A stretch of 64,000 nt of DNA from Faecalicatena absiana (GTDB lineage: Bacteria; Bacillota; Bacilli; Lactobacillales; Lactobacillaceae): contig JAEDAG010000001.1 in the NCBI GenBank assembly GCA_017309015.1, positions 113,499 through 177,498 on the forward strand. The letters run 5' to 3'. Every line of letters starts with the position of its first letter. Within the stretch, counting starts at the first letter, position 1. Below the pieces are notes generated by a model. That model was not told the origin of the DNA. It saw nothing but the letters and a program-made list of their open reading frames with translations, and did no database searches. Shown here piece after piece: positions 1 to 64,000 of this stretch. The translations under genes and the position numbers were made by a program.

Positions 1-242
1 GCCTTGAGGAATGGATATTCGTTCTTTAAAGCGGGAAGCAGATTGTTAAGATCGAATTCCGTTAACAATTTTGATTTCTTGTTGTTCTTGTAGCGTTCCT
101 GATAGAGGCTGACAAGCTGATTCCAGAGGAAGCGGTCATTGCCAAAGAACTGTCTAAGTTTGGCTTGTTGTACGAGAGTCGGGTACAATCTGATTTTTAC
201 TCCATATTCCGGCAGATCTGACTTGCGCTTGCGTATTGCCAT
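1..242 (-). CDS. tnpB: TnpB, RNA-guided nuclease (IS605 family), N-terminal part only
   Basis: The first 80 codons of a TnpB starting MAIRKRKSDL, almost identical to the complete TnpB at 54342-55520; the rest lies beyond the left edge. The ATG at 240-242 has a good ribosome-binding site (GGGAGG, 6 bases upstream). TnpB is the ancestor-like relative of Cas12: it uses an RNA made from the element's far end to cut matching DNA. Whether this copy is complete cannot be told from the window. Confidence 0.85.
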   Translation of the reverse strand, partial: MAIRKRKSDLPEYGVKIRLYPTLVQQAKLRQFFGNDRFLWNQLVSLYQERYKNNKKSKLLTEFDLNNLLPALKNEYPFLK

Positions 243-282
243 GTCGCTTCCTCCCTTCTAGCGTTTAGTGAAATGGTCTATT

Positions 283-629
283 TCATTGCGTCTCAATGTA
301 TTTCTTGACGACGGCTTCGGTTGCCACTCCAATGCTTCCTGCGTAATAGCTCGGTAACCAGACGTGACCACCCCAGAAGTATTCCTTCATCATTTCCGGA
401 TACTTTTCAAAAAGCCACTTGGCCGTAATGCCTTCTCACGGCAGATCTGAAGGAACTTGTCCTTGAATGAATCGACAATAATCGGATTAGCCAAGGTTTG
501 GTTGCGATACTTGGTACACCAGACGATGTGGTAATCGAGGTTGTATACGTAGCCTCGTCAATGGATGATATCTGGCTCATCATTTCTGAATTCGTATTTA
601 ACTATATGAGTTGCACCTTCTTCCAGCAT
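283..629 (-). pseudogene. tnpA: Broken TnpA (Y1 HUH transposase), copy A
   Basis: Compared with the copy at 55602-56000, this reading frame has a TGA at codon 24 (558-560, where copy B has GGA) and lacks about 103 bases, which removes the histidine pair (HVH) that binds the catalytic metal and shifts the frame. It does keep the original C-terminus that copy B has lost, including the YIETQ motif with the family's nucleophilic tyrosine and the glutamine. It cannot make an active transposase. Confidence 0.85.
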
Positions 630-696
630 TTGCAGTCCTTTAGCTATTTATATTATATCGCATACCGAACTAACGTTCACGTGCTAAAGCAAAAAA

Positions 697-742
697 GGGG
701 GCGATTCAACTCGGCATTGAAATGCCAAGTTTTCTCGCCCTC
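697..742 (-). repeat. IS200/IS605 subterminal palindrome, tnpA-side end, copy A
   Basis: An interrupted palindrome with three nested arms: GGGCGA/TCGCCC, AACT/AGTT and GGCATT/AATGCC. TnpA of this family recognises such single-stranded hairpins at the element ends. The same palindrome is present in copy B at 56068-56113. The ATTAC just outside it fits the idea of a TTAC-like target, which is inferred. Confidence 0.7.
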
Positions 743-750
743 AATGTAAT

Positions 751-812
751 AAAAAGCCTTTGCCCTGGCTGTGAAGAAAATATGATCTTCAGCCAAAAAG
801 CAATGGCTTTTT
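751..812 (-). terminator. Intrinsic terminator of the PatB/MalY gene
   Basis: Directly follows the stop codon of the lyase. The minus strand can fold AAAAAGCC with GGCTTTTT around an inner GGCTG-AAGA/TCTT-CAGCC stem and ends in a T run. The IS copy A end abuts this T run. Confidence 0.65.
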
Positions 813-1985
813 CTATTCTTGATAAGTGGCAATCCCCCGCTTGAGCCGGTCCAGCCCGTCTTTGACTGAAGCCAGCGGACAGGCCAGGTTGATCCGGATG
901 AAGGAAGCCCCCTGTCCCCGGTAGATATTGCCAGGGGAAAGGATCAGACCCGTCGCTGCCCGCAGATAGGCAGCCAGCTTGCGGGCATCCCCCGTCACTT
1001 GGGACACGTCAACCCACAAAAGGTAGGTGGCCGTCCCATTGATGGCCTTGGCGGCGGGAATTTCGTCCTTGATAAAAGTTTCAGCATAGGCGAAGTTTTC
1101 CCGCAGCTGCCGTTTCAGCTGCTTCAGCCACTCGTCCCCTTCTTCATATGCCGCGATAGTCGCCGGCACCGCCAGGAGATTGGGCTCAGCCAGCTCTTCG
1201 CTGTTGAAGCCGCGGTTGACGATCGCTCGCAGGTTCTCATCAGGAATGATGGCCGTTGCCGCGTGCAAGGCCGCGAGGTTGAAGGTCTTGCTTGGCGACA
1301 CCAGGGAGATGACGCTGGAGCGGGCTGGCCCAGTCACCGCAAAGGCCGGAGTCATGTCCCGCCCCTCTCTGACCAAGTCGGCGTGAATTTCGTCGGACAC
1401 GAGCACGACATGATGCTTGTGGCACAGAGCCGCGATTCTCTCTACCTCTTCTTTAGTCCAGACATAGCCGATCGGATTGTGGGGGTTGCAGAAGATCATC
1501 AGCGTGGTCAAGGGATTAGCCAGCTTGCGCTCCAGATCCGCCCAGTCAACCCGGTACTGCCGCTGGCCGGGATCATATTCCAGGTCACTGGAAAGGACGC
1601 GGCGGCCATTGTTCTCAATCGAGTTGTAAAAAATATTGTAGACCGGCTCTTGCACCAAGACCTGGTCGCCCAGGTGGGCAAGCCGGCGGACAATGGAGGA
1701 AATGGCCGGAACGACGCCGGTGACGTAGATCTCCCAGTCCTCATCCGGCCGGACGCCATGCTGCTTTGCTTCCCAGTCAGCCACGGCCTTGAAATATTCA
1801 TCCGGCAGGTCTTCATAGCCAAAAGCTCCCACCGTCAGCTTTTGCTGCATGGCCTCGATTATCTCCGGGGCGGTCGCGAAATCCATGTCAGCAATCCACA
1901 TTGGCAGCTCTCCTGGCCGCAGGTTGCCCCACTTGATGGAATTCTGCTCTCTGACCGGAATGGTCGTAAAATCGTATTTGCTCAT
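813..1985 (-). CDS. malY: PLP-dependent C-S lyase / aminotransferase, MalY/PatB family
   Basis: A 390-residue fold-type I PLP enzyme. The PatB/MalY branch acts as a cystathionine beta-lyase, releasing homocysteine or thiols, pyruvate and ammonia, in the cytosol. Visible motifs are the N-terminal MWIADMDF typical of MalY/PatB, NPHNPIG, SDEIHAD and the PLP-lysine motif SPSKTFNL. The length matches the family. The start has GGGAGG 5 bases upstream. It lies 19 bases after the DUF3737 gene, so the two are probably co-transcribed. Whether the main substrate here is cystathionine or another sulfur compound cannot be read from the sequence. Confidence 0.88.
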   Translation of the reverse strand: MSKYDFTTIPVREQNSIKWGNLRPGELPMWIADMDFATAPEIIEAMQQKLTVGAFGYEDLPDEYFKAVADWEAKQHGVRPDEDWEIYVTGVVPAISSIVRRLAHLGDQVLVQEPVYNIFYNSIENNGRRVLSSDLEYDPGQRQYRVDWADLERKLANPLTTLMIFCNPHNPIGYVWTKEEVERIAALCHKHHVVLVSDEIHADLVREGRDMTPAFAVTGPARSSVISLVSPSKTFNLAALHAATAIIPDENLRAIVNRGFNSEELAEPNLLAVPATIAAYEEGDEWLKQLKRQLRENFAYAETFIKDEIPAAKAINGTATYLLWVDVSQVTGDARKLAAYLRAATGLILSPGNIYRGQGASFIRINLACPLASVKDGLDRLKRGIATYQE

Positions 1986-2004
1986 CTTTGCCTCCCGCGC
2001 AAAA

Positions 2005-2898
2005 TCAACGCGCTGCTGCTTGGTTCAAGTCGGATGCCGCGATCCGCTCGCCAATCTTTTCGCACTCAATCACGGTCTGTTCAGGAATAATTTTATCCTC
2101 ATCCATGATCAGCTGGCCAATTTCCGGAACCTTGACCCGGCCGGAAACGGGATTTTTGATGCTGACCACCGGCGCCGCCAATTCGGCGTCCAGCCCGGAA
2201 ACATATTCAAAGACCAGGTCAGAATCGATCAGCTTGCAGTTTCTCATGGTCAAGTGGTCGATGTAGTTCAAGCCTTGGTCAGAGCGGATGGTGCAATTGA
2301 CCAAAGTCACGTTTTTGCTGTTCCAAGCCAGGTATTCCCCATCCAGGACCGAATCATAGACCGTGACGTTTTCGCAGTTCCAAAAATTGTCCTTGGTCAC
2401 GAAAGTGCAGTGGTGGGCTTCGATGTTTTTGGCCCCGTCAAAGGCATAGTTGCCGATGATGGAAACGTGGTCCAGGTAGATATTCTCGCTGTCTTTGCCA
2501 AAGTAGTTGCCATTGATCTGGCTGTCAGCAATCCGGATGTCCTTGCAGGTCCACATGGTTTCCTCGGCATCCCCGAAGTGGACGTGGTCCAAAGTCACCC
2601 CTTGGCAACGGCGGAAGAGCTTTGGGGCCTGGAGGGCAGAGTTGGCCACTGTAATCTTGTTCGTGTACCAGATCCCCGACCGGGCCATGGTTTCAAAAGT
2701 CGTCCGCTCCACGCGCACGTTTTCGCTGTACCAGAGGGGGTACTTATAGGTAAACACGGAATCAGTCAGTTGCAGATCGCGGCATTCCTTAAGGGGAGAT
2801 TCACCCGTGCCAAACACGCAGTCCTTGAGCTCGAGGCTATTGGCGCCAAAAAGGATTCTTTCGCCTGCAAAATACTTGTTATTAAACTTGGTCGTCAT
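2005..2898 (-). CDS. DUF3737 family protein, predicted right-handed beta-helix
   Basis: A 297-residue protein with recurring short units of the form xVxLxxCxI or xIxxSxINGNYF (for example around ITVANSAL, IRIADSQI, VTVYDSVL, VTLVNCTI). This pattern makes a right-handed parallel beta-helix and matches the DUF3737 family common in lactobacilli and streptococci. No signal peptide or catalytic motif is recognised. The ATG at 2896-2898 has AAGGA upstream; the longer frame to 3009 lacks such a site. It is the first gene of a probable two-gene unit with the PatB/MalY lyase. Function unknown. Confidence 0.8.
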   Translation of the reverse strand: MTTKFNNKYFAGERILFGANSLELKDCVFGTGESPLKECRDLQLTDSVFTYKYPLWYSENVRVERTTFETMARSGIWYTNKITVANSALQAPKLFRRCQGVTLDHVHFGDAEETMWTCKDIRIADSQINGNYFGKDSENIYLDHVSIIGNYAFDGAKNIEAHHCTFVTKDNFWNCENVTVYDSVLDGEYLAWNSKNVTLVNCTIRSDQGLNYIDHLTMRNCKLIDSDLVFEYVSGLDAELAAPVVSIKNPVSGRVKVPEIGQLIMDEDKIIPEQTVIECEKIGERIAASDLNQAAAR

Positions 2899-2942
2899 TT
2901 CTTTTTCCTTCTCTATCAGCAACAAATCTGTCTGTATTACTA

Positions 2943-2971
2943 AGTTTATGCTTTCGCCAGCTTCTTGTAAA
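2943..2971 (-). promoter_or_regulatory. Predicted promoter of the DUF3737-malY unit
   Basis: On the minus strand TTTACA (2966-2971) and TAAACT (2943-2948) are separated by 17 bases. It lies between the upstream terminator (2994-3021) and the DUF3737 start, with a leader of roughly 40 bases. Confidence 0.5.
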
Positions 2972-2993
2972 AAATAAGTGCCGGCGAAAAACA

Positions 2994-3021
2994 AAAAATC
3001 GCGGGACAATCCCGCGATTTA
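2994..3021 (-). terminator. Intrinsic terminator of the DUF4230 gene
   Basis: A strong GC-rich stem, AAATCGCGGGA with TCCCGCGATTT around a 3-base loop, followed on the minus strand by a T run. It lies 20 bases after the stop of the DUF4230 gene. Confidence 0.85.
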
Positions 3022-3040
3022 AACTTGCCTGCCTTTGCTG

Positions 3041-3631
3041 CTATGCTTGAAGGACAACCAGCCGGCGGCCGCCGAGCTTGCCTTTGAGCAGCTGCTTGAC
3101 CAGCTTCTTGGCGCTGGTTTCCGAGCTGGTCAAGATGCCGGCCTTAATTGCCGCTGCTTGTGCCCGCTTAAGAGCCGCCTTTTCGGCCTTGGTCACGTCT
3201 TCCTTTTGACTCCAATTGAACAGGGCGGCTTTTTGGTCATAGAACTTGATCGATGCCGGATCAATGGCCGCGCTCAGGATCTTGGCCGCAGGCAGGATCA
3301 CCGTCACCTTGCTTTGGTCAACTTTGACCTGCACGTCCTTGACCTTGATTCCGGCCTTGAAGTTGGCCGTGTAGACCATGGAAAAGCCCTTCTGGGTAAT
3401 CAAGGGAATCTCGCCCTGAGTCAATTTGTATAAGCCAGTGTAGGTATATTTTTCCGTCGACAGCTCGCCGATGTCAGCCAGGCGGCTGGAAATAGTCGCT
3501 TCTGACACGGTCTCATGGCCGGCCTTTGGCAGATGCTGGCCGATCATGCCGCCGATCATCAACAAAGCAACTACGGCGACAAAAGCGAGCAATCCGCGAA
3601 ATGGCAGACGGAATTTCTGGTCCTTTTTCAT
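3041..3631 (-). CDS. DUF4230 family membrane-anchored protein
   Basis: A 196-residue protein with a basic N-terminus, one membrane segment at about residues 13-32 and an extracytoplasmic remainder; the pattern (GELSTEKYTYTGLYK, then a beta-rich core and a lysine/alanine-rich helical tail) is that of DUF4230. The start has a strong AAGGAGG site 7 bases upstream. Single-gene unit closed by the terminator at 2994-3021. The family has no established activity. Confidence 0.75.
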   Translation of the reverse strand: MKKDQKFRLPFRGLLAFVAVVALLMIGGMIGQHLPKAGHETVSEATISSRLADIGELSTEKYTYTGLYKLTQGEIPLITQKGFSMVYTANFKAGIKVKDVQVKVDQSKVTVILPAAKILSAAIDPASIKFYDQKAALFNWSQKEDVTKAEKAALKRAQAAAIKAGILTSSETSAKKLVKQLLKGKLGGRRLVVLQA

Positions 3632-3751
3632 ATTGCTGCCTCCTTCTAGAGCTGATTAATATTATCAGTCTATGGCCGGCAAATGCAAGCCGCAGGCCTT
3701 TTCTTCAGGATTATTTATACTTTTCCTGGCCTGCAGCTTAATTCTAAACGC

Positions 3752-3780
3752 TGGACAGGCCAGACGCTAATGCCTATAAT
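3752..3780 (+). promoter_or_regulatory. Predicted promoter of the LysR gene
   Basis: TGGACA (3752-3757) and TATAAT (3775-3780) with a 17-base spacer, about 50 bases before the LysR start codon. Close to the sigma-70 consensus. Confidence 0.75.
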
Positions 3781-3830
3781 CGGCTTCGTGATATTCACTT
3801 TTTGCAAAACAAAAGAAAGGACAAACGATC

Positions 3831-4715
3831 ATGGAAATTCAAGCCTTGCGCTACTTCTACGCCGTCGCCAAAACCGAGAACATGACCCGGGCCGCGGCCC
3901 AGCTGCACGTCAGCCAATCCACCATTTCCCGCCAGCTGAAGGCGCTTGAAGCAGATCTGGGACAAAAGCTCTTTACCCGCCACAGCTTCAGCATTGAACT
4001 GACTGAACAGGGGCGGCTATTGAAAGAACAGGCAGCAGACCTCTTGCTGATGGCGGACAAGATCGAGCATGAATTCCGCACTTGGGATGAGGTGACTGGC
4101 GGCGACCTCTACCTGGGGCTGGCTGAATCCTACCAGATCCGCTGGCTGGCCTCCTGGATCAGCCAGTTTAAGCAGCAGTACCCCAAGCTCCACTACCACG
4201 TGACCAGCGGCGACCGCGGGCAGGTCTACGAGCGCCTGGACCGGGGCGTCCTCGACTTTGGAGTGGTCTGCGAGCAGCCAAATCCCGACAAGTATGCCGC
4301 TTTTCCCCTGCCTGAAACCGACACCTGGGGCGCGGTCATGCGGACCGACTCCCCGTTGGCCAAGCAAAAGGCCATCCGGGCCGAGGACTTGGCCGGCTTG
4401 CCCTTGTTTGCTTCTGAAGAAGCCTGGGAGCACGACCTGCCGCGCTGGGCCCAGGAAAAGATGGGCAGCCTGCAGCTGGAAGGGAGCTTCCGCCTGGCCT
4501 ACAACGGGGCAATTTTTGTCAGAGAGGGCCTGGGGATCATGCTGACTTTTGACCGCCTGGTCGACACCAGCCCTGGCAGCGGACTGACTTTTGTCCCACT
4601 GACCCCGAAGCTGGAAGAGCACCTCTACTTCACCTGGCGCAAGGATGCCAACTTCTCCCCGATTGCTGAGCGCTTCTACAAGTTCGTCTTGGAAAAAGCG
4701 AATGAGCCTCGATGA
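3831..4715 (+). CDS. LysR-family transcriptional regulator
   Basis: A 294-residue LysR protein. The winged helix-turn-helix is at about residues 1-60 (QALRYFYAVAKTENMTRAAAQLHVSQSTISRQLKALE), followed by a substrate-binding-like effector domain to the C-terminus. Length is normal for the family. AAAGGA lies 11 bases before the ATG, slightly far. The gene stands alone on the plus strand between minus-strand units, and no co-transcribed target is visible. The effector is unknown. Confidence 0.88.
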   Translation: MEIQALRYFYAVAKTENMTRAAAQLHVSQSTISRQLKALEADLGQKLFTRHSFSIELTEQGRLLKEQAADLLLMADKIEHEFRTWDEVTGGDLYLGLAESYQIRWLASWISQFKQQYPKLHYHVTSGDRGQVYERLDRGVLDFGVVCEQPNPDKYAAFPLPETDTWGAVMRTDSPLAKQKAIRAEDLAGLPLFASEEAWEHDLPRWAQEKMGSLQLEGSFRLAYNGAIFVREGLGIMLTFDRLVDTSPGSGLTFVPLTPKLEEHLYFTWRKDANFSPIAERFYKFVLEKANEPR

Positions 4716-4795
4716 GCCGTTAAGCCAAAGAAACGAGTCTGGGCAAGCGAATGTGGGAAAACGCGCCAGTTGGGAACTTTTGAGCTTCAGCAATC

Positions 4796-4867
4796 CTCTG
4801 CTGTGATTTGAGATACCAAAAAGGCTTCCAGAAGTTTTTCACTTCTAGAAGCCTTTTTATTCGTTAG
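4796..4867. repeat. 72-base dispersed repeat containing a bidirectional terminator (copy 1)
   Basis: The whole unit recurs in inverted orientation at 23318-23393, with only a few changes. Its core is a hairpin (AAAAAGGCTTC-AGAAGT / ACTTCT-GAAGCCTTTTT, about 4818-4858) flanked by TTTGAGATA on one side and ATTCGTTAG on the other. The hairpin with T runs on both sides can terminate transcripts from either direction. The conserved flanks go beyond what a terminator needs, so this looks like a mobile or duplicated repeat. Confidence 0.8.
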
Positions 4868-4898
4868 AGTCTGTTGCGACTCAACTGTCTGCCTGTGC

Positions 4899-5057
4899 CT
4901 AGTCGTCGTTAGTCAGGAACTTGTAGACAGCATAGGCAAGCAAAGCCGTCGGCAAGAGGCCGGGGGAAAGATCGACCTTGAATTTGCTGCGCTTGCCGAC
5001 TTTGACTTTTTCCGCAGAAGCGGTCCCGATCAGGAATTGAAACAATTTCTTGTTCAT
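4899..5057 (-). CDS. Small hypothetical protein, 52 residues
   Basis: The frame starts MNKKLFQFLIGTASAEKVKV and ends FLTNDD. AGGTGAG sits a few bases before the ATG, a good ribosome-binding site. The protein is basic in the first half and has one hydrophobic stretch (LLPTALLAYAVYKFL), so it may touch the membrane. No family is recognised. It lies in the gap between the dispersed repeat and the glycerophosphodiesterase gene, with no obvious partner. The site and a reading frame without rare features make it a credible gene. Confidence 0.55.
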   Translation of the reverse strand: MNKKLFQFLIGTASAEKVKVGKRSKFKVDLSPGLLPTALLAYAVYKFLTNDD

Positions 5058-5141
5058 GAGACTCACCTGTCCTTTAATCAGTAATCAACGCTATTCTTCC
5101 ATTTGCTGACTTAATTATAAGCTAAGCAGGCAGGATTTTGC

Positions 5142-7091
5142 TTAATTTTCAACGACCGCGCTCATGGAGCTGACCAGGTTGGCATCGTTTAAGGTAACCT
5201 TGTCGGCTCCGTTTTTGATCAAATCGTCAACGGCCGCATCATTATGGCTGACCGTCCAGATCCCGTAGTCCACGCCATACTTGCGGGCAGCGAGAATTTC
5301 GTCAACGTTCGTGGTGTCCTTGTTGCGGTCCGCCCCAGCCTGCAGATGGGACAAGTAGATGTAGTCGTCCTCTTGCAGCTGGCGGTTGTAGATCGCCATC
5401 AGCGCGATTTCTTTACCGCCTGGAAGCACGTTTCTGACCTCTTCCAGTTCCCCAAGATTGAAGGAAATCAGGGTCGTGTGCTCCTGCATCCCCGCCTCGC
5501 TGATTTCCTTGACGACTTCTTTCAGTGCCGTCATGTTATTGACGTTTTTCAGCTCCAAAAAGGCTTCCTTGCCAGACTTCTTGCAGATGTCCAAGTACTG
5601 GCGCAGGGTCGGCAGATGGAGGTTATCGTAGACATGATCCTGGTCAATGCCGGGCAAGACGCCTTTGATCTTGTAGCTTTCTGCCTGGTCAAAAGTCAGC
5701 TCGTTGATGCTCTTGCCGTAGTTAGGATCGTCGGCCTGAATATTGGTGGTCCGCGCCAAGCTTTGGTCGTGCAGGATCAGCAGCTGGTTGTCGGCAGTAT
5801 TGGCCACGTCGGTCTCAATCCCCCAAACGCCAGCCTCCTCGCCCGCTTTTTCAAAGGCCAGGGTCGTGTTTTCCGGATACCTGGTGCTGTAGCCCCGGTG
5901 GGCGATGAATCTGACTGGAGCCTTGGCTAAGCCGGAAGTGCTCTGGGTCTTAGCGTTGGCATTTTCCAAGCGAACCAGCTTAGCGATTTCCGGAATTTCT
6001 GCTTGCGAAAACGGCGCTTGATTGCTTTTTCTTACCATGATCAAGTACTTGTGGCCAGGATCAAGGATAAAGCCGTGCGTGGACCAGCCCATTTGCACGC
6101 CTAAATAGCGCGGGTTGAGGTCATTGGTAAACTTGAGAGCCATGATCTGGTAGTCAAAGTAGTCATCCAGTCCCACGTACTTGGCCTGGTCAGCCGCAAT
6201 AAAGTTGACCGTGGTCAGCTGCTTCTGGCTTGGGTAAAAATTGCCGGAAGCATCGATCGCCCACAAGCCCAGGTCCCGCTCAGGCTCTGGAGAAATTGGT
6301 TCTCTCCGGTATTGGGCGTACAAGGTGACGTTTTTTAAGGCATAGCTTTCGCCCAGCCGGTATTTTTTCCCAGTCCCATCAGCCTTGTCGTTAAAAGAAT
6401 CCAGGACGCAGCCCGGCTTGCTGAAGCCGGAATCTGGCAAGGTGACCCTTTGCCCTTCTTGCTCATGCAAGACAGCGTTTTGGCCAAAGCCCTGGTTGGC
6501 GTCAATGTTGACGGTATAGTCAACCAGCTGGTGGTACTGGGCCCACAAGGTCGTATTTTTCTTAAAGGCATAGGCCCGCGCGAGGCGGTAGCTTCGCCCC
6601 TTGCCATCAGTAGCGGCATTGAAGTTCAAGAACTTGTAGCCTTCCCGGCTAAAGCCGGTCTCAGGCAGGGTGACCTTCTTGCCCAAGACGAAGGTCAGCT
6701 TGTGCCGGCGGCCAGAACCGTCATTTGCTGCTAAAGTCAACACTCGCTTGGCCGCGGTAACCTTGACCGTGCAAGTATAGCGTTTCTTGCTGTTTTTGGC
6801 AACGATCTTGGCCGTGCCTGCCGCGATGGCTTTGACCTTGCCTTTTGACGTGACTTTGGCGACTTTCTTGTTGGAACTGGTCCAAGTGGTCTTGCCCCGG
6901 CCGTTTTTCAAGGTCAGCTTGGCCGTCTTTCCCTGCAGCAGCTGCAGGCGCTTCTTGCTAAGCACTGCCTTCTTTTTAGCAACGCGGTGCACGCGCGCGT
7001 GGTGGGCGGCCTGCACTGGCTGGGCCAGTCCCAAAGCCAGCAGGGCAGCTGGCAGAATCAACAACTTTTTGCTATCTTTCCGTTTCTTCAA
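5142..7091 (-). CDS. Secreted glycerophosphodiester phosphodiesterase with Ig-like and InlB-type repeats
   Basis: About 649 residues, starting from a TTG with GGAG 8 bases upstream (frame also open to a TTG at 7130, which lacks a good site). In order: signal peptide ending VQA (about 1-28); Big_2-like Ig domain (about 40-110, with KVAKVTSKGKVKAIAAGTAKI); two InlB B-type repeats (about 125-195 and 200-265), each ending LWAQY or LYAQY; a linker; and a GDPD domain from about 385, with the catalytic pattern HRG, PENT, ETDV and HD. GDPD enzymes split glycerophosphodiesters such as lipid head groups, and extracellular ones can act on lipoteichoic acid. There is no LPXTG motif, so the repeats may hold it to the wall or bind ligands (inference). 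Confidence 0.85.
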   Translation of the reverse strand: MKKRKDSKKLLILPAALLALGLAQPVQAAHHARVHRVAKKKAVLSKKRLQLLQGKTAKLTLKNGRGKTTWTSSNKKVAKVTSKGKVKAIAAGTAKIVAKNSKKRYTCTVKVTAAKRVLTLAANDGSGRRHKLTFVLGKKVTLPETGFSREGYKFLNFNAATDGKGRSYRLARAYAFKKNTTLWAQYHQLVDYTVNIDANQGFGQNAVLHEQEGQRVTLPDSGFSKPGCVLDSFNDKADGTGKKYRLGESYALKNVTLYAQYRREPISPEPERDLGLWAIDASGNFYPSQKQLTTVNFIAADQAKYVGLDDYFDYQIMALKFTNDLNPRYLGVQMGWSTHGFILDPGHKYLIMVRKSNQAPFSQAEIPEIAKLVRLENANAKTQSTSGLAKAPVRFIAHRGYSTRYPENTTLAFEKAGEEAGVWGIETDVANTADNQLLILHDQSLARTTNIQADDPNYGKSINELTFDQAESYKIKGVLPGIDQDHVYDNLHLPTLRQYLDICKKSGKEAFLELKNVNNMTALKEVVKEISEAGMQEHTTLISFNLGELEEVRNVLPGGKEIALMAIYNRQLQEDDYIYLSHLQAGADRNKDTTNVDEILAARKYGVDYGIWTVSHNDAAVDDLIKNGADKVTLNDANLVSSMSAVVEN

Positions 7092-7381
7092 AAAATCCAC
7101 TCCATGTATATTTTTGCTTTTTTCAATCAATGCTTCTATTCTAACTCATCCGACCCGAAAAGGACCAGCGGCAAATAGATTTGCAGCCAGGCCCTTGCGC
7201 AATTGCATATTTGAATAAGCAAATAGCTTCTAATCTTGCCTTTGGTACAAGAGAAGGATAATATTGACCTCAACAAAAACTGGCGATATCTGCAGGAAAG
7301 CTTTGTCTAGCTTGAACAGATAGACTATTATTAGCCGATTTCCATATATTACGCATTTATAAGGAGGCCGAACAAGTAGGC

Positions 7382-7522
7382 ATGCCAGAAGAAATTATTG
7401 ACCAAGCTGAAGACTACAACCTTGACCTGCTATTCATTAGCAACTGGCAGGAATATAAGTTTAACAAGGATCTGGAGCGTGGAAGCAAAAAAGCATATAA
7501 AAAATTAATCAAAAATGAGTGA
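7382..7522 (+). CDS. Doubtful small ORF, 46 residues
   Basis: Starts MPEEIIDQAEDYNLDLLFIS and is strongly charged towards the end (KKAYKKLIKNE). AAGGAGG occurs upstream, but 14 bases from the ATG, which is too far to be convincing. The frame stays open upstream to about 7316 without a better start, so it could be the tail of a decayed gene. No family recognised. Confidence 0.25.
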   Translation: MPEEIIDQAEDYNLDLLFISNWQEYKFNKDLERGSKKAYKKLIKNE

Positions 7523-7580
7523 GGTGCAAAAAAGGCAAAATCATAATTAAACAATGATTAATGTTTTTTTATTATTGTTG

Positions 7581-7609
7581 TTGAATTGTTGGTAAAATCA
7601 AGCTAAAGT
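7581..7609 (+). promoter_or_regulatory. Candidate promoter of the ABC exporter pair
   Basis: TTGAAT (7581-7586) and TAAAGT (7604-7609) with a 17-base spacer, in the AT-rich gap. Only a moderate match to consensus; given the base composition, chance is possible. Confidence 0.4.
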
Positions 7610-7701
7610 TAGTAAAGAATTGCCAACAAATGGCAAAAAAATGATAATTATTGCTTTAAAACAAATGATTAAAGAGTTGAACAACAACCAATTTTTTGCC
7701 C

Positions 7702-9264
7702 ATGACTTTACGTAAAATAATCGACAGCAACCGAAGCCGTTTCGCCATCATCTTCGTTCTGCTGGTCACCACCCAGGTCATCGACGTGGCCTCAACCTAT
7801 CTTTTCTCGCCAATGGTCAACCAAGTCGCTGCCGGCCGCTTCCCACTTTTTTGCGGTCTGCTTCTGGCCCAGTTTTTCCTGGCTTTAGTGCTGAACTTGG
7901 CTTTTAACGGAGCTAATTACCTGTTCAGCAAGCAGACTCAACAGTATTTGCACAGCATCAGGAACAAGTTGGCCGATCATTATTACCAGCAGCCAGCCAG
8001 CGTCTCCGAGATGACCAACCACTTTAGCCAAGACCTTGATACCTTGACTTACGATTACGCGACCGTCCTTTTTTACTTGATCTGCGACGTCATCAACGCG
8101 CTTTTGCTTGTTGCCAGTCTCCTGTCTTTTCACTGGCTCTTGCTTGTTGCCAGTCTCTTAACTACTGCGGCTTCCTTTGCAATTGCCCGCTTGCTGGAAA
8201 AATACAGCAACCAGGCTACAGAGCAAATGTCAGCTGCCAACCAGCACTTTTTAGCGACTATTGCTGAGTGGACGGCTGGCCTGGCTGAATTGCGCCGTTA
8301 TTTTGCCAAAGGCGCTTATCAAAAAGCCCTGCTTAAGTCCGGCAAACAGCTAGCCGACAAGCAAGTCAGCCGCCGCAAGATCAACAGCCAGATCCAGTGC
8401 CTGCAAAGCATCATCAACGCACTAGGCACTGTCAGCATCCCCTTAATTGCCGGCTTCCTCTTCTTTAAGGGACAGATGTCCTTGGGGGGCGTCATCGCCG
8501 CTGGCTACTTCGCCAGCAATCTTTTTTCAGTTTTGGAAAACATTTCCGGCAGCTACTCTTACCTCAATTCTACCAAGAGCCTGCGGCAGCGGCTCACGCG
8601 CCTGCAGGAGAGCAGCAAGAAGGACAGCCTGAAGCCGGTCAGCCAGATGGCAAAGCTTGAAATCAAGCAGCTTTCATTAATCTTTGGCAAGCAGCTGATC
8701 TCCTATCCTGATTTGACCATCCATGCCGGTGAGAAAATCCTCATCACTGGCGACAGTGGCAGCGGAAAGAGCAGCCTGCTGAAGCTTCTTATGGGAGCTT
8801 TAAAAGCCGACAAAGGCCAGATTGTCTTTAAAGACGCGGCTGGCCGGGCCTTCCAGCCTGATCCGTACTCAATCGGCTATCTGGCCCAAGACCCAGTCCT
8901 GTTCCCCGCTACTTTGGCGGAAAACGTGACCATGCACACGCCCGGTCTGGCTTGCGATCCAGAAGACTGTCTGGCAGCAGTCGACCTCAAGCTTGATCCC
9001 CAGCGCCAGCTGGCCTTAGACGATTTGACCATCTCCGGCGGCCAAAGGCAGAAGCTGGTCTTGGCCCGGGCTTTGAGCCACTCCTTCCCCCTGCTCTTGC
9101 TGGACGAGTCGTTGAGCGCGGTTGACCATGCTGGTCAGGACAAAATTTTGCAAGCTTTATGCAAATTGCCGGCAACCATTATTTTCATTGCCCATAATTT
9201 TAGTCCTGACCAAAAAGCGCTCTTTGACCGGGAAATTACCTTAGTCAAAAAGGAGCAAGCATGA
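7702..9264 (+). CDS. ABC exporter half-transporter (membrane + ATPase), subunit 1
   Basis: About 520 residues: a six-helix type 1 exporter membrane domain (about 10-300) fused to an ATPase domain with Walker A GDSGSGKSS, signature ISGGQRQK, Walker B LLLLDES and a final H in IFIAHN. The ATG at 7702 is used; an in-frame TTG is at 7696. Neither has a clear ribosome-binding site, which is odd for the first gene of a unit. It overlaps the second subunit by 4 bases (ATGA), as expected for a heterodimer. The substrate cannot be predicted. Confidence 0.82.
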   Translation: MTLRKIIDSNRSRFAIIFVLLVTTQVIDVASTYLFSPMVNQVAAGRFPLFCGLLLAQFFLALVLNLAFNGANYLFSKQTQQYLHSIRNKLADHYYQQPASVSEMTNHFSQDLDTLTYDYATVLFYLICDVINALLLVASLLSFHWLLLVASLLTTAASFAIARLLEKYSNQATEQMSAANQHFLATIAEWTAGLAELRRYFAKGAYQKALLKSGKQLADKQVSRRKINSQIQCLQSIINALGTVSIPLIAGFLFFKGQMSLGGVIAAGYFASNLFSVLENISGSYSYLNSTKSLRQRLTRLQESSKKDSLKPVSQMAKLEIKQLSLIFGKQLISYPDLTIHAGEKILITGDSGSGKSSLLKLLMGALKADKGQIVFKDAAGRAFQPDPYSIGYLAQDPVLFPATLAENVTMHTPGLACDPEDCLAAVDLKLDPQRQLALDDLTISGGQRQKLVLARALSHSFPLLLLDESLSAVDHAGQDKILQALCKLPATIIFIAHNFSPDQKALFDREITLVKKEQA

Positions 9265-10838
9265 ATTTTAAAGAATTTTATCTGCACAAGCCTTTCAAAA
9301 GCAGTCTGCTCTTTCTAGCCACTGCTTTAAGTTCCTTGCTGCTGGTTGGCTCTTCCTACGCGCTGACTCTGGAATTCAACGCCTTGAGAAGTCGGCAGGC
9401 ACTACTTTTTGCCCCAATGCTCGGCCTGCAGCTGGCCTGCCTGCTCTTCAGCGCCCTGCTGACCTACTACAGCAACTTGACTTTGGAAAAGCTGATTCAA
9501 AGCTACCTGCAGCAGATCCGGCAAGACGTTGCCCTGCATCTCTTCAATGATGCGAAAGCACACGATCCCGCCCAGGCACAAAACCAGCTGCTTAAGGAAG
9601 AGGACTTGCTGAGCGTCAACTACTTACGCAATATTTACAGTGCTTTTAAATCTGGCGTAGCCGTCCTAGCAGCCGGTGGTGCCTTGCTCAGTTTTCACTG
9701 GAGCCTCTTTATTGCCTGCCTGATTTTCGCCCTGATGCAGATCTATCTGCCCCGCCTGCTTGACCGGCAGCTCAACCAAGCCAATCAGAAACTGGCAGCG
9801 CAAAACCAGGCTTATCTCAAAGTTCTTGGCGACTGGCTGCTCGGCCTTGGCGACCTGCACCGCTGCCTGTCTTTGGCTTGGTTTAAGGAGAAGGCGGGTC
9901 TGGCGGCCAAAAAGCTGGAAGATGCCCATGTGCATAAAAGTGCCGTCTCCACCCGACTGGATTACCTCAATCAGCTGGCCTACTCGCTTGGCAGCAGCTT
10001 GATCCTGCTCCTGACCGCTTTTCTGGTCATCCGTCACTGGACGGCTTTTGGCCTGCTCAGCAGCATTGATTCCTTTAACAGCGACTTTTTTGGCAATCTG
10101 CAAAACGCGGCTGACTACTTGGGAGAAATTTCCGGCAGCCGCAAGCTGCGGCAAGACCTGCTTGCGCAAAGAACGCCTGTCCCAGAGCAAACGGAAAGCG
10201 GCCAAGCCCCAGCCGGCTTTTCCAGCAGTCCCTTGACTGTTGAATTTGCCGACCTTACCCTGACTTATCCCGCCATCAAGCTCGCACCTGGGGAAAAGGT
10301 GCTGCTAAGTGGTGCCAGCGGCAGTGGCAAAAGTACTTTTTTCAAGCTGCTGCTGGGTGAACTAAGCCCGGCTAGCGGCACAATTCATTACCTGGACCAA
10401 AATGGCCAGACAATTCAGCCCAACTTAAGTCAAATCGGCTATCTTCCGCAGGACCCGCGGCTTTTTCCTGGCAGCATTGCTGAAAACATGACCATGTTCA
10501 ATCCCGCTTTAAGTGATCCGAAATTGCTCCTGCAGACAGCGGAGCGGGTAAACTTAAGTGAGGATCTCCGCCTTTGGCATGACGGCTTGAATACGCGGGT
10601 TGCTGTTGAAGACAGCAACATCTCTGGCGGCCAGCGGCAAAAAATAGTTCTTGCCCGCAGCTATCTTTACCACAGCCAGCTGCTGCTGGTTGACGAAGGT
10701 ACGAGCGCCATTGATCAAGCCGCCACGCGAGAAATTCTTTCGCGTTTGCTGCAGACGGACAAAACGATCTTGTTCATCGCGCACAATCTGACAACTGAAA
10801 TCCGCCAATTGTTTGACCGGGAAATTAAATTTGATTAA
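9261..10838 (+). CDS. ABC exporter half-transporter (membrane + ATPase), subunit 2
   Basis: A 525-residue partner of the preceding gene with the same layout: membrane domain at about 10-300, then an ATPase domain with Walker A GASGSGKST, signature ISGGQRQK and Walker B LLLVDEG. AGGAG lies 5 bases before the ATG. In subunit 1 the Walker B is followed by ES and here by EG; both keep the catalytic glutamate, so neither ATP site looks dead from these motifs. Terminated by the hairpin at 10840-10875. Confidence 0.85.
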   Translation: MNFKEFYLHKPFKSSLLFLATALSSLLLVGSSYALTLEFNALRSRQALLFAPMLGLQLACLLFSALLTYYSNLTLEKLIQSYLQQIRQDVALHLFNDAKAHDPAQAQNQLLKEEDLLSVNYLRNIYSAFKSGVAVLAAGGALLSFHWSLFIACLIFALMQIYLPRLLDRQLNQANQKLAAQNQAYLKVLGDWLLGLGDLHRCLSLAWFKEKAGLAAKKLEDAHVHKSAVSTRLDYLNQLAYSLGSSLILLLTAFLVIRHWTAFGLLSSIDSFNSDFFGNLQNAADYLGEISGSRKLRQDLLAQRTPVPEQTESGQAPAGFSSSPLTVEFADLTLTYPAIKLAPGEKVLLSGASGSGKSTFFKLLLGELSPASGTIHYLDQNGQTIQPNLSQIGYLPQDPRLFPGSIAENMTMFNPALSDPKLLLQTAERVNLSEDLRLWHDGLNTRVAVEDSNISGGQRQKIVLARSYLYHSQLLLVDEGTSAIDQAATREILSRLLQTDKTILFIAHNLTTEIRQLFDREIKFD

Positions 10839-10839
10839 A

Positions 10840-10875
10840 AAAAGACATGTGACCTTAGCATCACATGTCTTTTTC
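10840..10875. terminator. Bidirectional intrinsic terminator
   Basis: AAAAAGACATGTGA pairs perfectly with TCACATGTCTTTTT around an 8-base loop, between the convergent ABC exporter (plus) and tmRNA (minus). Confidence 0.85.
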
Positions 10876-10937
10876 AGTTGCTTGGTTCCCGCCAGCGGGA
10901 AAAATATCGGTATATCAAGGCTTACAGCCCTGCTTAG

Positions 10938-11296
10938 TGGAGATGAGGGGAATTGAACCCCTGTCCAAACGCATTTTGTCACCAATCTCTACGATCATAG
11001 TTATATTACTTGAACTTCACCGCTCCCAAACGCCATATAACAGGGCAAACTAGCAACGGCTAGCCTGATGATCTCTTCTTGACTATTCAGACGTGATAGC
11101 CAAGCGTATCCCGTAAAGTTGATACCGCAAGGTCGCCACGGGCCGGCAACCTATTGGCAGCTGGGCTGAACTAAGCAGCTACAGCGTATGAGTTTTCGTT
11201 TGCAGTTAATTTAAACTGTTTAACGTTTTTACGTAGACGTAACCTACGAATCGCAATCGGCGCAAATCTACGCCTGTCGAATCCCAAAACATCCCC
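10938..11296 (-). ncRNA. ssrA: tmRNA (ssrA)
   Basis: The 5' end GGGGATG pairs with the 3' end CATCTCC to form the tRNA-like acceptor stem, and the T arm GGACAGGGGTTCAATTCCCC is present. The tag frame at 11171-11203 reads ANENSYAVAA followed by TAG, matching the ...YAVAA tags of lactobacilli that direct degradation. The conserved GGGATTCGACAGGCGT follows the 5' end. It rescues stalled ribosomes with SmpB. The mature 3' CCA is not encoded (CTA follows). Length about 359. Confidence 0.97.
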
Positions 11297-11315
11297 ATAA
11301 ATAGAGAACATAGGC

Positions 11316-11344
11316 ATTTTACCAGAAAATACCCATGCCCTCAA
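11316..11344 (-). promoter_or_regulatory. Promoter of ssrA
   Basis: TTGAGG (11339-11344) and TAAAAT (11316-11321) with a 17-base spacer, just after the ackA stop. It would start transcription a few bases before the mature tmRNA 5' end, leaving a short leader for processing. Confidence 0.65.
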
Positions 11345-11363
11345 ATATTCTGCTTAACGAAAA

Positions 11364-12557
11364 TTACTTGAGATGAGTCAAACGGACAACGTCACGTTCG
11401 ATCATCAATTCTTCGTCAGTTGGCACGATCAAAGCCGCAACCTTTGAGTCTGGCGTTGAAATGAACTTTTCGCCATTGGTCTTGTTGGCTTCTGCGTCAA
11501 ACTTCAAGCCAAGGTAGCCAAAGTTCTTCAAAACACCTGCACGAACGATATCTGAGTGCTCGCCGATGCCGGCAGTGAAGACAATTGCGTCCACGCCATT
11601 CATTTCAGCAGCATACCCCCCAATATAGCGAACGATCCGGTTGATGAAGATTTCCCTAGCCAGACGCGCCCGTGGGTTCTTGTCCGCGTTGGCGCTAATG
11701 TCACGCATGTCGCTTGAAAGGCCTGAAATTCCCAGCAAGCCTGACTTGCGGTTCAAGATGCTGATCATCTCGTTGAAGTCAGTCATGCCTTCCATCTTCA
11801 TGATATGTTGCAGAACTGATGGATCAACGTCGCCAGAGCGAGTCCCCATCGTAATCCCGGCTAATGGTGAGAAGCCCATGGAAGTGTCATAGCACTTGCC
11901 ATCCTTGACGGCAGTAACTGAAGCCCCTGAGCCCAAGTGGCAAATGATCATCTTGAGCTCCTTCAAGTCCTTGCCCATTATTTCAGCCGTGCGCTTTGAA
12001 ACGTAGCGGATTGAAGTACCGTGAGCACCGAACTTGCGAGCTTGATACTTCTCATAGTATTCGTATGGCAGAGAGTACATGTAGTGGACAGCGTCCATTG
12101 ACTGGTGGAATGAAGTGTCAAATACGCCAACTTGTGGCACGTCTGGCAAGATTTTCATAAATGCTTCGATCCCGCGGCCTTCTGCAGGGTTGTGCAGCGG
12201 CGCGAAGTCAGTCAATTCAAAAATCTTGTGCAGATTGTCCTTGGTAATGATTGCTGAATCTGGAAATACCTCGGCCCCGTTAACGATCCGGTGGCCGACG
12301 CCAACGATTTCCTTAACGTCTTCAATGACGTCGTACTTCTTCAACCAGTCAAGCAGCACTTGTACGGCTGTTTCCTGGTTTGGCAGGTCAAGCTTTTCTT
12401 TATGCTTGGTCCCATCAGCTAATTTCATTTCAAAGCTTGAGCCATCGATCCCGATTCGATCACCCAAACCTGAGGCAAGGACGCTTTCATCATCCAACGA
12501 GAATAACTTATATTTGAATGATGAGCTACCAGAGTTGACTGCCAAAATCTTATTCAT
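11364..12557 (-). CDS. ackA: Acetate kinase
   Basis: A 397-residue acetokinase that interconverts acetyl phosphate + ADP and acetate + ATP. It starts MNKILAVNSGSSSFK and contains GAHGTS, HLGSGAS and FTAGIGEHS, all typical of the family. GGAG precedes the ATG. It is the last gene of the comG-ytxK-ackA series, 30 bases after ytxK, an arrangement shared by many Lactobacillales. No terminator is evident before ssrA. The phosphotransacetylase partner is at 49083-50075. Confidence 0.96.
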   Translation of the reverse strand: MNKILAVNSGSSSFKYKLFSLDDESVLASGLGDRIGIDGSSFEMKLADGTKHKEKLDLPNQETAVQVLLDWLKKYDVIEDVKEIVGVGHRIVNGAEVFPDSAIITKDNLHKIFELTDFAPLHNPAEGRGIEAFMKILPDVPQVGVFDTSFHQSMDAVHYMYSLPYEYYEKYQARKFGAHGTSIRYVSKRTAEIMGKDLKELKMIICHLGSGASVTAVKDGKCYDTSMGFSPLAGITMGTRSGDVDPSVLQHIMKMEGMTDFNEMISILNRKSGLLGISGLSSDMRDISANADKNPRARLAREIFINRIVRYIGGYAAEMNGVDAIVFTAGIGEHSDIVRAGVLKNFGYLGLKFDAEANKTNGEKFISTPDSKVAALIVPTDEELMIERDVVRLTHLK

Positions 12558-12587
12558 AACTTTTAACTCCTTCGATTCTACACAGAA

Positions 12588-13598
12588 CTATTTGCCTTTT
12601 TCAGTATACCACTCGTTCAGTTTAATATTAAGACCGACCAGCGATTCTTCATTCTTCAAATCGTCAAGCCGGGTTAACAGAACTTCACGCGGCGGCTGGC
12701 TTTGGCCGTGGTTCTGGAAGATCAGCAGGCTCTTTTGGTTAACTTTAATTTGGAACAATTTCTCTGGCAGCTGGACGATGGCCTGCAGGTGCACCTTGTT
12801 GGCCAGCCAAGGCATGAAGTCCGCGCCAAGCTTGCCGGAAATCATGCTGTTTGGAACCAACAAAAAGGCATAGCCATCAGGCGCCAGGTTCTTGACGATC
12901 TGCTCGGTCAGCAGCACATGGGCGTATGAGTGGCCTTCCTTGGTCCGCAATTCAAAATTCACGGCATTTTCATCGTTGACGTAATAGCCGACCGGCAAGT
13001 CGCTGACAATGACTTCCGGCTTGCTTCCTTGCCATGACAAAAGCGCGTCCTGGCAGTAAAGATCAATGTCCAGGCCGTTTAAGTGGGCGCCAACGTCAGC
13101 TAGGTTCAGAATGTCTTCATCATGGTCAATCCCGACCAGCTTGAATGGATTCTGGGAGTGATTCTGGCTGGCCAGCTGCTTGACCACGGAGTACAAGAGG
13201 CTGCCCGTGCCCAAGGCCGGATCCAGGATGGTCTGCTCTTTCTTTGGCAAGAGCTTGCTCATGAAGAGCGTGATCACCGTGGCCAAGATCGGCGGAGTTG
13301 GCATTTGGTTGGCATCGCGGTCTTCATCGCTGATCGCCTTCAAGGTCAGCAGATTATAGACCTCCACCTTCTGCTTGCTGGACATCTGGTCGTAGTTCAA
13401 GCTGGCATACTTGCCCTTCAGGAGCTCGACCGTGTCTGGGTCTGGCGCCCCCATTTCCACCTTGACATCATGATTTTCCAGGTTGTCAAAGCTTTCCGTC
13501 AAGGCTTCCGTCATCGGCACGTTCAAGGCCTCCTGCAGGCATTGGACCGCGTCTAAAAATTGCGTAAAAACTTTCGTGATCTGATTAATATTTTCCAT
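12588..13598 (-). CDS. YtxK-like class I SAM-dependent methyltransferase
   Basis: A 336-residue protein of the N6-adenine methylase fold that regularly follows comG genes in Firmicutes. An SAM-binding motif is visible (ILDPALGTGSLLYSV, about residue 120). The catalytic-like motif reads SDLPVGYY in place of the NPPY/F of true adenine methylases, as is usual for YtxK proteins, so DNA methylation is uncertain. AAGGGTGG precedes the start. It lies 64 bases after comGG and 30 before ackA. Confidence 0.85.
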   Translation of the reverse strand: MENINQITKVFTQFLDAVQCLQEALNVPMTEALTESFDNLENHDVKVEMGAPDPDTVELLKGKYASLNYDQMSSKQKVEVYNLLTLKAISDEDRDANQMPTPPILATVITLFMSKLLPKKEQTILDPALGTGSLLYSVVKQLASQNHSQNPFKLVGIDHDEDILNLADVGAHLNGLDIDLYCQDALLSWQGSKPEVIVSDLPVGYYVNDENAVNFELRTKEGHSYAHVLLTEQIVKNLAPDGYAFLLVPNSMISGKLGADFMPWLANKVHLQAIVQLPEKLFQIKVNQKSLLIFQNHGQSQPPREVLLTRLDDLKNEESLVGLNIKLNEWYTEKGK

Positions 13599-13662
13599 GT
13601 GTCCACCCTTCTTTGCGTTACCTAATCAATTTTAAAGAAAGGCAGGAGTCCGTGCAAGCAAA

Positions 13663-13821
13663 TCACTTGCCAAGGAGGTATTTGACTACCAGCTGGTCTT
13701 CCAAAATGTAGTAGCGCTCCGTCAGCACGTAGGCTTCGATAAACATTAAACAGGTCGTCAGAACCAGCACGCTGCTGAGCAACGCGCTAGCCCTCGTTCT
13801 GTTTGGTCTCTTTCTTCTCAT
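13663..13821 (-). CDS. comGG: ComGG-like small competence pilus protein
   Basis: About 52 residues: a basic N-terminus (MRRKRPNRTRAS) followed by one membrane helix (ALLSSVLVLTTCLMFIEAYVL) and a short tail. AAGGA lies 7 bases before the ATG at 13821; an alternative ATG at 13845 adds 8 residues. It overlaps the end of comGF by 35 bases, and its place as last pilus gene of the series is the main reason for the name. It lacks the glutamate of classical pseudopilins, like many ComGG proteins. Confidence 0.65.
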   Translation of the reverse strand: MRRKRPNRTRASALLSSVLVLTTCLMFIEAYVLTERYYILEDQLVVKYLLGK

Positions 13822-14323
13822 CCGCTGGTCCTTTCTTTGACTCATGCCGTTCTTTCTCCTCAGGCGGCGGATCCAGGGCAAAATACAGGTTGCTCGTGCG
13901 GCAGTCCGGCTCAGTCACCATGATGCGCAGATTGTTGCCCTTTCGCTGAAACAGCACGTTCAAAGCCGGCAGCAGCTCCATGTAGCTGACAACGTACAAG
14001 CGGCCGGTCGTCTTTGTCTTGCGCATCGTGAAGCTGTCTTCAGTGCCATCCTTATGGATCTTGCCGATGACCGCTTCGGAATTGCTGCAGCTCTTCAGGT
14101 AGACCCGCTTTGCGTCTTTATGCATGTACTTTTCCAGCTGAATGTAGGAAAAAGCCAGCGCGTTTTCGCTCCGCATCCGTTTCTTGCTCACGGCCAAAGC
14201 CTGGGTCACGTTGAACAGGACCGACATGCAGATGGCCGTAACCATGACTGCCAGCACCGCCTCAAACAAAGTAAAAGCCGGCCGCCTACTTGAGCTGGCA
14301 GATCTGCTTCGTTTTCTCATCAT
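13787..14323 (-). CDS. comGF: ComGF-like competence pseudopilin
   Basis: About 178 residues. Prepilin-type start: basic leader, cleavage motif RPAFTLFEA, then a hydrophobic helix (VLAVMVTAICMSVLF). The C-terminus is highly charged and rich in lysine and glutamate. The ATG at 14323 has GGAG 6 bases upstream, while the one at 14335 is too close to its purine run. It overlaps comGE by 38 bases. Minor pseudopilin of the DNA-uptake pilus. Confidence 0.75.
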   Translation of the reverse strand: MMRKRSRSASSSRRPAFTLFEAVLAVMVTAICMSVLFNVTQALAVSKKRMRSENALAFSYIQLEKYMHKDAKRVYLKSCSNSEAVIGKIHKDGTEDSFTMRKTKTTGRLYVVSYMELLPALNVLFQRKGNNLRIMVTEPDCRTSNLYFALDPPPEEKERHESKKGPADEKKETKQNEG

Positions 14324-14600
14324 ATAGGTCTCCATCCTTCGTCAAATGGTAGCGGTGATCATGGACGATCACCGTCGGCTCTTTAGTCTGCTTGAGCATG
14401 TAGCTGGCCAGGGCATTGTCGGCCCGGTAGGCCTCTGCCTGCTGAATGGCGCGGATCTGCGAGCAGATCTGCACCGTCGTCGTCAGGGCAATGCAGGCAA
14501 TCGCCAAAGCCATCACTGCTTCAAGCGCCAAAAAGCCGCCCTGCCTAGTCCTTTTCCCGGACCTTGCCCCACATGAGCTGAATCGTGTACCTCTTTGCAT
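14286..14600 (-). CDS. comGE: ComGE-like competence pseudopilin
   Basis: About 104 residues with a prepilin-like start: basic stretch (GARSGKRTRQ), then GGFLALEAVMALAIACIALTT. The start is chosen at 14600 because AAGGA is 6 bases upstream and it keeps the basic leader needed for a pseudopilin; an ATG two codons earlier is possible. It overlaps comGD by about 56 bases, so translation is likely coupled. Confidence 0.65.
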   Translation of the reverse strand: MQRGTRFSSCGARSGKRTRQGGFLALEAVMALAIACIALTTTVQICSQIRAIQQAEAYRADNALASYMLKQTKEPTVIVHDHRYHLTKDGDLYDEKTKQICQLK

Positions 14601-14976
14601 AGCCATATCCTTTAAAACTAATTGAATACGGAGAAATACAGCCGCCGCTCCTGATCTGACTCCCCAGGCCTTCAAGGACCGGGCTGTCGACCGTCATGCC
14701 TTCTGGCAGCCTGATTTTCTCCGCCGTCTGGCCGTCATGCGTCACCCGCAATTCGTGCCTGGAATTGTTCACGTGCACCACTACGGCCTGCTGCTTAAAG
14801 GCCGCGACCCGGATTTCATGTTGCAGGGTCTGGAGCACGGCCGTGCAGGTCTGGTCAAACAGGATCTTCTCCCGCGTCCGCTTGACCTGCAGACTCCCGC
14901 CCTGGATCAGCAGCAGGAAAATCGCCAGTACGACCACGGTCTCAGCCAGGCTAAAGGCCGGCTTGACGCGCCGCAT
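14545..14976 (-). CDS. comGD: ComGD-like competence pseudopilin
   Basis: A 143-residue pseudopilin starting MRRVKPAFSLAETVVVLAIFLLL: short basic leader, cleavage motif PAFSLAE, hydrophobic helix. It begins 2 bases after the comGC stop. The C-terminal part is beta-rich, as in minor pilins. Confidence 0.8.
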   Translation of the reverse strand: MRRVKPAFSLAETVVVLAIFLLLIQGGSLQVKRTREKILFDQTCTAVLQTLQHEIRVAAFKQQAVVVHVNNSRHELRVTHDGQTAEKIRLPEGMTVDSPVLEGLGSQIRSGGCISPYSISFKGYGYAKRYTIQLMWGKVREKD

Positions 14977-14978
14977 TT

Positions 14979-15314
14979 CTACTTCGCGCCGGTCACATCA
15001 GCCAGCGTGATCTTCTTGTCGTTGATCTGCTTGAGCTGCTTGGCCGTCAGGTAGTTCTTGTCCTTCATTTCAGCGAAATCGGCTGGCGCCTTGTCATTGT
15101 CGCTGCGGTAGAGCTCAACCTGGGTCTGCAGGGTCGTCATGAAGGCCTCATCAGCCTTCTTGGTGGCACTCTCCTTCTGGGCCCACAGGTTTGGCGAGAT
15201 CAAGAGGACCAAGACGGCGATGATCGCCACGACGACAACCATTTCCATCAGCGTAAAGGCCTTCTGCTTGCGCTTCTTGGGCTCAATTTCTTCATGCTTC
15301 TTGCTTGGCATCAT
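14979..15314 (-). CDS. comGC: ComGC, major competence pseudopilin
   Basis: A 111-residue type IV-like pilin. A lysine-rich leader is followed by the prepilin peptidase site KAFTLMEM and a hydrophobic helix (VVVVAIIAVLVLLI). After ComC cleavage it would polymerise into the DNA-uptake pilus. The start is MM with GGAGG upstream. A 171-base gap containing a terminator-like hairpin and direct repeats separates it from comGB, unlike the tightly packed genes after it. Confidence 0.88.
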   Translation of the reverse strand: MMPSKKHEEIEPKKRKQKAFTLMEMVVVVAIIAVLVLLISPNLWAQKESATKKADEAFMTTLQTQVELYRSDNDKAPADFAEMKDKNYLTAKQLKQINDKKITLADVTGAK

Positions 15315-15485
15315 TGTTTTGCCTCCAATCTATGATCATGATTATTTACATCTTGGGTTAAGGAGTAATTTTAGGAATAGAATAAACATCAACAAAAATA
15401 ACGGTAAAAGATAACGGTAAATATGACAGTAATTTTGACAATAAAAACAATACGGACTTAGGACGGAAAAAAGGGCTGGACAGGG
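15315..15485 (-). promoter_or_regulatory. Gap inside the comG series with hairpin and direct repeats
   Basis: Just after comGB the minus strand forms CAGGGCT/AGCCCTG (15481-15497), or AGGGCT/AGCCCT followed by six T (to about 15467), which looks like an intrinsic terminator. Further on are two copies of TTTACCGTTAT (15411-15421 and 15398-15408) with 13-base spacing. These may mark a second, separately controlled start for comGC onward; the sequence is AT-rich, which could mislead. Confidence 0.4.
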
Positions 15486-16490
15486 CTACAAGCCCTGCAT
15501 GCTCCCATAGATGGGCAAAAGCAGCTTCAGATACATGCCGATGATGGCCAGACCAATCAAGATGAAGCAAAATGGCTGGATATTCACGATCATGCGCTCC
15601 ACTTGCTGGGTCAGGCGGTCAAACAGCATCTTGGCAATCAGCAGGCACTGCTGGCTGAGCTCCTTCCGGTCGCTGCCCGTCTTGAGCAGGATCAAGAGAT
15701 TCTGGTTCAAGAAGGGCTCTTGTAGAATGATCTCCTGCAGGCTCTTCCCGCTTTCCAGCTGCCTAGCCACGCGGCTGCCGAGCTCCTGCTGCAAAGAGCC
15801 AGGAGTCTGCTGGCTGGCAAACAGGCACATCTTCTGCAATGAAAAGCCACTGGCCAGCAGCATCCCCAGGTCATAGCTAATCAAATACTGGCCATAGCTG
15901 CTGATGGCCGGCCCAACAAACGGCAGCTGGCTGAGCTTCTTGAAGGACTGGTAGTCCTGCTTTTGCAAATAGCCCAAGACCAAGAGCAGGCTGGTCAGCA
16001 AAAGGACAAAGAAGGCGACCAGGGCAAAAATCAGCAAGTCCCCCGTGTGGTCTCCGCTTTCCGCGAATTGGACGGAAACGAAGTTCTGCATAAATACGAG
16101 CAAGATGATCATCATCACGACCAAGACGACCGGGTAGGCCAGCTCGCCTTCCAGCTTCTTGAGCTGCCGGCGCTGCATCCGCCGCAATTGGGTAAGCTGG
16201 GCCAGCGACTCCTGCAGGTTGCCTTGGGTCAAGGCAATGTTCAGCTGGGTCACCGTGGTTTTGGAATAGCCAAGCTCCCCCATGCATTCCGCAAAGGACT
16301 TCCCGCCCGCCAATTCCCGGTCAATCCGCTTAAAGAGGCCGGCGCGCTTGGGCCACAGAATTGGCAACATCTTAAAGCTCTTTGCGATTGAAAAGCCGTT
16401 TTGCAGGCTTGACGCCAAAAATTCCAGCAGCTCCAGCTGCTCCTGCCCCCGCAAGCTATCCTTGTGCAAACTGATCTGCAACTGCTTCAT
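15486..16490 (-). CDS. comGB: ComGB, inner-membrane platform protein of the competence pilus
   Basis: About 334 residues of the GspF/PilC family with membrane segments near residues 125, 175 and 310. The start at 16490 (MKQLQISLHKDSLRGQ) has GGGAAGG upstream and overlaps comGA by 35 bases, typical coupling; the frame is open further upstream without support. It anchors pilus assembly to the ComGA motor. Confidence 0.85.
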   Translation of the reverse strand: MKQLQISLHKDSLRGQEQLELLEFLASSLQNGFSIAKSFKMLPILWPKRAGLFKRIDRELAGGKSFAECMGELGYSKTTVTQLNIALTQGNLQESLAQLTQLRRMQRRQLKKLEGELAYPVVLVVMMIILLVFMQNFVSVQFAESGDHTGDLLIFALVAFFVLLLTSLLLVLGYLQKQDYQSFKKLSQLPFVGPAISSYGQYLISYDLGMLLASGFSLQKMCLFASQQTPGSLQQELGSRVARQLESGKSLQEIILQEPFLNQNLLILLKTGSDRKELSQQCLLIAKMLFDRLTQQVERMIVNIQPFCFILIGLAIIGMYLKLLLPIYGSMQGL

Positions 16491-17415
16491 CGATCCTTCC
16501 CTCCTCCAATAATTCAGCCAAATGCTCTTCCCAGCTGGCAAAGCTGGACCGCTTGGCGCGCGCGACTTCCCGGGCCAGATCCGCCCCTGCGGCAATGTCC
16601 AGCAGGCAGGCTGGCCCGCCTTCAGCCGGCAAAAGCCGCTGGTAGGACACGGCCGTCAGGCAGTTGGCCAGGGCATTGGTCCCAATCCCTAGGCTCTCCA
16701 GGCGCGAAATCGTCTGGTAGGTGCTCTTGGCGTGGACCGTGGCCAGGACCAGGTGCCCGCTTAAGGCGGCATCAATGGCCAGATGGGCCGTCTCGCCGTC
16801 GCGGATCTCCCCGATGATCAAGACATCCGGCCGGTGGCGCAGGGCCGCCTTCAAAAGGCTGGCATAGCTGATTCCAGCCGGCAGGTTGACCTGGGTCTGC
16901 AGGAAGCTGCTCTCATGCACTTCAACCGGGTCTTCAATCGTCATCACGATCCGGGTCTGGCTCAGCCTTCTGGCCAATTCATACATAGTGGTGGTCTTCC
17001 CTGACCCCGTTGGACCGCTGGTGACGATCAAGCCCCGCTTCTTGCATAATTCGGCCAGGCGGGTAAACTGGTCCGGGAAAAAATACCTGCTTCCACTGAT
17101 CCCATAGATCACCCGGATGACCAGGGACTCCTCGCCCCGGTAGTCGCCCAGGCTCGACAAGCGCAGCCAGCACTTGTCAAAAGACATGGCTCCCACCTGT
17201 GGCCGCCGGTGCTCTGAGATATCCATCTGCGCGGCATACTTGAACCAGCTGATCAACTCGCTTCCCGCCTGCTTGGACAGGTCTTCCAGCTTCACTGGCT
17301 CCCTGGATCGCAGCTTGACTTCGCAGCTTTCCTCCTTGGGCAGGAAGAAAATATCGCTGGCTCTAGCGGCAAGCGCCGCCCGCAGAATTTTTTCGGCAGT
17401 TTCTTTGACTTTCAT
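16456..17415 (-). CDS. comGA: ComGA, competence pilus assembly ATPase
   Basis: A 319-residue GspE/PilB-type secretion ATPase: Walker A GPTGSGKTTT (about 136-145), Asp box TIEDPVE, Walker B-like LIIGEIRDGET and His box ATVHAKST. First gene of the comG series. AGGAGG lies 7 bases before the ATG. I find no good sigma-70 promoter in the 90 bases upstream, which fits control by an alternative competence sigma factor (inference). Confidence 0.92.
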   Translation of the reverse strand: MKVKETAEKILRAALAARASDIFFLPKEESCEVKLRSREPVKLEDLSKQAGSELISWFKYAAQMDISEHRRPQVGAMSFDKCWLRLSSLGDYRGEESLVIRVIYGISGSRYFFPDQFTRLAELCKKRGLIVTSGPTGSGKTTTMYELARRLSQTRIVMTIEDPVEVHESSFLQTQVNLPAGISYASLLKAALRHRPDVLIIGEIRDGETAHLAIDAALSGHLVLATVHAKSTYQTISRLESLGIGTNALANCLTAVSYQRLLPAEGGPACLLDIAAGADLAREVARAKRSSFASWEEHLAELLEEGRIDEAVADQFAQG

Positions 17416-17507
17416 GACGGTTCCTCCTCTATTTTTTCCGTCCTATAAGCTATTACACGAAAAAAACGGATTTTACCGAAAAAAGTTCAAAAATTTTTCC
17501 AGACGCC

Positions 17508-17541
17508 AAAAAAGCCGCCTGACTCTCGTCAAGCGGCTTTC
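17508..17541 (-). terminator. Intrinsic terminator of yebC
   Basis: On the minus strand AAAGCCGC-TTGAC and GTCA-GGCGGC form a stem followed by six T. It lies about 20 bases after the yebC stop and insulates comGA. Confidence 0.8.
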
Positions 17542-17558
17542 GCTAAATGCATGTTTAA

Positions 17559-18293
17559 TTATTCTTCGTCGTCATCAGCAGCGGCAGTGTATACGTTTGA
17601 TACATCGTCGTCGTCTTCAAGGGCGTCGATCAAGTGTTGGTATTGTTCCTTCTTGTCTGCTGGAACTGGCGTGGTGTTTTGTGGAATCATCGTCAATTCT
17701 GAAACAGCCAGCTTGTAACCAGCCTTTTCCAGAGCGTCACGAACCTCAGTGAATTGCTTGGCATCAGTGTAGATTTCGTAGGCATCGTCACTGGTCTGCA
17801 AGTCGTCACCGCCGGCTTCCATAACGTCCATCAGCATTTGGTCTTCGTCAGCGTCAGTAGTGGACCGGTCAATTACGATGTAGCCCTTGCGGTCAAACAT
17901 GTAAGAAACTGAGCCGGTAGCGCCAAGGCTGCCGCCGTTGCGGGTGAAGGCAACGCGAACTGAAGAAGCAGTCCGGTTCTTGTTGTCAGTCAAGGCTTCC
18001 ACCAAAACTGCAACGCCGCCTGGAGCGTAGCCTTCGTAGGTTACTTCGTCGTAGTGTTCGTCGGAGTTCCCTTCAGCCTTCTTGATCGCACGTTGAATGT
18101 TGTCCTTTGGCATGTTGGCAGCACGTGCCTTGTCCATGACCAAACGCAAGCTTGGATTACCTGAAGGGTCAGGACCACCACTCTTTGCAGCCATGTAAAT
18201 TTCACGAGAAAGCTTTTGGAAGACTTTCCCTCTCTTAGCGTCTTGCGCATTCTTGCGGCCTTGAATATTGTGCCATTTTGAATGTCCTGACAT
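17559..18293 (-). CDS. yebC: YebC/PmpR family protein
   Basis: A 244-residue member of the YebC/PmpR family, starting [23 protein letters not shown] as nearly all members do. Members of this family have been described as DNA-binding regulators and, more recently, as helpers of translation through proline-rich stretches. The acidic C-terminus ([18 protein letters not shown]) is also typical. Single-gene unit; GGATC-type purines lie before the ATG, weaker than at neighbouring genes. Confidence 0.93.
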
Positions 18294-18375
18294 TTAGGAT
18301 CCTTCTTTCTTTATCTTAATCTAGTCAACTTTTTTATCATAACTCAGGTATGGCAGAAATTCAACGCTTACTCCC

Positions 18376-18897
18376 TTAAATAGCCGACTTTTTTCGCTCA
18401 GCCCGCCCTTTCAGCAGGTAATAAATGACCGCCAGGACAATGGCCAAACAAGCCCCGCTGGCGTCCAGCATCACGTCATGCACGGTCGGCGTCCGGTCCC
18501 CGGTCAGAAACTGGTGGAATTCATCCATCGCCGCGAAGGCAAAGGCGGTAGCCCAGACAAAGAAGGGACCGGTCCAGCTAATGACGAAGACCCGCCGTAA
18601 GCCCAAGTAGGCAAACAAGCCATATAAAAAATAGCTGCCAAAATGGGCCGTTTTCCGGACCACGAACTGGGTAAAGCCAGCTGACCCGTCGGTCTTGACA
18701 TTGTGCCAGACCCCGCCGTAATAGATGTTGAGCCGCTGGATCCAATCCTCCAGCCAGCCCAGGTAGGTGTGGATGAAGCCCGGCTTCATTTTCTGCTCAT
18801 GATAGGTCATTGAGCTGGAGACAAACAGCATGGCCAAGACGGCCAGAGCCAGGAGGAGGTAGACTTTTTCTCTTTTGCTAAACTTAAAATCATTCAT
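18376..18897 (-). CDS. VanZ-like membrane protein
   Basis: About 173 residues with membrane segments near 12-30, 75-95, 105-122 and 140-160, and the VanZ-type motifs KTAHFGSYFLYGLFAYLG and DEFHQFLTGDRTPTVHDVMLDASGA. The start at 18897 (MNDFKFSKREKVY) is chosen by homology to the family, as no strong ribosome-binding site is visible. VanZ-like proteins occur widely outside resistance operons; there are no glycopeptide-resistance genes nearby. Confidence 0.8.
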   Translation of the reverse strand: MNDFKFSKREKVYLLLALAVLAMLFVSSSMTYHEQKMKPGFIHTYLGWLEDWIQRLNIYYGGVWHNVKTDGSAGFTQFVVRKTAHFGSYFLYGLFAYLGLRRVFVISWTGPFFVWATAFAFAAMDEFHQFLTGDRTPTVHDVMLDASGACLAIVLAVIYYLLKGRAERKKSAI

Positions 18898-18931
18898 GCT
18901 GTTTATTTTACCATCAATCAGGAGCTGTTCC

Positions 18932-18960
18932 TTGACTTTTGCAATTTTTTCCCGTATTCT
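18932..18960 (+). promoter_or_regulatory. Predicted promoter of the metal-binding lipoprotein gene
   Basis: TTGACT (18932-18937) and TATTCT (18955-18960) with a 17-base spacer, about 44 bases before the start codon and just upstream of a perfect inverted repeat. Confidence 0.6.
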
Positions 18961-18965
18961 AATAT

Positions 18966-18988
18966 GATTTGCAGGCGGGCTGCAAATC
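18966..18988. promoter_or_regulatory. Palindromic operator candidate before the metal-binding lipoprotein
   Basis: A perfect 9-base inverted repeat, GATTTGCAG and CTGCAAATC, separated by 5 bases and placed between the -10 box and the ribosome-binding site, where a repressor would block transcription. It resembles the ATTTGCC...GGCAAAT pattern of manganese-responsive MntR sites, with differences in the centre. The regulator is inferred, not seen. Confidence 0.5.
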
Positions 18989-19003
18989 TTGAAAGGAAAA
19001 GAC

Positions 19004-19891
19004 ATGCAAAGAAAGCACAGACACCTGTTTATCTGGCCGCTGCTTCTGCTGGCCGCTATCTGCCTGGCCGGCTGCGCCAAGAGCCCAAAGAGCTCCGGCA
19101 GCCAGATCAAGATCGTAACCTCAACCAACATCTACGCTGACATCGCCCAGCAAGTCGTGGGCAAATACGGTCAAGCCACGGCCCTGATCGCCAACGGCAA
19201 CTCCGATCCCCACGACTTCGGGCCAACGACGGCTTCCGCCAAGACGGTTGCCGCCGCCGACATCGTGGTCGCCAACGGGATGGGCTACGACAGCTGGATC
19301 CAGAGTCTGGCAGATGCCTCCGACAAGAAGGTCACCAAGGTCGGCGAAGACCTGATGGGGCTGGAAAGCTCTGCCAACCCGCACATCTGGTACAACCTGG
19401 ACATGCCTAAGAAGTACGTGGCCTTCCTGGTCAAAAAGCTGGGCAAGCTGCAGCCAAAGCACGCGGCCTACTTTAAGAAGCAGGGAGCCAGCTACTTGAA
19501 GAAGATCGCCAAGATCGACCAAGTCGCCGACTCAATCGACGGCAAGGCCTCAAAACCGGTCTTCGTCAGCGAGCCCGTGTTTGACTACGCCTTAGAGCGC
19601 ACCGGCTTCAAGATCGGCAACAAGAACTTTGAAGAAGCCACGGAAAAGGAAACCGACCCAAGCGCGGCTGTCATCGCCAAGATGAACGCCGACATCGCCA
19701 AAAAGAAGATCGCCTTTTTCGTCAACAACACCCAAGCCAGCTCCGACATGGTCAAGTCCTTCGTCAAGAAGGCAGAAAAGCAGGGCATCCCGATCATCAA
19801 GGTCCGGGAGACCATGCCTAACGGCACCAGCTATTATAAGTGGATGCTGGGCAACTACCAGCAGCTGGCAAAGCATTCAAGGCAAGAATAG
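19004..19891 (+). CDS. Metal ABC transporter substrate-binding lipoprotein (cluster 9, ZnuA/MntA-like)
   Basis: About 295 residues. A lipoprotein signal peptide with lipobox LAGC is at about residues 15-24. The fold family is shown by TSTNIYADIAQQVVG, the metal-ligand motifs DPHDFGPT and NPHIWYN, and a long linker helix. The family delivers Zn2+ or Mn2+ to an ABC permease. The ATG at 19004 has AAAGGA upstream; a TTG at 18989 would start inside the inverted repeat. No ATPase or permease gene is adjacent, so it is an orphan that must work with a transporter encoded elsewhere. Confidence 0.88.
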   Translation: MQRKHRHLFIWPLLLLAAICLAGCAKSPKSSGSQIKIVTSTNIYADIAQQVVGKYGQATALIANGNSDPHDFGPTTASAKTVAAADIVVANGMGYDSWIQSLADASDKKVTKVGEDLMGLESSANPHIWYNLDMPKKYVAFLVKKLGKLQPKHAAYFKKQGASYLKKIAKIDQVADSIDGKASKPVFVSEPVFDYALERTGFKIGNKNFEEATEKETDPSAAVIAKMNADIAKKKIAFFVNNTQASSDMVKSFVKKAEKQGIPIIKVRETMPNGTSYYKWMLGNYQQLAKHSRQE

Positions 19892-19914
19892 TTAAAAGCG
19901 CCCGCGCCATTATC

Positions 19915-19953
19915 GCAAAAAGCCATGAGCAGTTGATGCTCATGGCTTTTTTT
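19915..19953. terminator. Bidirectional intrinsic terminator
   Basis: AAAAGCCATGAGCA pairs with TGCTCATGGCTTTT, followed by T on the plus strand; it lies between the convergent lipoprotein and patatin genes. Confidence 0.85.
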
Positions 19954-19956
19954 AGC

Positions 19957-20814
19957 TTATTTTTTCACGAAGTCCTTCAAATCAGCAATCCGTGCTTCCG
20001 CGTCCTTGACGCCGACCTGGTAAACGCCCAGCAGGGTCTCGCGGTCGTGCTCCAAGGCTGACACGGAAATGTCCTGGCTGGGCCGGAAGACGAAGGCCTC
20101 GCCCCTGGCCTCTTCAGCAGCGATCTGGGCCAGGGCTTCATTGTATTCAAAAGACCGCCTGTGCAAGCGGTCCACGACGGCTGGGTACTGCTTCAAGAGC
20201 CGGTCCACGACTGGCTGGACCCGGGACGGCTCCTTATGATAGCCGCGCGGCTGGGTCAAGATGACCACGTTCTGCCGGTAGCCGATTCTTTCCATGAATC
20301 TAAAAGGAATCGAGTCGGACACCCCGCCGTCCCAGTAGCGGTGGCTGCCAATTTGGACAGGACGGGCAAAGACGGGAATGGAGGATGAAGCCCGGATCCA
20401 GCGGGCATCCAGCCGCTTACCGTCCTTGAGCTTGTGATAGACCGGCTGGGCCGTCTCCACGTCCGTGGCCACGCACCAGAAATCCATCGGATTGCGGGCA
20501 AAAGCCGCCGTGTCAAAGGGATCATAGACTTCAGGGATCTGCTTATAGCAGAAGTCCGCCCCATACAAGTCCCCAGTCTTCAGCCAGGACCGCCAGCCCT
20601 TAAAGTGGGGGTTAGCCCCGTAGCGCAGGTTGTAGCGCAGAGCCCGCCCCGGCTGCAGAGACTTGTAGTTGCAGCCGAAGGCCACGCCGGCGGAAACGCC
20701 AACCGCGGCGGGGAAAGTAATCCCGTACTTCATCAAAACGTCAATGACGCCAACCGTATACAAGCCACGCATGGCGCCGCCTTCCAGGACCAGACCGTGC
20801 TTTTTTTCCGTCAT
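19957..20814 (-). CDS. Patatin-like phospholipase family protein
   Basis: A 285-residue serine esterase of the patatin family. The oxyanion motif GGAMRG (about 11-16), nucleophile motif GVSAG (about 39-43) and the catalytic DGG (in YWDGGVSDSIP) are all present, so a Ser-Asp dyad hydrolase is likely. No signal peptide. It begins where msrA ends (TAAATG), with GGGGG in the msrA tail acting as ribosome-binding site, so the two are co-translated. Confidence 0.88.
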   Translation of the reverse strand: MTEKKHGLVLEGGAMRGLYTVGVIDVLMKYGITFPAAVGVSAGVAFGCNYKSLQPGRALRYNLRYGANPHFKGWRSWLKTGDLYGADFCYKQIPEVYDPFDTAAFARNPMDFWCVATDVETAQPVYHKLKDGKRLDARWIRASSSIPVFARPVQIGSHRYWDGGVSDSIPFRFMERIGYRQNVVILTQPRGYHKEPSRVQPVVDRLLKQYPAVVDRLHRRSFEYNEALAQIAAEEARGEAFVFRPSQDISVSALEHDRETLLGVYQVGVKDAEARIADLKDFVKK

Positions 20815-21342
20815 TTACTTCCCCCAGTGCTCCTTGATAAACTGCTCCCGGCCGCCAGCCTCTTCTTGGGCGTAGCGCTCCGGATTCTTCTTATAGAACT
20901 CTTGGTGGTAATCTTCAGCCACATAGAAGGGGCCCGCCTTTTCGATCTTGGTTACGATCGGCTGATCAAAGCGGCCGCTGGCGGCCAGCTCAGCCTTAGA
21001 CTTTTCAGCCGCGGCCTTTTGGGCGGGCGAATTGTAGAAGATGACCGGCCGGTAGTTGTCGCCCCGGTCCTGGAACTGGCCCATGGCGTCGGTTGGGTCA
21101 GTCACCTGCCAGTAGTAGCCCAGCAACTGCTCATAGGACATCAGGCTGGGATCAAAAGTGATCTTGACTGCTTCCGTATGCCCGGTTTTCCCGCTTTTGA
21201 CCTCTTCATAAGCCGGAAAGGCCACGTGGCCTCCGGTATAGCCCGCAACGACGCTCTCAATTCCAGGCAGGGTATCAAAAGGCTGCACCATGCACCAGAA
21301 GCAGCCGCCCGCGAAAATTGCCGTATCGAGTTTCTTGTCCAT
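20815..21342 (-). CDS. msrA: Peptide methionine-S-sulfoxide reductase A
   Basis: A 175-residue MsrA. It carries the active-site motif GGCFWC at about residues 13-18 and repairs S-epimer methionine sulfoxide with thioredoxin-type reductants. GAGGTGA lies 7 bases before the ATG. It forms a two-gene unit with the patatin gene. Confidence 0.95.
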
Positions 21343-21500
21343 CTTCGTTCACCTCATGCTCTGAACTTAAAATTTTTGCAACAATGATCAATATTTACCA
21401 ATTATAGCCTAAATTGCTAAAGTGCTCTCATTTTTTGCTCATTAACTTGCATTTAGGATTTTGCTTCCAAAATTAAAAGCGCTGTCATGCATAAATAATA

Positions 21501-21538
21501 TTGATCTTCTTACAAATAGTGGGTAAACTGGTTATGCT
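21501..21538 (+). promoter_or_regulatory. Predicted promoter(s) of the amino-acid permease
   Basis: Two overlapping pairs, each with a 17-base spacer: TTGATC (21501-21506) with TAAACT (21524-21529), and TTACAA (21510-21515) with TATGCT (21533-21538). Either places the start about 100 bases before the permease and upstream of the leader ORF. Confidence 0.55.
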
Positions 21539-21576
21539 TATTTTATTTTACGAAATCTTAAGAAATGGAGATGGCA

Positions 21577-21618
21577 ATGAAATCAACAAACAAGTCGCCG
21601 GCAGCTGCTTTCTGTTAA
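21577..21618 (+). CDS. Candidate leader peptide MKSTNKSPAAAFC upstream of the permease
   Basis: A 13-codon frame with GGAG 6 bases before its ATG, which makes translation credible. It ends in Phe-Cys-TAA, and the stop codon lies inside the 5' arm of the hairpin at 21608-21639 that covers the permease ribosome-binding site. This layout suggests that ribosomes on the leader open or close the hairpin. An in-frame ATG two codons upstream exists but is too close to GGAG. What would stall the ribosome is unknown. Confidence 0.5.
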   Translation: MKSTNKSPAAAFC

Positions 21619-21639
21619 GCAATCAGTCATAACAGAAAG
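21608..21639 (+). promoter_or_regulatory. Hairpin covering the permease ribosome-binding site (candidate attenuator)
   Basis: CTTTCTGTTA (21608-21617) pairs perfectly over 10 bases with TAACAGAAAG (21630-21639) around a 12-base loop. The 3' arm contains most of the AGAAAGG site that serves the permease ATG at 21648. A run of six T begins 3 bases after the stem, so the same hairpin could also stop transcription. Either mode would be controlled by translation of the leader ORF, whose TAA lies in the 5' arm. Confidence 0.55.
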
Positions 21640-21647
21640 GATTTTTT

Positions 21648-23282
21648 ATGGACGACGAATTAAATATTAAAGGCAAATATATTTCCTGGCCGACCCTGGC
21701 AATGATGGCCTTCGTAACGGTTATCGGCCTGGAAGACATCATGTACAACTTCCAAAACCAAGGGATGGCGGTTATCACCTCCTGGATTTTGATGATGTTC
21801 CTCTACGTGGTGCCATACGCATTGATCGTAGGTCACTTGGGCAGCGTCTTCAACAAAGAAGGCGGCGGCCTGTCCTCCTGGGTCCGGGCAACCGACGGGG
21901 AGTTCCTGGGCTACTTTACCGCCTGGACCTACTGGGCTGCTTCCATCCCTTACGTGGTCGACACGGCCAACTGCCTGCTGGTTGACGTCGGCTGGGGCTT
22001 GACCGGGACTGACGAGTTTGAAAATCCCAAGTTCCTGTCAACAGCCATGTTTACGGCAATCACTTTTGCCATTTTCATTGTCTTGACTTTGGTTGAGCAC
22101 AAGTTTAGCGACTCAATGGAAGTTCTGTCCAATATCGGTGGCTGGGCCATGTTCATCATGACCATCCTCTTCGTCCTGCTGGCCTTCGCCGGCCTGGCCA
22201 AGTCCGGCGGCAAGACCGCTACGCCATTTACCTGGAAGACGATCGTCCCGAAGTTCGACCTGAAATACTTCTCAACCGTCGGGATGCTGATCTATGCCGT
22301 CAACGGGTCTGAGCTGGTTGCCCCTTACGTGACCCGGATGAAGGACCCGAAGCGGGAGTTCCCTAAGGCCATGATCGCCCTGGCCGTCATGACCTGCTTC
22401 TTGACCATTTTTGGCTCAATCGCCCTGGGGATCTACATCGATGCCAACCACATGCCAAACGACCTGAAGATGAACGGTGAATACTACGTCTTCGGCGCCA
22501 TGGGCAAGCAGTTTGGCGTTGGCAACCTTTTGGTCTACATCTACGCCTGGTCATCTTTCTTCTACAACGTCGCCCTCTTGTCCGTCCTGCTGGATGCCAT
22601 GACCAGAATGCTGATTTCCGACACCGGCGACAAGTACATGCCAAAGTTCTTGAAGAAGACCAACAAGGACGGGCTGCCAATCAACGGCTACATCCTGACC
22701 GTCTTCCTGAGTGGCTTCATCATGGTCCTGGGGATCTTCCTACCAGACATGAACGACATCTTCAACTGGCTCTTGAACCTGAACGGGATCATCTCTCCAG
22801 CCGTTACCTGCTGGATCTTCTACTCCTTCATGAAGGTCCGGGGCAAAAATTCCAAGAAGTACCCATCCGTCTACCGCTACATCAAAAACGATACCTTCGC
22901 CTGGTGGGTTGGCTTTGCCCTCCTGGCCGTAACGGCCGTGGCTACTGTCCTGGGCTTCATGCCGCAAGACGTCAAGCAAGGCACTTGGGTTTGGTGGTAT
23001 GAGCTCTCCATCAACATCATCGCCTGCGTGGTCCTGATCGGCTTGGGCGGCATCTTCCCTGGCATTCGCCGGCGCGAGGAAGAATATGGCATTGCCTTTG
23101 ACAAGACCCAATGGATCTGGATGATCGTCCTGGTCCTGGGCTCAATCACCTTCGACGTCTGGCTGGGTGGCACCAAGCTGGCCGCCAGAGTCTGGATCAT
23201 CGCTATTGAAGCCGTGGTTGCCCTGCTCCTGGTTTGGCTGATCGGCCGCCGGGTGCCAAAAGGCGCCAGCAAGCAGGCTTAA
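21648..23282 (+). CDS. APC-superfamily amino-acid permease (YjeM/GadC-like)
   Basis: A 544-residue membrane protein with about 12-14 hydrophobic segments. It belongs to the amino acid-polyamine-organocation superfamily; the start (ISWPTLAMMAFVTVIGLEDIMYNFQNQG), the helix-1 region and the loop VAPYVTRMKDPKREFPKAM resemble the glutamate/GABA antiporter-like branch. The substrate is not determined by sequence. A 13-codon leader ORF and a hairpin that hides its ribosome-binding site lie upstream. The unit ends in the terminator-bearing repeat at 23318-23393. Confidence 0.88.
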   Translation: MDDELNIKGKYISWPTLAMMAFVTVIGLEDIMYNFQNQGMAVITSWILMMFLYVVPYALIVGHLGSVFNKEGGGLSSWVRATDGEFLGYFTAWTYWAASIPYVVDTANCLLVDVGWGLTGTDEFENPKFLSTAMFTAITFAIFIVLTLVEHKFSDSMEVLSNIGGWAMFIMTILFVLLAFAGLAKSGGKTATPFTWKTIVPKFDLKYFSTVGMLIYAVNGSELVAPYVTRMKDPKREFPKAMIALAVMTCFLTIFGSIALGIYIDANHMPNDLKMNGEYYVFGAMGKQFGVGNLLVYIYAWSSFFYNVALLSVLLDAMTRMLISDTGDKYMPKFLKKTNKDGLPINGYILTVFLSGFIMVLGIFLPDMNDIFNWLLNLNGIISPAVTCWIFYSFMKVRGKNSKKYPSVYRYIKNDTFAWWVGFALLAVTAVATVLGFMPQDVKQGTWVWWYELSINIIACVVLIGLGGIFPGIRRREEEYGIAFDKTQWIWMIVLVLGSITFDVWLGGTKLAARVWIIAIEAVVALLLVWLIGRRVPKGASKQA

Positions 23283-23317
23283 GGCAAAATGCGCAAAACA
23301 GGCTAGCCAAATAAAGA

Positions 23318-23393
23318 ACTAACGAATTAAAAAGGCTTCTAGAAGTGACAAAACTTCTGGAAGCCTTTTTTATATATCTCAAATCACAGCAGA
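23318..23393. repeat. Dispersed repeat with bidirectional terminator (copy 2, inverted)
   Basis: Inverted copy of the element at 4796-4867, with the same hairpin core (about 23327-23370) and the same flanks CTAACGAAT and TATCTCAAA. It terminates the permease transcript on the plus strand and could stop minus-strand transcription as well. Confidence 0.8.
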
Positions 23394-23400
23394 GAGATGT

Positions 23401-24057
23401 TTAATAGACTGGACGGGTATAGCCTGCGGTCTCCGGCTGCACGATGCCAACGCTGGCAAAGGCCGCAAAGGATGGATCCGCCATCGCCTTCAAGACCAGG
23501 TCAGCCACTGAGCTTCTGGAGACGGAGACTCCTTCAAAGGTCTCCCCCCGCTCAGTAGTGACGTACTTGACGTCTGGCCAGTTGGTCAAAGCCGGCATTC
23601 TGATCAGGGTGTAGTTCAGGCCTGACTGCTCCAGCCGCTGGCCGGCTTCTCTGGCAGGCAGGAAGCGGCCGCTGCCGACCATTTCGTCGACCCAGCAGCC
23701 AAATTCGCCAGGGATCTCATAATACAGGCCAGCCAAGCTGAGGGCAATCACGCGCCCAAAGCCATTCTCTTTGCTGGCCTTGACCAAGTTCTTAGTCGTT
23801 GGCGTAAACTTGCGGTCATCCACTTTAGCCAAAAAGACCAGGTCCGCGTCTTTGGTTGCCGTCAATACGGCCTCGTAGTCCCGGCTGCTGCCGGAAATAA
23901 TGGTCACGCGGCCATTGCCCTGCAGTTCAGCCAGCTTTTCCGACATTTCTGCCAGCAAGGTCAATTGAACGTCCGCGAACCGTTCCTCGCTCAGCAGGCG
24001 CTTGATGACCAGACCGGCAATCCGGCCGCTTGGGTGCAAAATCGTAAATCTTCTCAT
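23401..24057 (-). CDS. NAD(P)-binding Rossmann protein, atypical SDR / NmrA-like
   Basis: A 218-residue protein of the family annotated NAD(P)H-binding or SDR a-type. The N-terminal glycine motif is altered (HPSGRIAGLVIKRLL in place of GATGxxG). It has no YxxxK pair, and the C-terminus carries an SRSSVADLVLKAM segment typical of NmrA-like proteins. Such proteins can act as redox sensors or oxidoreductases; no role is clear here. AAGGAAT lies upstream of the ATG. Single gene. Confidence 0.75.
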   Translation of the reverse strand: MRRFTILHPSGRIAGLVIKRLLSEERFADVQLTLLAEMSEKLAELQGNGRVTIISGSSRDYEAVLTATKDADLVFLAKVDDRKFTPTTKNLVKASKENGFGRVIALSLAGLYYEIPGEFGCWVDEMVGSGRFLPAREAGQRLEQSGLNYTLIRMPALTNWPDVKYVTTERGETFEGVSVSRSSVADLVLKAMADPSFAAFASVGIVQPETAGYTRPVY

Positions 24058-24153
24058 AGAACCTATTCCTTACTAATGCACAACAATTGCTAATTGTTGC
24101 TGCTAATTACTTAATTACTTTTATCCAAAATAGATTCTACTACATTTTGCCAG

Positions 24154-24636
24154 CTATTGGGCCAAATCCTTTTTAACCGTTTCCAGCAAGGCCTCGCAGC
24201 CCTCCCTGATTTGCTTGAAGGCCGTCGCAAAGTCATTGGTGTACCACGGGTCGTCTATATCGGCAAAGCTGCCGGTGAACTGGCGCAGCTTCACTTCTTT
24301 GCGGTCTGGATCCCCGCCGGTAATCCGGTTCATGTCCAGCAGATTCTCTGAGTCCATGGCAATCAAGTAGTCATACTTGCCATAGTCTTCCTTGGTCATC
24401 AAGGTCGCGTAGTGCTGGCCAAAAGGCACGTGCTGCTTGCTCAGCTCCCGCTGGGCCCGCGGATCGATCGGGTTCCCATAGCCGCCAGCATTGATCTCAT
24501 CGCTGGTCGTAGCCGCGGAGGCAACTTCAACCTGGTCCGCCAGGCCATTTTGTGCTAAGAGCTGCTTCATGGTAAATTCCGCCATGGGCGACCGGCAGAT
24601 ATTGCCATGGCACACAAATAAGATCTTCTTCATCAC
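24154..24636 (-). CDS. Low-molecular-weight protein tyrosine phosphatase
   Basis: A 160-residue LMW-PTP. The phosphate loop VCHGNICRSPMAE gives the CX5R signature, and DPWY near residue 130 supplies the general acid. It removes phosphate from protein tyrosines; in Gram-positives such enzymes often control exopolysaccharide kinases, none of which is nearby. GAGGT precedes the tandem ATG. Confidence 0.92.
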   Translation of the reverse strand: MMKKILFVCHGNICRSPMAEFTMKQLLAQNGLADQVEVASAATTSDEINAGGYGNPIDPRAQRELSKQHVPFGQHYATLMTKEDYGKYDYLIAMDSENLLDMNRITGGDPDRKEVKLRQFTGSFADIDDPWYTNDFATAFKQIREGCEALLETVKKDLAQ

Positions 24637-24719
24637 GTCTACCTCTTTTTTATTATCTGTTTTAGACAGCTGGCTTTAATTTGATTGGCCTATATTATAC
24701 CATTTCCAGGCTTTTGCCC

Positions 24720-24764
24720 GAAAAAAAGAGTCCTCTTCTTTGCAGAAAAGGACTCTTGCTTTGC
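24720..24764 (-). terminator. Intrinsic terminator after the c-di-GMP protein pair
   Basis: On the minus strand AAGAGTCCT pairs with AGGACTCTT, followed by seven T, 12 bases after the stop of the 24776-29014 gene. Confidence 0.85.
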
Positions 24765-24775
24765 AATTTTGCGGG

Positions 24776-27700
24776 CTAATGACCAGCCTTCAGGTCAGCT
24801 AAGGCTTGGTCAAGCTGCTTGGCGGCTTGCTGGATGTGCTTTGGATAATCGCAGAGCTTGCCAGTCACCAATAGGTGGATCCGAGTACTCTTTGCCAGGG
24901 CCGCCTGGAGCTCCCGCTGCTTGGCCGCGAAAGCTTCCTGGCTGACTTGCGGCAGGACCGCCACGAAGATTTCCCCGCCTACCCGGTACAGGTTCTGGGC
25001 GGGGAAAATACCATTGAGCAGGTCAGCGGTCTGCTGCAAGAGCAGGTTCCCTTCCTGCGGGCCATGATCAACGTTAAAGTCCCGCAAGCCGTACAGGTCA
25101 GTATACAGCAAGCCGGCTGGAATCTTGGCTTCCTTAAGTTCAGCCAGCTTGGCCTCGTATGCCGTCTGGTTGCCCAAGCCGGTTAAGTGGTCGCTTGGCG
25201 TGCCGGCTGCCAGTTCAGACATCCGCTGGATCGTAGCCAGTTTAGATGACAAATACTGGGTATATTGGGCCAACAGGTCCTTGGCGTAAGCCAAACGGTC
25301 GGCCTCAAAGTTTTCCACCCCAAGGTAGCCCAGCAATTCCTGCCCCTTAAAGAGCGGCACCAGGAGAATTCTGATATTCTTCCGGGTCAGCTCATAGAGC
25401 TCGCGGTCAAAGCGCAGGCTTTCCATGTTGCTGATATACAGGTACGGCTGCCCGGCCCGCAGCTGCTCCAAGTACCCGATCAGGGCCTGACTCAAGCGGT
25501 CAGAAATCCGCCCCAGCAGGCTCTGTTTCTTGGTCCATTCGTATTCCAGCTTACCGGCCCCGCCGTGGTTCGTCAGCAGGTAGACCCGGTCGGGCTCAAG
25601 CAGGCTGGCAACTTCCGCCAGCGAGAAGTTGATCTGGGAGACGTGGTCTTCTGGGCCATTCAGGGTCCAGGCCAGGATGCTGGCTTGGGCCGCTACGTCC
25701 GGCGCCTGCTTCAGGCGCTTGAGTTCGCTTGAGTCGCCGGCAATCTTGGTGAAGGCATATGCCACGCAGCCAGGAGTCTCTGCTGGAATCAAGGTAAACT
25801 CAGCCCAGGATTCCATAGCCTTGGAATAGAGCCGAAGCGAGCTGGCCCGGCCTGTCTGCAGCACTGCTAACGGCAATTTGACCCATTGCGGGTTGTCGCC
25901 TGGCAGCACTTCTGTCAGCTTCTTGCCCAGCAATTCGTTCTTGGTCAAGCCAACCTGCTGGCAAAAGGCCCTGTTGACGCCAACGAATTCAGCTTCAGCG
26001 CCAATTTCGCTATGCGTATAGTATGGCCGGACGATGACGTAAGGGAGCGGCAGCTTTTCATAAGCCTGCTTGCCTTCCGTAACCGCGTCATTCTGACTGC
26101 CCAAAAGGGTGACCTTGAACATGGCATGCTTGTCCCCGCGCACGATCAGCTTGAAGCGCAGGCGGTAAGTCTCGCCCGCACTGGTCAGCGCCGCGATCTG
26201 CTCATGGTCCGAGCGCTGGGCAACGCTGGCAAAAGCGGCCAGCTGCCGCTGCAGATCTTCATCGCTCCAGTCCATTTGGTGCTTGTCTTGCAGAGTGATA
26301 CCGATTTGCGCGGCAAAGGAGCGAAAGCCCGCGTTCATGTAGTAGTAGCTGAAGTCGCCCTGGCCATAAGCCAACAGCGCCAGCGGCTGGTCGCTGTTGA
26401 CGTCGACCAGGCCAACCGTTTCAAAGAAGCTGTTTTCGTCGCTATTCTCCCATTCAACGCCCATGTCTTCCAGGTGCTCTTCGACTTCGCTGAAGTTGTT
26501 TGGCTTGCCGTAGTAGTAGCCCTGAACGACTTCGCAGCCAATGTCCTTCAAGAAGGCCAGCTGCCGCTCGCTTTCCACCCCTTCGCACAAGGTGTGGACG
26601 TTCAGGCTTTTGGCCATGGAGATCAGGGGCCGGATGACCTTTTCGCTGTTTTCATCAAAGTTGCGCATGAAGATCATATCCAGCTTGATTTCATCAAAGC
26701 CGTATTCCTTCAGGGTGTTCAAGCTGGAAGCCCCGCTTCCGAAGTCGTCCATCAGGACCTGGAAGCCATCCTTGTGGAACTGGTCGATGGCCCGCTTGAT
26801 CTTGACCGGGTCCTCGGTCAGGATGGTTTCCGTAATCTCCACCCGCAGCATTTCCCGGGGAATATCATACCGCTTGGTCAAGTCCACCAGAATCTGATTG
26901 GGGTTGGTCGTCACGAAGTCGGTCCGCGACAGGTTGAAGGATACAGGCACCATCGGCTTGCCCTCAGCCATCCGCCGTTTGATCAATTTGGCTGCTTCCT
27001 CAAGGACGTACATGTCCAACTTGTAGGTCAGGTTGGAGTCTTCCAGAATTGGCACGAAGCGGCCAGGCGACATAAAGCCGCGGTTTTGATCATTCCAGCG
27101 GGCCAGCGCTTCCAAGCCAGACAGCTTGCCATCCATCAGGTGCACTTGCGGCTGGAAGAAGACCTCAACGTCTCCGTTCTTGATGGCGTCATCAATGTGG
27201 TCAACAACGAACTTGGTGTATTCAGCTTTTTCGCTGAATTCCGCCGTGTAGACCTGGTAGCACTTCTTGGCGCCTTCCTTGACCTCATCGCAGGCCGTCT
27301 TGGCATAGTCGTATTCAGTATCAATCGACTCGGTACCGTCTGAGTAGTAGATTCCGGCCTTCAGGTACAGCTTGAAGGAAGGATCAAGCTTGGAAACTGC
27401 CTCATTGGCCTTTTGCACGTTCTTGATGGTCTGGTCTTCATCAGCCGAGATCACGACGAAGTGGTCGTTCCCAAAGCGGGCCATGTTCTCGCTGCCGAAA
27501 ATCTCCGTCAAGACCTGGGCTACCTTCTTCAAGCATTCGTCACCGGCCTCGTGGCCATTGATGACGTTATAGAGCTTGAACTTGGCCAAGTTGAAGTAGA
27601 CGATCGTCGGCATGAAAGAGACGCTGGCCTGCCGGCGGGCGTTTAGCTTCTTGGTTAGGTAGTACTCGGAGTAAAGACCAGTCAATTGGTCGTAATTGAC

Positions 27701-29014
27701 CATCTTGAGATAGGTATCGTCTTGCCCCTTGTGCTGCATGCCGGCTAATTCTGAAACCAGCAATTGCCTGAACACGACCACCTGCAGGCAGAAGAAGATC
27801 AGCCGCAGGGCTGGGTAGCCGATCCAGCCCCCATGCGTGGCCACTTGCTGGTACAAGTCAAAGACCGCGCTGAGCGGCAAGGCGGCCATGCCGGCCAAGA
27901 GCAGCCAATGCAGCGGCAGCATCAGTTTGCTTTCCGTTTCCTTGGCCTTCTGCTTTTCGGCTTCAAAATCATCAAGGATCAGCGGCTTGGTCTCTTTTTC
28001 CGCCCTCTTTCGCGCGTAGTGCCGCCACAGATCGATGCCGCTCACCAGCATGCCGAAAACGAAGGCAATGGCAAAAACCAGCTGGAAGACCGGCACGGCA
28101 TCGGACATTTCTCTCTTAAACAACAGCCAGCTGCCGGCCACGTAGGCCACGTCAATCATGGACAAGGCAAAGCCAAAGGCGGCATAGCCCTTGCGTGGCT
28201 GCTCAAGCTGGGCGTTGATGACCATGATCAGCAAATATGGCAGCACCATCAAGACTGGATAGTTGAACAGGCGCCAAATCCGGAAGTGCCCATAAAGAAT
28301 GGCGGGCACGTATTCCAGCTGCAGCTGCCAAAGCCCGAACAGAATCGAAGATTCCGCGAAATAACGCAGGCTGGACCGCATCTTGTCAATCAAAGGCGCG
28401 GTCAAGGTCAAAATAAAGGTCGTCAGCCCCAGTAGGATGATGACCACGTCCAGCAGTTCCGGCAAAGTATTGTTCTTCAGGTAGTCGCTCAGGTAGCGGC
28501 CGCTGCTGCCCAGGCGGCAGTTGAAGATCTGCCCGCTGGCTTGCTGAATGCCGCTCAGATACAGGCGGGCCGTTTGCCCGGCATACTTCTTGGGCACCAT
28601 GATTTCACTGGTTAAAGGCTGCTTCTTAGGCGTCAGCTGCAGCCAAGCCGTGCTGACCTGCGGGTGACTCACGTAGATCCGCTTGTCGCCAACGTAGAAG
28701 CTGATTTGCTCGATATTGTCTGAGACCAGAATCAAGTGATCATTGTTTCCCAGGTTTTCAGGCAGCTTGAGATAGATCGACTTGTGATCCGTCCCCTTGT
28801 CCGGCCGCAGGTCACCCAGCTCGGCCTTGCGTCCCTTGGCGTCCGTCCAGGAATTGGTAACATCGGCAATCTTGTCTTCTGAAAAAATTCCCTGATAAAA
28901 GCCACTTTCCCCGCGGCCATACAAGCTGAGCACGCCAAAAGCCGCCATCACCAGCGCGATGATGATGGAATAGACTGTAGTGCTTTTAAGCTTTTTCATA
29001 TTTTTTCTCTCCAA
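24776..29014 (-). CDS. Large membrane GGDEF-EAL-PAS-GGDEF protein, predicted c-di-GMP phosphodiesterase
   Basis: 1412 residues. In order: membrane helix (about 12-32), extracytoplasmic 7TMR-DISM-like sensor domain (about 60-175), about seven membrane helices (185-425), degenerate GGDEF (about 435-590, signature GNDHF at 515-519), EAL (about 600-850), PAS-like segment near 1010, GAF-like segment and a second degenerate GGDEF (about 1274-1400, GGEIF). The EAL domain keeps the known catalytic set: EAL at 635-637, NLSR, E726, DDFG at 756-759, KLD at 777, EGVE at 811 and QGYY at 831. So it should hydrolyse c-di-GMP but not make it. Likely follows the 29052 gene in one transcript (37-base gap). Such proteins are uncommon in lactobacilli. 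Confidence 0.88.
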   Translation of the reverse strand: MERKNMKKLKSTTVYSIIIALVMAAFGVLSLYGRGESGFYQGIFSEDKIADVTNSWTDAKGRKAELGDLRPDKGTDHKSIYLKLPENLGNNDHLILVSDNIEQISFYVGDKRIYVSHPQVSTAWLQLTPKKQPLTSEIMVPKKYAGQTARLYLSGIQQASGQIFNCRLGSSGRYLSDYLKNNTLPELLDVVIILLGLTTFILTLTAPLIDKMRSSLRYFAESSILFGLWQLQLEYVPAILYGHFRIWRLFNYPVLMVLPYLLIMVINAQLEQPRKGYAAFGFALSMIDVAYVAGSWLLFKREMSDAVPVFQLVFAIAFVFGMLVSGIDLWRHYARKRAEKETKPLILDDFEAEKQKAKETESKLMLPLHWLLLAGMAALPLSAVFDLYQQVATHGGWIGYPALRLIFFCLQVVVFRQLLVSELAGMQHKGQDDTYLKMVNYDQLTGLYSEYYLTKKLNARRQASVSFMPTIVYFNLAKFKLYNVINGHEAGDECLKKVAQVLTEIFGSENMARFGNDHFVVISADEDQTIKNVQKANEAVSKLDPSFKLYLKAGIYYSDGTESIDTEYDYAKTACDEVKEGAKKCYQVYTAEFSEKAEYTKFVVDHIDDAIKNGDVEVFFQPQVHLMDGKLSGLEALARWNDQNRGFMSPGRFVPILEDSNLTYKLDMYVLEEAAKLIKRRMAEGKPMVPVSFNLSRTDFVTTNPNQILVDLTKRYDIPREMLRVEITETILTEDPVKIKRAIDQFHKDGFQVLMDDFGSGASSLNTLKEYGFDEIKLDMIFMRNFDENSEKVIRPLISMAKSLNVHTLCEGVESERQLAFLKDIGCEVVQGYYYGKPNNFSEVEEHLEDMGVEWENSDENSFFETVGLVDVNSDQPLALLAYGQGDFSYYYMNAGFRSFAAQIGITLQDKHQMDWSDEDLQRQLAAFASVAQRSDHEQIAALTSAGETYRLRFKLIVRGDKHAMFKVTLLGSQNDAVTEGKQAYEKLPLPYVIVRPYYTHSEIGAEAEFVGVNRAFCQQVGLTKNELLGKKLTEVLPGDNPQWVKLPLAVLQTGRASSLRLYSKAMESWAEFTLIPAETPGCVAYAFTKIAGDSSELKRLKQAPDVAAQASILAWTLNGPEDHVSQINFSLAEVASLLEPDRVYLLTNHGGAGKLEYEWTKKQSLLGRISDRLSQALIGYLEQLRAGQPYLYISNMESLRFDRELYELTRKNIRILLVPLFKGQELLGYLGVENFEADRLAYAKDLLAQYTQYLSSKLATIQRMSELAAGTPSDHLTGLGNQTAYEAKLAELKEAKIPAGLLYTDLYGLRDFNVDHGPQEGNLLLQQTADLLNGIFPAQNLYRVGGEIFVAVLPQVSQEAFAAKQRELQAALAKSTRIHLLVTGKLCDYPKHIQQAAKQLDQALADLKAGH

Positions 29015-29051
29015 GCTAGCTTTAGACTTCTGACTACAATTATAGCCTATC

Positions 29052-32000
29052 TTAGCGGTAGCGCTTGTGCTTCTTGTAGTATTCGTTCTTGGCTTCCTGC
29101 ATCTTGCGGTCGGCGCTGCTGATGGCCTCTTCCAGCTTATGCGAGTCAGCGCACCACTCTACCCCGATCGAGATGGACGGCGTGTCGGGCTTGGTCAGCT
29201 TGCGGGCAAAGTCGTGGCACTTCTTCAAAAAGTCCAATCTGGTGTTTTCGTCATCAAGAATGACGAACTCATCGCCCCCAACGCGGTAGACGAAGCGGTG
29301 GTCAAAGTTCTCGCTCAAGAAGTTTCCGGCCTTGATCAAAAGGGCATCCCCAGCCGGGTGGCCCAGCTGGTCGTTGGTCTCTTTAAGTCCGTTAAGGTCA
29401 CAGTAGACCACGCCAATCCCCTGGCTGGCTTCAGCCTGCCGGTAGCGCTTGACCTTGGCCAAGTACGGGTGCCGGTCATTCAGGCCGGTCAAGACGTCGG
29501 TATCGCGCTGCAGCTCCAGATTGCGGCTAATGATCTTGGCGCCAAGGAAGTCCGCGGTCAGCTCAATCAAGTTCTTGAAGTCAATGTTCAGGTCCGCGTC
29601 AAAGTTTTCGGCGACCACGAAACCCTTGATCGCCCCGCCCTCGTAAAAGGCCGCGAACATCAGGTTCTTGACTTCATAGTCAGTATAAGAGGCAATGATG
29701 TCGGGAAACTTCGCCTTGATTTCAGCCGGATCCGTCAAAACCATGCTTTCAAGCGCGGCGAGCTCGTCCTTCTTCAAGCCGTGGCCATCACTGGTAATAT
29801 TGACGTACTGCTGCTTGGCCTGGGCGGAGGCAATCCCGTGTCTGACCCATTCATAGGTATTCTTGGCAAAGCGCTGGTCGGTTTCCATCAAGTAGAAGCG
29901 GTCGGCCCCGATGTCCCGGCCCAGAGTGCCCAAGGCATCCGCGATTGCCGTCTCCAGCTTGCTGTTCTTGACGTTCAGCCTTTCTGACAGTTGAATGATC
30001 TCCTTGTTGGTCTGCTGCTTCTTTTCCAATTCAAGTTCGCTCTGCTTCTGCTTGTCAATGTTGATCAAGACCAGCGAGTAGGCATCAGGCACGGAGGCAG
30101 GCGCGACCACGTATTCATACCAGTGACCGTAATGGTTTTTGAAAATCCCCGTCTGCAGCTTCCGGGTCTTAGCCGTCTTGGCAAATTCACTCATCCAATA
30201 TGGAAAATCCTTCTCAGTCGTAAACTTGGACATTCTAGAGCTGAGCAGCCTTTCGCGCGTCTGGCCGATGACATCCGCGTAAGCCTGGTTGACGTAGACA
30301 TATTGCATGTCGACCGGCTTGCCCTTGCGGTAGACCGGGGTCACGATGAGGTATGGCATTGGCATGTCCCGGTACTGATCAGTATTCAGGTTGAAATTGA
30401 CCAGTACGCCTAAGTCGTTGCGCGCCTTTTGATGGTAGACCTGGTTGGCATTATAGGAAGTCAGGACATCGACCATGGCAAAGGCACCAGTGTTTGGATT
30501 TCTGGAGATAATCCGCTGGTAGCCTTCCACATACAAGTTGTTTGGAAAGCTGTGCACGCTGAAGTGCCATTTGGTCCGGTGATCGTGCCAGTATTCTTCC
30601 TTGATCCATTCCTTAACGTCCACGAGGTACTGCGGCCCGATTTCCTTGAGCTCCGTACTGAACGGATCCTCTTCCATTTCCTTCAGGGTCACGGACCCGC
30701 AGGAAATCAAGTATTGGGTGTAGCCTTCATTGCCCCGCACGTAATACATCTTGCCGTCGCGGTACTCAATCAGGCCGATTGGCGTTCCCTTAAAGTACTT
30801 TTCGAAAATCGGGTCGTCCTCTTCAAAGGACAGGCTTGGATCTTGAATCTCCTGCTTGAATCTGGGCCTGTCCAGGCTCAGCATTCCCATCACGTTGTAG
30901 TAGTTGGATTCTTCTAAGCGCTCGACGTTGGCATCTGGCCCAACGATCCAGTCGCGGTAAGCCTCTTCAAAACTCTTTGGCAAGCCGAAGTAGTAGCCCT
31001 GGACGGCGGAGCAGCCGATCTCCCGCAGCACGAGCAGCTGGTCGGCATTCTCAACTCCTTCCACGACGGTGTCGATGCCCAATTCTTCCGCCATCTCGAT
31101 CATCTTTTTCAAAACGACCTTGGACCGCTTCTGATCGGCATCGTTCATGAAGCTGGCGTCAAACTTGATGCAGGTAATCGGAAAGCTCTGCCTCATGATG
31201 CCAATTGAGGAATAGCCTTCGCCAAAATTGTCGACCCAGACGGAAAAGCCGTTCTGTTCAAAAATTTCCATTTGCTGCTGGATTTTCTCTAAATCAAGCG
31301 CACGGATGTCGTTGGTGATTTCGATAACCAAGAGCTCTGGGGACAGGCCCGACTCTTTGAACTTGCGGCTGATGGCCTCGGCCATGTTGAACTGCTCAAA
31401 TTCAGAGCTGAAGAGGTTGATGGAAATGGCAATATCGTCGCAGCCCCGCTGCTTCAGCTTCTGCAAGTCGGCAATGACGCGTTCGATCATGTACAGGTCC
31501 AGGCGGTAAAGCACATTGGCCCGATCAAGGATTGGGATGAACTGCTCGTCGCGCAGGGTTTCGCTTTCTGGATCCCGCCATCTGGCCAGCGCCTCCCAGT
31601 TGCCAGTCTGCCCGTTCAGGATCCGAACGATTGGCTGGTAGTAGGGCTCAATCCAGCCTTCCTTTAAAGCTTGGTCAAAATTGCTGAGGATATAGTCCTC
31701 AAACTCAATTTCATGCTTGCTGTCGTTTTCAAAATAGGCAATATGCGAGCCAACCTGCTTGCGGTCACGGTTGCAGGCCACCATCGCGTAGTCGCAGACG
31801 GACTTGATGTCTTCATAGGTCAGGTTGGCTTCATCATATACCCCGACCCTGACGCATAAAGACTGGCCATGGTTGATTGTTCTAGCCTGCTGGAGCAATT
31901 TGCGCAGGCGGGCGCCCAGGTTGTTTTCGCTCGTATAAACGTAAAAGTTGTCCTCATCAAAACGGGCACAGTTTTCATTGGTAAAAGTGCGGCGCAGCAG

Positions 32001-32642
32001 GTCCGCGAAGGCAATTAAAAGCTGATTGCCTTCAGAATAAGAGTACTGGCGGTTAAACTGCCTGAAGCCAATCAGGTTGAAGGCCAGCACGACCGGCCGC
32101 TTCCCTTCTTTGAACATGCGCTTGGTCCCGGCATCAGCGAGTTCATAAAAGTAGGAAGTTGACGGCAATCCCGTCAAGACGTCATAGTACTGCCGCATCG
32201 GCTTTTGCTTAAGCACTGGCTCTGAAGCTTCATCGTCCCTGAAAAATTGGGCCAGCCGCTGGCTGCTTTCCTTGGCAAACCAAATTACGATCGTCTCGTG
32301 GCCCCTTTGCAGGCGGTGCTTGCCTTGCGCCTGAACGACCGTGTAGTCCTCGTCAATTGGCGTCTTGATCCGGTAGATCGCTTTGAATACGGCTGCCTTG
32401 CCGCTGGCAAAAGCCAGCAGCTGGTTTTGAATGTAAGCCAGATCATCTGGATGAATGTAGCGAAACAGGCCCGTGCCGGCTTCTTTAAGCCGCTGAGCAG
32501 GCGTTTGCCCGTACATTTCGCTGAAACCGCGCGACGCCGCCAGCATCACCAGCCGGCCGGCAACGAATTGATAGACGCCCATGGCAATTCTGCTCGACTC
32601 GATTTTTTTTAATTCTTGTGGATCAAGCTTAAACCGTTCCAT
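29052..32642 (-). CDS. Large cytosolic PAS-GGDEF-EAL-PAS-GGDEF protein, predicted diguanylate cyclase
   Basis: About 1196 residues, with no membrane segment seen. In order: PAS (about 1-125), degenerate GGDEF (about 150-300, FDEDNF in place of GGDEF), EAL (about 325-560), PAS-like region, GAF-like region and a canonical C-terminal GGDEF (1047-1196; CDLNGLKETND, then RVGGDEF at 1120-1126, ADRKM). No RxxD inhibitory site lies upstream of GGDEF. The EAL domain has DNFG (471-474) where active enzymes have DDFG, so loss of a metal ligand is likely. The start at 32642 has GAGGAG upstream. Probably made as a pair with the downstream phosphodiesterase-like protein. Confidence 0.88.
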   Translation of the reverse strand: MERFKLDPQELKKIESSRIAMGVYQFVAGRLVMLAASRGFSEMYGQTPAQRLKEAGTGLFRYIHPDDLAYIQNQLLAFASGKAAVFKAIYRIKTPIDEDYTVVQAQGKHRLQRGHETIVIWFAKESSQRLAQFFRDDEASEPVLKQKPMRQYYDVLTGLPSTSYFYELADAGTKRMFKEGKRPVVLAFNLIGFRQFNRQYSYSEGNQLLIAFADLLRRTFTNENCARFDEDNFYVYTSENNLGARLRKLLQQARTINHGQSLCVRVGVYDEANLTYEDIKSVCDYAMVACNRDRKQVGSHIAYFENDSKHEIEFEDYILSNFDQALKEGWIEPYYQPIVRILNGQTGNWEALARWRDPESETLRDEQFIPILDRANVLYRLDLYMIERVIADLQKLKQRGCDDIAISINLFSSEFEQFNMAEAISRKFKESGLSPELLVIEITNDIRALDLEKIQQQMEIFEQNGFSVWVDNFGEGYSSIGIMRQSFPITCIKFDASFMNDADQKRSKVVLKKMIEMAEELGIDTVVEGVENADQLLVLREIGCSAVQGYYFGLPKSFEEAYRDWIVGPDANVERLEESNYYNVMGMLSLDRPRFKQEIQDPSLSFEEDDPIFEKYFKGTPIGLIEYRDGKMYYVRGNEGYTQYLISCGSVTLKEMEEDPFSTELKEIGPQYLVDVKEWIKEEYWHDHRTKWHFSVHSFPNNLYVEGYQRIISRNPNTGAFAMVDVLTSYNANQVYHQKARNDLGVLVNFNLNTDQYRDMPMPYLIVTPVYRKGKPVDMQYVYVNQAYADVIGQTRERLLSSRMSKFTTEKDFPYWMSEFAKTAKTRKLQTGIFKNHYGHWYEYVVAPASVPDAYSLVLINIDKQKQSELELEKKQQTNKEIIQLSERLNVKNSKLETAIADALGTLGRDIGADRFYLMETDQRFAKNTYEWVRHGIASAQAKQQYVNITSDGHGLKKDELAALESMVLTDPAEIKAKFPDIIASYTDYEVKNLMFAAFYEGGAIKGFVVAENFDADLNIDFKNLIELTADFLGAKIISRNLELQRDTDVLTGLNDRHPYLAKVKRYRQAEASQGIGVVYCDLNGLKETNDQLGHPAGDALLIKAGNFLSENFDHRFVYRVGGDEFVILDDENTRLDFLKKCHDFARKLTKPDTPSISIGVEWCADSHKLEEAISSADRKMQEAKNEYYKKHKRYR

Positions 32643-32779
32643 TTGTTTCTCCTCAAACCAGTTCAGCCGGGTGGCTGACTCGCGCTGCCTTAAGCAAGGC
32701 CTAACCATGTGTTATTTTAAATCGTTATTTATTTAACAATTGGCATGATTAATAAAGCATGCAGACATACATGCTAATT

Positions 32780-32846
32780 ATTATATATAAGTTGGCAACA
32801 ATGGGCAAGCGCCAGATATAAGTTGGCAACAATGAGCAAGCGCCAG
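32780..32846 (-). promoter_or_regulatory. Promoter inside a tandem 31-base direct repeat
   Basis: Two adjacent 31-base copies (32785-32815 and 32816-32846) differ at one base. On the minus strand TTGCCC (32803-32808) and TATAAT (32780-32785) are 17 bases apart, so the first copy carries a good -35 element and the -10 lies at its edge; the second copy lacks a matching -10. The leader to the c-di-GMP gene would be about 125 bases. The duplicated block may double a regulator site or be a slipped duplication. Confidence 0.6.
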
Positions 32847-32955
32847 CCTTTGCCAAAAAGCGTTGCTTTTTCTAGGCGTTATTGTTTAACCTTATACTTG
32901 TTTTGTTATATCAGCGTCTGCTTAAGCGAGATTAAAAAGGAATTAAATAAAAATA

Positions 32956-32998
32956 ATCCTGAAAGGCAGGTCTGCTGCCCTTCAGGATTTATTTTCTT
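32956..32998 (-). terminator. Intrinsic terminator of the crcB-associated operon
   Basis: On the minus strand AATCCTGAA-GGGCAGCA pairs with TGCC-TTCAGGATT, followed by a T-rich stretch, just after the stop of the 33024-33779 gene. Confidence 0.75.
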
Positions 32999-33023
32999 AG
33001 CTTTTGGCTAATCTTTGCTTTAC

Positions 33024-33779
33024 TTATTTTTCTTGTTTAGGCTGCTTATTTGCTGCTTTTTGCTGCTTCTTTTCCTGGATGACTTTCCAATCGCATGCCG
33101 CCATGTAGCAGCTCAGCAGGACGGCCAGCGCGAAGCCGACCACGCTGGGCCAGGAATAGCTGAAGAAGATCTTGGGGTAGACTTCCCGCTGGGCCAGATT
33201 GGTCATGTATTGGGTCATGAAGATCTGGCAGCCAAAAGCCGCCCCGCCCCCAAGCAGGATCGGCAGCCAGGCCAGGCGCCGGCGGAAGATGATCAAAACC
33301 GCGCCAAGCAGATACAGGATCACAACCATCCAGACCGACAGCTGGTAGATGACAAAAATCTGCTCAATGTCATCATGGTGGACCTGGAACTCCGTATTGA
33401 TCAAATAGAGAATCAGGTAGGTCAGGAACTGCTGGACCCGGTTCTTGGGATGCAGCTGCAGGTCCTTGGCCCGGACCTCTTGCCGGTTCTTGTACTTGGA
33501 GACGAAATGGTAGAGGCTGATGTAAGAGCCGCTGACCTTCAGCGTATCCGGCACCTGCTTGACCAGCTCATCCTTCAGTCCTGCCGCGACCGTTGCCCTG
33601 GCAACGATCGCCAAGGCGGTATCGTCATCTTCATCCGCGAACTTGTCAATCATTTCCGTCGCGAATTCCTGCGTGTCTTCCGACTTAAAGGTCATCGGCC
33701 CCGTTAGCAGACAGACCAGGGACAAGGCGGCCACAGCGATCCAAAAAACTTTCTTTAGCGATTGCGGTACATTTTTCAT
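33024..33779 (-). CDS. Hypothetical multi-pass membrane protein
   Basis: 251 residues with a membrane segment near 10-27, a soluble part to about 110, then hydrophobic segments near 115-130, 143-165, 170-190 and 208-225, and a lysine/glutamine-rich tail. No family recognised. It overlaps the upstream crcB by 4 bases, so it is translated with the two fluoride channel genes; a link to fluoride export is only suggested by this position. Confidence 0.7.
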   Translation of the reverse strand: MKNVPQSLKKVFWIAVAALSLVCLLTGPMTFKSEDTQEFATEMIDKFADEDDDTALAIVARATVAAGLKDELVKQVPDTLKVSGSYISLYHFVSKYKNRQEVRAKDLQLHPKNRVQQFLTYLILYLINTEFQVHHDDIEQIFVIYQLSVWMVVILYLLGAVLIIFRRRLAWLPILLGGGAAFGCQIFMTQYMTNLAQREVYPKIFFSYSWPSVVGFALAVLLSCYMAACDWKVIQEKKQQKAANKQPKQEK

Positions 33780-34138
33780 TGCAACAACTTTCCAAGGAAA
33801 TACCCAATTGTAACCAGGATCATCCCGCCAGCATAAGAAGCCAGCAGGTAGATCTTCAAAGTCCGCTTGCGCTGAGAGGAGGCCAGAGCGACCAGCTCGG
33901 TATTCAGGGTGGAAAAGGTGGTGTAGCCGCCCAGGACGCCCGTACCCAAGAAAGCATACAGGGCCGGATTGACCTGGAGCGCGTAAAGCAGGCCCAGCAA
34001 AAAGGCCCCAGTCAGGTTGATCACCAGCGTCGGAAGCGGCAGATCCGTCTGCCGCATCCAGTGCTTCTTCCCATAATTAGTCAGCGCGAAGCGGGCGACC
34101 GCGCCAAGCGCGGCCCCCAAGCCAACGACAGCAAACAT
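33776..34138 (-). CDS. crcB: Fluoride ion channel CrcB/Fluc, subunit
   Basis: A 120-residue protein with four membrane helices and the family motif GTGVLGGYTTFSTLNTE. Fluc channels release fluoride from the cell; in lactobacilli two different subunits often form a heterodimer. It begins 4 bases after the second crcB and overlaps the next gene. Confidence 0.92.
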   Translation of the reverse strand: MFAVVGLGAALGAVARFALTNYGKKHWMRQTDLPLPTLVINLTGAFLLGLLYALQVNPALYAFLGTGVLGGYTTFSTLNTELVALASSQRKRTLKIYLLASYAGGMILVTIGYFLGKLLQ

Positions 34139-34142
34139 TGCT

Positions 34143-34529
34143 CTACCTCCTTAAAACGCGCTGCGCCAAAAACAGACCGCACCGCTTGCCAAGCACGGCA
34201 AACAGGAAGCCCAGCAGAATAGATAAGACAAAATACCAGAGCGCGGTCAGGCTGCTGCCAGCCAAGAGAAGCTTCAAAGTATCCAGCTTAAAGCTGGAGA
34301 AGGTGGTAAAGGCTCCGACAAAGCCGGTTCCCAGGCCCACGTTGAGCCAAGGATTCGTGATGCCCATAGTCAAGAAGAAGTAGGTCAAAAAGGCCAGCAA
34401 AAAGCAGCCGGCAATATTGCCCAGAATCGTGCCATAGAAAGAGAAATTGGCATTCAGCCAGTAGCGCGCTGCCCCGCCCCAAAAAGCGAAAAAGGCCACG
34501 CTGACGTATTTCCGCAACTGCTCACTCAT
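34143..34529 (-). CDS. crcB: Fluoride ion channel CrcB/Fluc, partner subunit
   Basis: 128 residues, four membrane helices, motif GTGFVGAFTTFSSFKLD. First gene of the crcB-crcB-membrane protein operon; GGAGGG precedes the ATG. No fluoride riboswitch (crcB motif) is recognisable in the 70 bases upstream. Confidence 0.92.
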   Translation of the reverse strand: MSEQLRKYVSVAFFAFWGGAARYWLNANFSFYGTILGNIAGCFLLAFLTYFFLTMGITNPWLNVGLGTGFVGAFTTFSSFKLDTLKLLLAGSSLTALWYFVLSILLGFLFAVLGKRCGLFLAQRVLRR

Positions 34530-34602
34530 GTTTGTCCCTCCTTTAAAACGATTTATGCACTAACTATTAGGTTACAACTGAAAGCGCTCTTAAAGCAAAC
34601 AA

Positions 34603-34636
34603 AAAATGAAATCGCCATCAGCGATTTCATTTTTTG
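34603..34636. terminator. Intrinsic terminator of the copper operon
   Basis: AAATGAAATCGC pairs with GCGATTTCATTT around a 5-base loop, with A and T runs on both sides; located after the ATPase stop and before the crcB promoter region. Confidence 0.85.
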
Positions 34637-34670
34637 CTTAAGTTGTTTGTCTTAAAGATTTTAAGTATTT

Positions 34671-36596
34671 TCAAGCTGGTCTTTGCTTTTCCGCGCCAGC
34701 AATTTTGGCCTTGTTCAGCAAAAGCGATGAGCTGACGACTGAGACGGAGCTGAAGGCCATGGCCAGGCCAGCCAATTCCGGACTGAGAGTCAGCCCCAAG
34801 CCTGAAAACAAACCGGCGGCAATCGGAATGCCAACCATGTTGTAGATCAAAGCCCAAAACAAGTTGAGCTTGATTCTTTGGAAAGTCTTCCTGGCAATGT
34901 CCAAGGCCCTGACGACGCCTAGCAGATCGCTAGTAACCAGCACGATGCCGCCGGCTTCTTTGGCAATGTCCGTGCCGCTGCCCATGGCAATGCCCACGTC
35001 CGCCACGGAAAGCGCCGGCGCGTCATTGATCCCGTCGCCAACGAAGGCCACTTTTTCCTTTTGCATGAGGGCCTTGACGTGATCGGCCTTCTCATTGGGC
35101 AAAACGCCAGCAATGACTTGGTCAATGCCCACCTGCTTGGCAATGGCCTGGGCCACGTTTTCATTGTCTCCCGTCAGCATCACCGTCCGCATTCCCCGCT
35201 TCTTCAAGAGCTGGATGGCGGCTTTGGAGCTGGCCTTAGGCTGGTCCTGGATGGCTACCAGGCCAATGACCTGGCCATCAAGGGCAACAAAGACGACGGT
35301 CTTGGCCTGCTTTTGCAGGGCCGCGGCCTTTTCCCGCCAAGTGGCATCAGCGCCGGTCAATTCAGCACTGCCGACCAAGGCCTCCTTGCCGGCCAGCTGC
35401 CCTTTGACCCCGCGCCCTTCTATGGCCTCAAAGTCAGTCACCTTCTCCAGGGCAAGTCCCGCTTGGGCGGCCTGATTGACGATGGCTTGCGCCAATGGGT
35501 GCTCTGACGCGCTTTCCAGGCTGGCGGCCGTTTGCAAGGCCGCGCTATCCCCAATCAGGTCGGTCACTTCCGGCTTGCCGACCGTGATGGTCCCGGTCTT
35601 GTCAAAGGCAACCGTCTGCAGGGCCGCGACTTTTTCCAGGACTTCCCCGTTTTTGATCAAAACGCCCATTTTGGCCGCCCGGCCAGTCCCGACCATCAAG
35701 GCCGTTGGCGTCGCCAAGCCTAAAGCGCACGGACAGGCAATAACGATGACGGAGACCGCGTAGAGCATGGCCTGAACTAGCGAAGCATTGAAAAAGACGT
35801 ACCAGATTGCGAAAGTCAAGATGGCCAGAACCAGGACGGCGGGAACGAAAATCCCGGCAATCCGGTCGGTCAGCTTCTGGATTGGCGCGTGGGAAGTCTG
35901 GGCCTTCTTGACCGTTTCCGCGATCTGGGCCAGCATGGTGTCCTGGCCAACCTTGGTGGCCTTGAACTGGAAGCTCCCCTTCCCGTTGACCGTGGCCCCA
36001 ATGACGGAGTCACCCGCCTTTTTAACGACTGGCAGGCTTTCCCCGGTCACCATGGCTTCATCCAGCGTTGAAGACCCTTCGACGATTTCACCGTCGACTG
36101 GCACCTTTTCGCCTGGCTTGACGCGGATGACGTCGCCGATTTTCACCTCAGAGACCGGCAGCTTGACGAAGCGGCCGTCCCGCCAGACTTCGGCTTCTTT
36201 AGCCTGCAGGTCCAGCAGCTTGGCCAGGGCATTTGAGGCATTGGCGTGCATTTTTTCCTCCATGGCATCGCCCAGAAGGACGAAGACCAGGACAAAGGCC
36301 GCGCTCTCAAAGTAGACGTCCCGGCCGGTAAAAAAGGCAAACAGGCTGTAAAGATAGGTCACGCTTGTCCCAACCGCCACCAGGGTGTTCATGTTGGCCT
36401 GGTGCTTTAAAAAGGCGGCCCAGGCGCTCTTGACGTAAGGGCCGGCGGCGATCAGCATCACCAAAGTGGTCGCGGCTAGGGCGATCAGGCGGGAATTGGG
36501 CAGCATGAAGCCAAAGGGCATGGCAATCATGTCCACCAGCATCGGCAGGGAAAGGACCAAGGAGATCCAGAAGCGCTTGATACTTGAAAGCTGCAT
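34671..36596 (-). CDS. Copper-type P1B ATPase without N-terminal metal-binding domain
   Basis: 641 residues: TGES (184-187), CPC motif in [10 protein letters not shown] (288-290), phosphorylation site DKTGT (332-336), SEHPLAQ and [10 protein letters not shown]. The CPC motif and the operon point to copper export. The protein starts directly at the first membrane helix and lacks the HMA domain often found in CopA. Two small cupredoxins encoded just upstream may do the metal-handling job instead (inference). Its ATG overlaps the preceding stop (TAATG), so the three are co-translated. CopA versus CopB naming is left open. Confidence 0.9.
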
Positions 36597-36874
36597 TAGT
36601 CGATCACGATCTTCCCATGAAACATGTCCATCCCGCAGGCAAAGGGAATCTCCCCCCGCTTGTCAGTTGGTATCTGGATAGTCTTGTCCGGGTCGTTGAA
36701 CAGGTCCTTCTCCAGCCCCAAATCCTTGATTACGACCTTTTGCAGGCAAGTATTGTCAGTCTTGACCTTGAAGGTCAATTCTGCCTCCTTGCCCTGCTTG
36801 AAGTGAACCTCGGAAGGCTCATAGCCCTTGTCAACGACGATAGTCTTGCTTTGCTTGCGCTTAAAAAGTCCCAT
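36596..36874 (-). CDS. Small cytosolic cupredoxin-like protein
   Basis: 92 residues, beta-rich, without signal peptide or membrane helix. Probable copper ligands sit in NTCLQKV and in [11 protein letters not shown], which match the type 1 cupredoxin-like pattern Cys...Cys-x-Met/His. It is a paralog of the next entry without the anchor. TAATG overlaps link it to the genes on both sides. Confidence 0.8.
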
Positions 36875-37248
36875 TATTTAACGATCACCTTTCCATGAAA
36901 CATATTCATCCCGCAGGCGTAGTCGAACTCGCCTGCCTGGTCGGTTGGAATCTTGACCCGGGCATGCGGATCCTTGGCCAGATCCTTGTCCACGCCAAGC
37001 TTTTCAAAAACCACATGGCTCAAGCAGGCCGTTGAGTCCTGCATGTCAAAGACGACTTCGGCCGGCTGGCCCTGCTTGAAGACCATGACCTGGGGATTAT
37101 AGCCGCCCTTGACCACGACCCTGCCTTCCTGCTTGCCGTCAACGACTTTGGCCTTGCCGGCTGCTTGCTCGAACTTGCCGAAAAACCACCACAAAATGAT
37201 GCCGATCAGGGCTAAAGCGCCGATCAGTACGATAATTTTGAGCAACAT
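36874..37248 (-). CDS. Membrane-anchored cupredoxin-like protein
   Basis: 124 residues: an N-terminal membrane helix (about 3-23), a linker, then the same cupredoxin-like domain as the downstream gene (STACLSHV and YACGMNMFHGK). It probably presents copper at the outer face of the membrane while its paralog works inside; orientation is inferred from the helix. Second gene of the copY operon. Confidence 0.8.
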   Translation of the reverse strand: MLLKIIVLIGALALIGIILWWFFGKFEQAAGKAKVVDGKQEGRVVVKGGYNPQVMVFKQGQPAEVVFDMQDSTACLSHVVFEKLGVDKDLAKDPHARVKIPTDQAGEFDYACGMNMFHGKVIVK

Positions 37249-37266
37249 TTGCCCAGTCCCTCTTTC

Positions 37267-37719
37267 TTAACAATGATCCGCGCAATGATCCGGATCATGC
37301 GCGAGGCAGTTGCAAGGAACCTGATCCGGCGCGGTCAGCTGCTTTTCCGCGACCTTGGCCGCGACCTTGGCCAAGTCATTTTTGGACATGGGGATCTCGT
37401 CCAGCAGGCGGAGCAGCAGCTGGCCCTTGTGCATGTCGCACATGGCGGCCAGTGACCGCTTGATGCTTTGGTACATCATTTCGTCCTGGCTGATCGTCGC
37501 TTCATAAGTGAAGCGGTGACCCGACCGGTTGACCTTCAAGAATCCCTTCTTTTCCAGGCGCCGCATCAAGGTCTTAATGGTCGATTCGCTCCAGTCCTTC
37601 TTGGCCTGCAGCTGGCTGACCACCTGATTGGTATAGACGGTGCCCAGGGTCCAGACGATCCGCATGACGTCCCATTCGGCATCAGAAATGCTGTAGTCTC
37701 GGTCAAGTTCTGCTTGCAT
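37267..37719 (-). CDS. copY: CopY/TcrY-type copper-responsive repressor
   Basis: About 150 residues. A BlaI/CopY winged-helix domain (SDAEWDVMRIVWTLG...STIKTLMRRLEKKGFL) is followed by a C-terminal metal site with four cysteines (CNCLAHDPDHCADHC), in line with the CxC...C...C pattern of CopY, which binds Cu(I) and leaves DNA. GGAAG lies 5 bases before the ATG at 37719. It heads the operon and has operator boxes upstream. Confidence 0.92.
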   Translation of the reverse strand: MQAELDRDYSISDAEWDVMRIVWTLGTVYTNQVVSQLQAKKDWSESTIKTLMRRLEKKGFLKVNRSGHRFTYEATISQDEMMYQSIKRSLAAMCDMHKGQLLLRLLDEIPMSKNDLAKVAAKVAEKQLTAPDQVPCNCLAHDPDHCADHC

Positions 37720-37737
37720 CTTGCTTCCTTTTTCGTT

Positions 37738-37788
37738 TACACATGTAGCCTTCATATTTCATCATACACCTTTGTTTACAATTGTCAA
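37738..37788 (-). promoter_or_regulatory. copY operon promoter with two cop-box operators
   Basis: TTGACA (37783-37788) and TATGAT (37761-37766), spacer 16. A perfect TACANNTGTA box (37738-37747) lies downstream of the -10, and a second box with one mismatch (37777-37786) overlaps the -35. This is the classic layout for CopY repression released by copper. Confidence 0.85.
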
Positions 37789-37798
37789 CTGCATTTGC

Positions 37799-38821
37799 CT
37801 AAGCCTGCTTTTCCCGGTACTTGCCGCCAAAAAAGGCCGCGGCCGCCGCCCGGCGGGCTGCCTGCCAGGCTTCGTTGCCGCGCTTAGGGTAGACGGCATT
37901 GGTCAGGATGATCAAGGCCCGCCGCCGGTCCAGGTCAATTCCCAAGCCTGGCCCCGTAAAGCCGGTATGCCAAAGATTCTTCCGGTTTGGCGTCCAGCGG
38001 ATCCAAGCCAGGGTCCGCTCAAAGTGATCCAACTCCGGCAAGCGGACCGCGATCTGCTTTGGAATGATTTCCTGGTCATGAAAACGGCCATCGTTCAGGT
38101 ACATTTGGGCAAAATTCTCCAAGTCGCTCAAGCTGGCGAAAAGGCCAGCGTGACCTGCGCAGCCCTGCAGCTGCCAGGCCGTCTCATCATGCACGCCGCC
38201 CCAGACCTGGCCGCGCTTCTTGGTCATTTCTGTTGGCACGAACCAGTTCCGGTCTCTAAAAGGCTCATTGCCCAGGCAGTAGCCGCTGTCATGCATCCCC
38301 AGCGGCTTGAGGACATGCTTGTGAATTTCAACGGCCAAGGGATTGCCGGTTGCTTTCTCAATGATCTTGCCCAAAATGATGAAGTTGAGGTCGGAATACC
38401 TGGCCTCGCTGCCAGTTGGGTAGACCAATTGGCTGTCTTTGACAGCCTGCCAGACGTCGGCCGCGCTCTCATACTGCCAGACGTCGGTGAGGTCAGCCGG
38501 CAGGCCGCTGTCATGCAAGAGCAAGTCGGCTACCGTCACGTCCTGAAAGCTGGTCTCAAAGAAGCTGCCAACCGGATCCTCCAGTTCAATGGTCCGCTCG
38601 CCCAGCAGCTGAAAGATCCGCGTGGCCGTTGCCACGACCTTGGTCAAGGAGGCCAGGTCGTAGTCAAGGTGCGAAACCACTGGATGCTCGCGGCTGTCAT
38701 CGCACCAGCCAAGATAATGCTCCTCATGGACGTCAGCCCCAATAATGGCGTATGCAGCTCCGCGAACGATGCCCTGGTCTACTGCCGCTTTCAGCGGCTG
38801 GCTGATTGCTTCTGTATTCAT
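37799..38821 (-). CDS. Serine hydrolase of the beta-lactamase / DD-peptidase family
   Basis: About 340 residues of the class C beta-lactamase-like family: SLTK (SxxK), YSDLN (YxN-like) and HTG. No signal peptide, so a cytosolic or esterase-like role is more likely than antibiotic breakdown. The ATG at 38821 has AAGGAGA close upstream; the frame extends further without support. It lies just downstream of the HAD gene on the same strand, with a terminator between. Confidence 0.82.
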   Translation of the reverse strand: MNTEAISQPLKAAVDQGIVRGAAYAIIGADVHEEHYLGWCDDSREHPVVSHLDYDLASLTKVVATATRIFQLLGERTIELEDPVGSFFETSFQDVTVADLLLHDSGLPADLTDVWQYESAADVWQAVKDSQLVYPTGSEARYSDLNFIILGKIIEKATGNPLAVEIHKHVLKPLGMHDSGYCLGNEPFRDRNWFVPTEMTKKRGQVWGGVHDETAWQLQGCAGHAGLFASLSDLENFAQMYLNDGRFHDQEIIPKQIAVRLPELDHFERTLAWIRWTPNRKNLWHTGFTGPGLGIDLDRRRALIILTNAVYPKRGNEAWQAARRAAAAAFFGGKYREKQA

Positions 38822-38842
38822 CGTCTCCTTGCTCCTTTTAGC

Positions 38843-38875
38843 AAAAAGGACCAAGCCGGCTGGCTTGGTCCTTAA
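38843..38875 (-). terminator. Intrinsic terminator of the HAD phosphatase gene
   Basis: AAGGACCAAGCC pairs with GGCTTGGTCCTT around a 4-base loop; a T run follows on the minus strand. Confidence 0.85.
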
Positions 38876-38888
38876 AAAAGCGCCTGAA

Positions 38889-39701
38889 TTACAAGACCAG
38901 CTTGCGCAAGGCCTTGGCGATTCCGTCGCGGTCATTGGTATCGGTCACGTAGTCAGCCATGTCCTTGATTTCATCGATGGCATTGCCCATGGCCACCTTC
39001 TTAAAGTCGGCCATTTCAAACATGGACCGGTCGTTGCCCTGGTCGCCAAAGATCATGACCTGACTGCCAGAAAAGCCCAGGCGGGCGGCCAACTCGCTGA
39101 CCGCCAGGCCCTTTGAGGCTTCCAGTGACCCGACTTCGATGACTTCCGGCCAGCTGCGGACGACCGCGTAGCTTTGGAAGAACCATTCAGGCAGGCGGTT
39201 CCACAGGCGCTCGACCTGGTCTGGGTCGTCAGCCATGTAGCCAGCCTTGGCAAAGGTGAAGTCGCGCTTGAAGTCTTCCCGATTTTGAATCCAGATCTGA
39301 TTTCTGGTTTCAGCCCCATCAATCGACATCCGGATGGACAGCTTGTGGTCCATCGTGTAAAAGCGCTGAGGCGTTTCAAAGTTCAAATTGACGTCAGCCA
39401 GCCGCTGCATGTGGACCATGGTGTCGAAGTCGCCGTGGTCCAGGTCATGGCTGAACAGGACGTCGCCGTTCAGATTCTGGGCAACCGCCCCGTTAAACAG
39501 GATTGCATATTCATCAGCCCCTTTAAGGCCCAGCGCTTCCGTATAAGGTTCAATTCCAAACAAGGGCCGCCCCGTGGCCAAGACGACCTTGATTCCTTCA
39601 TTTCTGGCCTCCTGCAGGGCCTTGATGGTCCCAGCCGAAATCGTCTTGCTGGAAGTCAGGAGGGTGCCGTCCAAGTCGACGGCCAACATTTTAATTGCCA
39701 T
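38889..39701 (-). CDS. Cof-type HAD-superfamily hydrolase
   Basis: About 270 residues: motif I DLDGT, ATGRP in motif II region, and GDQGND in motif IV, with a C2-type cap. These enzymes dephosphorylate small phosphometabolites such as sugar phosphates or FMN. The ATG at 39701 has AGGTG 5 bases upstream; a GTG at 39707 is too close to it. Confidence 0.88.
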   Translation of the reverse strand: MAIKMLAVDLDGTLLTSSKTISAGTIKALQEARNEGIKVVLATGRPLFGIEPYTEALGLKGADEYAILFNGAVAQNLNGDVLFSHDLDHGDFDTMVHMQRLADVNLNFETPQRFYTMDHKLSIRMSIDGAETRNQIWIQNREDFKRDFTFAKAGYMADDPDQVERLWNRLPEWFFQSYAVVRSWPEVIEVGSLEASKGLAVSELAARLGFSGSQVMIFGDQGNDRSMFEMADFKKVAMGNAIDEIKDMADYVTDTNDRDGIAKALRKLVL

Positions 39702-39838
39702 GCTCACACCTCTTATTTCTTCTGCTTGTCTTTTTCGTCGCGCCTTGTTCTTACATCAAGAGCAGGCTTTCAAGCTCATAAGTATATTATATCCTACTTC
39801 AAAAAACTATCGAAAGAGCTTTATCTCCTTTTTGCCAT

Positions 39839-39871
39839 GCAAAAAGTCTTGCCTCGCGGCAAGACTTTAAA
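39839..39871 (-). terminator. Intrinsic terminator of glmM
   Basis: AAAGTCTTGCC pairs with GGCAAGACTTT, with a T run on the minus strand; 12 bases after the glmM stop. Confidence 0.85.
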
Positions 39872-39882
39872 ATGCATTTTGC

Positions 39883-41235
39883 TTATTCGCCCATTTCGTC
39901 TTCAACGACCTTGACGATCCGGTCGACGTAGGCTTGGGTTGCTTCTTCAGTTGGGCCTTCTGCCATCACCCGCAGCAATTCCTGCGTGCCTGAAGGACGC
40001 ACCAGAACTCGGCCGTCATCACCCATTTCATCCTGGACTTCCTTGATGACGTCAACGATGGCTTGGTGCTGCTTCCAGGAAGCCTTGTTCTTGACTGGCA
40101 CGTTGACCAAGACTTGTGGGTATTCCTTAAAGTCTTCCAAAAGCTCAGTCAAGGACTTGCCAGTCTTCTTCATGACCAGCATCAAGTGAATCCCAGTCAG
40201 CATGCCGTCGCCAGTGTTGTGGTAGTCGCTGATGATGACGTGACCTGACTGCTCCCCACCCAGGCTGTAGCCATGAGCGCGCATTTCTTCTGAAACGTAG
40301 CGGTCGCCGACTTGGGTGCGGACGTTCTTAATGCCGCGACGCTGCAGGGCCTTGGTGAAGCCCAGGTTGCTCATGACGGTCGTCACGATCGTATCCTTCT
40401 TCAAGCGGCCGTGTTCTTCCAGGTATGAGCCGATGATGTACATGATGTGGTCGCCGTCGACTTCGTTCCCGTTTTCGTCAACGGCAATGCAGCGGTCAGC
40501 GTCGCCGTCAAAAGCCAGCCCCAGTTGGGCGCCTTGCTTGACGACTTCTTCCTGCAGGTGCTCAGTGTGGGTTGCCCCGCAGTGGTCGTTGATGTTCAAG
40601 CCGTTTGGATGGGTTGAGATCGTGGTGAAGTCCACGTTCAGGTCAGCAAACAAGCGGGAAATGAAGGCACTGGCCGCGCCGTTGGCCCCGTCGATTACTA
40701 CCTTGATCCCATCCAGGTCTTCTGGGATGGTGTTTTCCAAAAATTGGATGTACTTGTTGGAGCCATCGCGGAAGTCGGTTACCGTGCCCAAGCCCTCAGC
40801 TGAAGGACGAGGCAGCATGTCTTCCTTGGCGTCGATCAGCTCTTCAATTTCCTCTTCTTTGGAGTCTGACAGCTTCAAACCGTCGCTGCCGAAAAACTTG
40901 ATCCCGTTGTCTTCAACTGGGTTGTGTGAAGCGGAGATCTGCACGCCGGCATCCGCGCCTTGGGCACGAACCAGGTATGACAGACCTGGGGTCGTGATCA
41001 CGCCGCATTCCAAGACCTCAATGCCGACTGACAGCAGACCGGCAATCAAAGCGTGCTCCAGCATTTCACCAGAGATCCGGGTGTCGCGTGAAACCAGGAC
41101 GCGGGCCTGGCCGCCGTCTTCCTTTTCCTTGGTCAGGACGTAGCCACCCATTCGGCCCAACTTAAAGGCCATTTCCGGGGTCAAGACCTTGTTGGCTTCC
41201 CCACGCACACCATCAGTACCAAAATATTTAAGCAT
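39883..41235 (-). CDS. glmM: Phosphoglucosamine mutase
   Basis: 450 residues. Converts glucosamine 6-phosphate to glucosamine 1-phosphate for peptidoglycan. The active-site serine motif is [11 protein letters not shown] (about residue 100), the metal loop DGDADR and the sugar-binding GGEQSGH. It follows cdaR by 30 bases in the conserved cdaA-cdaR-glmM order; GlmM is known to bind and inhibit CdaA in other Firmicutes. Confidence 0.97.
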
Positions 41236-41265
41236 TATAAGAACCTTTCTTACTTTGTAATTTTC

Positions 41266-42216
41266 CTAATCATCAGCATCGCTGACCGAAATCTGCACGT
41301 CCACGGAGCTTGGATCAACCCAAGCCACCCCGCTTGGTACGGGCAGCCGGTAAGACCGGGTCGTTGAAGACTTGATATTGGTCAAGTCGACGTTCAAGGT
41401 TAAGGACTTGATCTTGTCCAGCGCCTTCTTTTGCCCATAGATCGTAACCTGATCCTGCTTGGCAGTCAGAGAGTAGACCTTCTTGCTTGAGCCATTCGCC
41501 GCGTTCAGCTTCAGCTTGACCGTCTTCTTGGAGACGGAGATCGGCAGGGTGACCGTGGCCGTTGACGGATTGATCACCACATTGAGCTGGCGGCCCTTGC
41601 TGTCAAGCGCCACCAGCATGACATTGCGACGGATGGTATGGCTGCTGGCGTTAGGAACCGTCAGCTGGGCTTGGATGCGGTCAATCCGCTTGACCTCGCT
41701 CAAGGCCCCCGTAACTTCCACCGTTTCGGGCTTGACAGTGGCCGTGCCGATGTCATAGCCCCTGGCCACAGCATTTTTATTATAACCTATTTGCACGGCC
41801 ATGGTACGGGACTTTCGCTTTTGAATGTTGACTGTCGTATATTTCTGCGACAGCTTGTAGGACAATTGGCTTGGCAGGCCGGAAACCTTGATCGGCACCT
41901 TGTGCTCGCCAACGCTCAGCTTGCTTAAGTCAATGTAGACCCTGAAGTTCTGGGTGTTGACGGTAGAGGTCACCAGGGCGTTTGACCCTTCCAGGGTGAC
42001 CTTGACCTTGGAAGGATAGCCAGTCACGTAGTACTTGTCCGCGTCAACCGACACCTGCAGGGCCATGTTGATCGCCTGCTTGGTCGAGGCAGTTTCCTGG
42101 ACCTTGGACTGGTTGTTGACGTTGACCTGGGTATTGTCGACAAAGGCAACCAGCACGATGGCCAAAATCAGGGAGAAAAGCTTGTAGAACCATGGTTTGT
42201 CATAAAATTTCTGCAT
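41266..42216 (-). CDS. cdaR: CdaR, YbbR-domain regulator of diadenylate cyclase
   Basis: 316 residues: one N-terminal membrane helix (about 10-28), then several YbbR-type beta domains outside the membrane. It overlaps cdaA by one base (TAATG). CdaR tunes CdaA activity through membrane contacts. Confidence 0.92.
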   Translation of the reverse strand: MQKFYDKPWFYKLFSLILAIVLVAFVDNTQVNVNNQSKVQETASTKQAINMALQVSVDADKYYVTGYPSKVKVTLEGSNALVTSTVNTQNFRVYIDLSKLSVGEHKVPIKVSGLPSQLSYKLSQKYTTVNIQKRKSRTMAVQIGYNKNAVARGYDIGTATVKPETVEVTGALSEVKRIDRIQAQLTVPNASSHTIRRNVMLVALDSKGRQLNVVINPSTATVTLPISVSKKTVKLKLNAANGSSKKVYSLTAKQDQVTIYGQKKALDKIKSLTLNVDLTNIKSSTTRSYRLPVPSGVAWVDPSSVDVQISVSDADD

Positions 42217-43055
42217 TATTTCTCACCCCAATTCCACAACTTTTGGACGAAATTCACGAACCATGGCTGCTTCTTCTCTTCTGAAGTAACCAATTCAGCC
42301 CGCAGGTACTTAAGGTATTCCTGCTGGCTGAGGTCAACCATGAACTGGCCGTTGCGGGTGATGGTTACCCCGCCCGTTTCCTCAGAAACGACGACCGTGA
42401 TGGCATCCGTGACTTCGGAAATCCCGACGGCGGCCCGGTGCCGGGTCCCCAGGCTCTTGGGAATCATGGCATTGTCGGACAAAGGCAGGTAGGCCGAGGC
42501 CACCACGACCCGGTTGCCCTTGACGATGACCGCCCCGTCATGCAGAGGGGTATTGGGAATGAAGATATTGATCAAGAGCTCCCCGGTCACCAAAGCGTCC
42601 AGCTTGATCCCCGTTTCGATATAATCATCCAGCCCGGTCTTCTGCTCGATCGTGATCAAAGCCCCGATCCGGCGCTTAGACATGTACTGGATGGCCTTGT
42701 CCAGCTCCTTAACCAATTTCTCCTGCTGCTTTCTTTCCGATCCTTCCCGGTCAGAAAAAATGGAGACCCGGCCGAGCTTTTCCAAGCCCCGCCTGATTTC
42801 AGGCTGGAAGATCACGATGATCCCGATGACGGACCAAGACACGATTTGGTCCAGCAAGAAGGTCACGGTCGTCAGCTGCGCCCAGCCGGCCAGGACCCGG
42901 GCAATCAGGATCAGCAGAATCCCGTTGGCCAGCTGCACCGCCTTGGTCCCCTTGATTAAAAGGGTCAAGTGGTAAAGGAAGTACCAGGTGATCAGCACGT
43001 CCAGGACCACTGACAGGGTATGCCAGGTCAGCAGGCTTGCAATATTAAACTGCAT
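42216..43055 (-). CDS. cdaA: Diadenylate cyclase CdaA
   Basis: 279 residues: three membrane helices (about 12-80), then a DAC domain with the catalytic DGA (LHDGAVIV) and RHR (GTRHRAAVG) motifs. Makes c-di-AMP from ATP, which controls potassium and osmotic balance. First of the cda-glm group, 75 bases after potD with no clear terminator, so read-through from the pot genes is possible. Confidence 0.96.
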   Translation of the reverse strand: MQFNIASLLTWHTLSVVLDVLITWYFLYHLTLLIKGTKAVQLANGILLILIARVLAGWAQLTTVTFLLDQIVSWSVIGIIVIFQPEIRRGLEKLGRVSIFSDREGSERKQQEKLVKELDKAIQYMSKRRIGALITIEQKTGLDDYIETGIKLDALVTGELLINIFIPNTPLHDGAVIVKGNRVVVASAYLPLSDNAMIPKSLGTRHRAAVGISEVTDAITVVVSEETGGVTITRNGQFMVDLSQQEYLKYLRAELVTSEEKKQPWFVNFVQKLWNWGEK

Positions 43056-43130
43056 TTTTGCTCCTTTCTAAAATCAGCCGCACTTTTCGCTTTATCGCTG
43101 CTTCTTCCTCCATTTTAAGGCAAAAGGAGC

Positions 43131-44213
43131 TTAATTGCGCGCGTACATCTTAAATTCCAGGAAAAGGTCGTTGTATTCCTGCACCTTTTCCTTGGCCAGG
43201 TCCCGGTAGACCTCAAGATTCTTCAGGGTCTTCATGTCCGGGTAGAACTGCTGGTCATTTCTGATGTCCTTTGGCAGCAGCTTTTGCGCGGCCAGGTTAG
43301 GAGTCGCGTAGCCGATGTACTCCGCGTTTTGCGCGGCATTCTTTGGCTCCAGCATGAAGTTGATGAATTGGTAGGCTCCCCGCTTGTTCTTGCAAGTTTT
43401 CGGAATGACGATGTTGTCAAACCAAAGGTTGGACCCTTGTTCTGGCACCACGTAGTGGATGTGGGAATTTTCATCCATCATCGTAGCCGCTTCGCCTGAG
43501 TAAGTGACCCCAATCCAAGCTTCGTTTTGGGCCATGTACATCTTGAGCTCGTCGGCAACGATCGCCTTGACGTTTGGCCCCAGCTTGTCCAGCTTGTCCT
43601 TGGCCGCCTTTAGATAGCTTGAGTTGGTCGTATTCATGGAGTGGCCCATGGAAACCAGGGCCAAGCCCATGATGTCGCGGGCGGAATCAACCAACAGGAT
43701 CTGTCCCCGGTACTTTTTGCGCCAGAGGTCGTTCCAAGTGGAGATCTCGCCTGGCTTGACGTACTTGTCGTTGTAGACGATCCCCAGGGTGCCCCAGAAA
43801 TAAGGGACGGAATATTCGTTGTTTTCGTCAAAGGACTTGTGCAAGAATTCCTGGCCGATGTACTTGAAGTTGGACAGCTTCTTGGTGTCGATCTTGTCAA
43901 GCAGCTTGTCCTTGCGCAATTTGGTGATCATGTAGTCAGACGGAACGGCCAGATCGTAATTGGTTCCGCCCTGCTTGAGCTTGGTGTACATCGCCTCGTT
44001 TGAGTCAAAAGTCTCATAGATGACGTGATAGCCGGTCTTTTTTTCAAACTTGGTGATCAGCTTGGGGTCAATATAGTCGCCCCAGTTGTAGATGATCAAG
44101 TCCTTAGAGCTGCTCTCGCTCCCGCTTGAAGAGCTGTCTAGCTCCTGGGCTCCCCAAAAAAGGGCCAGACAGGCCAAGAGAATGGCCGCGATCGAAATAA
44201 ACATCTTTTTCAT
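43131..44213 (-). CDS. potD: Spermidine/putrescine-binding protein PotD
   Basis: 360 residues with a lipoprotein-like signal (ILLAC at about 12-16) and the PotD family features (IYNWGDYIDPKLITKFEKKTG, VPSDYMI, PYFWGTLGIVYN, ATPNLAA). Binds polyamines outside the cell for PotABC. Overlaps potC by 4 bases. Confidence 0.92.
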   Translation of the reverse strand: MKKMFISIAAILLACLALFWGAQELDSSSSGSESSSKDLIIYNWGDYIDPKLITKFEKKTGYHVIYETFDSNEAMYTKLKQGGTNYDLAVPSDYMITKLRKDKLLDKIDTKKLSNFKYIGQEFLHKSFDENNEYSVPYFWGTLGIVYNDKYVKPGEISTWNDLWRKKYRGQILLVDSARDIMGLALVSMGHSMNTTNSSYLKAAKDKLDKLGPNVKAIVADELKMYMAQNEAWIGVTYSGEAATMMDENSHIHYVVPEQGSNLWFDNIVIPKTCKNKRGAYQFINFMLEPKNAAQNAEYIGYATPNLAAQKLLPKDIRNDQQFYPDMKTLKNLEVYRDLAKEKVQEYNDLFLEFKMYARN

Positions 44214-45019
44214 TTGATCAGCCCTCCTACGCCCTTGGCCTTCTTGCCCTGGCGCTTGGAAATAAAGTAGTAGATCCCAACCAGGAGCATGACGAACAAG
44301 AAGATGATTGTACTGAGCGCGTTGATTTCCAGGTCAATCCCCTGGCGGGCTCTGGAGTAGATTTCAACGGACAGGGTCGTAAAGCCATTGCCAGTTACGA
44401 AGAAAGTCACGGCAAAGTCGTCCAAAGAGTAGGTCAGGGCCATGAACATTCCCGACATGATGCCCGGCGTCAGAGCCGGGATCAGGACCTTGGAAAAGAC
44501 CTGCCAGCCGCTGGCCCCCAGGTCTCTGGCAGCATCGATCAGCGAATTGTCCATTTCTTTTAATTTGGGCAGGACCATCAAGACGACGATCGGGACGGAA
44601 AAGGCAATATGACTGAGCAAGACTGAGGCAAAGCCCAGGGTAAAGCCCAGCGCCGTGAACAGGATCAAGAAGCTGGCCCCGATGATGACGTCAGGCGAAA
44701 CGATCAGAATATTGTTCAAAGACAGGTACAAGCGCTGCTTGGCCGGCTTCCGCATCTCGTTGATCGCGATCGCCCCTAAAGTGCCAATTACCGTCGCGAT
44801 CAAGCTGGACAGCAAAGCCAGCATGAGCGTCTCCAAAAAGATGGCCAGCAGGCGGTGGTCCGCAAACAAGGTCTGGTAATGGGCCCAGGTAAAGTGCTGG
44901 AAGTGGTCCATGCTCTTGCCGCTGGAGAAAGAGAAGTAGACCAGGTAAAAAATCGGCAGGTAAAGGATCACCAGGACCAGGCCAAAGTAGATCCGGCCTA
45001 AAAGACTGTTTTTTCTCAT
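44210..45019 (-). CDS. potC: Polyamine ABC transporter permease PotC
   Basis: 269 residues, six membrane helices, with the inner-membrane EAA loop (AARDLGASGWQVFSKVLIP). Overlaps potB by 4 bases. Confidence 0.93.
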   Translation of the reverse strand: MRKNSLLGRIYFGLVLVILYLPIFYLVYFSFSSGKSMDHFQHFTWAHYQTLFADHRLLAIFLETLMLALLSSLIATVIGTLGAIAINEMRKPAKQRLYLSLNNILIVSPDVIIGASFLILFTALGFTLGFASVLLSHIAFSVPIVVLMVLPKLKEMDNSLIDAARDLGASGWQVFSKVLIPALTPGIMSGMFMALTYSLDDFAVTFFVTGNGFTTLSVEIYSRARQGIDLEINALSTIIFLFVMLLVGIYYFISKRQGKKAKGVGGLIK

Positions 45020-45828
45020 AAGTCAATCTCCTTCTTGTGGCGCTTGCCGGAGGTCAGAATCATGACAATGGTCATCAAGAAGATCAGGATGACGCCAATC
45101 GTGGCCCCCATGTTCCAGTTCATCGTGGTCAAGAAGTACTCTTCAACCGCCGTCCCCAAAGTGATGACGCGGTTGCCCCCGATCAAGCGGGTCAGCATGA
45201 AGAGGGACAAGGACGGGATAAAGATGGCCTGAATCCCGCTTTCTACCCCAGGCCAGGACAGAGGCCAGATAACGTATCTGAAAGTCTGCCAGAAGCTGGC
45301 GCCCAGGTCGGAGCTGGCCCGGATCAAGGCCGGGTCAATTTCCTTTAAGGCGTTGTAGACCGGCATGATCATAAAAGGAATCTCAATATAGGTCGCCACG
45401 AAGATAAAGGCAAAGTCCGTGAACAGAATCGGCACTGGCCCAATCCCGAACAGGTGGAGGAACTGGTTGACCATCCCGTTTCTGGCAAAAATGCCGATAA
45501 AGGCGTAGGCCTTGAGCAACAGGTTGATCCAGGTCGGCAAAATGACCAGCATCAGCCAGAACTGCTGGTTCTTCAGCTTGGTCAAGACCATGGCGGCCGG
45601 ATAAGAGATCAGCAGGCAGAAGAAGGTGATCAGCAGAGCATACCAGAAGGAATTGAGCATCATTTTGATGAAGGTGCCGCCGGAAAAAAAGAGCACAAAG
45701 TTGTGCAAGGTAAAGTGACCGGCAGCGTCCGTCAAGGAGTAGCCCAAGATCAAGACCAGGGGCGCGATGACGAACAAGATGATCCACAACAGGTACGGGA
45801 TCAGGAAGCTGAGGTGCTTTTGCTTCAT
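45016..45828 (-). CDS. potB: Polyamine ABC transporter permease PotB
   Basis: 270 residues, six membrane helices, EAA loop [19 protein letters not shown]. Overlaps potA by 4 bases. Confidence 0.93.
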
Positions 45829-46925
45829 TCGTCGTCCCCCTCTCCATCGCCTTCGTAGCTTTCAAGGCGGGCATCGAATTCCGCTTCGGTTTCACCCAAG
45901 CGCATGACGTGAATGTCCTCCGGGTCAAAGAAGAGGCCGATCTCCTGGCCAATCTTGACCCCATTGGTCGAGTGGATCAGCCATTCAGTGCCGGCGCCAG
46001 TGGCCTTGATCTCAAAGTGGTCGCCCAGGAAAAGCTGGCTGAGGACCTGCACGGTCACCTTGCCCTTTTCCGGCGCGGTGATGTCCAGGTCTTCCGGTCT
46101 TAAGACGACTTCAACCTTTTCCCCCGGGGTAATCCCGGCATCGGCACATTCAAAGTTCTTGCCGGCAAACTTGACCTCAAAGTCCTTGATCATTTCCCCA
46201 GGCAGGATATTGGAATCCCCGATGAAGCGGGCGACAAAGTCGTTGACCGGCTCATCATAGATGGCCACCGGGCTGCCGCTTTGCTGGATCTGCCCGTCAT
46301 TCAAGACAAAGATCTCATCGCTCATGGCCAGAGCTTCTTCCTGGTCGTGGGTGACGAAGATGAAAGTGATGCCCAGCTTCTTCTGGATGGCCCGCAATTC
46401 AAACTGCATTTCCTTGCGCAGGCGCTTGTCCAGGGCTGAAAGGCATTCATCCAAAAGCAGGACTTTCGGCTCATTGATGATCGCCCTGGCAATGGCAACC
46501 CGCTGCTGCTGGCCGCCAGAGAGCTCTGAGATCTCCCGGTTGGCAAAGCCGTCCAGACGGACGGTGTGGAGGGCATCCTTGACCTTTTCCCGCACCGTGG
46601 CTTCCGGAGTCCGCTTGAGCTTGAGCCCAAAGGCCACGTTCTCGTACACGTTCAGGTGCGGAAAGAGGGCATAGTTCTGGAAGACGGTATTAAAGTGCCG
46701 CTTGGACGCGTCCAAGCCGGTAATGTCTTGCCCGTTAAAGTAGACTTTCCCCGTGCTGGGCTCGGCGAAACCGGCAATGATCCGCAAAATCGTCGTCTTG
46801 CCGGACCCAGAAGGTCCGAGCAAGGAATAAAACTTCCCTGACTCAATGCTCAGATTGATGTCCCGCAAGGCAACAAAACCATCATCATACTGCTTGGTGA
46901 TGTGATCCAACTTAATAATTTCCAT
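45825..46925 (-). CDS. potA: Polyamine ABC transporter ATPase PotA
   Basis: 366 residues: Walker [10 protein letters not shown], signature LSGGQQQR, Walker B VLLLDEC, H-loop THDQEEA, and a C-terminal TOBE-type domain (about 260-340). It follows murB by 37 bases. The murB-potABCD order is common in lactobacilli. Confidence 0.95.
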
Positions 46926-46962
46926 ACGCTTTTCCTACATATTCTAATTTATTGCTAGAGTT

Positions 46963-47856
46963 TTACTTGTCCCCAATAATTCTCACTTCTGTATGCAAAT
47001 CTATCCCGTATTTTTCCTTAATCGTCTTTTGAATATAGTGAATCAGGTTCAGGTAGTCCGTGGCCGTGGCGCCGCCCTTGTTGACGATAAAGCCGGCATG
47101 CTTCATTGAGACCTGAGCCCCGCCGATCTGCTTGCCCTGCAGTCCCGCCTTGATCAGCATTGGCCCGACGAAGTGGCCCGTTGGGCGCTTGAAGACGGAG
47201 CCGCATGACGGGTATTCCAAAGGCTGCTTGTACTTTCTAAGCGCGTTCAGGTAGTTCATCTCATCCAGAATTGCTTCCCGGTCGCCCTTCTTCAAGGCGA
47301 AAACGGCGGAAACGACGATCTCCTTGGTCTCTTGCACCAGCGAGTGCCGGTAGCTGAACTGCAATTCTGCATTGCTATAGGTCTTCAACTGGCCGTCTTT
47401 CGTCAAGACCGTGGCCGTTTCCAGGCAGTCCTTGGTCTCGCCGCCATAGGCCCCGGCGTTCATGAAGACCGCCCCGCCGACTGACCCTGGGATCCCGGCT
47501 GCAAATTCCAGACCGGACAAGCCCGCCTTGCCCGCGGTAAAGGAAGTGTCGATAATTCTCGCGCCGGCCTCCGCCGTGACCTTGTCGCCGGCCACCTTGA
47601 TCTGGTGCATCTTGGTCAAGATGATGACCAGCCCCTTGATGCCCTTGTCGCTGATGATCAAATTGGATGCGTTGCCGATCACCGTGATTGGCAGCTGCTC
47701 TTCTTCCGCCGCGGCCAGCAAATCCTGCAATTCTGCCAAAGACTTGGGAAAGGCCAAAAATTGGGCTGGGCCGCCCGTTTCCGTAAATGAGTAACGGCTA
47801 AGGGGAATGTTTTCTTGAATGTCGATGCCCTTAGCTTGCAAATCAGTCAATTTCAA
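46963..47856 (-). CDS. murB: UDP-N-acetylenolpyruvoylglucosamine reductase
   Basis: 297 residues of the type II MurB family: FAD-binding GNASNLI and GIPGSVGGAVFMNAGAYGGE, catalytic serine in PSCGSVFKRP. It starts with TTG, with GGAGG 8 bases upstream. It forms UDP-MurNAc for cell-wall synthesis and heads the pot operon. Confidence 0.95.
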   Translation of the reverse strand: MKLTDLQAKGIDIQENIPLSRYSFTETGGPAQFLAFPKSLAELQDLLAAAEEEQLPITVIGNASNLIISDKGIKGLVIILTKMHQIKVAGDKVTAEAGARIIDTSFTAGKAGLSGLEFAAGIPGSVGGAVFMNAGAYGGETKDCLETATVLTKDGQLKTYSNAELQFSYRHSLVQETKEIVVSAVFALKKGDREAILDEMNYLNALRKYKQPLEYPSCGSVFKRPTGHFVGPMLIKAGLQGKQIGGAQVSMKHAGFIVNKGGATATDYLNLIHYIQKTIKEKYGIDLHTEVRIIGDK

Positions 47857-47941
47857 TATTGTGCCTCCTCATAATTCCTTTTGATATTTTACCGCATTAG
47901 CCGCTGGTCTTCATCACTTTAGTGAGCCTTAAGTCCTGTGC

Positions 47942-47947
47942 TATACT
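47942..47947 (+). promoter_or_regulatory. Extended -10 promoter of the exonuclease gene
   Basis: TGCTATACT matches an extended -10 element (TGnTATAAT-like) 27 bases before the start codon; no good -35 is seen. Confidence 0.5.
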
Positions 47948-47973
47948 TCTTTTAGTTACCGGAGGTTTTTCTA

Positions 47974-48507
47974 ATGAATTTTGTCGCAATGGACTTTGAA
48001 ACTGCCAACCAGCACCCAGCCAGTGCCTGCTCTTTAGCCCTGGTCATGGTGCGGGACAACAAGATCATCGACCGCTTCTACACTGTCATCAATCCCCAAA
48101 TGGCCTTTGACGCCCAGCACATCAAGGTGCACGACATCACGGCTAAAGACGTGCAAAGCGCCCCGACCATGAGCGAGGTCTGGCCCAAGATCAAGGGGCT
48201 GTTTCAGCCGGGGATGCTCGTGGCGGCCCACAACGCCCGCTTTGACACCAACGTCATGAAGCAGTCGCTGATGCGCTACGGGATCGCTGAGCCCCACTAC
48301 CTGGTCATCGATACCCTGGCCATCGCCAAAAAGCTGGAGCCAGGCCTGGCCAACTACCAGCTCAACACGGTTTCTGACCTGCTGGACGTTGAACTCTGGC
48401 ACCACCATAACGCTCTCAGCGACAGCGAGGCCTGTGCCGGCATCCTGGTCAAGGAAGCGGAAAAGCACGGCATGGAGGCCGTCAAACAGTTTGTCTATCA
48501 GATCTAG
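47974..48507 (+). CDS. DnaQ-like 3'-5' exonuclease
   Basis: 177 residues of the DEDDh family: MDFETA in motif I, HNARFDTNV in motif II and HHNALSDSEA in motif III. Stand-alone members act in DNA repair or proofreading-like roles. GGAGGT lies 7 bases before the ATG. Single gene convergent with tsaE. Confidence 0.9.
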   Translation: MNFVAMDFETANQHPASACSLALVMVRDNKIIDRFYTVINPQMAFDAQHIKVHDITAKDVQSAPTMSEVWPKIKGLFQPGMLVAAHNARFDTNVMKQSLMRYGIAEPHYLVIDTLAIAKKLEPGLANYQLNTVSDLLDVELWHHHNALSDSEACAGILVKEAEKHGMEAVKQFVYQI

Positions 48508-48524
48508 CTTGCCAGCCATTGGCA

Positions 48525-48570
48525 AAAAAATAACCAGACGCATTTTTGGCTTGCGTCTGGTTATTTTTGT
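48525..48570. terminator. Bidirectional intrinsic terminator
   Basis: AAATAACCAGACGC pairs with GCGTCTGGTTATTT around an 11-base loop, between the convergent exonuclease and tsaE genes. Confidence 0.88.
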
Positions 48571-48577
48571 CTACTGG

Positions 48578-49069
48578 CTATTCCGCCATTAATTCCGTGT
48601 AGCGGGCCTGGGCTTCTTTGGCCCATTCGCCGGCTCTTGGCCCGTGGGGATCAAGCTGCACCACACGCTTGGTGGAGTCCCAGGAGTCATCAACCCGCTT
48701 GAGCACCAAGCCGAGGTAGTTTTCTGGCAAATCATCCTGGATGACCTGCGGCCATTCAATGACCACGATCCCATCTTCAGCCAGATACTCATTCAGGTCG
48801 ATTGAAGCCAGGTCGTCGCCCTCCAGGCGGTAAAAGTCCATGTGGAAGAGCGGCATCTTGCCTTCCCGGTACTCGCGCACGATCGTAAAGGTTGGACTCT
48901 TGACCGGGCGCTTGATTCCTAAAGCCCGGCCCAAGCCCTGGGTCATAGTCGTCTTGCCGGCGCCCAAGTCGCCTTTAAGCAGCAAGAGGTCATGGGGCTT
49001 GGCGGTGTCAGCCAAGGCCTGGCCCCATTTCTGCATGGCGGCTGCTGAATTGATTGCTAATTCTGTCAT
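48578..49069 (-). CDS. tsaE: TsaE, ATPase for tRNA t6A modification
   Basis: 163 residues with P-loop GDLGAGKTT (about 35-43). Works with TsaB, TsaC and TsaD to make N6-threonylcarbamoyladenosine in tRNAs. Follows pta by 13 bases. Confidence 0.93.
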   Translation of the reverse strand: MTELAINSAAAMQKWGQALADTAKPHDLLLLKGDLGAGKTTMTQGLGRALGIKRPVKSPTFTIVREYREGKMPLFHMDFYRLEGDDLASIDLNEYLAEDGIVVIEWPQVIQDDLPENYLGLVLKRVDDSWDSTKRVVQLDPHGPRAGEWAKEAQARYTELMAE

Positions 49070-49082
49070 AACGTTCTTTCTT

Positions 49083-50075
49083 TTAATCCTCGATTGCTGA
49101 TTGCGCTGCCGTCAGAATCCCGATCTTGTAGACGTCGTCAGCTGAGCAGCCGCGCGACAGGTCGTTGACTGGCTTGGCCAGCCCTTGCAGGACGGGGCCA
49201 ACGGCCGTAAAGCCGCCCAGGCGCTGGGCAATCTTGTAACCAATGTTGCCGGATTGCAGCTCTGGGAAGATGAAGATGTTGGCCTTGCCAGCCACTGCTG
49301 AGTCCGGCGCCTTGATCTTGGCCACTTCCGGCACAAAGGCGGCGTCAAACTGCAGCTCCCCGTCGGCAATCACGTCTGGGTTCTTGCTCTTAAAGAGTTT
49401 AACAGCTTCGGCTACCTTGTCAACCTGCGCTCCCTTGGCTGAGCCATGGGTTGAGAAGCTCAAAAAGGCCACGCGCGGCTCTTCAATTCCGATTGCCTTG
49501 GCCGTAATGACTGACTGTTCAGCAAATTCGGCCAGCTGGTCGCTGGTTGGGTCAATGGAAATCGCGCAGTCAGCAAAGATGTACTTCTCTTCGCCCCGCT
49601 CCATGATGAAGGAGCCTGAAACTCGGTGCATCCCCGGCTTGGTCTTCAAGATGAACAAGGCCGGGCGGACAGTTGCAGCCGTTGAGTGGGCCACCCCGGA
49701 AACCATCCCGTCAGCTTCGCCGGTATAAACCAGCATGGTCCCGTAGAAGTTAGGGTCCAGCATGGCGTCATGCGCCTCTTCCATGCTTTGGAAATGCTTT
49801 CCTCCAGCCATGCGCTCGTGGAACTTTTCAACCATTGAGACAAATTCCGGCGCGTGCAGGTAGTCAACGATCCTGATCCCTGACAGATCCAGCTTGGCGT
49901 TCTTGGCCAGCGCCTCCACCTTGTCCGCCTCGCCCAGCAGGATGGGCTCAACCAGGCCGTCAGCCTGCAAGCGGCTGGCCGCGGTCAGCACGCGGACGTC
50001 ATTGCCTTCTGGAAAAACGATCCGCTTCTTTGAACTCTTCTTCAACAAATCTTTCAAAATTTCAAAAACTTCCAT
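49083..50075 (-). CDS. pta: Phosphate acetyltransferase
   Basis: 330 residues, single catalytic domain. Converts acetyl-CoA and phosphate to acetyl phosphate and CoA. Recognised by FPEGNDVR, SGVAHSTAATVRP, LSFSTHGSAKG and FPELQSGNIGYK. AGGAGG precedes the start. ung-pta-tsaE lie in a row on the minus strand, as in many lactobacilli. The kinase partner is at 11364-12557. Confidence 0.96.
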   Translation of the reverse strand: MEVFEILKDLLKKSSKKRIVFPEGNDVRVLTAASRLQADGLVEPILLGEADKVEALAKNAKLDLSGIRIVDYLHAPEFVSMVEKFHERMAGGKHFQSMEEAHDAMLDPNFYGTMLVYTGEADGMVSGVAHSTAATVRPALFILKTKPGMHRVSGSFIMERGEEKYIFADCAISIDPTSDQLAEFAEQSVITAKAIGIEEPRVAFLSFSTHGSAKGAQVDKVAEAVKLFKSKNPDVIADGELQFDAAFVPEVAKIKAPDSAVAGKANIFIFPELQSGNIGYKIAQRLGGFTAVGPVLQGLAKPVNDLSRGCSADDVYKIGILTAAQSAIED

Positions 50076-50094
50076 TTTTTCCTCCTAAAGGATA

Positions 50095-50778
50095 CTACTC
50101 TGCCTGCATGGGCAGCTGCCAGTCAATTGGCGCTTCGCCGAAGCTGACCAAGGCCGCGTTGGCTCTTGAAAAAGGCCGGGAGCCAAAAAAGCCGCGGTTG
50201 GCTGAAAACGGACTTGGATGGGCGGACTTGATGATGACGTTCTTCTCCTGGTCGATCAAGGGGATCTTGTTCTGGGCAAAGCGGCCCCAAAGGATAAAGA
50301 CCACCTTGCCTCGCTCGCTCAAGGCCTTGATGGCCGCGTCGGTAACTGCCTCCCAGCCCTTGCCCTGGTGGCCATTTGCGTGCCCGTAAGGCACGGTCAG
50401 GACCGCGTTGAGCAGGAGCACGCCCTGGTCGGCCCACCGCTTCAAATAGCCATGGTTCACCGGCAAGGCACCCACGTCGTCATACAGTTCCTTGTAGATA
50501 TTCCGCAAGGACGGCGGCAGGGGCGTGCCTGGGCTGACAGAAAAGCTCATCCCATTTGCCTGGCCGGGATTGTGGTAGGGATCCTGGCCCAAGATCACGA
50601 TCTTGGTCTCCGCGAAGGGAGTCAGCTTGAAAGCCGTGAAAATATGATACATATCCGGGTAGATCTGCTTATTCTGGTACTCGGAGCGCAAAAACTCATG
50701 TAAGTTGTGATATTCATCACTTTCAAAAACCGGCTCCAGCACCTGATCCCAATCGTTGCCAATAAAATGCTTCATCAA
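50095..50778 (-). CDS. ung: Uracil-DNA glycosylase
   Basis: 227 residues, family 1: catalytic GQDPYH (about 64-69) and [13 protein letters not shown] (about 188-200). Removes uracil from DNA. GGTGG lies 8 bases before the first of two adjacent ATGs. First gene of the ung-pta-tsaE group. Confidence 0.96.
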
Positions 50779-50951
50779 TCATTCCACCTTTATTTTGTCC
50801 TACTAGAATCTTATCATTAATCGGCCCCTAGTCCAAGGATTAGTGAAAAAAATCACGACTCCTTTTTTGGAGAATATTTCATGTTTCTGCATACCTTGCT
50901 AGCCCCGTTTTTATGTTATTATGAAAACGAACAACAAGGAGGTAAATTCAG

Positions 50952-51833
50952 ATGATTAAATTGATCGCCTGCGACTTGGACGGGACCCTTTTTAACGCCA
51001 GCATGGAGGTTTCTGACGGCAATGTCCAAGCTATCCAGCGGGCAGAAAACAACGGGATCGAATTCTTAGTCGCCAGCGGCCGCGCGCCCCACGAATCCTG
51101 GGGGCTGATCAAGAGCTACGGCATCCATTGCGGCTTCATCAATTTGAACGGGGCTCTGGTCTACGACCCGCAAGGCAACCTGATCGTCAAGAACCCGATT
51201 GACCTGGCAGTCGGCCGGCAAATCGTCAAGCTGCTCAAGCAGTACCATTTGTACTTTGAAGTGGTCACCAAGGACAAGGTCTACTCAGAAGACCTGAGCG
51301 CCCGGATTGCCAACGTGGCCCACTACGTCATGACTCTGAACCCTGGCCTGACCTTCAAGGAAGCCGTCATGGTTTCCGGCGCCAAGCCAGCCATCGTCAG
51401 CATCCAGGAAGTTGACAGCTTCGAGCACCTGCTGGAAGACGACAATCTGGAAATCATGAAGATCATCGCCTTTGACAGCCGGGGGCCAGAGTTCTTCTCA
51501 GGCATCATTCCGCAAGTCAAGCAGATGGGCGAGCTCTCCATCACTTCCAGCTCGAGCGACAACATTGAAATCAACGCGGCCAAGGCCCAAAAGGGGCCAG
51601 CCCTGATGGACTACGCGCAAGCCAAGGGCATCAAGCGCGAGGAAACGGCCGCGATCGGCGACAACCTCAACGATGAAAGCATGATTTCCATGGCTGGCGT
51701 TGGCGTAGCCATGGGCAACGCGGTCTTGGACATCAAGAACATCGCTACCTTTATCACCCGCACCAACAATGAAGATGGGGTAGCTGCCGCGATTGACCGA
51801 ATTATCTCTGAAAACAAAAAAGAGTTGAAGTAA
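50952..51833 (+). CDS. Cof-type HAD-superfamily hydrolase
   Basis: 293 residues: motif I CDLDGTLF, motif II ASGR, and motif IV GDNLNDESM. Different from the HAD at 38889-39701 but in the same broad family of sugar-phosphate or cofactor phosphatases. GGAGG precedes the ATG. Followed directly by a tubby-like protein gene. Confidence 0.88.
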   Translation: MIKLIACDLDGTLFNASMEVSDGNVQAIQRAENNGIEFLVASGRAPHESWGLIKSYGIHCGFINLNGALVYDPQGNLIVKNPIDLAVGRQIVKLLKQYHLYFEVVTKDKVYSEDLSARIANVAHYVMTLNPGLTFKEAVMVSGAKPAIVSIQEVDSFEHLLEDDNLEIMKIIAFDSRGPEFFSGIIPQVKQMGELSITSSSSDNIEINAAKAQKGPALMDYAQAKGIKREETAAIGDNLNDESMISMAGVGVAMGNAVLDIKNIATFITRTNNEDGVAAAIDRIISENKKELK

Positions 51834-51835
51834 CC

Positions 51836-52408
51836 ATGTATACCTACACCCTTTCCCTCACCCAAGAGGGGCATACCGGCCAGATCCCGATTGTTGACGG
51901 CAAGGGTGAACCTTGGGGCATCATCCGGGGCAACCTGGACAACCCCAATCATACCCTCTACCTGCTGGACACCAGCAGCCAGGAGATTGGCCGCCTCTAC
52001 AGTGACGGGACCGGGCTGATTGCCTCTTACACCCTTGACGTGGTCAACCACTCCCTGGTCCATGTCAAGAAGGTCAACAACCACCAGCTCAACCTTTTTT
52101 ACATCACCCGCTTGAACTACTGGGTCAACGGGAGCATCAAGAAAGGGAGCTACGCCTTTAGAAGCGGGGTAAAAAAAGTCGCCGCGGTCCAGACGGAAGT
52201 CAGTGACCACGGCGTCGTTCTGACCTGCCAGATTGAGCGGCCAGAAGATATCCCTTTTATTCTGTTGATTGCCGTCCTCTTTACCCAGTGGCACGTCACG
52301 CCTTTGGAATTGCCAGACTTTCTGCCAATCATCAGCCAGCATTCCACTGGGACGGCCAGTCTCTTTAGACTCTTTTCACCATATGATCATAAACGCGATC
52401 GCCAATAG
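51836..52408 (+). CDS. Hypothetical protein, possibly tubby/LURP-one-like beta-barrel
   Basis: 190 residues starting MYTYTLSLTQEG; mostly short beta strands with a hydrophobic helix near 160 (FILLIAVLFTQ). This alternation and length resemble the tubby-C/LURP-one-related proteins common in lactobacilli, but I am unsure. It begins 2 bases after the HAD stop, so it is co-transcribed. Its 3' end overlaps the convergent GNAT gene by 44 bases. Confidence 0.6.
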   Translation: MYTYTLSLTQEGHTGQIPIVDGKGEPWGIIRGNLDNPNHTLYLLDTSSQEIGRLYSDGTGLIASYTLDVVNHSLVHVKKVNNHQLNLFYITRLNYWVNGSIKKGSYAFRSGVKKVAAVQTEVSDHGVVLTCQIERPEDIPFILLIAVLFTQWHVTPLELPDFLPIISQHSTGTASLFRLFSPYDHKRDRQ

Positions 52409-52934
52409 TCATCGTGTGAGTCGTCTCAAAGCCCTTGTGCACGTATAAGCGCTGTGCACGAGGGTTTTCTTTGTCCACGTTCAAAGAAACGACTGAGAAG
52501 CCATGTTTCTTAGCAATCTTGGGCGCGACGTCCAGCAGCTTGCTGGCAATGCCCCGGCCCCAGTATTTAGGTGAAACCGCGATCGCGTCAATGTACCATT
52601 CGCCCTTTTCGGCTTCCTTGTCGGTAAAGATGTCAGTCTTCATCGGCAGGCCAACTTTGGCCATTTCCTTGCGCAAGACCACGTCAATGATGCCTTGGTC
52701 GCGGTCAGAATACATGCACAGGATGCCCAGGACCCGGTCATGTTCATCGGTTGCCACCCAGATCCGGTTGTATGAATAGCGGTAGTTCTCTGAAATAAAG
52801 CCCAGCCGCATCAAGTCGTAGAATTGGCTGTCTGGCAGCCGCTTGATGGTCGCCATGTCCATTTCATCGAAAATTTGGTTCAAAATTGGAAAAACGGCAA
52901 CATAGTCGTCTTTTCTAGCTTTGCGAATAATCAA
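52365..52934 (-). CDS. GNAT-family N-acetyltransferase
   Basis: About 189 residues with the acetyl-CoA motif YWGRGIASKLLD (R/QxxGxG/A region) and the following beta strand VVSLNVDKENPRAQRLYVHKGF. A TTG at 52934 is preferred, as AAAGGA is 8 bases upstream and no ATG fits. The substrate is unknown. Its 3' end overlaps the convergent neighbour. Confidence 0.8.
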   Translation of the reverse strand: MIIRKARKDDYVAVFPILNQIFDEMDMATIKRLPDSQFYDLMRLGFISENYRYSYNRIWVATDEHDRVLGILCMYSDRDQGIIDVVLRKEMAKVGLPMKTDIFTDKEAEKGEWYIDAIAVSPKYWGRGIASKLLDVAPKIAKKHGFSVVSLNVDKENPRAQRLYVHKGFETTHTMTIGDRVYDHMVKRV

Positions 52935-53128
52935 AATCAAAATCCTTTCCAAAGTTTTTGCTGCTAAAAGAGCTGCTACCACTATCTTACTACACGACAA
53001 AAGGCACTTCCAAAGAAATGGAAGTTCCTTTCGCGATTATAGAGTTTGTTATCTGACTGGCCGCTGATGAATTCCGATTATTTTCAAGAATACAGGATAA
53101 TCAGGTTAATTGGTTGATTCGGGTGTGA

Positions 53129-54073
53129 TTGACGGCCAGTCAGGCCAAGCAATTCCTCTGGCTTGAAAGCAATGCCGGAATGGGAAAGGAGGTCGAGTCA
53201 CACCCAATGCTGGCAGATGTCTCAGAGAACCTGTATCTGAGCCAGTCCTATGTCAGCCAGATCATCACGCAGGCCGAGCACGACTACGGGATCAAGCTGG
53301 TCAACCGCTCCAGCATGCCCATTTCCTTGACTGAAGCCGGCGGGAGCCTGGCCAAGGGACTGGACAAGGTCATTTCTGCTTACAGCGACTTGCAGCTCCA
53401 AATGAAGACGCTCAGCAGCAATCAAAAAGACATCACGGTTATCGGCTACGTGCAACCGATCGATCCATTCCTTGCGTGTGACCTTTATCACAAAATTTAC
53501 ACGGAGAAGCTGCCTGATCAATTGAAAATCGTCCCTGTTAACGACAGCCAAACCCTTGACCGCCTAAAAAGCGGTTCAATTGACTTCTATATTGGGCCAC
53601 AAGTGATCGACCGGCAAGTCACTTCCGAAATCTTGGAGTGCCGGCAGCTGTCTCTGCTGGTCCCTTTTGGCAGCAAGTACGACCAGGAGCTGCCGGATTC
53701 TTTGAACCTCGAGCAAGCCAAGCGCGTTTTCAGCACGGCCCAGTTCGTTGGTTCCAAGAAGGATATGGATAATTACGGCGTCTTAAAGCGCTTTTTGGCT
53801 GGCGAAAAGATCGATGCCAGCGCGACGATCCAGGTCAACAACCAGTGGGACGCGGCCCTTATCGCTCACAAGAGCGGCCTCCTAGCCCTGGTCGATCCAG
53901 CACTGATTGACCCTGACGCCAAGAAATATGGCCGCCTGTTTTCCCGCTTCGTCAAGCTGCCAGCTGAATGCTTCAGCTTCAACATCTATCTTTCATATTT
54001 GACCAGGAAACTCAAGGACAAGCTGCCTATTTACCAGCAGATCATCGCGGCCGCCAATAAAATGTTGTTTTGA
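53129..54073 (+). CDS. LysR-like regulator with an atypical N-terminus
   Basis: 314 residues. A helix-turn-helix (LYLSQSYVSQIITQAEHDYGIKLVNRSSMPISLTEAG, about 35-70) and a LysR-type effector domain with PIDPFLACDLYHKI to the end are recognisable. The frame opens right after a TGA; the likely starts are TTG at 53129 or ATG at 53207 (AGGAGG 13 bases away), both unsatisfying, and the helix before the HTH does not look like a normal LysR start. A small upstream frameshift is possible. It ends next to IS copy B. Confidence 0.7.
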   Translation: MTASQAKQFLWLESNAGMGKEVESHPMLADVSENLYLSQSYVSQIITQAEHDYGIKLVNRSSMPISLTEAGGSLAKGLDKVISAYSDLQLQMKTLSSNQKDITVIGYVQPIDPFLACDLYHKIYTEKLPDQLKIVPVNDSQTLDRLKSGSIDFYIGPQVIDRQVTSEILECRQLSLLVPFGSKYDQELPDSLNLEQAKRVFSTAQFVGSKKDMDNYGVLKRFLAGEKIDASATIQVNNQWDAALIAHKSGLLALVDPALIDPDAKKYGRLFSRFVKLPAECFSFNIYLSYLTRKLKDKLPIYQQIIAAANKMLF

Positions 54074-54341
54074 TCATGACATGCTCCCCCGACCAAGGTC
54101 GGGGGTTTCTTTATAGGCTAGTGCTCACGCGCAGCCTACAGCTTCTGAGAACGACCAACTTATTCTTGCAAGCGGGCTTGACCGAGGTCAAGCCTGCTTT
54201 TTTACTGGTTCTGTCCAGCAAGCTGAACAGCAGTGCAAAAACAGAGGTCAGTCTATTTATCACGGAAGTGCCCCCTCCGACGATTCCGCCAAGCCGCATT
54301 GGCTGCTGTTTGACGGTACGATTTTTTCTTGCCCGGCTCTC
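54060..54341 (-). ncRNA. Candidate omega RNA (reRNA) guiding TnpB
   Basis: Between the tnpB stop and the element end the minus strand holds a TAGGCT/AGCCTA stem (54114-54138) and then the CCCCCGACC/GGTCGGGGG hairpin (54086-54105). This is the arrangement of the guide RNA of IS605-type TnpB. The guide would be the first 16-20 bases beyond the element end, here antisense to the end of the LysR-like gene. The 5' end of the RNA is not defined by the sequence, so the start given is only the tnpB stop. Confidence 0.5.
54168..54203 (+). terminator. Plus-strand terminator-like hairpin inside IS copy B
   Basis: AAGC-GGGCTTGACC pairs with GGTCAAGCC-TGCTT, followed by six T on the plus strand. It would stop transcripts entering the element from the LysR-like gene; it may also be part of the omega RNA fold. 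Confidence 0.55.
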
Positions 54342-55520
54342 TCAGAGCTGGGCAAGTCCTTTAAGCAAAATATTGATTGATGCATTGACGTCACGGTCAT
54401 GGTGCGCCTTGCAGAATGGGCAGTCCCATTCCCGCACTGACAGTGGCTTCTTGCCCGTATCCTTGCCGCATTTTGAGCAGATTCGGCTGGTGTATGCTGG
54501 ATTGACCTTGATGAGGATCTTTCCGTACTTCTTGCACTTGTATTCCAGCATGGCACGAAATCTGCCCCAGCTTTGACGCAGAATTGAGCGGGCAAGGTGG
54601 TGATTCTTCGTCATGTTCTTGATCTTTAAATCCTCAATGACGATGACGTCGTATTCCTTCACCAGTTGATTCGTTACCTTGTGCAGATAGTCATCGCGCT
54701 GATTCGTGATGCGGCTCATATAGCGGTTCTTGGCGACATTGGCTTTCTGCCAGTTGCGATAGTCAGACAGGCTTTTTGCGCCAAGAACCTTTTTGTTGGC
54801 GTCCTGCTGCGACTTAACCAAAGCCAAATGACGGCGCTTGGATGACTTGCTCTGCCAGATTTCTGCTTGTTTCTCGCAGTAATCTGATGAGAACTTGTCA
54901 AACTTTCTGCCGTCTGACAGGATGGCCAAGTGCGTCAGCCCCACGTCAATGCCAACTGCCTTGCCAGTCTTTGGCAGGAAGGCGGTCTTTTTCTCCACAA
55001 TGAGAGAAAGCCAGTAGCGCCCGCAAGCATCGACGCTGATCGTGTAGCGCTTGATCTTGCCGTCGATGACGCCGGTTTTCGATGATCTGACTCTTCTCAG
55101 CTTCGGCAGGAACATGTTTCTTTTGCCCATGATCCGGATGCCGGACGACTTGCCAGTATATGACTGCTTGGCGTTATGCTTTGAGTGGAAGCGGGGCTTG
55201 CGCCTCGTTCCGACAAAGAACGCCTCCCAGGCATCGCTGATGTTCTTGGTCACGATTTGGAAGCTGGAGCTGTCGCTTGCCTTGAGGAATGGATATTCGT
55301 TCTTTAAAGCGGGAAGCAGATTGTTAAGATCGAATTCCGTTAACAGTTTTGATTTCTTGTTGTTCTTGTAGCGTTCCTGATAGAGGCTGACAAGCTGATT
55401 CCAGAGGAAGCGGTCATTGCCAAAGAACTGTCTAAGTTTGGCTTGTTGTACGAGAGTCGGGTACAGTCTGATTTTTACTCCATATTCCGGCAGATCTGAC
55501 TTGCGCTTGCGTATTGCCAT
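54342..55520 (-). CDS. tnpB: TnpB, RNA-guided nuclease (IS605 family), complete
   Basis: 392 residues, normal length. The three RuvC acidic residues are present: D192 (GIDVGLTHL), E296 (VIEDLKI) and D377 (DRDVNAS). Four zinc-finger cysteines (348, 351, 367, 370) lie between the last two. So it should be an active RNA-guided DNA nuclease that helps keep the element in place. GGAGGAAG precedes the ATG. Confidence 0.93.
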   Translation of the reverse strand: MAIRKRKSDLPEYGVKIRLYPTLVQQAKLRQFFGNDRFLWNQLVSLYQERYKNNKKSKLLTEFDLNNLLPALKNEYPFLKASDSSSFQIVTKNISDAWEAFFVGTRRKPRFHSKHNAKQSYTGKSSGIRIMGKRNMFLPKLRRVRSSKTGVIDGKIKRYTISVDACGRYWLSLIVEKKTAFLPKTGKAVGIDVGLTHLAILSDGRKFDKFSSDYCEKQAEIWQSKSSKRRHLALVKSQQDANKKVLGAKSLSDYRNWQKANVAKNRYMSRITNQRDDYLHKVTNQLVKEYDVIVIEDLKIKNMTKNHHLARSILRQSWGRFRAMLEYKCKKYGKILIKVNPAYTSRICSKCGKDTGKKPLSVREWDCPFCKAHHDRDVNASINILLKGLAQL

Positions 55521-55601
55521 GTCGCTTCCTCCTTTCTAGCGTTTAGTGAAACGGTCTATTCCATTGCGTCTCAATGTATTTCTTGACGACGGCTTCGGTT
55601 G

Positions 55602-56000
55602 TCACTCCAATGCTTCCTGCATAATAGCTCGGTGACCACCCCAGAAGTATTCCTTCATCGTTTCCGGATACTTTTCACAAAGCCACTTGGCCGTAATGGC
55701 TTTGAGCTTCTTGACGATATTTGTCACGCTCTCTTTGGGTTTGGCAGACAGCAGAATATGCACGTGAGTTGGCATTATTTCCAAAGCCTTGACCGTATAC
55801 TCATTCTCACGGCAGATCTGCAGGATCTTGTCCTTGAGTGAATCGACAATAATCGGATTAGCCAAGGCTTGGTTGCAATACTTGGTACACCAGACGATGT
55901 GGTAATTGAGGTTGTATACGTAGCCTCGTCCATGGATGATATCTGGCTCATCATTCCTGAATTCGTATTTAACTATATGAGTTGCACCTTCTTTCAACAT
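55602..56000 (-). pseudogene. tnpA: TnpA (Y1 HUH transposase), C-terminally frameshifted, copy B
   Basis: 132 residues with the metal-binding HVH pair intact (MPTHVHILLS). Compared with copy A it lacks 10 bases after FWGGH (around 55636), changing the frame so that it ends GGHRAIMQEALE. The missing part in copy A contains YIETQ, which holds the nucleophilic tyrosine and a metal-ligand glutamine in this family. It is therefore most likely inactive. Confidence 0.85.
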
Positions 56001-56067
56001 TTGCAGTTCTTTAGTTGCTTATATTATATCGCATATCGAACTAATGTTCACGTGCTGAAGAAAAAAA

Positions 56068-56113
56068 GGGGGCGATTCAACTCGGCATTGAAATGCCAAG
56101 TTTTCTCGCCCTC
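56068..56113 (-). repeat. IS200/IS605 subterminal palindrome, tnpA-side end, copy B
   Basis: Same interrupted palindrome as in copy A (697-742), with arms GGGCGA/TCGCCC, AACT/AGTT and GGCATT/AATGCC. Confidence 0.7.
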
Positions 56114-56121
56114 AACGTAAT

Positions 56122-56155
56122 AAAAAGCCGCGTCCCTGAACGGGAGCGACTTTTT
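56122..56155 (-). terminator. Intrinsic terminator of the glycolytic operon
   Basis: On the minus strand AAAAAGTCGCTCCC pairs with GGGACGCGGCTTTTT around a small loop, with mismatches in the middle, 17 bases after the tpiA stop. IS copy B lies right behind its T run. Confidence 0.75.
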
Positions 56156-56172
56156 ATGACAGTTATTCAAAA

Positions 56173-56931
<759 letters not shown>

Positions 56932-56948
56932 TTATAATTCCTCCTAAA

Positions 56949-58160
56949 CTACTTGTCTGAAACGCAAGCGATACCTGGCAATTCCTTACCTTCAAGGTAT
57001 TCAAGAGATGCGCCACCACCAGTTGAGATGTGAGTCAACTTAGGAGCGATCCCCAATTGCTTGGCAGCAGCAGTTGAGTCACCACCGCCGACAATAGTAG
57101 TCGCGTCTGGCAAGTCAGCCAAAGCACGGCCGACTTCCAAAGTACCCTTGGCGAAGTTAGGCATTTCGAACACGCCCATTGGCCCGTTCCAAACAACAGT
57201 CTTGGCGCCTTCAAGAGTCTTCTTGAAGAGTTCAACAGTCTTAGGACCGATGTCCAAGCCCATTTCGTTGTCAGGAATGTCGTCGCCAACGACTTCTGAA
57301 GCAGCATCGTTGTTGAATTCAGTTGCGGCTACGTTGTCGATTGGCAGAACCAGCTTGTCGCCAGCCTTTTCCAGCAATTCCTTGGCAAATTCAACCTTGT
57401 CGTCTTCAACCAATGACTTGCCGATCTTGTGGCCTTGAGCCTTCAGGAAGGTGTAAGCCATACCACCACCGATGATGATGTGGTCAGCCTTAGGAATCAA
57501 GTTGGTGATCACGCCGATCTTGTCTGAAACCTTAGCACCACCCAAGATGGTTACGAATGGGTGAACTGGGTTGGCAACGGCGTTGCCCAAGAACTTGATT
57601 TCCTTTTCAAGCAGGAAGCCGGCAGCAGCAGGCTTGCCAGCAGCCTTCATGGCAGTAGCGATACCAACGTTTGAAGCGTGGCTTCTGTGAGCAGTACCGA
57701 AGGCGTCGTTTACGAAGACGTCGCCCAATGATGCCCAGTATTCGCCCAGCTTAGGGTCGTTCTTTGATTCGCGCTTGCCGAAGTCGTTGTCGATGTCTTG
57801 GAAACGGGTGTTTTCCAAAACAACTACGTCGCCGTCCTTCATGTTGTTGATGGCGTCTTCAACTTCCTTGCCTTCGTTTGAAGGTACGAAAGTTACTGGC
57901 TTGTCCAGCAATTCGCCCAAACGCTTGGCAACTGGAGCCAGGCTCAAGCTCTTCTTGTCTTCATCGCTCTTGACACGGCCAAGGTGTGACAGCAAGATTG
58001 CCTTGCCGCCGTGTTCGATGATGTACTTGATAGTTGGCAATGCGGCTACGATACGGTTGTCGTCACCAATCACGCCATCCTTAATTGGCACGTTGAAGTC
58101 AACGCGAACCAAAACCTTCTTGTCCTTAACGTCTACGTCAGAAACAATCAATTTAGCCAT
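56949..58160 (-). CDS. pgk: Phosphoglycerate kinase
   Basis: 403 residues: [21 protein letters not shown], hinge and ATP-binding GGAKVSDK and [11 protein letters not shown]. Makes ATP from 1,3-bisphosphoglycerate. AGGAG precedes the ATG. A terminator-like hairpin lies between gap and pgk. Confidence 0.98.
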
Positions 58161-58187
58161 TGAAAAAATCTCCTAATATTTCATCGA

Positions 58188-58226
58188 AAAAAGGCGGAAG
58201 GAAGATATTTCCCTCCGCCTTCTTTC
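58188..58226 (-). terminator. Terminator-like hairpin between gap and pgk
   Basis: On the minus strand AAGGCGGAG-GAAA pairs with TTCC-TTCCGCCTT followed by six T, 35 bases after the gap stop and 25 before pgk. It probably lets only part of the transcripts pass, giving more gap than pgk message; partial read-through is inferred. Confidence 0.75.
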
Positions 58227-58260
58227 ACACTACTAATTAAATTTAGTCTTTAACTTAAAA

Positions 58261-59277
58261 TTAAAGAGTAGCAAAGTGCAACAAAGTACGAACCATTTGG
58301 CAAGTGAATGAGTATTCGTTGTCGTACCAAGCAACAGTCTTAACAAGTTGCTTGTCACCAGCGGTGATAACTTGGGTTTGAGTTGGGTCAAAGATTGAGC
58401 CAGCAGTCATACCAAGAACGTCGCTTGAAACGATTTCGTCATCGTTGTAAGCAAATGATGGGCTTTCGTACTTCTTCATAGCTGCGTTAACTTCTTCAGC
58501 AGTTACCTTCTTGTTCAAGATAGTAACAAGTTCAGTTTCTGAGCCATCTGGAACTGGAACACGTTGTGCGTGACCATCAAGCTTGCCGTTCAATTCTGGC
58601 AATACAAGGCCGATAGCCTTGGCAGCACCAGTTGAGTGAGGGATGATGTTTTCAGCAGCGGCACGTGCGTTACGGAAGTTAGCCTTACGGTCAGGACCAT
58701 CCAAAACCTTTTGAGTAGCAGTGTAGGCGTGGATAGTAGTCATAGTACCAACTTCGATGCCGAATTCCTTGTTCAAAGCGTTAGCCATTGGAGCAAGTGA
58801 GTTAGTGGTGCATGAACCAGCTGAAACGATCTTGTCGTCAGCGTTCAAAGTGTCTTGGTTTACTGAGTAAACGATAGTCTTCAAGTCGTTGCCGGCTGGA
58901 GCTGAGATCAATACACGCTTAGCGCCTGCTTCAAGGTGGGCTTCTGACTTAGCCTTGCTAGTGTAGAAACCAGTACATTCAAGAACGAAGTCAACGCCGT
59001 CGTTCTTAACCCAAGGAATGTTCTTGGCGTCTGCTTCAGCGTAAACACGGTACTTCTTGCCGTCAACTACCAGTGAGTCTTCAGTAGCTGAAACTTCGTG
59101 GTCGAAAGTGCCATGGGTAGTGTCGTACTTCAACAGGTGAGCCAACATAGCTGGAGTAGTCAAGTCGTTAATAGCAACAACTTCGATGTCCTTTGAAGCT
59201 TCGCCCAAGTCCATAATACGACGGAAAGCCAAACGACCAATACGGCCGAAACCGTTAATACCAATCTTAACTGTCAT
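58261..59277 (-). CDS. gap: Glyceraldehyde-3-phosphate dehydrogenase
   Basis: 338 residues: NAD-binding [10 protein letters not shown] and catalytic cysteine in [12 protein letters not shown]. The glycolytic type. Strong Shine-Dalgarno (GGAGG) before the start. Second gene after the cggR repressor. Confidence 0.98.
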
Positions 59278-59313
59278 ATTCGTAAGTCCTCCTTAAGAAC
59301 TATAAACAACATT

Positions 59314-60357
59314 TTATTTTAAGCGGGTTTTCCCGTTTAAAATCAGATTTGAGGCTGCCTCATCAGTAATTAGCCAGGTCTGATGAGGAGCATTGCGCAT
59401 ATATGCTTGAATGGCCTCAGCCTTGCGGGCTCCCATGGCCACCGCAATAATATGCGGGACGTTCGTTAATGTTTCGAACTGCAAACCAACCTGTCTGATT
59501 CGTTCGACTACGTGTCCTTCGTCATCGAAGAAACATCCAAAGCATTCGGTGACTGCCTTGCTCTCGCGCAACTTAGCCAAAGCCAAGGGGCCGTACCCCC
59601 GCCGTCTAGCCATTTCATCGGCTAAGCCAATGCCATGGATGACGACGTCGCTTTGCGAGATGTCTTGTAGCACTTCGCTGATCTCCGGATCATGAAGCAA
59701 GGAGCGGTAGGCATCCTTGGGAACCTGTTCCGGCAAGAAAAGCGATTCATAATTGCCGCCGGTAGCACGGGCCATCTCTTGGACGATGGCGTTGCTTTCC
59801 GTGTTGACTCTGCCGCCAAGAGCACCGCGGCCGGGAACGAATTTGATTTTCCGGTTTTCGCTCAATGACGGGGTCAGCTTCTTGGCGACCTTGGCAATCG
59901 TCTTGCCGCCCATGACTGTCACAATGCAGTCAGCCAGGGGCAAGAGCAGGTTCAGGGCTGAGTTCAGCTCCTCGCCTGCCAGGTCATAGACCCGGCCTTG
60001 CAGATCAGAGTCGCCCGCGACAATGATTGTCCGGTCGATTTCAAGTTTCTCGGCCAGCTTCACTTCTGCTTGGCTGGCATTAAAAAGTCGATCAACAATC
60101 TGTGCTGCGTCTTTTACGACGCTTTCTCCCTTCTCCGTGAGGACCATCCCGTAATTATGAATTTCGATCAGGCCCAATTTCCGCAGATTCTCAGTCTCGG
60201 TACGAATATTGCGTTCGCTTAAGCCGAGCCTGATTGCCACATTCCGCCGACCAATCGGGGCATGCAGGCTGATCTGCTCCAGGATCAGGTATCTTTGCCG
60301 AAAGATCTTTAAAGCATCAGGAACAAGCAGTTCGAGCAGGGATAAATCCGTGTTCAA
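59314..60357 (-). CDS. cggR: CggR, central glycolytic genes regulator
   Basis: About 347 residues of the SorC/CggR family: N-terminal winged helix (PIGRRNVAIRLGLSERNIRTE, about 32-52) and a sugar-phosphate-binding domain (GALGGRVNTESNAIVQEMA). In Bacillus, fructose 1,6-bisphosphate releases it from DNA. The start is a TTG at 60357 (AGAAGG 8 bases upstream), giving MNTDLSLLELLVPDALKIF; the upstream ATGs at 60366 and 60393 lack a usable site. First gene of the operon it controls. Confidence 0.92.
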   Translation of the reverse strand: MNTDLSLLELLVPDALKIFRQRYLILEQISLHAPIGRRNVAIRLGLSERNIRTETENLRKLGLIEIHNYGMVLTEKGESVVKDAAQIVDRLFNASQAEVKLAEKLEIDRTIIVAGDSDLQGRVYDLAGEELNSALNLLLPLADCIVTVMGGKTIAKVAKKLTPSLSENRKIKFVPGRGALGGRVNTESNAIVQEMARATGGNYESLFLPEQVPKDAYRSLLHDPEISEVLQDISQSDVVIHGIGLADEMARRRGYGPLALAKLRESKAVTECFGCFFDDEGHVVERIRQVGLQFETLTNVPHIIAVAMGARKAEAIQAYMRNAPHQTWLITDEAASNLILNGKTRLK

Positions 60358-60373
60358 AGTAACCATCCTTCTA

Positions 60374-60417
60374 GTGGGACGCTTGCCGACCATAGTGTTG
60401 ACGTTTTGTGTCCCACA
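60374..60417 (-). promoter_or_regulatory. Candidate CggR operator
   Basis: Just before cggR the minus strand carries GTGGGAC and GTCCCAC as inverted arms at the outer ends, with GGGAC...CGTC and TGGTC...CGTC between them, which resembles the direct-repeat operator bound by Bacillus CggR. It lies in the transcribed leader downstream of the promoter, where CggR acts as a roadblock in Bacillus. Confidence 0.5.
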
Positions 60418-60482
60418 TTGCTTAAAAATATAAGAGAAACAAGACTTTCGCTTAAATCTCCATTTCTCTCTCGACACTCCCT

Positions 60483-60510
60483 AGTATAGCAGAATTTATT
60501 TTGTATGCAA
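60483..60510 (-). promoter_or_regulatory. Promoter of the cggR-gap-pgk-tpiA operon
   Basis: TTGCAT (60505-60510) and TATACT (60483-60488) with a 16-base spacer, about 65 bases upstream of the candidate operator. Confidence 0.6.
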
Positions 60511-60654
60511 GCTTTTTGAACGACTTTGCTATTTCCTAAAAAGCCTTTACAAAAAGTTAAAATTACAAAAAACAACTTTTAAAATTCAGGAACTTTCCAA
60601 ATTTAGCCCTTCCCAATTTAAAATTGTTTGTTATAATAGATTAGGTAATCGGAT

Positions 60655-60726
60655 GGACCCTTAGTGTAATGGATCGCACGCAAGATTCCGGTTCTTGAAA
60701 TCTGGGTTCGACTCCCAGGGGGTCCA
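60655..60726 (+). tRNA. tRNA-Arg (anticodon CCG)
   Basis: 72 bases forming a full cloverleaf: acceptor GGACCCT with GGGGGTCC, anticodon stem CAAGA/TCTTG with loop TTCCGGT (anticodon CCG, reads CGG) and T arm with GGTTCGACTC. CCA is not encoded. An extended -10 (TGTTATAAT, 60629-60637) lies upstream. It stands alone rather than in a cluster. Confidence 0.95.
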
Positions 60727-60734
60727 TATGGACT

Positions 60735-60766
60735 TGAAGCCGTTGCTGAATGCAGCGGCTTTTTTC
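60735..60766 (+). terminator. Intrinsic terminator of tRNA-Arg
   Basis: AAGCCG-TTGC pairs with GCAG-CGGCTT, followed by six T, about 8 bases after the tRNA. Confidence 0.8.
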
Positions 60767-60785
60767 TTACTTGGCATGAGTCTAG

Positions 60786-60830
60786 AAAAATAGGAAGAAA
60801 CGGTTTTTGACCCGTTTCTTCCTATTTTTG
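60786..60830 (-). terminator. Intrinsic terminator of the TrpXYZ-like operon
   Basis: AAAAATAGGAAGAAACGG pairs with CCGTTTCTTCCTATTTTT around a short loop; T run on the minus strand after the ATPase stop. Confidence 0.88.
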
Positions 60831-60851
60831 TTTGCTGAGTCTGGGGCTTCT

Positions 60852-61616
60852 TTATTCAAAGAACTTGGCCAGATCATTCATAGTCAGCTGCCTTTTGGCT
60901 GCTCCTTGATAGTCACGAATGATTTGCCCATTTTCCAGAACCAGCAGCCGGTTGCCGTACTTTAAGGCATCTTCCATGTGGTGGGTGATCATCACGGCCG
61001 TGATCTGCTCTTGGCGGATGTGCCGGTCAGTGGCTTCCAGCAGGTTGCGGCTCGACCTTGGATCCAAGGCCGCCGTGTGTTCGTCAAGCAAGAGCAGATC
61101 GGGCCGCTTGTAGGTCGCCATCACGAAGCTCAAAGCCTGGCGCTGGCCGCCAGAAAGCTGGTCAACGGCCACGTCCAGCTTGTCTTCCAAGCCATTGTTG
61201 ATCGTCGCCAGCGCCTTGGCAAACGCCGCCTTTTCGGCTTTAAGCCTGCGCAGCCGCAATCCTCGCCGCTCTCCTCTTTTGGCGGCCAGCAGCAGGTTTT
61301 CCGCGACCGTCATGCGCGGCGCCGTGCCTAATTTGGTATCCTGGAAGACTCTGGCAATGAAGCGGCTTCTCTTTTCTTCGCTTTCTTTGGTAATGTCGAT
61401 TCCCTTATAGGAAATCGTTCCTTGAGAGGGGTGAATTTCACCGGCCAAAACGTTCAACAGGGTGCTCTTCCCGGCCCCGTTGCCCCCAAGCAGGCAGATA
61501 AAGTCCCCTTCCTTGATCTCCAGGTTGATCCCCTTTAAGATCTTGGCCTCATCCGCCGTACCTGGATTGACGGTCGTCTCAATGTTTTTCAGTTTGATTA
61601 AGGCTGCGTTAGTCAT
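60852..61616 (-). CDS. trpZ: ABC transporter ATPase, TrpXYZ-like (probable tryptophan uptake)
   Basis: 254 residues: Walker A GGNGAGKST, signature LSGGQRQA, Walker B LLLLDEH and an H-loop. Last gene of a three-gene unit whose binding protein belongs to the TrpX family. It overlaps the permease by 8 bases. The tryptophan assignment comes from the leader with tandem Trp codons and from the family, not from this protein alone. Confidence 0.85.
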   Translation of the reverse strand: MTNAALIKLKNIETTVNPGTADEAKILKGINLEIKEGDFICLLGGNGAGKSTLLNVLAGEIHPSQGTISYKGIDITKESEEKRSRFIARVFQDTKLGTAPRMTVAENLLLAAKRGERRGLRLRRLKAEKAAFAKALATINNGLEDKLDVAVDQLSGGQRQALSFVMATYKRPDLLLLDEHTAALDPRSSRNLLEATDRHIRQEQITAVMITHHMEDALKYGNRLLVLENGQIIRDYQGAAKRQLTMNDLAKFFE

Positions 61617-62505
61617 TCTTTATGCCTCCCAACAAGGTCTTTCTAAGGTGCAGGTATTTTTCAGCTTGCGGCAGCATCATGCAGATCGATAAAACGACCG
61701 CGGAAATCAGGTTCAGATTGTCTGATGACAAGCCGATCTGCAGAACCGCGAGCAGGATCAGACGGTAGATGATGGAGCCCAGGGTCACGGCAAACAAGCG
61801 GCTGCCCAGGTCCAGGTTTCTGAAAATGACCTCGCTGATGATGATCGAAGCCAAGGCAATGACGATCGTCCCAATCCCCATATTGACGTCAGCATAACCA
61901 TTGCTTTGCGCTACGACCGCCCCGCACAAGCCGACCAGGCCGTTTGACAGCATCAAGCCAACGACGGTCATCTGATTGACGTGGATTCCCAAGGACTTGG
62001 CCATTTGCGGGTTGTCGCCCGTGGCAATGAAGGATTGGCCAAAGTCAGTAAAGAGAAACCAGATCAGCAAGCCGGTCACGGTCAGCATGATCAAGATTCC
62101 GGCAAAAACCGCATCAAAGTACTGGGGCAAGGACTTCAAGAAGGCATTGCTGAAGATCGTGCTTTTGCTCAAAAGGGACACGTTGGACTTGCCCATGACC
62201 ATCAAATCCACTGAATAGATCCCAGTCATGGTCAAAATTCCCGCCAAAAGGCTGGGAATCTTGCCCTTCGTAATCAGCAAGGCCGTGACCAAGCCGGCTA
62301 AGCCGCCAGCGATAAAGGCAGCCAAAGTCGCCAGCCACGGGCTGACCCCCTTGACGATCAAGCTGACAGCTACGGAAGCGCCTAATGGGAAGGTTCCTTC
62401 TACCGTCATATCAGTCGTATTCATAATTCGGAAGCTCAGGTACAAGCCTAGGCCCAACAGGCCCCATAAGAAGCCCTGGCCAATGGCTGAGACAATCAAA
62501 TTCAT
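61609..62505 (-). CDS. trpY: ABC transporter permease, TrpXYZ-like
   Basis: 298 residues with 8 or more membrane helices, of the family PF02653-type permeases (ITKGKIPSLLAGILTMTGIYSVDL, GDNPQMAKSLGI). Overlaps both neighbours (8 and 4 bases). Confidence 0.85.
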   Translation of the reverse strand: MNLIVSAIGQGFLWGLLGLGLYLSFRIMNTTDMTVEGTFPLGASVAVSLIVKGVSPWLATLAAFIAGGLAGLVTALLITKGKIPSLLAGILTMTGIYSVDLMVMGKSNVSLLSKSTIFSNAFLKSLPQYFDAVFAGILIMLTVTGLLIWFLFTDFGQSFIATGDNPQMAKSLGIHVNQMTVVGLMLSNGLVGLCGAVVAQSNGYADVNMGIGTIVIALASIIISEVIFRNLDLGSRLFAVTLGSIIYRLILLAVLQIGLSSDNLNLISAVVLSICMMLPQAEKYLHLRKTLLGGIKND

Positions 62506-63494
62506 TTGTAAATCGTTCCTTTCTGCTTAGCTTCTTGGTAAAAATACTTTGGCACCGTCAACCCCAGCTTCTTGGCCTCCTTCAGGTTCAAGACCGGCTT
62601 CCCGTGCTTGAGATAGCGAACCGGCATGTTGGCCGGCTGCTTGCCCTTGAGGATCTGAACGACCATCTTGGCCCCCTCAACCCCCAGCTTGTACTGGTCG
62701 ACACTGTAGGTGGCAATCCCGCCTTCCTTGACCATCGTGTCCACGGCCGGGAAAACCGGCTTCTTGGCCGCGTTGGCGTTCTTGACCAGAGTCTGCATGG
62801 CCCCGGCAACCGTGTTGTCGGTTGGCACGATCACCGCGTCTACCTGCGTCAGCATCTGCTGCGAAACCTGGTTTAAGTCATTAGAGTTGGAGATTGCGTA
62901 GCCCTTCAGGCTGAGCTTCAGCTTCTTGCATTCGCTTACGATCTGCCGATAGCCAGCCACGGCTGAGGCGTCGCTTGACGTGTAGATCACGCCCAAAGTC
63001 TTCAGCTTGGGCATGAAGCGCTGGATCAGCTCCAGCTGCTCCTGAATTGGCGCTCGGTCCGAGATCCCGGTAATATTGCCACCTGGGTGCTGATTGTTCT
63101 TGACCAGGTTGGCGGATTTGGGATCCGTCACCGCCCCCAGGACGATCGGCGTCTTCTTGGTCGCGTTGGCCAGGGCTTGTGATGACGGCGTCGTGATCCC
63201 GAAAAGCACCTTTGAATCGCCGTTGACCAGCTTTTCAGCCATGGTTTTCAGATTGCTCTGGTCGTTGTTGGCATTTTGGTAGTCAAGCTTGATTTCCTTG
63301 CCATCCCGGTAGCCTTCTCTTGCCAATTCATCCTTAAAGCCTTTATAGATGGCATCAAGGGCAGCGTGGCGCATCAGGGTCAAGACCCCAATCTTGATCT
63401 GGCTCTGCTTGACTCGCGCCGGCTTGGACTCAAGGCCAAAGGCCACGGCCAGGAAAACGAACAGAATTGCGAAGGCTGTTCCCACTTTCTTCAT
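62502..63494 (-). CDS. trpX: ABC transporter substrate-binding protein, TrpX-like
   Basis: 330 residues of the ABC_sub_bind family (PF04392): IKIGVLTLMRHAALDAIYKGF, FGITTPSSQAL, VGAVTDP-type strand (LGAVTDPKSANLV) and VPTDNTVAGAM. There is an N-terminal hydrophobic signal (about 5-20) without a lipobox cysteine, so it is likely kept on the membrane by an uncleaved anchor. AAAGGA precedes the start. It heads the operon behind a long leader with Trp codons. Confidence 0.85.
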   Translation of the reverse strand: MKKVGTAFAILFVFLAVAFGLESKPARVKQSQIKIGVLTLMRHAALDAIYKGFKDELAREGYRDGKEIKLDYQNANNDQSNLKTMAEKLVNGDSKVLFGITTPSSQALANATKKTPIVLGAVTDPKSANLVKNNQHPGGNITGISDRAPIQEQLELIQRFMPKLKTLGVIYTSSDASAVAGYRQIVSECKKLKLSLKGYAISNSNDLNQVSQQMLTQVDAVIVPTDNTVAGAMQTLVKNANAAKKPVFPAVDTMVKEGGIATYSVDQYKLGVEGAKMVVQILKGKQPANMPVRYLKHGKPVLNLKEAKKLGLTVPKYFYQEAKQKGTIYK

Positions 63495-63541
63495 TATTTA
63501 ATCCTTTCTTCTTGACACTTGAACAAGAACCCGCAAGAAGC

Positions 63542-63575
63542 AAAAACAGGAATCCCTGAGTCGGAATTCCTGTTT
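63542..63575 (-). terminator. Second leader terminator, before trpX
   Basis: On the minus strand AACAGGAAT pairs with ATTCCTGTT, followed by five T. It lies 48 bases before the trpX start, downstream of the first terminator. Confidence 0.7.
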
Positions 63576-63582
63576 CTTGGTC

Positions 63583-63626
63583 AAACAAAAATCCGGACGC
63601 GTTCTTATTCATAACGCTATCCGGAT
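63583..63626 (-). terminator. First leader terminator (attenuator) of the TrpXYZ-like operon
   Basis: On the minus strand ATCCGGA-TA-GCGTT pairs with AACGC-G-TCCGGAT, followed by TTTTTG. Its 5' arm (63615-63623) can instead pair over 9 bases (one G-U) with 63655-63663, which would be the antiterminator. Confidence 0.8.
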
Positions 63627-63652
63627 TCTTTAAGAACTTGTTCTTAAGCACG

Positions 63653-63723
63653 TTCAGATAGCGGTTCATGCAAAATGCCTGATTGAACCGCTGTCTAAAA
63701 TGCGAGTCAATCAGCTATCTGAA
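63653..63723 (-). promoter_or_regulatory. Alternative stems of a tryptophan attenuator
   Basis: Three mutually exclusive pairings are seen on the minus strand. TTCAGATAGC (63714-63723), which overlaps the end of the leader peptide, pairs over 10 bases with GCTATCTGAA (63653-63662); nested inside, CTGATTGA (63707-63714) pairs with TCAATCAG (63679-63686). Alternatively AGCGGTTCA (63684-63692) pairs with TGAACCGCT (63660-63668). And 63655-63663 can pair with the 5' arm of the terminator. A ribosome paused on the Trp codons would cover the first strand and shift the balance towards antitermination. The pairings are seen; the switch is inferred. Confidence 0.75.
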
Positions 63724-63762
63724 TTGCCACCAGGATTGAATCATGCTTAATTTAAAGTTCAT
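63715..63762 (-). CDS. Leader peptide MNFKLSMIQSWWQFR with tandem Trp codons
   Basis: A 15-codon frame with AGAGG 9 bases before the ATG, ending in TAG. Two adjacent TGG codons (63727-63732) lie just before the first arm of the attenuator stems. Size, position and tandem Trp codons are those of a trp leader peptide. Confidence 0.85.
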   Translation of the reverse strand: MNFKLSMIQSWWQFR

Positions 63763-63792
63763 TGTTGTTTACCTCTTTTAATATTTTCTTAA

Positions 63793-63821
63793 ATTGTACG
63801 AGAGCCAACTTGATCTGTCAA
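63793..63821 (-). promoter_or_regulatory. Promoter of the TrpXYZ-like operon
   Basis: Perfect -35 TTGACA (63816-63821), 17-base spacer, -10 TACAAT (63793-63798). The leader peptide begins about 25 bases after the expected start. Confidence 0.88.
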
Positions 63822-63831
63822 GCACCGATTT

Positions 63832-64000
63832 CTACCACTTGCCGGAAAGAATTTCCCCGCGCTGGGCCAACTGGGCGTAGAAGGTGCTGCCTGAGTAGGC
63901 CAGCCCTTCGATTTCCCGGTTGGTGACGTGCTTCCAGGTCTTTTGGTAGGTTCCGTCAGCCTTCACCTTGAAGATCATGTTGTTGAAGGCCACATAGAAG
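63832..64000 (-). CDS. C-terminal end of an unidentified protein (partial)
   Basis: The last 55 codons of a frame that enters from the right edge; it reads FYVAFNNMIFKVKADGTYQK and ends GEILSGKW. The aromatic, beta-rich style with short glycine turns suggests an extracellular or repeat protein, but no family can be named from this fragment. Its stop is only 11 bases before the -35 box of the next operon. Confidence 0.6.
   Translation of the reverse strand, partial: FYVAFNNMIFKVKADGTYQKTWKHVTNREIEGLAYSGSTFYAQLAQRGEILSGKW

Follow-up and report, generated by a model that had tools for sequence, protein, structure and literature searches.

A leader-peptide attenuator with tryptophan control codons as the probable switch of a trpXYZ transporter operon, and its candidate family in Lactobacillales

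How is the uptake of tryptophan adjusted in a lactobacillus whose trpX operon is preceded by a long, structured leader without a T-box? The question is raised by a 64,000-nucleotide stretch of genomic DNA (the window, whose positions are used for this locus throughout), which carries a three-gene transporter operon on its minus strand.

60852-61616 (minus): transporter ATPase, TrpZ-like by position (PF00005)
61609-62505 (minus): transporter permease, TrpY-like by position (PF02653)
62502-63494 (minus): trpX, tryptophan ABC transporter substrate-binding protein (NF041285, PF04392, 3lft)

The trpX product scores 460 bits against a cutoff of 390 for the NCBIfam TrpX equivalog NF041285, which bears out the TrpX transporter operon of a lactobacillus proposed in the initial annotation. 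The host need not be Lactobacillus delbrueckii, however, since the TrpX of this genome shares 72-74% identity with the closest relatives identified, including L. nasalidis and L. delbrueckii, in a comparison that may omit records very near the window sequence. No match to trpB was found in this genome (99.88% complete), from which we infer that the organism must import tryptophan. Immediately past the operon, the opposite strand carries a tRNA-Arg (CCG) (60654-60727, plus), and a tmRNA gene is found elsewhere in the window (10937-11296, minus).

The leader occupies positions 63821-63543 of the minus strand and is composed of the following elements.

63793-63821 (minus): promoter, with TTGACA at 63821-63816, a 17-nt spacer and TACAAT at 63798-63793
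63772-63776 (minus): Shine-Dalgarno sequence AGAGG of the leader ORF
63715-63762 (minus): leader ORF MNFKLSMIQSWWQFR-stop, 15 codons, ending in ...SWWQFR
63714-63723 (minus): 5' arm of helix c, TTCAGATAGC, at the ORF end, proposed anti-antiterminator
63653-63662 (minus): 3' arm of helix c, GCTATCTGAA, the antiterminator strand
63680-63713 (minus): stem a, TGATTGA (63713-63707) with TCAATCA (63686-63680), directly 3' of the ORF
63661-63691 (minus): stem b, GCGGTTCA (63691-63684) with TGAACCGC (63668-63661)
63615-63663 (minus): antiterminator helix d, CGCTATCTG (63663-63655) with CGGATAGCG (63623-63615) in the 5' arm of T1
63587-63630 (minus): first terminator T1, -20.1 kcal/mol (folding scan)
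63543-63576 (minus): second terminator T2, -19.8 kcal/mol, directly behind T1 (folding scan)
63560-63598 (minus): proposed relay helix r, 3' arm of T1 GTCCGGATT (63598-63590) with AATTCCGAC (63568-63560) in the 5' half of T2

Most of this layout had been anticipated in the initial annotation. The promoter holds, with 11 of 12 consensus matches against 0.5 sites of that grade expected in shuffles of the 601-base region, and transcription probably starts near 63786. The Shine-Dalgarno-preceded ORF of 15 codons with tandem Trp codons is present as well, but its start had to be corrected to 63762; its Trp codons are the TGGTGG at 63732-63727, of which the second occupies the position conserved in relatives. 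The further pairings that had been described could all be located, namely the 10-base pairing of the ORF end (helix c, 63723-63714 with 63662-63653), a competing pairing ahead of the terminator (found as stems a and b), a strong terminator (T1) and a 9-base alternative to it (helix d) that would break T1. The second terminator T2 is an element absent from that description. A simple terminator scan reports 0 terminators at the leader and misses both T1 and T2, the loop of T1 exceeding its limit; the 296-nt leader as a whole has a far lower folding energy than its shuffles (z -6.6), and none of the 200 equals it.

The leader sets a Shine-Dalgarno-preceded short ORF between a promoter and a terminator, places Trp control codons before TrpX, and joins the ORF end, the antiterminator and the terminator by mutually exclusive helices that are kept in relatives. 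It is very probably a leader-peptide transcription attenuator that senses the charging of tRNA-Trp through ribosome stalling and controls trpXYZ. Under this reading, we infer that the ORF is translated, that ribosomes stall in it and that the operon responds to tryptophan by read-through. With ample tryptophan, the ribosome would complete the short ORF and depart; the ORF would then pair with the antiterminator strand, through helix c and longer ORF pairings, and with this strand occupied T1 would form and transcription would end. When charged tRNA-Trp is scarce, the ribosome would stall on a Trp codon and cover the ORF end, so that the freed strand could pair with the 5' arm of T1 (helix d) and RNA polymerase would read on. 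Less certainly, the 3' arm of T1, left single-stranded once helix d has formed, might pair with the 5' half of T2 and disarm this second terminator as a relay.

The trpL leader of Escherichia coli is the classical case of ribosome-mediated transcription attenuation. The window leader is like it in the Trp codons near the end of a short ORF, in the exclusive formation of antiterminator or terminator and, by analogy, in the read-through expected at low tryptophan. Unlike in trpL, the anti-antiterminator is the ORF end, which pairs across ~50 nt with the antiterminator strand, two terminators follow each other, and the controlled operon serves uptake. Nor is there an Rfam match: neither a T-box, as the initial annotation had noted, nor any other family, the enterobacterial Trp leader included, is found at E<=1 in 62500-64000.

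Does the leader peptide persist in related genomes? TrpX-like matches were obtained in 104 of 120 genomes, own genome included, by a search that also catches paralogues. We read the upstream regions of 50 same-genus loci with E<=1e-72 (the window among them), of two loci named Limosilactobacillus and of two weaker same-genus matches, and set the remaining weaker TrpX-like matches aside as paralogues. An ATG ORF with a Shine-Dalgarno sequence and a Trp codon among its last six codons precedes the gene in 52 of these 54 regions, and the conservation check set beforehand therefore came out in favour of a Trp leader in 52 of 52 trpX leaders read. From the last Trp to the stop, the distance is four codons in 23 leaders, five in 19, six in eight, and three and one in a single leader each. 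The tandem itself, which had been expected to be conserved, is not: WW occurs in four of the 52 leaders and a single Trp codon in 47. Two weak TrpX-like matches (L110 and L111) display a Phe/Tyr leader in place of the Trp leader. None of four leader peptides tested against NCBIfam belongs to a family there. Two further TrpX-like proteins (L002 and L003) are encoded in tandem on another contig of this genome (G000:C18:63376-65488), and inspection by eye of the 500 upstream bases showed no leader of either class.

The pairings were evaluated by column counts in 32 non-redundant leaders against 500 shuffles. Standard pairs make up 88% for helix c, 85% for d, 87% for b and 93% for T1, each value being above all 500 shuffles, and changes such as GCCAG:CTGGC to GCCGG:CCGGC in helix c preserve the complementarity. 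The stem covariation proposed as a check in the initial annotation is thus borne out insofar as the pairings are kept above chance, but measures of two-sided change are weaker: shuffles reached the observed value in 70 of 500 rounds for c, 8 for d, 9 for b, 6 for T1 and 421 for stem a, and the extra pair types for d are no greater than in shuffles (469/500). A complementary view comes from swapping arms between leaders (29 genus and 62-68 order sequences, near-copies removed), in which the cognate arms pair better for helix c (z -4.2 in the genus set, -5.7 in the order set), d (-4.7 and -3.4), r, that is, the 3' arm of T1 with the 5' half of T2 (-7.4 and -6.5), and an additional helix c', which joins the leader ribosome-binding site and ORF start to the stretch before T1 (-9.3 and -3.4). 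The swap controls lie between -1.9 and +2.1 with two exceptions. One, in which the ribosome-binding site and the beginning of the ORF are set against the first 30 nt past the stop codon, is not clean (z -2.7 genus, -7.4 order) and is perhaps a further real pairing; the other, the T1 3' arm with the reversed T2 5' arm, is not clean in the order set (z -2.6). In the strictest version, a swap with the nearest relative, helix c is significant only in the order set (p 0.008), c' (p 0.004) and r (p 0.006) only in the genus set, and d in neither the genus nor the order set, while three control comparisons also fall at p 0.02-0.04. Swaps within the Phe/Tyr set gave nothing for c or d with just 6-7 usable sequences.

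In some relatives, exemplified by L025 and L030, the Shine-Dalgarno sequence and ORF start of the leader are complementary to the stretch following helix c; in L025, GAAGATTTACC pairs with GGTAAATCTTC. In this subgroup of Lactobacillus, such a pairing would shut the leader after translation.

The dependence of the switch on ribosome position was modelled by moving an assumed ribosome footprint codon by codon, with the 5' arm of T1 just made. For the window, placing the first or the second Trp codon in the A site gives an antiterminator probability of 0.98 or 0.97, and the codon that follows gives 0.74; over the final two codons and the stop the value is 0.00, as it is in free RNA. In the free window RNA, the drawn form of helix c has a probability of 0.01 because longer ORF pairings compete with it. 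The equilibrium fold of the full window leader gives 0.88-0.91 for T1 and 0.99 for T2 whatever is masked, and the switch is not seen there. Since T1 and T2 win once the full leader exists, the decision must be kinetic and fall during transcription. Together with the Trp leader kept in relatives and the pairings conserved above chance, the peak of the antiterminator at the Trp codons supports the leader-peptide attenuation that the initial annotation had read into this locus.

The same calculation is less uniform across relatives. With one ribosome, 68 order leaders have a mean antiterminator probability of 0.29 in free RNA, 0.43 at the last Trp and 0.24 at the stop, the Trp position exceeding the stop by 0.1 in 34 of 68 and falling below it in none. 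In 29 genus leaders, the means are 0.05 free, 0.12 at Trp and 0.04 at the stop; Trp is above the stop in five and below in one, it exceeds free RNA by 0.1 in four, and the best position lies ~7 codons earlier. In the genus set, the antiterminator is therefore not generally at its maximum with a single ribosome on Trp; there the c' helix over the leader start holds the antiterminator strand. With a second ribosome placed at the start codon, the probability is 0.70 at Trp against 0.31 at the stop in the order set (above in 61 of 68, below in none) and 0.70 against 0.45 in the genus set (above in 21 of 29, below in one); a ribosome at the start codon alone yields 0.48 and 0.59, respectively. As the genus set needs this second ribosome, two queued ribosomes may take part in the mechanism there.

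A second terminator, if constitutive, would keep the operon off. Of 157 Trp leaders, 132 have tandem terminators (46 among the 52 trpX loci and 86 among the 105 order leaders). In the window, the relay helix r, in which the 3' arm of T1 takes part together with its U tract, has a probability of 0.85 when the 5' arm of T1 is taken as engaged, and over 91 leaders the cognate relay pairing averages 0.59 (genus) and 0.53 (order) versus 0.47 and 0.44 for swapped arms. This modelling suggests a two-terminator relay.

To regard the locus as a singular case, as in the initial annotation, is too narrow, as the same device is widespread in Lactobacillales and is already catalogued under other names. Rfam family RF04312, the 'trpB motif' or SRC-39-1, is described as a 'strong riboswitch candidate' with >900 examples, for which the available sections give the ligand as unknown and leave a classic attenuator open (Narunsky et al. 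2024, PMC11109978). Its published description comprises two covarying hairpins, the second being a terminator, with an antiterminator in the right shoulder of P1 (PMC11109978); it has also been reported from Fusobacteria. RF04312 and the family RF02863 discussed below each occur in just over half of 295 sampled Lactobacillales genomes at E<=0.001 (159 and 157, respectively), with 52 and 71 genomes over the curated cutoff. Outside the order, RF04312 is found in four of 299 phylum genomes at E<=0.001, one of them of Lactobacillales; the three out-of-order matches (38-42 bits) have no Trp leader and were taken as chance. A weak match is also present in the Lactococcus lactis control genome.

To these RNAs belongs a leader peptide that was not met in the published descriptions consulted. 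We surveyed 110 leaders among the RF04312 matches listed, all of at least 42.5 bits, choosing ORFs by position and Shine-Dalgarno sequence only (ATG start, ending 0-35 nt before the motif). Such an ORF precedes the motif in 107 of 110 matches and contains Trp in 103, versus a mean of 5.3 ORFs, 1.1 with Trp, in 100 rounds of dinucleotide shuffling. Reading by eye reveals a Trp leader also at the three loci without an ORF by this rule (L143, L195 and L209), its start being unusual or its Shine-Dalgarno sequence weak. Three of the four matched leaders without Trp (L211, L223 and L230) carry FSYFR; the fourth, L204, has no such leader and a tRNA-like sequence behind it, and is probably a chance match. 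The published model begins just 3' of the leader stop codon, so that the ORF lies outside it. Downstream of the 110 matches are TrpX-like genes (100), trpB (5, at L130, L137, L141, L166 and L193), AroE (1), other ORFs (2) or no ORF (2); among three trpB loci checked in NCBIfam, L130 and L193 are over the cutoff and the truncated L166 is just under it.

The window leader resembles RF04312 in its place before TrpX-like transporter genes, RF04312 standing also before trpB, and, in our own positional reading, stem b is equivalent to P1, and T1 to the second hairpin; the hairpin with which the RF04312 model begins in relatives is thus represented here by stem b. It differs from RF04312, published as a riboswitch candidate with no leader ORF in the accessible description, in lying below threshold: no match at E<=1 was found at the leader and none there in the search of its own genome, whose best two matches are terminators elsewhere. 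By score the window is not an RF04312 member, and its kinship would rest on orthologous position, a shared peptide end, architecture and a weak match to a model of our own. This model, R1, was built from 20 genus-level leaders with the window left out, for which RNAalifold, unaided, chose stem c, stem b and T1. R1 matches in 134 of 201 Lactobacillaceae genomes at E<=0.001, and not in the host genome at that threshold; within the 64-kb window, its best match is the leader itself, albeit weak (20.1 bits, E 0.018), the next one scoring 14.0 bits.

The Phe/Tyr leaders of L110 and L111 match a second family, RF02863 or sRNA_2410, which we equate by its shared name with a putative small RNA of Enterococcus faecium seen as two transcripts on Northern blots in the part of the study at hand (PMC5593968). 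Among the RF02863 matches we read 70 loci, the 30 best and 40 chosen for spread, and all 70 have a leader ending in YFSYFR or variants. The L274 leader ends in NFFFSFFR and that of L299 in TYYSYYR, hence either Phe or Tyr may be missing. Ten of the 70 lack a Shine-Dalgarno sequence by pattern, and for two of these ten a GTG or TTG start was picked. Behind these leaders lie a TrpX-like paralogue at 52 loci, AroE at 14, DAHP synthase at two (both over an NCBIfam cutoff), and prephenate dehydratase (pheA, the best family, at 188 against a cutoff of 219) and a polar amino-acid binding protein at one each; the AroE calls were made by eye, and that of L265 has AroE as best NCBIfam match, truncated and under cutoffs. 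Two terminators were found in 8 of 64 Phe/Tyr leaders. The window leader is thus like sRNA_2410 as a sister attenuator before a sister transporter or aromatic pathway genes, and unlike it in that sRNA_2410 was published as a putative small RNA and its codons point to Phe/Tyr, not Trp. In G506, one leader of this class (L300) precedes a polar amino-acid binding protein from another family, whose nearest NCBIfam models are for cystine and Lys/Arg/Orn, under cutoff.

Both families may have been met before in Streptococcus agalactiae. The gbs1262 and gbs2033 5'UTRs lie upstream of paralogous ABC transporters, yield two RNA forms that share a start site in RNA-seq, a short, terminated one and a long one, are linked to trpB and aroFBC-tyrA, and were proposed in 2015 as riboswitches for aromatic amino acids (PMC4448216). 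From gene context, rather than by alignment, they appear to be the RF04312 and RF02863 classes; premature termination was seen there and read as that of riboswitches, the parts of the report at hand describing no leader peptide. In the open-licence PMC literature searched, none was met for RF04312 or RF02863.

The control codons follow the downstream gene. In a tree of 151 binding proteins (97 with Trp and 54 with Phe/Tyr leaders, two of fewer than 150 residues dropped, and L211 and L230, found via RF04312, labelled by their own leaders), leader type splits the proteins on one branch with support 100, which requires one change versus 44.5 for shuffled labels. The transporter split is one evolutionary event, and trpB, aroE, DAHP synthase and pheA are separate associations. 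A third codon set emerged from 50 R1 loci, namely the 30 best and 20 selected ones, for the most part second copies and weaker matches. A Trp leader precedes TrpX-like genes at 43 of the 50 and family-5 binding proteins at two, 45 loci in all. The other five, in three genomes of one genus, read NIRLRSR, with TGG CAA changed to CTG CGA in a near-identical scaffold, and precede a family-3 binding protein at four loci (one by Pfam, the others alike by eye) and a family-5 protein at one. Each of these genomes also has a Trp version before trpX, and one altered copy on the same contig, 5-8 kb off. Judging by the codons, the sensed amino acid would be Leu or Arg.

These observations bear on whether the RNA itself could bind tryptophan or another aromatic compound as a metabolite riboswitch. 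The covarying hairpins for which RF04312 was classed as a strong candidate (PMC11109978) and the reading of gbs1262/gbs2033 (PMC4448216) are what this explanation has on its side. An aptamer needs no ORF, however, and here a conserved, Shine-Dalgarno-preceded one abuts the published model and switches its codons between Trp, Phe/Tyr and Leu-Arg along with the downstream gene; the 2024 authors themselves kept a classic attenuator possible in the sections cited (PMC11109978). We consider a riboswitch improbable. Precedents for leader-peptide attenuators in Gram-positive bacteria, with other amino acids and other genes, include the His leader peptides before hisS/hisZ in Firmicutes (PMC2965389) and the uORF attenuator of ilvB-II in Corynebacterium (PMC10272879), which, according to PMC11109978, was first taken for a riboswitch. 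A leader-peptide attenuator remains our preferred reading of the window.

In arrest peptides of the TnaC type, a fixed motif with Trp precedes a tryptophan-degrading operon. A sensor of this kind, in which free tryptophan would stall the ribosome late in the ORF through the nascent peptide, would account for the conserved residues after Trp: Gln follows it directly (+1) in 68 of the 80 non-redundant order leaders, and FSYFR is found in the Phe/Tyr class. Likewise, Gln-Leu-Asn or Leu-Asn recurs 3-5 residues before the control codon in all three codon classes, with Leu codons that vary synonymously. From the control position onwards, the codons hardly vary even in their nucleotides, which makes it difficult to tell constraint on the RNA from constraint on the peptide in this part, and the 5' arm of helix c shares bases with the conserved stretch. 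Against such a sensor, the sensed residue changes with the downstream gene, these genes serve uptake or biosynthesis and not tryptophan degradation, and stalling at high tryptophan would turn uptake on, probably the wrong logic. We see little chance for this explanation. A T-box that itself reads uncharged tRNA-Trp, the device found at S. suis trpX, can practically be dismissed, as the five T-boxes (RF00230) before TrpX orthologues, all in one family of Lactobacillales, and the 22 T-box matches (RF00230, E<=0.001) of this genome are set against none at E<=1 at the window locus, none of the 22 near the trpX leader and, among 40 order-level trpX loci, 11 above the RF04312 gathering score, five with a T-box and none with both.

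As judged from sequence, the window leader is probably a member of a Lactobacillales family with exchanged control codons: Trp, Phe/Tyr and, in one genus, Leu-Arg. That one ancestral attenuator was reprogrammed several times by codon exchange and works with a two-stage relay, and that RF04312 and RF02863 are both this device, is a tentative proposal, for which we see somewhat less than an even chance. The leader-peptide reading would turn an orphan riboswitch candidate and an orphan small RNA into a mechanism testable by single codons. Leader-peptide attenuation would stand as a widespread alternative to the T-box, the trpX genes of Lactobacillales using one or the other. The same operon is controlled in S. 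suis by a T-box through transcription attenuation in response to tryptophan, according to the portion of the work cited (PMC9382623), which reads the tRNA directly, without ribosome and leader peptide. Leader codons would also predict transporter substrates, namely Trp for TrpX, Phe/Tyr for the sister clade and Leu or Arg for the third set, and the relay, if true, would add an arrangement that lets a single stalled ribosome release both terminators.

Some individual leaders deserve mention for what follows their terminators. In L026 and L027 (genomes G101 and G088), an extra ORF lies directly ahead of trpX, ~85 nt before it, behind the leader and its terminators; that of L027 is MRQWTSQRWQSK, with two Trp codons, and that of L026 starts alike and reads on further. 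This second Trp ORF is perhaps a second control step. At the best-scoring RF04312 match (L124, G429:C1:26859-26965), the next ORF is not trpX; by eye it resembles the reverse transcriptase of a group II intron, which would fit the insertion of an intron directly after the attenuator terminator.
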